Shown piece by piece: positions 1 to 41,550 of a stretch of DNA of 41,550 bases; the stretch's first letter is position 1, and each line of letters begins with the position of its first letter. The notes below the pieces were generated by a model. It was not told the DNA's origin and ran no database searches. It saw only the letters and a program-made list of their open reading frames with translations. The position numbers and the translations under genes were made by a program. Source of the stretch: Saccoglossus kowalevskii (lineage: Eukaryota; Hemichordata; Enteropneusta; Harrimaniidae); NCBI RefSeq assembly GCF_000003605.2, contig NW_003107096.1, positions 111,560 to 153,109 on the forward strand. Direction: 5' to 3'.

Positions 1-89
1 ACGCATTATGCAAGCAAATATCAATGAATACGTTGTTCAAAATTACAGAGATTACTTTAAAAACAGCGAAAATAATTTGAAAACAGAAT

Positions 90-281
90 ACATACCAGTT
101 ATACAGTTGATATGTTCGAGTTAAACGTGTAAGGTCCTCGCTAACTGCAAGCAACTACGAGCTAATATGCCGCCATTTTCTTCTACAATGACCGTCGTTT
201 ACGATGACGTCACTGATGTTTTATCACATAAACGGTCGTTTGATTGGCGATTTTTCCATCATCATTACAAAATTAACCAAT
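90..281 (-). promoter_or_regulatory. Candidate minus-strand promoter with non-coding first exon
   Basis: Read on the minus strand, the order is a CCAAT box seen inverted on the plus strand (ATTGG at 243-247), a perfect palindromic CRE (TGACGTCA, 205-212) and a YY1/TISU-like GAAAATGGCGGC (169-180, 11 of 12 to the TISU consensus). A further CCAAT lies in plus orientation at 277-281. The ATG in the TISU-like motif is closed by TAG after four codons, so it is more likely a YY1 site or short upstream ORF than the gene start. A donor-like ACTG|GTATGT lies at 96/95. Transcription would leave the window on the left. This is motif evidence only; no downstream exon is visible. Confidence 0.3.
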
Positions 282-1218
282 CATTTTTTCTGTTACAAAA
301 AACTACACCTACTGTTTGGCTTTTCCATCTTGCGTTCAACACCCGACGTTTTACGTAACTTACAAGCCGGTTGTCAAATGTCTGCGCGGAGTTCAATGAT
401 TTTCAGGCTAAATTAACGTTGACGTAGACCTATGAAAAACGTACGCGCAAAATAATTTTATACGTAAATGGAACGTAGATGAGTTGAGATTTGGCGCGCA
501 CTATTTTATTTATACGTGAATTACGTACTGCAGTACGTGAATGGGAATGCTGGATCTGTTAAAAAATGATACATTAACACCAAAATATGTATTTTAAAGC
601 GATGGAGTCATTACCTATGTATTCGTCAAATGGCCATAGCGTGTCATTGTCAAACAAGTGTCTACCCATGAGCCTTTGCGTTCTTAGCATGTGTTGTTAT
701 CATCGCTTGGGACTCAATTCCTGTGCGTGCGCAGGTGACGACCCTCAGGCTTTAAGTTCTATGACCAACCCGACCAATTAACACCTAACCCACTGCCCGA
801 TTTCAAACTCTGGCCGAGTTCGGTCATCACCGGCGTCAACACCCAATGTAAACACCAACCCTAAAACGTACACAGGCTCAGTTGATACTTCACCAATCGT
901 CAAATATACAGTGTTTTTATTACAAACCTGATGGTAAACACAACGACACTGCCTAATTAATGGTAGGATCCACACATGTTCCTACACAGTGTCACGTGAT
1001 GAACACAATGTTTTACACTAATACAGTGACCATCTCGATAACCAGGAAGTGTATACTATTTTTGACGATTTAGCAGCAAAACATTGCCAACTTTTTAGAC
1101 TTATGGTGAATAAATTCACGTTATCAAGTAGTATAATTCAAAATACTAGTAGTTCCACTCACAATGAAACTCATTAGGGCTACATTTCCACACAAAAACA
1201 CACCGAGAGCGTACTTAC
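282..1218. other. No gene recognised
   Basis: Both strands were read. The short reading frames here show no family motif. If the first exon at 1241-1219 is real, this stretch begins its first intron. Confidence 0.5.
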
Positions 1219-1241
1219 CAAACATCTCCACTGGGCGCCAT
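1219..1241 (-). CDS. Candidate first coding exon (MAPSGDV...), minus strand
   Basis: On the minus strand an ATG at 1241 opens ATGGCGCCCAGTGGAGATGT, coding for Met-Ala-Pro-Ser-Gly-Asp-Val. It runs straight into a consensus donor, TTTG|GTAAGT, with the last exon base at 1219, leaving phase 2. Unspliced, the frame stops at once (TGG TAA). The start resembles a TISU element (consensus SAASATGGCGGC, about 10 of 12), which belongs to genes with very short 5' leaders. That fits the ZNF143- and ETS-type sites 15-45 bp upstream. The product cannot be identified from seven residues. No second exon is evident between here and the left edge, so the gene would continue outside the window. Confidence 0.4.
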
Positions 1242-1254
1242 GTTTATTATAGAA

Positions 1255-1286
1255 ACTTCCGGGTAAGGCGCGATGAATTGTGGGTC
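1255..1286 (-). promoter_or_regulatory. ZNF143/Staf-like plus ETS-type core promoter
   Basis: On the minus strand GACCCACAATTCATCGCG (1286-1269) fits the Staf/ZNF143 consensus YWCCCRNMATSCMYYRCR at 16 of 18 positions. It is followed by the ETS-type CCGGAAGT (1262-1255). The candidate ATG is only 14 bp further on. ZNF143 and ETS sites are typical of TATA-less housekeeping promoters in animals. The same arrangement recurs at 21066-21119 on the plus strand. Confidence 0.45.
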
Positions 1287-1578
1287 GTGAAAGTTTGAAC
1301 TGGAGTCTGACTCACGGCATCGCAGGTAAAACCCATGGAAACCCCATTTTACGAATAAATTGATACAATGATATTTTTATCGCATGTATAATGGAATAGT
1401 ACGTTAATGACTGCTACGTTTTCTACAGTCTTCATAGATACATTCAAAATCATTCCTCTTTCCGAATACATCGCCGTCACGTTCATCACCCAGGTGCAGT
1501 CAACGAGTAAATTTGCAAAAATATTTAGTATTTTTGTTTGATCATCAGTAACCTGAATCATGAACATTATTAAGGCTT

Positions 1579-1643
1579 AATTTAATTTGGAGGGGGGAGG
1601 TCAATCTGTTCGCAACTCCCCTCCCTCTTAACCAAATTAAATT
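1579..1643. repeat. Short inverted repeat with purine/pyrimidine arms
   Basis: AATTTAATTTGG (1579-1590) followed by a G-rich run is mirrored by a C-rich run and CCAAATTAAATT (1632-1643). The 12-bp ends are perfect. The inner G6/C5 segments extend the pairing imperfectly. The minisatellite starts immediately to the right. Confidence 0.5.
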
Positions 1644-1818
1644 GCCCTCCCACTGTTTTTTGCTCCCACTGCCCTCTCCCCACTCAGTTTTTGTTCCCCG
1701 CTGCCTTCTCCCCATTCGGTTTTGCTCCCACTGCTCTCCCCACTCAGTTGTTGTCCCCTGCTGCCTTCTTTCCACTCAATTTTGCTACATACTGCCCCCT
1801 CCCCGCTCATTTTTTTGC
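1644..1818. repeat. CT-rich ~30-bp minisatellite
   Basis: Five to six imperfect units of roughly 29-33 bp are present, each of the form CTCCCACTGCCTTCTCCCCA followed by CTCAGTTTTTG. Because many units are close to 30 bp, a minus-strand frame stays open through part of the array and yields a repetitive Gly/Arg/Glu/Trp peptide. I treat that as a by-product of the period, not as a gene. Related C-rich scraps occur at about 2195-2210 and 2470-2575. Confidence 0.6.
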
Positions 1819-3247
1819 CTACCCTCTCGACGCGCAGTTGTATCTACTCTCTCCCACCCAGTTCATACTATTTTAATTCTCCCCTCTCAACAGTTTCTGC
1901 TATCTTCTCCCTATCATTTCCCAGAGAAGAAGTTAAAGTCTCGATTGGTCACCAGCTCTAATCCTTAAACTCATGTGAATTACATTACATTACGTGTTTT
2001 TTTATAGCAGGCGAATTCAATGGTGATATGTATTAAATTATTTTAATTAATTGTTACAACAGAAGTGCGTATAACCCCTCCCGCAATAAGCGCTTCTTAT
2101 TTTTCATATACGAACCGTGACGCCAGTAACAACCTTGCTAAAAAGGGTATGCATATGATATAGGAAAACCCAGGAAGGATTAATTTCATTAGATTGCCCT
2201 CTCCACAAAACTAATGTGCACTGGACTGCAAAATACAGGCATTGTTTGCGAAGATTGTCATCGGTGGTGGCGTTCAGTCAAATTGATCATGTGCTAAGTG
2301 CCACAAATGGAACGGCAAGTCTGCCTCGGGCGGATATTATCATGCAGTTTGCGCCATTGGACTACTCCCCTTTGGCCAGTCTAAACACGCCCCCCTTGGC
2401 AATTTGGTTGTTGATGCCCGCGGAAAATAACAGCATTTACCCTTACCCGCTCAATCTATAAAAATGGAACTTGCCTGCCCTCTGAATAAAAATCTTCTCC
2501 TACTGGAATTCCCCTCTAAGAAACTCTAGTTTTAATGCCCTCCCACTGAAGATGTGTTTTATTTTGCCTGCCCGCTAAAAATCCCTTTCGAACAATTTTT
2601 TTCACAAACAGCTCCGTTGACTGCACCTGATCACCCCAGCCCCAGTCATTATTTTAGAGCACGGATGAACCCGGCCTAGCCAGTTTTCGATTAGTGAACT
2701 AGTAAGTCGTTCCGGCATTAATTAATTAATTTATTTATAAACAATGTTTATGTAGAATAAACAATGACATGATTTTTTCGCAAACAAATACTCGTCTCAC
2801 TACAGGGTGGATGGATGATTGAGCACAAATAGTAGGTACTATAATTCAGACCAGGGGAGCAACTCGCCATTCGCCCGTCTCTTTAACGTGTCATTTTTCT
2901 GAGAATTATTGAGTAAACTCGAGTAGAGTGTTTTTTCCCAAACATTTAAAAATAATGATGATATCATACTGACTTATTATAATGAAGGCACGATGTCATC
3001 ACATGATAACCAGTTAGCCAATAAGGTGCATGAATATTCTGTGTTGGTATGGCAATAATGGGTAAACATATAGTGTAGCTCTCTGCACAACGCAGTGGAA
3101 AATATCAGTGCGATAGGAGTGTCCAACCCGCACATACGCCGTTCAAATTTGTCTTGCAGCTGTCCCATTTTTTTATCGTTTTCATTGGTGACAAGAAGAA
3201 ACACGTTGCAGAATTAGCCCGAAGAAGCAGCGCAAAGAAGACTGATA
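1819..3247. other. Mostly unannotated; scattered C-rich minisatellite-like scraps
   Basis: No domain-bearing frame was found. A plus-strand frame at 2216-2461 looks like chance. CCAAT in both orientations (about 3014 and 3183) lies upstream of the micro-gene starting at 3248 and could belong to its promoter. Confidence 0.4.
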
Positions 3248-3688
3248 ATGGACTCCAAGACAGAAACCACAACTGGTAAGTGTGTTGCAAATGATTTCAA
3301 ATAGAAAAAAAAGCAACATTTTATTCTCGATCAAATTACTCCGCCTGACATATTTTCTTATTACTGGTAGGTAATTATAATCGAGCTTTCCAGTCGATCT
3401 CACATTTCGGACATCTTTGTAGTACTTGACATTCACCGTGACGCAATTTGGCCCAGTGTTGGATTGTTTACACCAATATGTCGAACACGTCTTTGTAATT
3501 TAAAAAAAATGTCGCTGTGTATGTCTAAGAAACACAATTAGCCACACCCAGCTCATTTTATTTCAATTTCAATGTATAATTTCATGTTTTTGACAATTTT
3601 AGGCACTACTTCCACTACTACAATGGTGCCAGCTGATCTTGACAAGAATAAAGAAGACGAAACAAAGAAAATCCGATCAAATAAGTAA
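3248..3688 (+). CDS. Candidate two-exon micro-gene, 37-residue hydrophilic protein
   Basis: Exon 1 is 3248-3275 and exon 2 is 3603-3688; the 327-nt intron is GT-AG. The ATG has A at -3 and G at +4, a strong Kozak context, and an in-frame TAG precedes it. Exon 1 (MDSKTETTT plus one base) ends at ACTG|GTAAGT, a consensus donor. Exon 2 follows ...CAATTTTAG and restores the frame in phase 1 (G+GC, Gly). It continues TTSTTTMVPADLD and ends in a Lys/Glu-rich tail with TAA. The protein is Thr/Ser-rich at the N-terminus and charged after it, with no membrane segment, Cys or signal peptide. The junction joins two Thr-rich halves, which favours a real gene. I recognise no family. Upstream non-coding exons are possible. 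The clearest AATAAA downstream is at 4492-4497, rather far away. It could also be a chance pairing of good splice sites. Confidence 0.4.
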
Positions 3689-4425
3689 TATGGCGTTAGG
3701 GAAGAGTGCTGTAAACAAATGTCTTCAGCGACAAGAACTGAAAATATCCTCGTAGATGAATACAGTAAACTGTCGTAAAGACGCCAAGACGCAGCGTGTA
3801 CAGCTTGTAGACTAGTTTAGCATCATATAACAATAGCAATGATGTCACGTGAAGCAGTGATTATCGTTATTTCTATATACGGAATTTAGTTCATTTTAAC
3901 CGCGCCACATCATAATCACACAATACTACAGAACTGGCTCTAGTAATGTCAACTTTTCTTCAAAATATTGTAATACTACTGTTTTTGTTTTGAGACAAAC
4001 AATCCTCAAAATATTATATGTAATTCTTTCAATATTTGTCCACAATTTTATTTAAATTCTTCAACATGTGTCATGTTACTGTTGTCTTGACGCCAGACAG
4101 TGACGTCAGGGACGGTGTACATGTTTACCTTAGCCCATTGTGTCGAAAACAACAAACGCAATCTACTTGGAGACATATTGTGACGGAGAAGTCCATTTAA
4201 AACTGACTAAATGTCAAAATACCAGTAATTCCATTGTGATAGATCCTGCATACAAGTTTACTATTTTTTGTTTTTCATGTCATACTTCTATGTAATGATA
4301 TCTTCCCGTTTGTTCTTATCTCCATTGTTAACTTGATTATCTTATAGTTACTATTGTTTAATTTCAAAACTATTGTATTGTATTCTTTGTTTTGTCCCGG
4401 TACTATTGTTTTATCTCGAAACCAC
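3689..4425. other. Possible 3' UTR / no other gene
   Basis: No coding signal was found. TACTATTG-like motifs recur from about 4345 onward and grade into the repeats at 4426-4723. Confidence 0.35.
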
Positions 4426-4618
4426 TGTAAGATACTTTATTTTCGCTTGGAATTTATTTCGCTATTTCTGCTGAACGGATGATTCAGTGAAAATAAAGTC
4501 CAACGAATATATATTTCCCTATGTTTTACATTCAACTCTTCAAATCAAATCAAAACACAAAACACCCAAAAGGTGTTTTCAGCAAAAAATAATTCCAGCT
4601 AAAATAAAGTATCTTACA
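4426..4618. repeat. Inverted repeat with 18-bp perfect arms
   Basis: TGTAAGATACTTTATTTT at 4426-4443 is the exact reverse complement of 4601-4618. Pairing continues inward imperfectly through GGAATT. The ~157-bp interior contains AATAAA at 4492-4497. It could be a small foldback or MITE-like element; no target-site duplication was identified. Confidence 0.65.
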
Positions 4619-4633
4619 TTATTATATTTTGAT

Positions 4634-4723
4634 CATTGCTTTGTTCCAATACTATTGTACATTGTCTATTGTTTTGTTCTAGCAGTATTGTACATTGTCT
4701 ATTGTTTAGTTCTAGTAGTATTG
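4634..4723. repeat. 33-bp tandem repeat, ~2.7 copies
   Basis: Two full units start at 4658 and 4691, each TACATTGTCTATTGTTTWGT followed by TCTAGYAGTATTG. A partial unit precedes them. The frame 4487-4747 over this region is a repeat artefact. Confidence 0.65.
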
Positions 4724-4739
4724 TTTGTTGAATATAATA

Positions 4740-7700
4740 AACGCTAATAATTTGCTCTCACTAGATGTCATGACCTGTTTCTTGATATGAAACGTGTGCA
4801 CACGTGATCAGTTCAGATAAAGCTTTCCACATTTTTACCACCCTGTTGGTAATTTCATTTCATGGTTATAACGAATGAATTTGGTATTACGCGCGGAGGA
4901 CATCTTAATCTTTTCGAAAGTTCACGTATATCCAAACATTGGGTAACTAACTGCATAATAAAAGTACCATATCTGTAGTTATAGTGCCACCAACGTCAGG
5001 GCATAGAGATACATGAATGCCATTTAAGTTGACCTCATATATACTATAGTTTAAAGACGGGGGCTTGGCTGTTTTTTGGATCGCCTCGCAAAGAGAGGGG
5101 TTTGGCCTGTCTTGGAGTTGGTGGACGGGATTCGTTGTACCACTCGGGGAGGTAGAAATCGATCCGGGTGATGGTTTAGGTTGTGCGCTCTCGCTTATAG
5201 TCAAAGGTCACGGCGCATTTGTCAGGACGTAGTTGGCGCACTCACATCAACATTTGATTACATAAATATCATATATATATCGATTTCAATCATTTAGTCG
5301 AATAAACACCAACGTAACTTCTACAGTAACACTTGCACGATGTTCGGCGAGACTTAAAAGCGCTTTGATAGTAAGGGTTCAGTCCCAAGCTGAGCTATAC
5401 AGCGAGGGTGTTGACCGTTAACGCAGAGTGCAGATGTTTGTAGCCAGAAGGCAGATATGGGTACCTCGCTCGTCTCGTAATTTTTTTTCTGGACCTGAAT
5501 CTACTAGTATACAGTAACATCCATACGAATAACGCAAATACAGTACCGGACCACCCGACAAGCTTATGCGCCACGCCCTCTGTGGTGACAGGCAGGGAAT
5601 GTTCGCTTCAATAGTATACAATTTTAAAGAGTTGACTATAGTAAATCCAAAAATGTTTTGACGTTGGCTGAAACGGGAAATCAGTTAATAGGACAACAGT
5701 CACATTGTACGGACCAGTTGCAATCTCGTTAAAAAATTAAACTAAAGTAAACAAATTTAGAAGCACCGACAATTAAATGGTTCGTGTAAACACAGGTACG
5801 ATTGCACTTGACCGATGTTGAGTTCTGTGTACTAGAAATAATTCGATACAAATCATAAATGTCCCAAAGGAAATTGCCAAAAACAAAATCATGAATCCGG
5901 ATCTTGTAACAAACCATGGTCGTTTGTGCTAATGTGATTTGTGGATTCCTATGACAAAGTCATCAATCAATAGCTGTCATCTACATGGTCTTGTTTCTTT
6001 GCGTTTTTCCCTGAAACGCGACGTGTGACTGCTGACGCTAGTTACTAGTACATCGAACGTATGTTGAGGTATTTGTTTTTATTGACAACACCGATGGGCC
6101 TCGGAAATTCCGACCTTCGGGATATGAGAAACCGTCTTTCAATTACTTCATTTTTCATCGTCATTGTTTATATACAGCGGTCATTGCAGTGGACATGTTG
6201 TGGGTTTCGACTGGACAACATTTGTTTTACTATTGAAAACCTGATTACAAGCATAAATTGCAGATAAAGATTCAGTTTTTTTAATTTTTTAATATTTTTA
6301 TTTTGGATAGAAACACACAAACGAGTGTGCGGTGTCAGACCTTCAGAGGTCGATGTACACACACAAATATTTCTTGTCGTAGAGGGCGAACGTATAGTTT
6401 CACAAAACATCAAACGTTATGTTGTTGAAACAAGAAAATGCGATGTGATCAACTTCGTTTCAAAAACATGGAAAAACAAAAGTCTAGACACGCGCCACCG
6501 TTCATCAATGTAAACACAGGATGCCACATACCAAACGTTCATACAATGTTCTTGTTGCTGTGCCATATGTTGTAAAAATGAGAAAACAATTTCTGAACAA
6601 GATAAAAACGTAAAATGTGTATACATAATTGTTATTTAAAAGAAAATATGAAATATTAAAAGTTGATAGCCTTCTATGATTTGTTCACACATTTCATTCT
6701 GAAGAGTACTTCTTAATCACGTAGACAAACATACCTGAATGACATGCACGTGAAAACAAGCCCTTCTGTATTGTCTAACTTACTTGAAATATGTATATAT
6801 TTTAAAGTTAATTTCTCAGTTTCCATCCACAATCTCAACGTTTTTATTTTAGTTCTTTTGTGATTTCCGTGAAAGACTATTCCGTTATATAATTTACCAT
6901 CAAAGTAAAAAGCTTTTTTTTCGAAACTCGATTTAGTCATATCATATTAAATGGTGGAGCGCTGTAGCTCAAAATAATTATAATTGCAATACAATGGGTT
7001 TTAACTGCGTTTATCCATTTTTCCTTGAGACGTGTCTAGGAAAATTGGTTCTAAAAAGTTAATCACCAGTATTTGTACAAAGGTCCATCAGTAAAGTAAT
7101 GGAACGACAAAGTGGTAAAATATTTAAAGCATGCTCAAAAAAATAAGGGCTATATTTTGTGATTGTTGTTATGTGTTTTGAACAATTGTTCCTAATTTGG
7201 TTAAAATTATAGGAAGGTGGTTAAATATTTTAAAACGTACTATTTTATTCGTGTAGTTTTGATGGCAAGCGCTACCTGGAATCAGACGATTCTCTAATGT
7301 AATGTTGACCTTTCATAGTATTGACCACTCTATTGTCATTTCATATTGATTGTGTACAATACAACATCAAGTTAAGTGAAATATTTTGCTACTATCATAG
7401 AAGCCACTCATGGCTCTGGGCAGATATTTATATTTTATTGTCTTGTATTCGTATAATTCCAGTCAGCTGTTTCTACACGTCTACGCTATTGTCAGTGAAA
7501 CAAAACGGACCGGAAATAGAAATCTTTCACTTTATGATTTTATTTACATAGCTGCATGTGTTTTACATAATTAATTCGGGCTGAAAAAAAGTATCCATCT
7601 GCATGAGCAATGTCTCCACATAGTTTTATATACATAACCTTTAATTAACAAATTAAATCAATAGATCTGATGGCCGTTTAAAAATGTATATTTCAATACT

Positions 7701-9867
7701 GAGACAAAGAGGGCGATAATGTAAATAAGAACATATCTTCGTTTATTTTAAACAAGAAATTCAATTGAAGGTGGATTTAAATCCCCATCACCTTTTATTT
7801 CTCCTCAGTTGTCTGAATTTTGTGATGTATTTTAAGTAAAACATTACAAATAAAAACCTACAAAAGAGTAAACAGTGTAAAAATCGACGGCGTATACAAA
7901 ATTATCTGGACACAGTTTTTATTTTCATAAAAAACATCATTTGAATCAGTTAGCACACAATTTAATAAAACGTTCTCTGGCCATTGTACGATTTATGATT
8001 TTGGACAAAAACGTTTGTGATTCTTAGACATTAATCACGAAAAACAACCGCAATTTAATAAGCTGAGATACAGTTATATTATTATATATAACATAATATG
8101 TTGTATAACATGATACTTCATCATTTATTTATCAGTTAGAAACACTATTGTATCAAGACCTTCAGATGATACTCTATAATGTTTTATAACGTATCTAACA
8201 TCTTGGCGCAGATAGAAATCGTGATAGGTTTTTATAACATTATATCTTGACAATCTGCACCCACATTCTTAACTACCTTGTTCTCTGCATGTCCTTGGAT
8301 TATAATAAACGTCTAATATTTCACCGGGTTTAGCCTGGGAGGCATTGTAATCAACGGCATAGTGGGTGTTCTCGAGTTGTATTCGTGGCGTGATTCGAGT
8401 TATTCATTCATGCAAATGGCTAAAAATCGCTAGTCAGTCTACGACATTTAATGCGATAAGGTAACGACCCAAATACTTGATATTCAAATAGACGATTTCA
8501 ATAATGGTACCCCATGTTCACATATACTAAATCAAACAGAACGTTCACTGAATACGGACATGTATGCATTTTAATAAGATTTCAGGAATATGTCTGCAAC
8601 GTATTAAACAAACTAACTTAGGTGGTACTGAGTTTATCAATAACTGGTTGGTTGAATTAAAAAAACACATGCATATATATGCATGTAGGACCATGTCGAG
8701 TTGGCTGAGCGATTCCAAAATATGAACGTTCCTCAATATGAACAAGACCTTGTCAAGAGTGGAGTGCAAAAGCTGTAATAAAATTGAGACTTTTTAATGA
8801 AAATCTTATAGCTACAAAGTCTCTCAGGATTGTTTTAAAATAACAGAATTTACCATTGAAGGCGAAATTGAGTTGTTTTGACAACAAGGTGTAATGATAG
8901 TTTTACCGTGCATAGCTGTTGAGCGACTTTGGCATTGAATGATTGGGTTAAACAGACATAATGCGTCATGTCATGAACCTGTAGGGCATACATATCATTA
9001 ATCTTTAGTTGTTTGATGAGAAGAAATTGCAAAACAAAGTACGCATGATACCCGTTGTCAAATTTAATCATTGCCAGTTTCACCACAGTCAGATTTACGA
9101 AAAGTGTTTGATTTGATTTTACACTAAAAATCAAATAAATGACATTTTCAGCAAATTAAGGTATTTAGTGGTACATTTTTTTTAAATCTTAATCTTCTCT
9201 GTCATTATAGATCTGTGCTCGCAATCGTTTTCGGCGAATTGAATGTATAAATGTTTTCCAAGATGTAAAAGATGAACACCGAAATGTAAATAGGTATTAC
9301 ATAATATACAAAAATGTCTGTGACACAAACATGTAAGTCATTTCAGGACAATGATGCGCAATGAAATAGAGCAGTTACTTAAAACCAATAATATACTTGG
9401 AAAATATCTCAAGTTCACTGATTTAAAGATTGGTTATTAATTGATTCCATGGTGTTGACTAAAGTTACATCTCAACATTGATGTTTGTTAGCATTGGCAA
9501 TCAACGAAGATAGGACTTGCAAACAACGCCCAGTTCTACTTGTCACTAGTGTTGACTCACTCGATCTTGCATTACACCATTTGTGTGTACACTGAAAAAA
9601 TGATGTAGCATCAGGGATTATGTTGCAAAATTTGAAACTTATATGTTGAAAATGGTATTTGATCTGTATTGTGTACTGCAATTCAGACTGTGGACTGACA
9701 TAATGTAACGAGGACAACGATATGTAAGTATTGATGATGGTCGTGTTTACAAAATAAATGAAATATAAATGTGTATTATTGATGACTGTAAATTGAGTTG
9801 TAATAAAAATTAAATTATTATGATGAAGTGAGCCATATTGTTATTCTGATCCAGGGATTTTGTTTCA
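4740..9867. other. Long A+T-rich interval without recognisable gene
   Basis: I read both strands and found no conserved motif, RNA gene or transposon signature. Two relatively G+C-richer islands stand out, about 5060-5220 and 5340-5610. The second carries, on the minus strand, an A-box-like TAGCTCAGCTTGG and a CTCF-like core CAGAGGGCG, but no matching B box or full motif. From 6200 to 9860 there is mostly low-complexity A+T-rich sequence. Confidence 0.4.
8667..8686. repeat. 20-bp perfect palindrome
   Basis: ACATGCATATATATGCATGT is its own reverse complement. It contains two ATGCAT half-sites facing each other across ATAT. Confidence 0.7.
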
Positions 9868-10275
9868 CAAGGGCAAGACTAGCAAATAGTCTGAACGGGT
9901 CATATTGGCATACTTACACTTGTTGATCCTCAACTCCAGAATAGTGTGGATTGTAAGTGAATAGCCAATGTACCGATCATAGCTGTTGATGTCTTGCTCC
10001 ATGACTGACTGTTCGTCAGCAGTTCTCTATCATTCAGTTGACACTAGCAATTCTTTGGCTCTGACTATGAATTCCTGTTTGCCTGTAGGAATCATCCATC
10101 TGCCATCGCTCCGGTCATGACAGCTTGTGCTACCTGAAACCTATTTGGATTGTGGCGATGGCTCTTTGAACTTTGTCTTTGTCTCTGTAATCGACTTCTT
10201 CAGAGTAGTCATCATGCAGCTACAGCAAACGAGTTGGCAGTTCACCCTCTATCTCGCATGACTAGCCATGGTCAC
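9868..10275 (-). pseudogene. Decayed protein-coding relic, family unknown
   Basis: This stretch is visibly richer in G+C than its flanks. On the minus strand it gives long protein-like segments broken by stops and frame changes. Near 10270-10145 one frame reads CEIEGELPTRLL, a stop, then LHDDYSEEVDYRDKDKVQRA and on. After a frame change at about 10140 another frame reads RWMIPTGKQEFIVRAKELL, then a TGA TAG pair. The same frame reopens with ADEQSVMEQDINSYDRY and on, closing at about 9868. A donor-like AAGT|GTAAGT lies at 9919/9918. The acidic, helical-looking composition differs from the Ile/Lys/Asn-rich peptides chance frames give here. It may be a retired host gene or a transposon ORF. It ends about 60 bp before the tandem duplication. 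Confidence 0.35.
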
Positions 10276-10331
10276 CAGGAGATGACACGCAAATACATTT
10301 AGACTAGACAAGCAAACAATATTTGTAGAAT

Positions 10332-11982
10332 TGATCAAAAATTTTGAAATCCATATCATGCATCTTTTTCTTATACATTTATAAAAGGTATCCACATTAT
10401 TTTGTTGCCTTTTGCTAACAAATTAGTAAAGTGTTTCATTTATAATGATTAGGCTTCATGCACAAATCTCCAGGTTAATGCAGTTGCTAGTAAAACTATT
10501 AAGCTTTCATTGAAAACTTTAAAAGCTCAGGGAGCAATGATACTGAAATATTTAATGATTCACTGTATTAGAAACGTGGTCCGTGGTACTTCACTGTTAT
10601 CTGCCTGGTCTATTCACCAGTCGGACATTGTCACATACTCGCTGCAAGGAACATGTTTTGGTAAAGTTCGCAAGTTAAGCCAACAACAATATCCGGTCAG
10701 TAGTTGTGTTGCTTTCATAGCTAACCACAATCAGTATATATATATATATATAATCAGTGGATTATTGTCGTTCATCTTACAGTGTATTTGTTTAAGAATG
10801 ATTATGCAGGGTTATTTATACATAACTCATAAGCATGAATAGAAACCAACCATATTCACACTATGGCATATAATAGATAATATTTAGTAGTCATTAAGTA
10901 GCTATTCAAAATAACTAGGCGTATCAAACAAAGCATTTAATAAAATATAGATTATAATCTCAATAAAGCAGAAACCAACGTCCTAATCGTAATGTATGAT
11001 ATTAAGACTTGATTAGTGTAACAGTTCTGTGTTTCAATATCTTGAATTTATTGCAATTTATTCATTTGCTAGAACAATGCTTATTTCCTTGACTCAATAT
11101 TGCAATGCATTAGCTAAATATAATTGTTACACAAAGTTCACACAATGCAATGGATATTGACTAATAACGCTATTACTTCTGGCTGGACAATTTATGAATA
11201 ATTTGTTGAATAAGATACAAATCGGATGGTAAGATTATTTTTTTTCAGATCAAATTACATTGCATCGTGCAATTGTATGTTTCAGAAATAAGATTGTGTT
11301 TTTTTATGAATAATTCTTATAATAGCAGAACATTTTCGATAAAAATGTATTCTGAATACTGCTAAAAGCATTCAATAAGCTGAAAATGAATGTGTGATTG
11401 AACAAGAATATACTATGCAAGCTAGATACTGCAAAAAACATCCCACATATTCAGACTTTTCACCACATGTAAATTTAATCGCTAGAACACAGGCCACTTT
11501 TCCTTACATGATCTTATACCATTCACAACACGTATTTCGAATCAACAACAATTGAATGTAGTTTTGTATACATTGCATATGCTTTGAAATGATTAGGCGC
11601 TTGACTTGGTTAATGAAGGTTCTGCACCAGAAGGCTATGTAAGAAAACACTGTATTTCATCTCACAAGTCTAGTCAGCTGGAAGCGATATGATCAGTTTG
11701 GTATAAGGTTTCAGACTATTTGCCGGATTGAAATAAACACATCCGTTAGTAAAAAGCTCTTGTTTGTTCAATTCAGAAGAGGAATACAAAGCAGTCTCGC
11801 AGGATAAAACACGTGAATATGAATTGAACAAATATCGAATATCCAATTATATCTGAATTCTAGCAGAAAAACTAATTGTTCATTATTATTGAACAGTAAC
11901 GATGCAATGACGTAAAACGAATAATAGAAAAATAGATCAGAAATTCCCTATACCAATAATATTTTTTTCGTTATTTGATGAG
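10332..11982. repeat. Tandem segmental duplication, copy 1 (~1.65 kb)
   Basis: The unit runs from a TGATCAAA at 10332 to the same octamer at 11983. Ordered anchors recur in copy 2: CACAAATCT (10461 and 12122), TATCTGCCTGG (about 10598 and 12246), ATAACGCTATTA (about 11164 and 13431), and the 100-bp block at 11567 and 15139. Divergence over most of the alignment is substantial, with many substitutions and small indels, so the duplication is old. A TA microsatellite (about 10737-10752) is private to this copy. No gene was recognised in the unit; the 110-codon frame at 10510-10842 is not preserved in copy 2. Confidence 0.75.
11567..11666. other. 100-bp block identical to 15139-15238 (copy 1)
   Basis: From TATACATTGCATATGC to TTTCATCTCACA, all 100 bases match the copy-2 block. 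Similarity stays high (roughly 90%) to about 11750, then falls to the background of the duplication. It contains no convincing ORF: the best frame has 13 codons from ATG to TAA (MIRRLTW...). A short hairpin TTCTG-CAC-CAGAA sits near its centre. Confidence 0.7.
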
Positions 11983-13060
11983 TGATCAAAGTATGTATCT
12001 ATATCATGCAATCACACATGTTCCTTTTATACATCGGATATTTATGGCTACAGGGTATCCAAACTTGCTCGTCCTCAGCCATCCAATTAGGAAAGTATTT
12101 CTATCATGATTAGACTACATGCACAAATCTACATGTTAGTGTAGTTTCCAGTTTCAACTATTTAAACTTAAACTTTAAAAGCTTTGAAATGATGCTGAAA
12201 GACTTAACATTTGTATTAGAAATATGGTCAGTGGTCCTTCACTGGTATCTGCCTGGCTTATTCACCAGTTGGCCACTACTTACCCCCCCCCCCCCATCAC
12301 TGCCAAGTAATCGCTGCAAGCAGCATGGTTGGTGAAATTCTCAAGGCAAGCCAACAAAAATATATCTTGGAAGCATTTCTGTTGCCCTTGTAATTTCACC
12401 CCAATCTGTGTTTTTAGTTGATTATTAACATTCCACTTAAAGTAAATTAATTTAACAATGATTATGCAGAGTTATTTAAACGTAACACCTAAGCATAAAT
12501 AGAAATTTACAGTATGACATATAATAGGTAATATTTGGAAATCATTGCCTTAAGAACTATTAAAAAAAAGGCGTTTCAAACAATGTCTCTGTTTTGATAT
12601 CATTTAAAAAATATAACAGATAATCTCAATAAAGCAGAAACCAACTCCCTAATCGTAATATGTGATCAAAAAACTGTATTATTTTAAACAGTTCAGTGTT
12701 ATAATATCTAGAATTTATCATTATTTATTTATCTTGAACTGGATAATTCACATAAACACTTATATGCATATAGATTTGCCTACATTACATTTCAAAATAA
12801 CTTCCCATTATTGAAACCAATTGCCACGCATCAAATATATATATTTCGATTTTGATATATATAGTTTGTATACATATATTGTATATTTGCAAGACAACTG
12901 TGATTTAGGGGAAAAGCTAGTTTAAAAATAGATTTGACAAATGATTTACATTACAAATGCTTAAATACTCAAAAAAGTATAATATATTGATGCTACACAT
13001 GTATTCTATTTTTCAAAACTATGTTTTTTCTTCATTTAATATTGTAATGCACTATCTGAA

Positions 13061-13386
13061 TCCTCGGGCGCGGACATCCGGGCATATTCACCGCCTGGCA
13101 ACCCGCGGCGGTGAAAACAAAGGCCCAAAACTCGCAGAAAACCGTACTTCGGGATGACTGTTGAGACTCCTCTGAACAGTATAACAAGATTAGCCCTACG
13201 TGTGTAACATATATAAATTTGGTTGTTCGGGATTACTTCAAAGTTGAGTTGGTGTTGTTTTCTCGAATTTTCACCGGCTCGACCGGCGTTCCACAGCAGC
13301 GCGCACAGAGCCCATAGAAATGCATGTACAGTGGTGCGCGTCGTAGCAACGTGGAACGCCTTGTGACGTAGCACCGCCCCCGAGGA
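13061..13386. mobile_element. 326-bp non-autonomous TIR element (MITE-like)
   Basis: The left end TCCTCGGGCGCGG and the reverse complement of the right end, TCCTCGGGGGCGG, match at 12 of 13 positions. The interior is far more G+C-rich than its surroundings. Copy 1 of the duplication preserves the empty site: GCATTAGCTAAATATAATTG corresponds to the flanks GCACTATCTGAA and TACAATTG, so both boundaries are known closely. No clear target-site duplication was seen beyond one or two bases, so the superfamily is not assigned. It has no transposase frame; the ORFs crossing it extend into the flanks and are chance. Confidence 0.65.
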
Positions 13387-13752
13387 TACAATTGTTGCAC
13401 AAAGTTCCCACAATGCCTGGATATTGGTTAATAACGCTATTATTGCTGACTGGACAAATTATGAATCTGTTGAATAAGACCCATATCGCATGACAAGTTG
13501 TGTATTCTGCAAAATTACATTGCATTTTGCAATTGAATTTTTCAATTTTTTTTTGTGTGCTTTTATGACTAATTCGTATAATAGCAAAACGTTTTAGATA
13601 AAACATTGATATACACAGAATAATAATTATATTTGACATGATTCTCAAACATGCTAAAATCATCAAATTTTGATTGAAGAAATACATAATATGCAATGTA
13701 GATGCTGCGAATACTTTTTTTATTCAAACATTTTATTACATTTATATTTAAT

Positions 13753-15043
13753 AATAATAATATTAATAATAATAATAATAAACTTTATTTAAGAAAGATA
13801 AAGCACATGTTACGCCATAGGCTTATCGCACACATGGTCCTAAAAAATTAGTACTATATACAGAAATTAGTAATACATTTTTAAATAAAGAAGTACAGAA
13901 ATATAACATAACTCAATTTTTGACATGAACCATTTAATATAGGTACTTTTAAAAACTCCAATTGAGTCGCTATCACGAATTGATAGAGGTATTTTATTCC
14001 AAAATTCAGCAGCCAAGAATTTGGAAGCTATCTGAATATACTTTAATAATTTTACCAGGAGCCAAGTATAACTTGGAACTGTCTGAATTTCTGGTAGTCC
14101 TAGTGCTGAATTCTCTGACCAATTTAAACATTTGTCTCATATAAGTTGGAGCAAGATTATTTAATAGTTTATAGACCATAATAGAACGCCGGTAATCAAC
14201 CCTATCCATCACAGTCATCCATCTAAATTTCTGAAATTATAAACAGCGATGGGCCTAGTATTGATCCTTGTGGCACACCCGTGGTGAAGGAAGAGACTCA
14301 GATTTAAATTTAAATTTAACATATTGTGACATGTCCGTTAAATAGGATTTGAACCACTGTAGTGATTGGTCACTTAATCTATACAAAGATAATCTGTGTA
14401 ATAAAAGATCATGATTGATCATGTCAAAGGTCTTGCATAAGTCAAGAAGGAGCAATCCTGCCAGGTCACCCTTGTCCATATTGGTAGCCCATTTGGATGC
14501 CATCTTAGCAAGGACGGTCACACATGAGCGAAACTTCCTGAAACCTGATTGAGCCAAATGTAACAGGTTATAGTTAGTTAAGAAATTATACAATTGGTTG
14601 TGTACATGTTACTCCAGTATTTTAGAATGTTCACATAAAATGCTGATAGGTCTGTAATTAGACTTTACATTACAGGGGCCACTCTTGAAAATAGGGCTGA
14701 TTCTACCCTTTTCCATTGGTTTGGAAATCCTTTAGTAGTAATACTTAGATTGATACACCATCAGCAATTGAGGGTGCAGCAATCCTGAGTATCTAGGAAG
14801 ACAAACCATCTGGTCCTATAGATTTTCCAGGATCTAAGTCATGTAAAGCGTTCAGAAAAATTCTTGTGTGATTTGGGGAATGGTAAAAGTATCAGAATTG
14901 AGAACTTCAGATGTAACAAAATTTGTCAACTTTTCGAAATCAAGTTGAGATGGGTTGACTTCCGTGAGATATTCAGATATATTGCTAATGTAATTGTTGA
15001 AACACATGGCAATTTCAAGACTGCCTCCCCATCTTTAAGATTG
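13753..15043 (-). mobile_element. 5'-truncated, internally deleted CR1/L2-like non-LTR retrotransposon
   Basis: Read on the minus strand from 15043, the element starts in the linker before reverse transcriptase. It passes through a diverged ISPIFKSGP, then NYRPISIL, then SGFRKFRSC (14593-14500). RT motif A reads LLLLDLCKTFDMINHD (about 14411-14460), followed by WFKSYLTD. A one-base frame change precedes GVPQGSILGP (about 14240-14280). The catalytic FADD region is absent. The sequence passes almost directly to the C-terminal block (YKLLNNLAPTY, TRTTRN, 14006-14218). The 3' tail is a (TTA/ATT)n run (13753-13790), as in CR1/L2 elements. Target duplications TATTTAAT flank it at 13745-13752 and 15044-15051. 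Stops and shifts make it dead. Confidence 0.85.
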
Positions 15044-15138
15044 TATTTAATCACTGGAGCACATGCCACTTCACCTCACATGTTCTTGTACCATGCATAA
15101 CACGAACATCAAATCAACAACAATTGAAAGTAGTTGTC

Positions 15139-15238
15139 TATACATTGCATATGCTTTGAAATGATTAGGCGCTTGACTTGGTTAATGAAGGTTCTGCACC
15201 AGAAGGCTATGTAAGAAAACACTGTATTTCATCTCACA
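15139..15238. other. 100-bp block identical to 11567-11666 (copy 2)
   Basis: This is the second member of the identical pair. Its left boundary lies 88 bp right of the retrotransposon's target duplication. The sequence between them is homologous to copy 1 but clearly diverged, so the perfect identity is a local property of this block. Confidence 0.7.
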
Positions 15239-15583
15239 CGTCTAGCCAGCTGAAAGGAATATGATCAGTTTAGTATAAGGTTTCAGACTATTTGCCAGGT
15301 TGAAATAAACACACCAGTTTGCGAACAACGCTGTTTATTTTCAATTCAGAAGTGGCATACAAAGCAGTCTTGTAGGAAAAACATGATATGAAATGCACAA
15401 ATATCGAATATCCAATTATATCCGAATTATAGCAGAAAACACTAAATGTCCATCTGTTATGAATTTAATGACGTAAAAAGTGGAGAATAGAGACAGACAG
15501 CTTCCAGAAGTAGATCTGAAATTTCATATAACATAAATAATGTTTTCGTTATTTGATGATTGATCAAAGCATACTATTGCAGA

Positions 15584-15616
15584 GCGCGGGAGATATCAAA
15601 GTGTGTATTTTGGCGC
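15584..15616. promoter_or_regulatory. Two E2F-like sites
   Basis: GCGCGGGA (15584-15591) and TTTGGCGC (15609-15616) lie 17 bp apart, just right of the tandem duplication. TTTGGCGC fits the TTTSSCGC E2F core exactly; the first site is a partial match. No exon could be tied to them. The minus-strand ATGGCGCC overlapping the second site is closed after seven codons. Confidence 0.22.
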
Positions 15617-16056
15617 CATATTTTCACGAGAGATACACTGCACCCTATTGCACACTATGGATCCATTGTATACATGTCAAGGGTGATAAATAGTACGGAT
15701 GTACGGATGTACATGACAGTTGAACTCGTGGTAAATATTCATCAAAGATAACATATTTATTCTTTAATTCTTAACCAAGGGAAAATAACACAATAAAACT
15801 TCTCTGCACAATAAAACAAATTAATTTGAAATAGGGTTGGACGATTCATATAACAGTAGACAACGAATTCATAACTCTAGGTGATGCTTATTGTAACTGA
15901 ATAAGTAAAAAGCCTGTCAACGTAATTCCTGTTGGCATTTCGACATTGCCTACAGTATTTAGTGAAATATCAGCTATTATTATACATCTGTCACCGTAAC
16001 GTCATAAGTTACAGCGTGCCGTAATTTCACAGTATTTTACGGGTATTTTCACCCTA

Positions 16057-16087
16057 CCATATAAGGAAATAGGAATTCCAAATATGG
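16057..16087. promoter_or_regulatory. Paired perfect CArG boxes (SRF-type)
   Basis: CCATATAAGG (16057-16066) and CCAAATATGG (16078-16087) both fit CC(A/T)6GG exactly. They lie 21 bp centre to centre, about two helical turns. On the plus strand a TISU-like AACATGGCTGCC follows at 16121-16132, but its ATG frame stops after six codons and no convincing donor follows. CArG pairs mark SRF targets such as actin, muscle and immediate-early genes. No such gene is visible here, so this is either an upstream element or an enhancer. Confidence 0.5.
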
Positions 16088-16251
16088 AATGATTACGCGC
16101 GTAAGCGTCCTCTAATAATAACATGGCTGCCAATATGGTTTGACCAGACTCTACACAAGAAGTTCGCTGATTCATTTCCAAACATTTTGGATTTCGGCAT
16201 TCCCATGATGTATCCTTGGAAGGAAAAGATAAATACTGATAAGGTTAGTAC

Positions 16252-16361
16252 GAGGATACCTCAAAGTATGCACTCAGGCAGTACGCCATCGCATTGACCC
16301 CCACTGCGCGTCAGTCGATAATTCCTCTGTACTGTCTTTGTGCATACTTTGAGGTATCCTC
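16252..16361. repeat. 110-bp hairpin element with 22-bp perfect terminal inverted repeats
   Basis: The 22 bases at 16252-16273 (GAGGATACCTCAAAGTATGC then AC) are exactly reverse-complemented at 16340-16361. Pairing continues inward with mismatches through CAGTAC, giving arms of about 34 bp around a ~40-bp loop. It resembles a miniature foldback element. The flanks show no certain target duplication. A structured transcript is an alternative. Confidence 0.75.
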
Positions 16362-16751
16362 ATAACGCGTTAATTCATTGACTCTCAATATTCACGTAGA
16401 CGTGGCTCAAATTTACATGTAAATCGACCTCAAAACTTAAAGAACTTGTTCAGGAAAATGAAAGAATATGATTATGTGAAGTCATGAAATTTATTTAATT
16501 TATGGGTGTGTACTTATTAATGTTATTACCACTATACACCACGCTATATTATAATGTACTTCAGATATTAAGGTTTCTTTGGTCATCAATTCCATGCCTA
16601 TCAATCAAATCAATTAACTATTTATTATACCGAAAAATGTACATTTGTAATTTCCAAAACAAAGAATCAAGTAAAATAGGAATCATAAATAGCTGTGAGA
16701 TAATCTAATCAATGCTTCCAGAAATAAATAAATTTCATTAATCTAAATCTG

Positions 16752-18195
16752 TATATATAAATAATAATAATATAAAATACATAGCGGTAGCTGGTTCCAG
16801 AGCTTGGTAGTGCCAGTATTTGTAATGGAATGTTGGCTTGCATTACTACGGTACTTTAGTTTGAAATCTACCATAAGTTTTGGATACAAGCTGAAAGTGA
16901 AATAGAATTAGCAAAATGTCCATGAAGGCTCTCAAAGACGAGAAGGGATAATTGTATCTGGTAATGTTTGTATATGTCAAGTATATTACAGCTATTGAAC
17001 AATGGACATGTATGTGGAAATGAGGTGAACCAATTCAATTCTTTTTAGTTTGTATTGAATGTAAATGAGTTTTGCAGGTTCCTCCAGGTTTACAGCATAT
17101 ATGAAATATGTTGCAAAATAAATGAATTACACTAATAATAAAATTAATCTTGGAACAAATTTTCCTAATTTATAAATGATATCTGCTTTGACACTTATTT
17201 TGCTCATCACATGAATAATATGTTTTTTTTTCCAATTCAAATTGCGGACCTGTAGCACACCAAAATGTGTAGTACTCTCTCACTCACTAATAATTATCTT
17301 TTTTAATTGTCAAACTTTCAAAAGTCGTTACTTTTTGTATTTTTATAGTTAAATAAAATATATTCAGTTTAACTTACATTAACATAATGTAGGGTAACAC
17401 TATTTCTGAATACGTAAATGCTAATGCGATCTCGTTAACATAAAGAAAAAAGTAGGACCAAGTACGGAGCTTTGGGGAACACCACATTTTGAATGATTGC
17501 CTGTGTCAAACGCTTTTCTAAAATCTAAAAACAATTCAAAGAACTGCATTCCCTTTATCAATTTCATTTAATACATTTTGTGCTAGAACCATAAAAGAGA
17601 ATGTTGTGCTCAGTTTTACTCTAAAGCCGTACTGTTTGGAATAAAATACATTGAATTTATTCAGATAAACAGGTAATTGTTTGTTGATTATTTTCGCGAA
17701 AAATTAACTTTGTTGGGGCAGGTCTATCATTACCAGGGTCAAAAGGAGTCTTTTTAAAGATAAGGGTAATCTTTGCTATTTTAAGAGCATTTGGAGACTG
17801 AAAAGAACGAAAGATTGACAATGTGAGATAGGGGCTTAGAGATATTCTCCGCGGCATGTACAAGGAGTTTAGCACTTATTTGATCATAGCTGCTTTTTTG
17901 TCATCTAACCTTGTCAATAAATCTGACACCTCATGAACTGCGGTACCATTCAAGCGACTTATTCCCACCATTATTAACATTTACCCACAATATGTCAGCA
18001 TAATGTACCTCAACATCAATCAAATTATGATTTTAATCAACCACCCCTTTGACGTGTTCTGCCTTTTGTTTCCAAAGAATAATTATATAGATTAAACACA
18101 TTTTGACTTGCAATGAATAAATTTAATTCATCAAAGTTTTTAGCACTGTAGAAATAAGTGTTGCAGCTGTCACAATTTGTGCCAAATACCTCACA
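16752..18195 (-). mobile_element. Decayed CR1/Jockey-group non-LTR retrotransposon with deletions
   Basis: On the minus strand an endonuclease-like remnant (GRTRQRGG, then VHYADILWVNV) lies at about 18195-17985. Most of the endonuclease is missing. The RT then follows: VSDLLTRLDDKKA, LKIAKITLIFKK (about 17790-17750), YGFRVKLSTT (about 17635-17601), and motif A FLDFRKAFDT (17531-17502) in another frame. GVPQSSVLGP (17483-17451) follows only about six codons after motif A, so roughly 50 residues between them are deleted. The FADD region is absent too. The C-terminal block (VFESLHGHFANSIS, TKLWNQLP near 16806-16788) survives. The 3' end is an ATT-rich tail at about 16752-16775. It is unlike the 13753-15043 copy in sequence, so it belongs to a separate family. 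Confidence 0.8.
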
Positions 18196-19383
18196 ACTTG
18201 TACTAATTATAATCATAGAAATTTACAACTTCTGAATCAATTGATAATACAGAAAGTATTAATAACGAATTACCATATAATATGAAATTATAATATGGAA
18301 GTTGAAAGAAAATTAAATGTGGTTTTTTTCTGTATCACGCCTAGTGTGTATTATGATGGACATTGCCGTTCTATATATATAATCCAGTCATTCTGATAGT
18401 GTGCTTCATTTCTATCGCGATTGGCCCTTGCTAACATCTGATGTGTCGACGATTTTTTCCTGGCTGCAAAGCGAATAAATATTGATCTCGGATGGTTGGA
18501 TTCATTATTGTTGTTTTAAATCACCACCACCATTTTAATGGTTGACTAAGAATCATGAAAGTTTACAGAGAATATCAATGTGCATAGTTACGTTGGGACT
18601 CTGTGTGTTTGTTCTTCAATCCATGATAGAACATTTAATTAAATCTTCATGTTATTTTACAAATGGTGTCTGTTTTCTGCTGCTGCTACAAATGCGATTC
18701 AATCTTAGTCTAATTATTTTTTACGAAATGAAAGTTTAAAAGCTTAGGTATCTGAATGATATTTGATGTTATCTTGTAGAATGTGCACCTGATTGATACT
18801 GTACTCCAAGATGTAATGTTAATTTTACGCATGATGACGAAGTGAGTCACGCTGGGAAAGCAACGCTCAGTGATACAAAAGGTCAAAGGCATTTTTGATA
18901 TGTTGCTATGAATATATATATAGATTTAACCTATTCGACCTGTGTCTTTTGTAATAGCTTCCTGTCAGGATTAACCTTTCACGGATTGCTGTTTGATATT
19001 CATAGTCACTCCTGCACTCATTTGATCAACTTATTAAATGATCATCACTTATTATTGCTTGTTTGGTTCCGGGGGGGGGGGTTCTCTGAAAAAAATATGG
19101 TACGCAAGCTGAAGTAAAAAAAAAAAAAAAACGCGTGAAAGGGGTGTTATTTAGTTATTTGACGCATATACGCGTGTATTGGATGTATATAGTAATAAAG
19201 TGTCAAAAAAAGGAATCTCATGAATTTATGTTACCTCAACTTGGAAACAGTCTGATTTTGATTTTAGTATATATATAGGGTATCTATTAAGTTTCTTCGT
19301 ATATGTGATTCCACTGTCCGTTCAACTTGGGTTATAGCTAGAAACATAAACTGTCTTTCTAAAAAAAATTATGAAATATCAAC
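18196..19383. other. No gene recognised; contains an 11-G run
   Basis: A+T-rich sequence with a G run at 19071-19081 and an A run just after. Short frames here lack motifs. Confidence 0.4.
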
Positions 19384-19563
19384 ATGAATGCTTCTGGAAC
19401 TGATCCATTTCGCCATGGTCAAAACATCACCATTGTGTCTGCAGGATCACTGTCTGTGCAGATCGTGCTAACCAATGCTATTCCATCACCTCGATCTAGC
19501 TCATATCATGCAGTAATACAATTGTTTAATGGTCTTCTTAGCGAGACTAATAACGACATATGA
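19384..19563 (+). CDS. Unassigned 59-codon ORF with gene-like composition
   Basis: ATG at 19384 opens a 59-codon frame (MNASGTDPFRHGQNITIVSA and on) ending in TGA. A stop (TGA) lies in frame just upstream. The DNA is visibly richer in G+C than its flanks and the peptide is mixed, not Ile/Lys/Asn-biased. It has two N-glycosylation sequons near the start (N2, N14) but no clear signal peptide or membrane span. No family was recognised and no splice site was found that would extend it. A transposon relic is an alternative. Confidence 0.15.
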   Translation: MNASGTDPFRHGQNITIVSAGSLSVQIVLTNAIPSPRSSSYHAVIQLFNGLLSETNNDI

Positions 19564-21065
19564 GCTACAACGTTTCTTGTCCAAGTGGGCATCTAATATA
19601 TTACTCAATCACAGCTCCAAGAGTGGGTTCACTATGCTAGTATTATTGGGATCCCCGATCAGTAAACTAGATGTGTATGTAATTATCTTGCGCTCGCTGT
19701 AAAACGTCTGTGACGACAAAAAAATTGCATGGAGGGGGGGGGGGGCTCACCAACCTCGCGCCTAAGGCGCGACCTAACTATCTTATTATGGGTCTGGGGA
19801 ATGCCTGCTTTACGAATTTTGAAATCTAGACCTCTGAAACGCTATTTCATGCATTTTAACGGACAAATTTTGCTGATAAAAAGAATTTCAGCGTGATTTT
19901 GGATGCCCCCCAATACCCCCCCCCCCTTCCTGTGCCGCCACTGCGCCATAAGTCAGAACTTTTTGAATTGGCCTCCCTGTTTTACTACTTATTATGTACT
20001 ATTTTTACTGAATTCTTTTACTCTGTACCCAGAAAACTTTAATTCGTCGGGGGTGTGCTGTAGCCTTTCTCCAATGGGTATCAACACTTGACGTGTTACC
20101 ACTATTTTCACTGATTTTGAAATAGTAGAAACTTACCAACGGGTTTGGGAGACACTTGACGGGTCTGTAAAATTTTCGAAGTTGAAGTTATTTTTTTCCC
20201 ATTTTCAGGTATGTAAGGTGTTGTGGTTTTGCCCTATAGATATAATGTGTGGTTTGTGGCAATAATAGGTATATTTTACCACGATTTTAAACTAGTCTAA
20301 TATGTATGTGCTTGTGTTGTGTTGTGTTCAGTTAACAATTTGTGTATTCACTGTGTGATTCCAAAATAAAATATACTATACTATACTTCGTAGTACGGGT
20401 TGAGGATTTCCTGTAAATTTGTTTCATTGGTGATTCACCTGCATTTCTACGATTTGGGTTTTGGTTTGCAGTGATTATGCATGAAACTACACTACAAACC
20501 GCACAGTTCGAGCGCCAGTCTGAATATAACATTGCACGCACTGCTTATCGTGGAAACATTCATAATATTATTATATTACACTAATTACACTGTGAACACC
20601 AATTATGACTGACCACACGTGGCCGTTTCGCTTCGGCCAGGTGATACTGGTAGTAATAAAATGACTAAATCAGTGTGTTGTCCTAAATTGCAAAAAAGCA
20701 CTCTCAGTCATACATTATCTTGGTCGTTTCGTAGACAAACTTGTATTTTAAATTTTTGTGCAAGAACGACATTCTTTCTGTATGCCATGATCGTATATAT
20801 ATAAACGTATTCAAGCAGACTGTGTGTGCCATAAACTGTACAAAAAACATCAGTGCATTCTTTCCATACACTGACGTGCTTCGCATAATCCATGCTTGTG
20901 TTTCTCATCAAAACAGTTAAATTGTTGTAAACAGTTTTCTGACTGTTCAGTCTATGTGCTTTCATGTTTTATGTAAATACAATAAAACACTAACAAAAAT
21001 ACACCCGAATTTGTTTTTCTTGAAATGAAACATACGCTGCATACAACCTAAAACTATAATCGGAC
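19564..21065. other. No gene recognised; G/C homopolymer tracts
   Basis: A 12-G run (19734-19745) and a C run of about 12 (about 19916-19927) occur. A small hairpin TCGCGCC-TAA-GGCGCGA lies at about 19757-19773, and TGGCCG...CGGCCA at about 20620-20640. No coding evidence was found. Confidence 0.4.
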
Positions 21066-21083
21066 CGCAATGCATCGTGGGTA
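21066..21083 (+). promoter_or_regulatory. ZNF143/Staf-like promoter site
   Basis: The minus-strand reading TACCCACGATGCATTGCG fits the Staf/ZNF143 consensus YWCCCRNMATSCMYYRCR at 17 of 18 positions. It lies 33 bp upstream of the TISU-type ATG at 21117, the same geometry as at 1269-1286 on the other strand. The orientation relative to transcription also matches: the consensus reads on the opposite strand here and on the same strand there, which ZNF143 sites tolerate. Confidence 0.5.
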
Positions 21084-21116
21084 AAATCAAACACTATGCA
21101 ACACACTATTTCCAAG

Positions 21117-21186
21117 ATGGCGTCGTTTTCTACTATAATGGTAAATGACCATCGATTTCGGGCACTTGTTTGTTACATTACTAAGG
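21117..21186 (+). CDS. Candidate first coding exon (MASFSTIMVNDHRFRALVCY...), plus strand
   Basis: CAAGATGGCGTC matches the TISU consensus SAASATGGCGGC at 11 of 12 positions. The frame encodes MASFSTIMVNDHRFRALVCY then ITK, plus one base (phase 1). It ends at AAGG|GTGAGT, a consensus donor; unspliced it would stop two codons later (GGT GAG TGA). A ZNF143-type site lies 33 bp upstream, predicting the very short leader TISU genes have. The product is not identifiable from 23 residues. The next exon was not found with confidence. An acceptor-like CTCCCAG at about 22864-22870 gives only a short continuation. If the next exon lies beyond 22.8 kb, the receptor gene would be antisense inside intron 1. 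Confidence 0.45.
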
Positions 21187-21292
21187 GTGAGTGATCAACT
21201 GTTCTACCTTTGACATTAGAAAATATACAGAAAAGAACAGAAAAGAAGCAATAACTGTAGAATTGTGTGGACACACATAAAAAAGATCGACT

Positions 21293-21298
21293 TTTATT
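21293..21298 (-). other. Candidate polyadenylation signal of the receptor gene
   Basis: The plus-strand TTTATT reads AATAAA on the minus strand, about 440 bp after the receptor stop codon. It is the clearest canonical hexamer I found in the stretch downstream, and would give a 3' UTR of roughly 0.45 kb. It ends about 105 bp from the plus-strand exon at 21117-21186. Confidence 0.4.
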
Positions 21299-21735
21299 AA
21301 TGCGACATTTAATTGCAAATGATACATTATACATTTATATGGTTAGCATTTCTTCAATGATAAATATGATATTAACAAATCATTAACGGTTTTATAAATA
21401 GTACTTTACAATGTCAAAACTGTAATGCAATATGCAGCAGAGCATCTAACAATAAATTGAGTCTGATAATGAATATTGTGATGCTGAATCTAATTTACAA
21501 AAAGTTAAAACGCAGTCTCGACATCACGAAATCGTGAGTAAATATAAAACATAGATACGTCGAAATATATATGTATTTGAAATAAAAGCAAGTCACATAT
21601 TATTAATAAAACATTGCCTGACATAAAAAAGGAATGTTTATACAGAGGACACATTTGTGATATTCTTCAAACTGTCGATGTATTCGTCTTGGCAACGACA
21701 CACGTGGTATTCGCACGTGTAGGCGACTTTGGTTG

Positions 21736-22773
21736 TCAGGCACTAACCGTCTGTGTTCCAGGAGAGTTTTCCGATACGCGGCCGTCCGTCCGATCGAAAT
21801 CAATTTGGGCACTTTCTCTGTAGCATATGCATACTTTCTTGAATGATTTTCTAAAATTGTCCGATAGAAATGCGTATATAATGGGGTTAACACATGAATT
21901 GATGTAAGAAAGAATATTGCCAATCCAGAGACATATTGTCGTGGTCTCGCTGTAAGGTATTAACTCGAGAGTTAAAAGCACTGACATTATCTGTATCGGC
22001 ATCCACGTTACACAGAAGATAATCACTACAAACACGACCATTTTCGTTACCCTTTTCTTCTGCTTGACACTCTCTTTCGTATGTGAACCCTGGGGCGCTA
22101 CCCCCGTCCACAGGCGTTTCAACATAAAAAAGTAAGTGATGCTTATTATGATAAGAGGCACCAGATACGAGGTGAAGAACAGTTGGAGCCAGAATAGATT
22201 AAATTCGAACGGTGTAAAAGATGCACCACAGTACGTTATAGAACGCCCGTATTCGTCTACGAAGGAGTATGTTTGAAATTTCACAGCGACGGGAGAAAGT
22301 GCTAAGAGAATTACACACCACATAGTGATCACTACGGTAGAAGCATTGCGAACATTGCGGAACTTCATAGACCGTATCGGGTATACCACTGCCAGGTAAC
22401 GATCGAACGACATCATGAGTAAAGTGTAGACGCTAGCGTACATGTTGACGAAAAGCAGATAGTTGACTATTTTGCATATAAATTGTCGGAATGGCCAACT
22501 GGGACTGGCGTAGCTCACAGCTGTAACCGGCACGCAGATCAATAAAAAGAAAAAGTCTGCAAGACTCAAGTTAAGAATGAATAGGTTTGTGGTGGTTTTC
22601 ATCTTTCTCTCTTTGAGCACTACAATGATGACCAAAGAGTTCCCGACTAATCCCAAAATACACACCAGCCCAAATATAACGGGTATTATGATAACTTCAG
22701 GGCTCACATCTGGTACCGGTAAGTAGACTGTTATATTAGGTGCAGACGTAGTAGAATTCACTGACGATGACAT
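21736..22773 (-). CDS. Allatostatin-A/galanin-type neuropeptide G-protein-coupled receptor
   Basis: This is an intact, intronless coding region of 345 residues for a class A receptor in the plasma membrane. The extracellular N-terminus has sequons at N6 and N13. Seven spans lie at about 27-52, 62-88, 98-131, 143-165, 192-217, 240-267 and 279-301. Hallmarks are N45 (GNS), D73 (SLAD), W93, the C100-C182 disulphide pair, D124-R125-Y126, W152, P206, W257-x-P259, and NPIIY at 296-300. Helix 8 is DNFRKSFKK, with C315/C317 for palmitoylation. The TNLFILNLSLAD, WPFRQFICK, RNAS...SPVA and KKRVTKMV...WMPIQ blocks point to the allatostatin-A/galanin branch; somatostatin/allatostatin-C receptors are more distant. 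The ligand is inferred from family only. I chose M at 22773: it has A at -3, and the longer frame (ATG at 22836) runs through a strong splice acceptor. Confidence 0.95.
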   Translation of the reverse strand: MSSSVNSTTSAPNITVYLPVPDVSPEVIIIPVIFGLVCILGLVGNSLVIIVVLKERKMKTTTNLFILNLSLADFFFLLICVPVTAVSYASPSWPFRQFICKIVNYLLFVNMYASVYTLLMMSFDRYLAVVYPIRSMKFRNVRNASTVVITMWCVILLALSPVAVKFQTYSFVDEYGRSITYCGASFTPFEFNLFWLQLFFTSYLVPLIIISITYFFMLKRLWTGVAPQGSHTKESVKQKKRVTKMVVFVVIIFCVTWMPIQIMSVLLTLELIPYSETTTICLWIGNILSYINSCVNPIIYAFLSDNFRKSFKKVCICYRESAQIDFDRTDGRVSENSPGTQTVSA

Positions 22774-22811
22774 AATTATGAAGTTTAGAAGGCTCAGCTC
22801 CTGTAAATTTA

Positions 22812-22840
22812 CTGAAAAAAAACACACACACAACATAAAT
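22812..22840 (-). other. Strong 3' splice acceptor upstream of the receptor start
   Basis: On the minus strand a (TG)n tract and eight T's lead into CAG, ending at 22812. The exon would begin at 22811, 38 bp before the receptor ATG. This predicts a 5'-UTR intron and rules out the upstream in-frame ATG at 22836, which would sit inside the intron. Confidence 0.6.
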
Positions 22841-23680
22841 CGATAAATTTATTTTAATAGATTCTCCCAGCAGTAGGTGGAAAGAGTCGTAATTTATGTA
22901 CTTCGTTTGCCAGGGTTAAATGAGCAGGGTCAGCTGTTTGACAATCTATTAACAAAACAAGATAAATCCATCAACGTATCCTTTAATACAAGAGTCATTT
23001 GTGGTTGTGATGTGAAGTTACAAATATCTGGACAGACTCTGATGGTTGCACTGTGGAACATTTCCAATATTGAGAGTTCAACTGTGCAGAACTACTGACA
23101 CTGATGGTTGTATAGAAAGTGTATGTATTGCATGTTTTATGTTTAGATGGTGTTGGTCTCAGAGTGTTAGAGTTTTGGAGCCTTGCCACATCATTAGCAA
23201 GCTAAAATATTATTGGGAAAAGTACACAGAAATGAATACTATTCGAGTGCGCTGTAAAATTTCCAAGGTTGAAATGAGATGCACTACACAAAACAGTAAT
23301 CGGTGCCGAAATTTAGCTTCTAGTGTTTTGTTTCATGTGTAACTTTCACACTATGCTTTTTCTTGTTTCCTACGCTTATAACAATGTTTCAAACAGTGTT
23401 AGCTACACAATCAGGCCTATACAAATATATACCACTACTCGCATATACACTACGAAATTTTGTTTGAAAACAAGCCAGTGTATAAAACATTTTTTTTAGA
23501 TAAATCCACCACCGAGTGCAAAAATGTTATAAAACTCGCGGCTATTAATATTTGAATCTTGCTGTAACTGAAAATCACAAAAAAGAAAATAACCATTTAA
23601 GCACATAAAAATTCATTTGTACTCGAAATTGCAGGCACAAACACGAAAATATTAACATGAAACACAAGAATAGAACTCAC

Positions 23681-23830
23681 AACTTTGTAAACGAGCATCA
23701 CAACTGTAAAAAGACGAACTCCCTGCTATCACGTCTTACACTCCCACAACACAGTTTCAAATGGCGTGCAGTGAACGCGTTCTTACAATGACTAGTTGGA
23801 CATGCGCAGTTCGAATCTCTGACGTCACAA
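23681..23830 (-). promoter_or_regulatory. Candidate promoter and non-coding first exon of the receptor
   Basis: A perfect CRE (TGACGTCA, 23820-23827) and an NRF1-like CATGCGCA (23801-23808) lie about 0.9 kb upstream of the receptor's acceptor on the same strand. A GTGAGT donor at 23680-23675 would define an ~870-bp intron to 22812. The exon side of that donor (GTT) is poor, and other GTAAGA sites at about 23737 and 23785 are possible. A CRE would fit cAMP/CREB-responsive neuronal expression, but that is inference. Confidence 0.3.
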
Positions 23831-24040
23831 AGAACGTGCAGATTTATTCTACACAAAAATAAACCTAATATTAACATGGTCCGAACGAACTGGCGAGGCA
23901 CTGACTGTTTTGATATATTTAAACTTTATTTAATTTGTTCCACTTGTGGTAGAACCAAATCCGAAATTGTCTAAATAAGATAACACCGAAATCCGATCCG
24001 CGTGCAGGCAGTTGTTTATTGAAGAGAAGGTTTTATTATC

Positions 24041-24190
24041 CTAGCAATAGCCAGTCGAATTAGCTTGTTTTACCCGTTTTAACATAGAAAGCACAATTTC
24101 GATGGCCAGGATTTCCTCTTCGACATGACAATTATTCAACACGCCACCGCCTAGTGTGCCTTTCATAATATTCGGCATTGAATACACCAT
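24041..24190 (-). CDS. Unassigned 49-codon ORF
   Basis: The minus-strand frame from ATG at 24190 to TAG at 24041 encodes MVYSMPNIMKGTLGGGVLNN and on, with a helical-looking VEEEILAIEIVLSMLKRVKQ. The DNA is a local G+C-richer patch. A weak donor (CGG|GTAAAA) lies inside. No family, signal peptide or membrane span was seen. It could be a fragment of a larger spliced gene, a relic, or chance. Confidence 0.15.
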   Translation of the reverse strand: MVYSMPNIMKGTLGGGVLNNCHVEEEILAIEIVLSMLKRVKQANSTGYC

Positions 24191-27100
24191 ACATTAGTAA
24201 TTGTGTTAAATATATACATAAACATGTTCACCTTATTTCTAAGCATACAGTTATATAGATGTTTATAATCGTCCTTAAAACCCTCAACATAAAACTAATA
24301 CAACAAAAAATCAAAACATCACAAAAAACATCAACAGGCTATTTAGCAAACAAGCAAACAAAAAGACACTCAAATATTGTTGAGTAAATTTAACAATTGT
24401 ATTTTAAATAGGTCGAAAACACGTTCTAATCATATTTTTTGTAAACAATATTACATAATTCAAGACGAATGAAGCAAGAGAATGCGATTACGGGAACATA
24501 TTTCGGACAAATATTTAAAAAGGTTTCTTATATATGTTGGAGCCAGCCGATTGAGAAATTTGTACAATAAAATTGATTATAAAATTTGTTTAGGAAGCTA
24601 TGTAATTCTGTCATCTCGTACTAAACATCATTATGGTCGTCCTTCCTTGGAGTGGTGATATTTTCTTTATGAAACCAGACCCAAATAGTCTAAAGAAAAA
24701 GATTAAGATCTTCAATAATGGGAATGAATAATGATGACCGATTTCCGAACGCTGGGGTACAGCAGTACTTACTGGTAAAATATAGAAAAATGTACCCTCA
24801 AATTTTACCTGTTGTAGTTGAAATTCAGAGCATTGATAAGATTCAAAGGTTTCATACGATTCTCTGACCCACCACAAGATCAAACACATTACAACGATCG
24901 TGAAAAAAAAACATCCCACAAATTTGTCAAAAAAAAAAAACATTTTCCGAAAACAAAAACCTGACTGTACATCAATAATGATGTTAATATTTTTTCGAAT
25001 ATGCAAAAAAACTTGTCTTTTTGAGATTAAAAAAATCATTGGTGTGACAGAAACGAGACGATAAATGTTAACATTAACTTTATCTCCATATTTGTAGTGT
25101 TTGCTAACTCCTATATGTTCGGATAAATACGTCTAGGATAAATAATTATATGATGGTAGTAGTTAAGAAGGGAGTGATTGTATTTGCCAAAATTTTCTAA
25201 AAAGTGGCATCGAAACCAATGGTTTTGTCAGTTAACGGAATTATTTCAAAAGATGTCCCATTCATTATCCACTAGAAAAATTATGCAACGGCGAAGATTT
25301 TTTCTTGGTGTGCTTTGCCGTGGACCAATGAATCTGGTCACCACGGTTAAAAAATATGCTTTAAATAGATGATATCATTGACCATCACGGGTGATAATTT
25401 CCTTATAATAGTGCCAGGTTTCTCATATAACATGCAGCTAAACATGCGTTTGGTATTGCTACTGTTATTTTCGAGGGCAGATGTTTTCGAAACATTGTTC
25501 CGAGAACGTTTATCGAACGATTTTGTGGAGCGGTATTTAATAACAGAATTTGTATTAAAGTGAGGCGACTAATGAACGCAAAATATAGCATAATAATTAC
25601 CTATAACCATCTATTAGGCACAACTATGCCGCCGACACTTTTGAATTAAATACAGTAAATATTGTCAACCAGTAAGGTTGATGTATTAGTAACCTTTGTT
25701 GAAATATGGTGTAATTTTTAAAACTGATATAGTTTAATGAATGTATACAATTTTGTTCAAAATAATTCCACCTAGTATTCTACAATGGATTCAGAGTGAA
25801 CATTTAGGAAAACAAATTCCCTTTGGTAAACTAGGCCAAACTAGCCATTACCACGACACACTGACAACATTTGGCTTCCATATATACATCAATGTATATC
25901 CATAGAACAAATCTTGCTCATCTGTCCTTTAAACAGCTATGTTACAAGAGATATGACCGGAATGAATGGCTACACCGCACAGAGGGTTTCCATAGAATAT
26001 CCCTCAACTAGTTTTAACAAATTCTTCGCTGTTTTAATAAAAACAAATGTTATAGGAAATATGACCTTAAACCAACATTGAATACAGCGATACTGACAGT
26101 GGATGCATACTTTTGTATATATTGTATGTGCTCGGGTTATTAAATATTGCATTGACATATTTGTATAGCATAAATTGGCATATTTGCATAGACAATTAAA
26201 AGGTTGGACATAAACCTATGCAGTGATCATCAATCGACACATGTAATAATAAATCACCCACTGTCAAATGTTTCTATACAGAAAAAAAATACAGCGTATA
26301 TACCTGGCACATTCACCATGACCACGTACAACAGACTCTCTCGAATGATCAAAATGTTTCACTTGCCAGGCGAAGCTAAATTTTATAAACATATGTATAC
26401 CATTAGGTACATATATCTCTCTGTTCTTCAACTTGTAAATTTGTAAAGTATCCACTTTTGGTATGTTATTTCCACTTTAAAAGAATATCAATTATTTTAA
26501 ACAACAAGTGGGGCGGTTTACAGCTAACGTCTATATTGTTGAATATGTATTACTTCCATCTAAATACCATTTGTAAATATGGTGTGCATTGAAAGGAAAT
26601 GCGTATTTGCTAAATGTCCTAGTTTTAACATATCTGTATTTGTTTATATGAAAATGCTATGTTTCAAAGAAGTCACCCGAAAGCGGAACATTTTCTTCAA
26701 AGCCATATACAGAGCATAGTATATATCAATGGCATGGCTGATGAGCCATCCGACAAATACTTGGTTACGTGGATTACATTACAATCATCCCCTCATCTAT
26801 ACGATCGTCTTTCTTCAAAAATGGTTTAAGCATATCTCCTAAATCAAAATAAAAACGCATTATCAGCATCTCATTGATATTCATCACGTTTATAGTCCAT
26901 TTACCGCCAACAAATCTGATTGTGTTAAGCAGAATATGCTTTTATTAGCGAAATTAAATTACGAATTCAAGATCTAGATTACTTTGATGCATATTCAGCG
27001 AGTAGTAACTACAGAGATACCGCGTCATTTCGTATGTCCATCAGTTTATTATCGAAGCATCACATCGACATTACCTTCATTACTAATCATTAGTAAGGTT

Positions 27101-27656
27101 CGGTTGGGTCAGTTGAGTAAAATCAATATTCGGGTTGTTATATTTGCTTCTGTTGTTATCGTGAAATTGCATTCCCACTGGTCATAGACTGTGTGCGACT
27201 GAGAAATACTAAACGAGAAATGAATGCGGGCGCGATTTCTTTCACCTTATGTTGGGATATCAGTCAAGCGTTATTGTCAAAATCGAACTTTCTTATACAA
27301 AGGTTAAATATAAAAAGTCGAATATATATTTTCCCCATACAACACATTTAATACACGCGTGTACGTAATAAGATATTTATAATAAACACACATTTATGTT
27401 GTACACTGTTTTTATTAAAGGCTGAAAATGTATTTCCCTTAAGTATGCTTTAATGAGCCATGTGATATTAACAAGTAGTTCGCATTTTCGGGAAGGTAGT
27501 AGTGGCACTAACCACGGGTGTCATACCAAGAAATACACAATGAGAAATTATTAACCTTGGGATGTTGTTTATAACGTATAATGAACGCCATTCAGCAGTA
27601 GCTTTTTTCTGTTTTTGTTTGTGTTAAAGTTGTTTCGTGCCTCGTATAACGCCACA

Positions 27657-27688
<32 letters not shown>

Positions 27689-30600
27689 TAATTTCACATA
27701 CGACCACGTTTCATGGTTTTATTATGTCAAAATCAGATTTTTATAAACACTTTCCAAGTGAATATTCAATTGCATTCATCCGTTCTGATGTAAGTGCGTA
27801 ATCTTCAAGAAACGTGATTCTGAAATGGTTTCAGGCACGAAATTGTCAATTGCGTATTGACATTGCGTAACTTGTAAATGCAAGCAGTGTCGAATCCTCA
27901 CGTACATCCATGTGACGAACTGCCATGTATTAATGTAGCGTGAGGGTTACCTTTATTAAAAAACGAGTTTTTGCAATGTTTTTGATTGAACAATTGTATT
28001 TTAAACATCAAATTCATTCATATTTGTCTGAATAAAGATAGAATGTTATGAAATTATTTAAAATTAAGTAGATTCAACCAAAATAAACAGATGTGTGTTT
28101 GTCATAATCTGATAAATGAAAAGAGAATGTTTATTATTTTGTATTTCTGGTGTTTTTTGGTATTTCCAAACACTTGAGTAATTTATTTACGTCACGGATC
28201 ATTCATACTCATATAACTCTAATTATTTGCAGCTGTTAATTATAATAATTTGTTTTTCGTTTTATTATTTTTTACTGAATAAGCACACAAATAAAGATGT
28301 TTTACACATTATCCATAGATTACTAGATCGCAACAGTAATCGGATTGGTTGTCTTTATCGGTGTGGGCACCATTCATGTATGGATTTTAGTCATTGAGAA
28401 CAGAGATTACACCACCCAGCCAAAATGAAAAGACTCTGCGTAAATAACGCCATAATGATGCACTAATAAACCACGTTTCATGTGTTTGACCGTGAGCGAT
28501 ATATCATTGATTGTGAGGAATGAATACATGATGCATGTTATCTATGAGAACTGTAGAAAATTTGCTTTGAGTGATTGTGACCTACCCGGCGCGTTTAGAT
28601 GCGCCAATGCAACATCCTAATTAACCTAATTCCGTGTCCTCGTTTACGAATACTTGTTAGAGAACAACTGAAACCTGTATCGGCGACAGGAACGTACAGA
28701 TAACGGATAGCAATTTAATGTGGCGTTGTCTAAGCGAGGATACAATGCTCATAACTACCTACCATTTAGTTATATGCCTGGAATCTTCTCCCGAATTACT
28801 ACGATAAATTGAAAATTCTATTAGAAATGCGGCAAACCATGCATGCATTTAATATACCTGAATTTGAGTGCCTATGACCCAGTCTTTCGATATTATAAAC
28901 GAGTATTTTGCAATGAAATATACTTGTGAGCAGTGACTCACAGTTTCACGCAGTGAACTAGAGTCTCGTGTAATAAGCTATACTTGTCTGGTGCAATTAA
29001 TCAGCATATTGGGCAACGAATCCAATTCTGATTGGCTACATTATGTGAAATAAAACTTAAATCACCAAGTAGAAATTAAAGTGATGAGCAAGTGAGAGGG
29101 TAAATTCTACAACATAAAGTGACAACATAATTTGACAATGCATTAGAGACGTTAGATGAGCAATAGATGTGCAGACACTTTCCTCACAACAAATTGCGTT
29201 TCCCTTTTGAAATAAACTATTTGCCATCCACAGCACGTGCTTTCAATGTTTGATTGTTTCATTGAAGACCAGTCACGGCGTCTAGACCCATCCAATTCAA
29301 ACAAAGAAAGATTTTATTAATATCGACAAGTACTTTGCAGCAACTGTACTTATTTGAAAAATGATATAATATAATATCCAGTGCTGTCGATATCTAGTAA
29401 ACCATCGCTGTCTTTCATAAACCCTTCGGGTATCCACCTTACCACGTCGAGTAACACGACTCCTCATTGTGATAAAATTGCATCTTATCTGATATTACGT
29501 TCTTACTTAAAAGAATCTTTTTTCACATTTATAATATAACTCTGAATACATTCCGGCAATTTGATTCAAGCCGGAAGTTCAGGGTACGCAGTTAAATTAC
29601 ATTGACCGACTTACTTATTACACGATATAATATTTTTAAATATTGCAATTTCCTTCACGATTAATCTCACGGTGAATTGTCCAAAAACTGGTATTAAATG
29701 TCTAGGTGCGTTGATACCCTCTGGGCGTACCAGGCGTATTAAAAGTGATTGACGTTGATGAATTTCGAAAGATATTGCTTTTCTCACATCCAGGTTGTTG
29801 AAAACAAGTATTGGCATGTTACACGACGCTATTACCGGTTAAGCTGCTGTTATTGATTGCCCATGTACGCAATTAAAGTATGTGAACACTAATTACATGT
29901 CACTGCCGCTTAGGTTGGATCTAAACACTCAATGACGTACTGGGAAAAGTTGAAATTTATAAAAAACTGCTTCGCTTCATATCTATTGAAAGATAAGTCA
30001 ATTTAATTACGGCCTAGTGTTTACACTGACAACTGCAACATTTAATTATTTTAATTGTATATTCACCACTTCATACCTACAATATACTAAACCTGATATA
30101 GCTGATCGAATGTATGATACAGACAATCACTGCTGTGTTGTGAAACTGTGCTCCAAACGCATGCAAGAAAAAGCTAATATGTTTTCAAAACTTGATCTTC
30201 ACGTATTAAAAATGCGTTAAATAATTATATGAATGCTATTCAATACATTTAAGTAACTTCCTCGTGAATTAAAGACTTAGAAATAGATAAAAATAATTTT
30301 CCCCAGCACAGAAATACATTTATTTAAATAAACAATAATTCTACATATATAATATTGTGATCCCCCTAACCCCGGTGTAACTTGTTTCATTAATAACATT
30401 TAGCAATGGTGAAATAGACGTATGTATACAGAGGCGTGATTAGTTTTCATGGAGGTGATGAAACTCGTGTTTAAATAGGGCTGAATTAAATTTGCGCATC
30501 AAGGTGATTTTATAAAAATACAAATAATTTGATAATGGTTGTCTAATATTTCTCATTTCTTTATACCGAGTACACTAATTGGTACACTACAGTTTGTTCC

Positions 30601-33036
30601 ATCTGCTCTGTTGATGCACCTTCAAAAATTACTATTATTTATCATATTTAAAAAAAATAATATCAATTGCAATAAACGTCAATACAGCAAACATTTTTAA
30701 TCACTGAAACATGCATAAAATTAAATATACAACAAATATGTATAAACAGTTGTTATTATATGTTATTTGCAAAAAGAACGTGTGTAAAATCATTTAACAG
30801 AAGCACAGACAAAATAAGTAAATCAATCAATATTAAGTAATTCTAATTACAATCTCTCGCTTCCGCTCCAAAACAATATTCCATGTTTCACTTTAGGAAA
30901 TGCGTTCTGTCAAATTAAATATATACAATAGGTCACTGCTACACAAATGAATGGCACTGGCTTATATTTAATAAACTTACATAGAAATAACCTATACTCT
31001 AGATGAATGCAAACAAATTACTGATCATTGACTTTCCACTGTGCTATATACAACGAGCAAGGGACATCAAAAACAAATTGATCTCATCTTACCTTTGTAA
31101 TGTAACGAAAGCAGCAAACTGTACAGACTTTACAGAAGCAATGTATGGCTGTTGGTCGGCTTTCAGATAATGAAGATGATACAGCATTCACTCATAAATA
31201 TATGGATGGCGATGACGTATCTGTGACGTAATACATAACATGTTAAGTATAAGGGGTGTATAATATCACCACTGACGACTGTATCAGGAAAACCGAATCG
31301 TAAATTAATATTCCTAATGGAATCTATGATAGGAAACTGGACTTAATTCAACAGATATCGTGGGAATACTGGTACATTTCGTATATTGCGTGATAAACTT
31401 TAATAATTTGTTTTGACTGTTATATGCAAGAGATTCGATTACAGATAGATGTAACTGATTTCATAATGCATCATCGGAATAGCGATGAGTAATAAAAAAG
31501 GTGTATCTGTCGGTGTATTGTAATGTCTCCGCAATCAAAACGTTCAGAACATTAATCGATGATAATTTATTTCTCGATTTTACCATTAAGATCTAAAAAA
31601 CACATACAATTTATATTTCATTTAACAAATATTTAATCAGTTTCCCAGGGTATGATTCTTAACTATTTCACCCTGTTATGATGTAATGAATATACTACAT
31701 ACACGCTCACAGCGTTCAGTGTGACCGTGGAACCAGGTGCTTTTCTATTCTCGATAAGACAGTATAAATAAAAATAGTATTTGTTGATTTATTTTCACCA
31801 TGGACAACTAAATTGAACGTAGTACAAAATTGAAAAAAATAGCATAAAATAATCCAGTTGATTAACATTACTAGTCCTACTTACGTAGTGTATTTAGTAC
31901 AATGATTTACTCAACATTCAGTTTCCCAAGTGAGTAGTTCGCCTTGCTAACGAGCCAAGCACTATGTGTTGCTATCGATATAATCGATTCAACACAAAAA
32001 GTGGTGAAACAATAATATAACCTGAAAGTTAATGTAATCGAAACGTTCATCTTGTCAATCTTTAATTTTAAAATATAGCTTTATGTATGATAGTTCTAAC
32101 TAAATGCAAAACCGATTTTAATTTAGATGTTTTTTTCTCATTTCATGTGCACCAGTGAAATTATAGACGTATAGTTTGTATATCATTCACATCACGTGTC
32201 GGACACGTTTGTACAGAACAGAGCCCGAGTACAATCATAGCTACGGATTTCACCAGAAAATATTTAAATGTGTTTTTTTACAATATATTAAAAAATAATA
32301 TTTTACAATCTATTTAAAAATAATATTGTTGTAAAGTAGCGAATAGTCAGTATGTTGATATGGACGTTGCAGAACAAAAGGAATTGTTACTGTCTTATCA
32401 TAGCAATTATTATTGTAACGATGTTTTATTCATTGCGTATTACGGTAATAATGCAATAGCGTCATATATGGAATATATTGCAGTAATCTATCTGTGTATT
32501 AGAAGAGCCGACACACGCTAACATACACAACTTCACTATAGTCTATTACAAGTCTTCTCATTACTACGGGCAGTGCTATTTTCTATTATTTAGCGACTGG
32601 TATTAGCTGATATTATATTTACAGTACACGTGTGCTGCAAATCATATATTACTCGATCAAGTTGACATACGTTTGTTCACACGAAAATCGATCAAAAAAT
32701 CTATCAAACCGATCAAAAGTCTAGAGCTGCGGTGAACAAATGGTGACATGGGTAGGTTTCTAATCATGAAGTCGGATCTCACACACGATTCCCACTTCGT
32801 TAGAGAGTCAGGTGATATCTATGGATCGCGAATACACCATGGTCGCAAATTGCGTTGTATTTACCTCACGTTAACAATTCAAATCACGCCACCGAAACGG
32901 ACATGTTTTATGATATCGCGCCTACTGCTTCCAGAGACTACACAGTGTGGCGTAGTTTGACTATTGCTCAAACGCATTTCCTGCTCGTAAGCTTTCACGG
33001 ACAAATGCGCCATACGAATCTACTGCAAAAATACGA
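24191..33036. other. Long gene-poor interval
   Basis: I saw no convincing gene. The longest frame is 142 codons on the minus strand (24611-25039); it depends on T-runs read as Phe and was not accepted. A short plus frame at 31106-31231 is described in the findings. A (CA)n microsatellite sits at 27653-27687. The rest is A+T-rich sequence with scattered homeodomain-type TAATTA and E-box motifs, which occur often by chance at this composition. Confidence 0.4.
27653..27687. repeat. (CA)n microsatellite
   Basis: About 17 CA dinucleotides with one TA interruption near the left end. Confidence 0.9.
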
Positions 33037-33044
33037 TATAAATA
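33037..33044 (+). promoter_or_regulatory. Candidate TATA box
   Basis: TATAAATA lies 64 bp upstream of the ATG at 33101. A start site about 30 bp downstream would leave a leader of roughly 35 nt. An initiator-like TCAGTC (33052-33057) is too close to the TATA box (17 bp) to be its standard partner. Confidence 0.35.
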
Positions 33045-33100
33045 ACAGCTTTCAGTCACAGTTTAATTTAACCCCCGACAATATAAACATCATCATTAAA

Positions 33101-33373
33101 ATGTCTAAGGTACTGTACACAGCTTATATATTAATCAATGTCATGCTGTGCCTACGGTGAGGTTAAGGTCAAAGAACATACTATACTCCGCTTGTAATTA
33201 GGAACCTTGTACAAGGATGTTACATTAAGTTATCTCCATTATAACATGCATCCCTTTTTTATAACGTTCTTTTCATCCGCGGTAGTCGGCTACTGCATAC
33301 AAGAGCACGCATCGAAGATAGGGACAACGGAAACACTTCGTCGGCTGTCTTAGTCTGCCCGCCATTCACCTAG
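33101..33373 (+). CDS. Candidate two-exon gene for a small secreted peptide
   Basis: Exon 1 is 33101-33156 and exon 2 is 33286-33373; the 129-nt intron is GT-AG. Exon 1 encodes MSKVLYTAYILINVMLCL plus two bases and ends at TACG|GTGAGG; unspliced, the next codons are CGG TGA. The ATG has A at -3. This N-terminus is a good signal peptide: a short basic start, then an uninterrupted hydrophobic core. Exon 2 follows a pyrimidine-rich tract ending GCGGTAG and restores the frame in phase 2 (CG+T, Arg). It continues RLLHTRARIEDRDNG and on to a C-terminal VLVCPPFT and TAG, 47 residues in all. The second exon is G+C-richer than its flanks. A dibasic RR follows the hydrophobic core, as in some peptide precursors, but no known peptide is recognised. 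A different second exon farther right is possible. Confidence 0.33.
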
Positions 33374-34097
33374 GATGATGTCTCGATAACAATTAATAGT
33401 ACTATGTGATACCATACGTCGATGTTCATAACATTTGTACATGAAAAAAGTTAATAACAATTACTCACAAGACTGCGAGAATGTCAATTACACGAACTAT
33501 CATTCATTTGTTAATATTGCACCATTGTAATTAAAATTTGAAGCGTTTTTTTAAATGGTTTTCACATCGAAGTTAAAAAATGGTCACTGTTTTTTTTTAT
33601 ACAATTCGGCTCACTATTTAGTGGTGCGGCAATATAAATGAGTTCGAAAATGTCATGTGACGAAGTTGAAAACCAAGTAAACAGGTCTAAAATAATTAAG
33701 CGTTAATTTCACGGAGTTTTCCAGATAGGGCCGCGGAAATATTTGCATTCCTTAAAAACCCGTCAACAGCCGAATCTAGTGTGATCTAAAACAATTAAGT
33801 GTTCAATCAGCAGCGAAAAATGTTTTATTTGATGCAAGTTGTTATATAAGAGCGAAAATAAATACCCACCAACATATCGCGCACTCGATAATATCATGAA
33901 CGGAAGTACGTATGCGAAGAAGAAAGTGATTCTTCAAAATTGAAGGAACCTAAAATTGAAACCTATATGTTATGTTCAACCTAGTATATTGTCAATTTGC
34001 TTATTAAGAGTTTCCTGAATGGATATAATGATATTTATTTTGTTATCATTGTCCATTTATATAACACACGTCTGTTATCAATGTGTTTCTTCATCAG
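33374..34097. other. No gene recognised
   Basis: A+T-rich sequence without a coding signal, leading into a pyrimidine-rich acceptor at about 34085-34097. Confidence 0.4.
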
Positions 34098-34400
34098 ATT
34101 AATGAGCTTTCAGAGTCATGTTATTTTCTGCATTTTGACTCCAATCATTCTTTTATATTAAAACAAGATATCCCCAGGGAGGAAGAACAGAGATTTATCA
34201 AATCACCGTACATTGTATGGCCTGTCCGCAAAACAAAGAAAATCAGGGAAACTTCATTAATCGATAAATCTTATTCCATGGATCTAAGATTATTGCCAAT
34301 GAAATTATACCGAATAAATATAGCTATTCCTTGTGTGTCTTACAATTGGAAAATAAAAGTAACTAAACTAATTGTCAGTAAAATTACATTGGGATATTGA
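34098..34400 (+). CDS. Possible internal or terminal exon, unassigned
   Basis: A good acceptor (TGTTTCTTCATCAG) ends at 34097. The frame that follows in phase 0 stays open for 100 codons to a TGA at 34398-34400. It starts INELSESCYFLHFDSNHSF and includes an acidic PREEEQR and a basic RKTKKIR segment. It lacks an ATG at its start, which fits an internal or last exon. The phase does not match the signal-peptide exon at 33101-33156, so I do not join them. No family was recognised, and long chance frames do occur at this base composition. Confidence 0.2.
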   Translation: MNELSESCYFLHFDSNHSFILKQDIPREEEQRFIKSPYIVWPVRKTKKIRETSLIDKSYSMDLRLLPMKLYRINIAIPCVSYNWKIKVTKLIVSKITLGY

Positions 34401-37400
34401 GTAGAATATTATTGGGAAAGTCGGAATAATCGTGTCTGCGTCGGAGAAACTACATCTACTGGTCTTGTTTTACGCAAGTCATTTTAAGTGTTGGGTGTAA
34501 CGTCATTCGCCACCCCGCCACTAAATAGATGAACATGTGTACTTCCTGTAGGACACACACTGAATTAACCAGGACTGAAATTGTAACTATAACTTCTTCC
34601 GAAATGATGCATTCTAGGGAGGATATTTTAGAGCAACATTATAGTTGATCAAACCATGGATGGTAGTACTTGCCTTCCATGATCGAACTATACCGGCTTC
34701 AGATTGAGCTAGGTGCCACTCCGAGAGAACTACATTGAGACATCTTTTTATGATTCCATATCATGTGCGGGAAAAGAACAGTTCTGGTAATCACACAGTT
34801 TTGGGTGGGTTTGTACAATACAAGAATTAAAGTGCCAAATTAGGCTAGTATTGTATCCTTGTAGACAATGGAGAATTACTTATGTTGTGTAGTTCATTTT
34901 ATATGGCTTTTATTTGGTATTTGTACCAAATATTTTTCACTTGTAAATTGATAAAATCTTTGATTTTGAGAACACAAGTTTTGACATTTTATTCCATATT
35001 ATATCAAATAATCGGAAAGATATGTGAATATATATAGTTTATATGGATATGATGAGCGCAATCCTGGATTTCATATGGTCAAGTGTTGCTAGAAAAATAG
35101 CAACATTGCTTTTTCTCTTTCTTAATTTGATAACGAGCATTAATATCGATATTGTCAAATTTTAATAAGAATTGCACATGAAACTATAACTTAATTACAT
35201 AACCTTGAAAACTACATTGGGCAAATGATATTTACCATATAAGTTACATAGTTGAAGTAATTTATAAAAAAATATATATGAAAAGACAAATTTCAGATTT
35301 GGATTCTACATTAAAAAAAACAGTATATGTGGTCCAGTACATGATACTACCAGTGCAAGTCAGTCGTTGACGTTTCCATGCAGCGTCACGCAACAATATA
35401 GAACACGCTAAACTATAAACATTGTTATTGAATTGTGCCTTTGTTCGCACACACTTGTTCAAAGCGTTGGTGGCGTCTCTGATAAAGACGCATTGTGTAA
35501 AACAATGCTCCACTCAATTTTAATGAGAGTACAAATGCAAGCTAAACAGATGTAATACGTATGGTATAGCTTTGTTGGTTTGCAAATTACAATGTAGTTC
35601 TGTCACCCTCGATTGATCAGACTTCAGTCAGTCACCAAGACTGGACGTTAATAAGACAACCAATTGATGATCTCCAGTCTCTTTTCGTAGAACGTATCTT
35701 TTACGCAGAAGCCTTCCGAAGTCATTGGCGTATTTTTGATTGACCGAGAAACTAAACAGTCCCAACCACGACATCAACAGGGTACACTCGATAGTTTCAA
35801 AGCAAAACAACCCACTATACTATTTAATTTCTTGTATAGTTTAACCCATATCCCCTCATACTCAGTCTCCAATATAAACTGTATTAATCACTGTATTTCC
35901 ACCCACCCTATAAAGTTAATGCGGCGGTGATTGGCGGTATCATGCGCAATAAATACAAGCTGCAAGTCGGTTGTCAAGAGCATGTGTTCTATAGTGTTAG
36001 TCGATGTTGCAAGGGAAATTAGTTAGTATATTTTGATAAAACCTCACCCTGTAAATTTCAAACCTAACCGAAGCTGGACGATTACTAGAATTTTTCTTTC
36101 CAACACATGATATCGAGTCATAACACGATGTCTGAATAATGTCTGAGTGGTTCATAGCTCAATCTGAGGTCAGAATTAATTAACTACATCTTGCTTGGAA
36201 CTGTCACATATGCGTAAAACTAGCAGACACTATTGTAACATTATGAATAAATAACGAACATAACCCACTTACCACGTACTAAACTGTATGTTTTAAAACC
36301 ACAACGTGAACCAAATTCACCTTCGCTGACAAGAATGATGATAGACCGAATATAGAATGGAATGATGCCGTTGCATTAAACGGCGCTTATCTATATGATT
36401 ATAAAATCTCGCGCGCTCCCATAAAACATTCGTAAATTGCGAGATTTCGTAAATGGGAGGAGCATTTCCTGCTTAAGAAAAAAAGCAAAGACAATCGTCA
36501 ACACGTCATATTGCATTCTCTTTTTCTATGCGGGACACAATTGTAACTTATTTAGCCAACCTCTTCAAAAATAATGATACATTTATTGTAAATAAACAAC
36601 AACAAAAATACACACTTAAAATAGAGAAATACATGTAGAAGACATAGACATAGAGGGGCAACTGTCTCGGAGTCACAATTACACGAAACAGTCTCAATAG
36701 GCTTAGCACAAAAAGACGCTTTAAAGAAAAAACGTTCTAGATATTACGAAATGGTCATAGGTTGCTGAGTTTTGATCCCATTACATTTTTCATATTTTGA
36801 CCTTTCATATATCTGTTCAAGGCGAGAAACAAGTACATAATATAATGAGCGGCAGGAATGAACGTTATTGTATCACGCCACATGCTACCCGACATGCGTC
36901 TATTGGATTGTGTTATTGAAATGCAGTAAAAATATTATTTCGCTAGTATAATCAAAAGGAGAGGAAAAACACGCAGCTGAACTGTAATTAGAGTTCGGTG
37001 CGTGTAGTTGTGCTACGGTGGCAGTAGGTAAAACATTGAATTTTATATTTTGGTGGTCAATTCACATAGTGGAAAGGTAAATGTCAAAAATTACAAAGTT
37101 CATCTGAACTTTGTTTGGAATTCATTAAATCGATCGGCAATCGACAGGGAGTTTAGCAAACGTGATCAGAACAATATATCCACCAAGGGTGAACAATCAA
37201 TGTATCTTTACAGTTAGTTTGTATTGTTAAGATCTGCTAATATATCATGTTTTAGGTATCACGAACTGTACCTACATTAATAAGGTTCGATAACGTATAT
37301 TTTTTTTTTACTTGAACTTACCGCGTAGCACATTTGACACTGATTATTACTAGATATCTTTTGGCGTTCCTATGTTAAATTATTTGCCATTTCACTCGAA

Positions 37401-40400
37401 ATTTCAGTTAAAATCATATAAAATATATAATTTTAATATTACGCGCCGAGAAACAGCCACAAACACTGAATGCATCAACAACATTTCCAGGAAACATGTT
37501 ATATCAATAAATCTGCACTATGCCCGCCAGTAAGATTAATTATACGATAACACCCAAACCTACATACTTTATAACTGCCATCTTAGCATTTAACAATATT
37601 TTTGATGGATATTCCTTCAAGTTCATCACCCAAATTTAGAGTCTATCTCTTCGATCATAATTACAAGTCAGAATTCACGATGCTCTTATTACTTTCGAAT
37701 AAGCATGTAACTAGAAACTAAATTTGTTTCGCGGAAGCAAGTGCCATATCACAATATCATGTATACGCCTAATTATACTAATACGCATTAAAAACGAAAA
37801 CAAAGGTTTCATGTTAAACTCAATTAGTCGAATAGAACAAAAAAACGTTAAAAAAGAACGATGACATATCGGCACGGTGAAGTGCTCCATGTTTAACAAT
37901 TAGAAGCGGTCGCCTAAAATAGGTTTAATTTTGAAATTTATATTGTCATCGATCATGTATTGAAGGCATATCTAAAATAACATACCACTGTTTGAAACAA
38001 CCGACTTGGCGTCATCATAAGATCATATTGCGTATGTGAATACGCGTATGCCATTTAACAAACATACAAGTATTACTTGTTTAATTGAATGCAGCATCCT
38101 AGTAGAGTCAGGATGACCAGATACTGCATACTAGTTATGAGTAAAGAAAAACCCAGCTTGCTGCAACATATTCCACGGCCACGGCATCAAATCGTTTAGC
38201 TACACGCCCCAGTGTGGCTTTCGCTCGACCACTAGGCATTCCCCCAAGATATGATTAATAACCGAGCTTATTTCAAACTGAGGCAAGGCCAAATGTAATG
38301 TACACATCGTACCGGGTGGTCGCTATTTCGAATCACACAAATGTGGTACTTGCTCATTTATACCATTACGCTCCCCTTGCAGTGAGTTAATTAGTTTACC
38401 TTGTGATATCACCGTATTGTATTGTGCTGTGATGTCGCGTGGTAACAAAATATTCTAAGTAGACTGAGATAAAACAGTTTTTTCGACGTCTCTACCCAAA
38501 TATCAATATCTTAACATTGTATTATCTGTGTTTGTGCCATTACCAATTTTACGACAAGGTTATCTCCAAGGTATGAAACATATGTAATCATGATACACGC
38601 TCGGGAGTATAATTTTTTACAGTTTACACATCGTGTGATGAGTTGATATTTCTGTCATTTAAAGAAAACATCACCAACAACAACAGCAAATCAACTTTAT
38701 TAACAAATAACAAAAAATTAAAAAAACTAAACTTGAATATAGTCAGCTACAGTTCAAGATCAGTAACACAACTGTGGCATTAATTATTACAATTCACTAT
38801 GTTTCACATGCATGAGTTGTATTATGTAGGGAATTATTTTGCAACGATATTTGCGAACTTAATACGTGTTTGTGTAGGATAAATTTAATGTGGTTTAAAT
38901 GCTTTTATCAATTCTGTATGGCTAGAAAGACATGTAGATAACACATCACTTACAGCATTTGTATATTGAATCACTTGAAATATCGTCGGCTTACTTTTGT
39001 ATCATTATGACAAAATCATGCTAGAACCTAATGAATCAGCTAAAAATATGTCAATTTATATAACCATCTCTGAAGTAGAATAATTGAACACAAGTAGTTT
39101 GATTTAAACTTTAGAAAATTAACTAGGTACGTCGAGTTCATGTTGAAGATGGTATGTACCAAATCAGATATACCTATGCTCTCATAATTGGCAATTATTT
39201 TTGCTCCGCTATTATAATATGGTTATAAAATGAGATGTCCTATTACAAGTTACTAATCTCGGGGTAAAAAAATGGGGAGCATTTCATCTTGACTGAGGGC
39301 AAATCAAAGATATCGTCATATACGTAACGGTCGATCGATTTGTATTTAAATAATTGATACAATTAAAAGTACTTAACCAACTAGTATTACAAAGTACGTG
39401 TATACAACTTACGTTCACAGACTTAATTACATGCATTGTATGGTAAAACAGCAATTAGTAAAGTAGGTCGATTTAAGTCGATCACACACAACTATATTTG
39501 AGAAAGCGAATCATGACAGAGATTCAAAAATAGTAATGTCATGTCGCTCACTTGTGGAAAAAAACATCTTGTAAAAACATAATCGTAGAGCTCACCCATG
39601 TCTCTATTTTACATATATTAAATACGATTAATACTGATTTTATGTAGCAAAGAAGTTCACCATGTTTTCTTTAAAACTTTTTGCTCAACGTTGTGCTGTT
39701 GTTTATTCAAAAATTTACTCCGAACGCTTTCAGACAAATATAGTCAAACTGTTTGCGTTATGTTTATCAAATGGACAATAACCGTCGTATTTTACACTTC
39801 TAATTCTTCTTCTTTACACTTATAATTCTAAAAATAAACGTCACTTAGCTGTATCTGTTCCAACACCGCTAACTACATACCAGCATGCCATTGACCCTGA
39901 CACATTTAACTACAGAGCAAAGACACAGGCTCTGTCGCGTATAAATACAGACCGATGTCACAGACACTGTCACATCTAATCACATACCAGTTTGACGCAG
40001 ATCTCGACACATCTAACGGCTTACATATTGTCGCAGATTCGTTATGTGTGTCCGTGTGTATACACAATAATCGACATGATAATTATTTCGAACAAACTGA
40101 CAAAAAATATCACTACAAAATGTGCGTCCATCATTATTCTCCACAACGATTTACTTAATAACAATAATAATATGCGACTTACATTTAGATTCTTGAAAAT
40201 GTATAATACTGTAACATCTTCATTTTCATGGCCTATACAGTGAAATACGTTTGCCAATAATATGATAGAGCTGTATCAACAAACGCTCATACGCTGGATT
40301 TAATACACATATTTTTTTATTGTAGTACACATATTATGCAGGGTTTATTAGCCTATTCATTTCCGGCTTTTCACATGCATATGCCAAAAGGTCGTGACAT

Positions 40401-40877
40401 CGGTATGACATATGTTAGTGTAAACGGATGGATACAATTTTGGCGAATTGCTACCTCCCTCCATCCAACAATTTTATTTCCTCTTATTGGTAATCGATTT
40501 TCTTCAAGCGGAAAGAACATACCATTACATAAAATAGGAACATAGCAGTACTCAACGTCAGGTTTATACCGCAATTGAAGAAGAAAGCTAGATTTCTATT
40601 ATGTACTTCTGATAAATGCAATAAATACTGCATGACTGTTGCTACATCGTTGCCGTGAACTTGGCCCCCGAGGGAAATCGTAACTAGACAGGTCATACTG
40701 ATAAAACATTGTTTCAAAGCGACTCGAACGCCAGTTGTCAACCAGCATACAGTAACGTTTAATAGTGGGACACAACCAACCAGCTAGCTTGAAATAGTAA
40801 AATCTGGCTATATTAAATCGCATTTTATTGCACGAAGTGAGGGTTTTGTACTCAACAGCATTGATCTATGGGCTTCG
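34401..40877. other. Long gene-poor interval
   Basis: Both strands were read and no gene, RNA or transposon was recognised. A compound small inverted repeat lies at 36404-36459 (AAATCTCGC/GCGAGATTT interleaved with CTCCCAT/ATGGGAG). Frames at 35262-35513, 35628-35930 and 39955-40257 overlap on both strands and look like chance. Confidence 0.4.
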
Positions 40878-40942
40878 TGACGTCGCAAATAAACAACCGC
40901 GGACAATTTTCACGTGCGTTCCCATGATTATCTTTCCCAAGT
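40878..40942 (+). promoter_or_regulatory. Candidate promoter: CRE-like and E-box
   Basis: TGACGTCG (40878-40885, one base from the CRE palindrome) and CACGTG (40911-40916) lie 58 and 27 bp upstream of an ATGGCTGATGGG start at 40943. The surrounding 80 bp are G+C-richer than the neighbourhood. Confidence 0.25.
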
Positions 40943-41101
40943 ATGGCTGATGGGTATACTATTACCATTACTCTTTATTCCTCTTTGGAATTGGAACTCA
41001 TCATAGAACTTACTTCATTAACTACTCGTTTTGTTACAACCGACAAATGTTGCGTTGACAATTTAACTGCAAATTCTCACCCCAAAAGCGTTCATTATTA
41101 G
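40943..41101 (+). CDS. Unassigned 52-codon ORF downstream of CRE/E-box motifs
   Basis: ATG at 40943 opens MADGYTITITLYSSLELELI and on to TAG at 41101. The start context is good (ATGG, with A at +5 absent but G at +4). A donor-like GATGG|GTATAC lies right after the fourth codon, so the true first exon could be only about 13 nt. No family, signal peptide or membrane span was recognised. Confidence 0.18.
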   Translation: MADGYTITITLYSSLELELIIELTSLTTRFVTTDKCCVDNLTANSHPKSVHY

Positions 41102-41203
41102 AAGCCACTGGGGTAGCCGCTATTCTGACAGTGCAAGAGAAATAAATTGATATCGACGGTAGACACGTTAATTCTAATGAGAATAACGACAACTCATCGT
41201 TAA

Positions 41204-41205
<2 letters not shown>

Positions 41206-41254
<49 letters not shown>
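41206..41254. repeat. (AT)n microsatellite
   Basis: An uninterrupted AT/TA run of about 49 bp. Confidence 0.95.
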
Positions 41255-41256
<2 letters not shown>

Positions 41257-41520
41257 CAAACACTATCAAAATCGTGTATTCCTAATGCTGTATTGACTAC
41301 ATGAGCCTGGAATGTAATTTAATAGACTCACTGATCACTATTCTGTGGATGACGGAGAAATTATCTCATGAGGTTTCTAACCGTTTGCGTTTATCTTCAA
41401 ATGTTTCTAACACAAGTTGTAGGAAATAATACACATAACCAAACACTATATGTCACGATAAAACAAATAACAGTTGCATGCCCAGTCGTTTAAGAATACA
41501 ATTACTGACATCATCAATTT

Positions 41521-41548
41521 AATAATAAATAAATAAATAAATAAATAA
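41521..41548. repeat. (AAAT)n microsatellite at the window edge
   Basis: About six AAAT units end the window and may continue beyond it. Confidence 0.85.
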
Positions 41549-41550
41549 TT

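Follow-up and report, generated by a model that had tools for sequence, protein, structure and literature searches.

Locus organization

The DNA analysed here, referred to as the window, is a 41,550-nucleotide stretch of the Saccoglossus kowalevskii genome (contig NW_003107096.1, hereafter C173, positions 111560-153109). Within it, a unit of about 1.65 kb is duplicated directly in tandem; the duplication encloses a pair of identical 100-bp blocks (C173 positions 123126-123225 and 126698-126797), and its second copy holds insertions. The features, in window coordinates, are as follows.

10421..11990, + strand: tandem unit copy 1 (from self-blastn of the window, segment alignments and genome search; ends approximate)
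12085..15590, + strand: tandem unit copy 2, interrupted by insertions (from the same three sources; ends approximate)
11567..11666, + strand: identity island in copy 1 (100/100 against 15139-15238; flanks at background identity)
15139..15238, + strand: identity island in copy 2 (100/100 against 11567-11666; flanks at background identity)
about 13060..13387, no strand assigned: insertion of about 330 bp with inverted ends, in copy 2 (from its inverted arms, its edges and its absence from copy 1)
about 13753..15043, - strand: retrotransposon fragment of about 1.3 kb, in copy 2 (from an RVT_1 match, a TAA array and its edges)

Self-blastn of the window aligns the two copies in colinear pieces (10421-10621/12085-12269, 10756-11051/12416-12718, 11118-11344/13386-13603 and 11473-11893/15045-15463). 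The initial annotation had described an old, diverged tandem duplication whose second copy had collected two transposon insertions, and this description is borne out: the copies share about 82% identity and differ by many indels, and copy 2 contains both an element of about 330 bp with inverted ends and a fragment of about 1.3 kb that matches reverse transcriptase. The inverted arms of the shorter insertion lie around 13048-13073 and 13374-13399 (26 nt, 77% complementary), part of it matches positions 84367-84608 of C173 at 70%, and we take it to be MITE-like. Within the longer insertion, the RVT_1 match spans 14258-14608 on the minus strand (E 4.7e-7), a TAA array lies on its 3' side (13749-13781), and TATTTAAT is found at both of its edges (13745-13752 and 15044-15051); it is presumably of the non-LTR type, judging from the TAA tail. 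About 280 bp of copy 2 (about 12740-13030) had no alignable counterpart in copy 1. The tandem unit is apparently non-coding.

The duplication does not appear to belong to a larger repeat family. When the assembly (572 Mb in 4,830 contigs) was searched for the block with a 221-bp query, only the two window copies were matched, and a search with the 1.7 kb of 10380-12080 returned copy 2, the query itself and only three short, weak matches elsewhere (L007-L009), which correspond to 10862-10931 of the unit. On this basis a repeat family was rejected: no third copy of block or unit appeared genome-wide, in a search that scored no more than its top candidates and passed over simple repeats and very frequent words. 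Since only two copies were found, a third copy that could show discordance or polarise an event is lacking. One exact 24-mer was absent from viral and prokaryote contigs, collections that say little about an animal locus.

Identity profile of the two copies

Direct comparison shows 11567-11666 and 15139-15238 to be identical at 100 of 100 bases, while the bases adjoining either end differ, exactly as the initial annotation had reported; the block starts lie 3,572 bp apart in direct orientation. Such a run is far longer than the divergence of the pair would produce by chance. When the mismatches of the whole aligned unit were permuted, the longest identical run averaged 18.7 bp and reached at most 44 bp in 5,000 trials. 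None of 200,000 permutations reached 100 bp across 11475-11860, with the block included in the rate, and only 26 of 200,000 did so across 11545-11755, so that chance is a very improbable source of the block. A locally low mutation rate, in favour of which nothing was found, is likewise considered very improbable.

The background against which the block was compared consists of 800 ungapped columns (10416-11058 and 11117-11345, excluding the poorly aligning 11059-11116 and 11346-11474), with an ungapped identity of 82.1% (143 mismatches/800). The block, with 0 mismatches/100, departs sharply from this (P 1.7e-8), whereas both flanks do not: identity is 80.4% in the left flank (11475-11566; 18 mismatches/92, P 0.67 against background) and 85.9% in the right flank (11667-11751; 12 mismatches/85, P 0.45). 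Further to the right, ungapped identity rises slightly in 11752-11893 (88.9%, P 0.06) and stands at 84.3% in 11894-11990. Three gap-cost settings gave 79.8-82.6% for the background, 80.4% for the left flank and 84.7-85.9% for the right flank. The match of roughly 90% earlier proposed for the next 85 bp or so is thus too high, and the measured value does not significantly exceed the 82% background; in sliding windows, a single step of 50 columns (11682-11731) does reach 90%. Identity therefore changes abruptly at the block edges instead of grading outwards. A graded conserved element was considered because sliding windows that count gap columns show a hump, and was set aside because in ungapped counts neither flank differs significantly from background.

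The flanks differ from the background in their indels, with 1 gap opening in 177 columns, compared with about 7.5 predicted from 34 per 800 background columns. This paucity of indels hints at constraint, and it bears on the alternative that purifying selection keeps the copies identical, with the block serving as a cis-regulatory core, a small exon or a small RNA in which almost every base would matter. Selection of this kind is supported by the lack of any change over 100 bp, where the background rate is 18%, and by the few indels across 11475-11751; the return of identity to background directly outside the block speaks against it. Because the flanks are indel-poor and identity is slightly elevated past the right flank, some probability is reserved for constraint, although on the evidence given here and in the following section selection is rather unlikely to be the cause.

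RNA and coding potential of the block

Selection on a structured small RNA would be expected to show as a match to a family model or as a stable fold, and the block has neither. Across the whole window no Rfam family was found at gathering score, a permissive search of 10000-16500 gave four sub-threshold matches, all of them off the block, and no tRNA was found in the window. Folding, which the initial annotation had put forward as a check on the block, gave no support to an RNA: the block by itself and a 221-bp context were, on either strand, no more stable than shuffled sequences (z 0.43, 0.34, -0.52 and 1.06). The negative Rfam and folding results speak against a small RNA.

A coding exon was also considered. 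On the plus strand an open stretch of 31 codons (11597-11689) is immediately preceded by AG (11595-11596), overlaps the block by 70 bases in each copy and ends at a stop common to both, and AATAAA occurs at the matching place in each (11732-11737 and 15304-15309), so that a transcript may end there. Four codons of this frame differ between the copies ahead of the common stop, and three of the four, few as these sites are, alter the amino acid. The peptide had no Pfam match and was matched in the genome at the two copies alone, at no third place. On the minus strand, the open frame of copy 1 runs into a stop in copy 2, and its peptide likewise had no match in Pfam. A coding terminal exon was tentatively set aside because three of the four differing codons are nonsynonymous and no third peptide match was found, and it keeps a small probability. 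It is doubtful, too, that the block is a lineage-specific element kept letter-perfect by selection, such as an enhancer core or a last exon ending after the common AATAAA. A small cassette exon (AG...GT within the block) and an ORF of 17 codons were also seen by eye.

Identity islands elsewhere on the contig

The same contig was sampled over 190 kb around the window (56,388 N) and over 250 kb overall (87,506 N), a small sample. Outside two satellite arrays, seven identical runs of at least 60 bp were found, with lengths of 111, 100 (the block), 100, 90, 83, 78 and 63 bp. The 111- and 63-bp runs come from a tandem pair at 167 kb that is 98.5% identical. The second 100-bp run (186478-186577/196851-196950) and the 83-bp run lie in a 94.6% identical stretch between copies A and B of a three-copy tandem family (A, B and C), and the 90-bp (A-B) and 78-bp (B-C) runs lie in apparent exons of this family. 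For comparison, 11 other pairs among those listed, each 90 columns or longer and 70-87% identical, most of them dispersed or inverted, reach longest runs of only 13-34 bp; this count omits rows from satellites and other arrays, the 98.5% pair and both clusters.

The A/B/C family, which is apparently protein-coding judging from the open frames that its copies have in common, allows relationships among three copies to be compared. Outside the 90-bp island, in two aligned segments, 92 informative sites join B with C, 34 join A with B and 25 join A with C; inside the island, all four of four sites join A with B. The discordance between A-B and B-C (0:4 against 92:34) gives a Fisher P of 0.0065, with only four sites inside the island. 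The island directly adjoins 96 bp that hold 22 A-B mismatches (77% identity). From these alignments, the pattern appears to be the signature that gene conversion leaves, joining copies that elsewhere are not each other's closest relatives. In the apparent exons that hold the 90- and 78-bp islands, constraint adds to the identity. A four-jointed-like identity was considered for the family and was dropped when Pfam gave no match and PDB a single match at E 0.57.

The lengths of these runs also bear on whether the block is an error of assembly or consensus, in which a read or gap-fill from one copy was placed in the other and a stretch of read length was copied. As 100 bp is a common short-read length, such an error could account for an island of exactly 100 bp, and two of the seven non-satellite runs on this contig have exactly that length in an assembly with many gaps (56,388 N in the 190,000 bases around the window). 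Against this, the window itself contains no N, none of 21 satellite pairs with runs of at least 60 bp has a run of exactly 100 bp, the remaining non-satellite runs vary in length (111, 90, 83, 78 and 63 bp), and the second 100-bp run sits in a stretch that is already 94.6% identical. We consider an assembly error improbable.

Probable gene conversion and comparison with known systems

The reading that we prefer, with a probability of about 0.65, is that the block was left by an interlocus gene conversion that was recent, short and non-reciprocal. A segment of about 1.65 kb would have been duplicated in tandem long ago, and its copies would have drifted to about 82% identity with many indels while copy 2 gained its insertions. 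Later, a break in one copy may have been repaired with the other as template along some 100 bp, a repair that would have erased every difference inside this tract and left the flanks at background. Interlocus conversion is recognised by an identity run beyond chance for the divergence of the pair, by abrupt boundaries with flanks at background divergence, by a paralogous donor and acceptor that usually lie close together, and by discordant grouping with a third copy or with orthologues, a pattern seen here in the A/B/C family, at four sites. The block exceeds chance in permutations, its edges are abrupt with flanks at background in substitutions, though poorer than background in indels, and its copies are direct tandem neighbours. 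Conversion is favoured because identity drops to background directly beyond the block edges, because the RNA and coding tests gave no support, because a further tandem cluster on this contig has islands of a similar kind, and because the copies are close and direct and the tract size fits published tracts. Most cited averages for published tracts are 200-300 bp and many tracts are short, and conversion has been recorded between copies at 81-85% identity (PMC3924818). Of the two causes offered by the initial annotation, strong purifying selection and local gene conversion, it is the latter that the background flanks and the A/B/C islands favour.

The absence of any change over the 100 bp sets a 95% upper bound of 3.0% on divergence since the event, compared with about 18% for the unit, so that, if the block is neutral, the event is recent in comparison with the duplication.

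Similar short tracts are known from other animals. In Capitella teleta, a 150-bp tract between Dlxa and Dlxb was called by Geneconv (PMC3199776), and as with the 100-bp block, a short part of two animal paralogues is far more alike than the pair as a whole predicts. The Dlx genes, however, are coding and are discussed as inverted pairs (PMC3199776), whereas the unit described here is apparently non-coding and directly repeated, with no third copy found. For gene-converted GOT1 paralogues of the copepod Tigriopus, conversion is reported to be able to slow paralogue divergence (PMC3728101), and the tie between gene conversion and slowed divergence is the point of likeness to the block. The Tigriopus genes are coding, and the study emphasises islands of divergence persisting despite conversion (PMC3728101), whereas the block is an island of identity in diverged copies.

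The block also shares very high identity and the lack of an evident ORF with conserved and ultraconserved non-coding elements. These elements are defined by conservation between species, whereas the identity seen here is within one genome, and the sharp edges of the block and its missing RNA signal lend no support to such an assignment.

The block is a real but ordinary feature, and gene conversion is an ordinary process. If conversion is the cause, this is a routine example, in which two separate tandem duplications of one contig hold identity islands of some 80-100 bp. An outgroup is therefore needed before a perfect island between paralogues is taken as a sign of constraint. Were selection the cause instead, the block would mark a functional element not described before, lying roughly 6-10 kb away from a galanin-receptor-like gene. 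The initial annotation had named identity tracts at other places in other individuals as a sign of recent gene conversion, and the A/B/C islands resemble such tracts within one genome.

Identity islands in a second tandem family

Identity islands are also present among three tandem copies, A, B and C, which lie outside the window on the same contig (C173, NW_003107096.1) and apparently code for protein.

C173:186406-190700, 195000-199300 and 204000-215000 (loci L022-L025): tandem copies of the A/B/C family

In a 90-bp island of this family, A pairs with B, while elsewhere B pairs with C. Copies A and B additionally share a stretch (C173:186454-186838 and 196827-197213, loci L022 and L023, outside the window) that is 94.6% identical. 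Because it lies on opposite sides of the corresponding exons in the two copies, its order is not colinear; an inserted repeat or an error in scaffolding may account for this.

Further sequence features of the ~1.65-kb duplication

Copy 2 contains a MITE-like element, part of which matches C173:84367-84608 at 70%.

13060-13387: MITE-like element with inverted ends, within copy 2

About 280 AT-rich bases of copy 2 (about 12740-13030) have no counterpart in copy 1, reflecting either a third insertion in copy 2 or a deletion in copy 1. Three other contigs (loci L007-L009) weakly match a short part of copy 1 (10862-10931), at 76-80%; this part is perhaps a small dispersed repeat.

Other features

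The window also carries a receptor reading frame. Among proteins of solved structure, its sequence is closest to galanin receptor type 2 and somatostatin receptor type 2.

21736-22836, minus strand: rhodopsin-family receptor ORF, 366 codons, uninterrupted

Outside the window lies a satellite whose frames give repeats such as 'NLPCSYHQFTM'.

C173:190834-192745 (loci L022-L023): tandem satellite array
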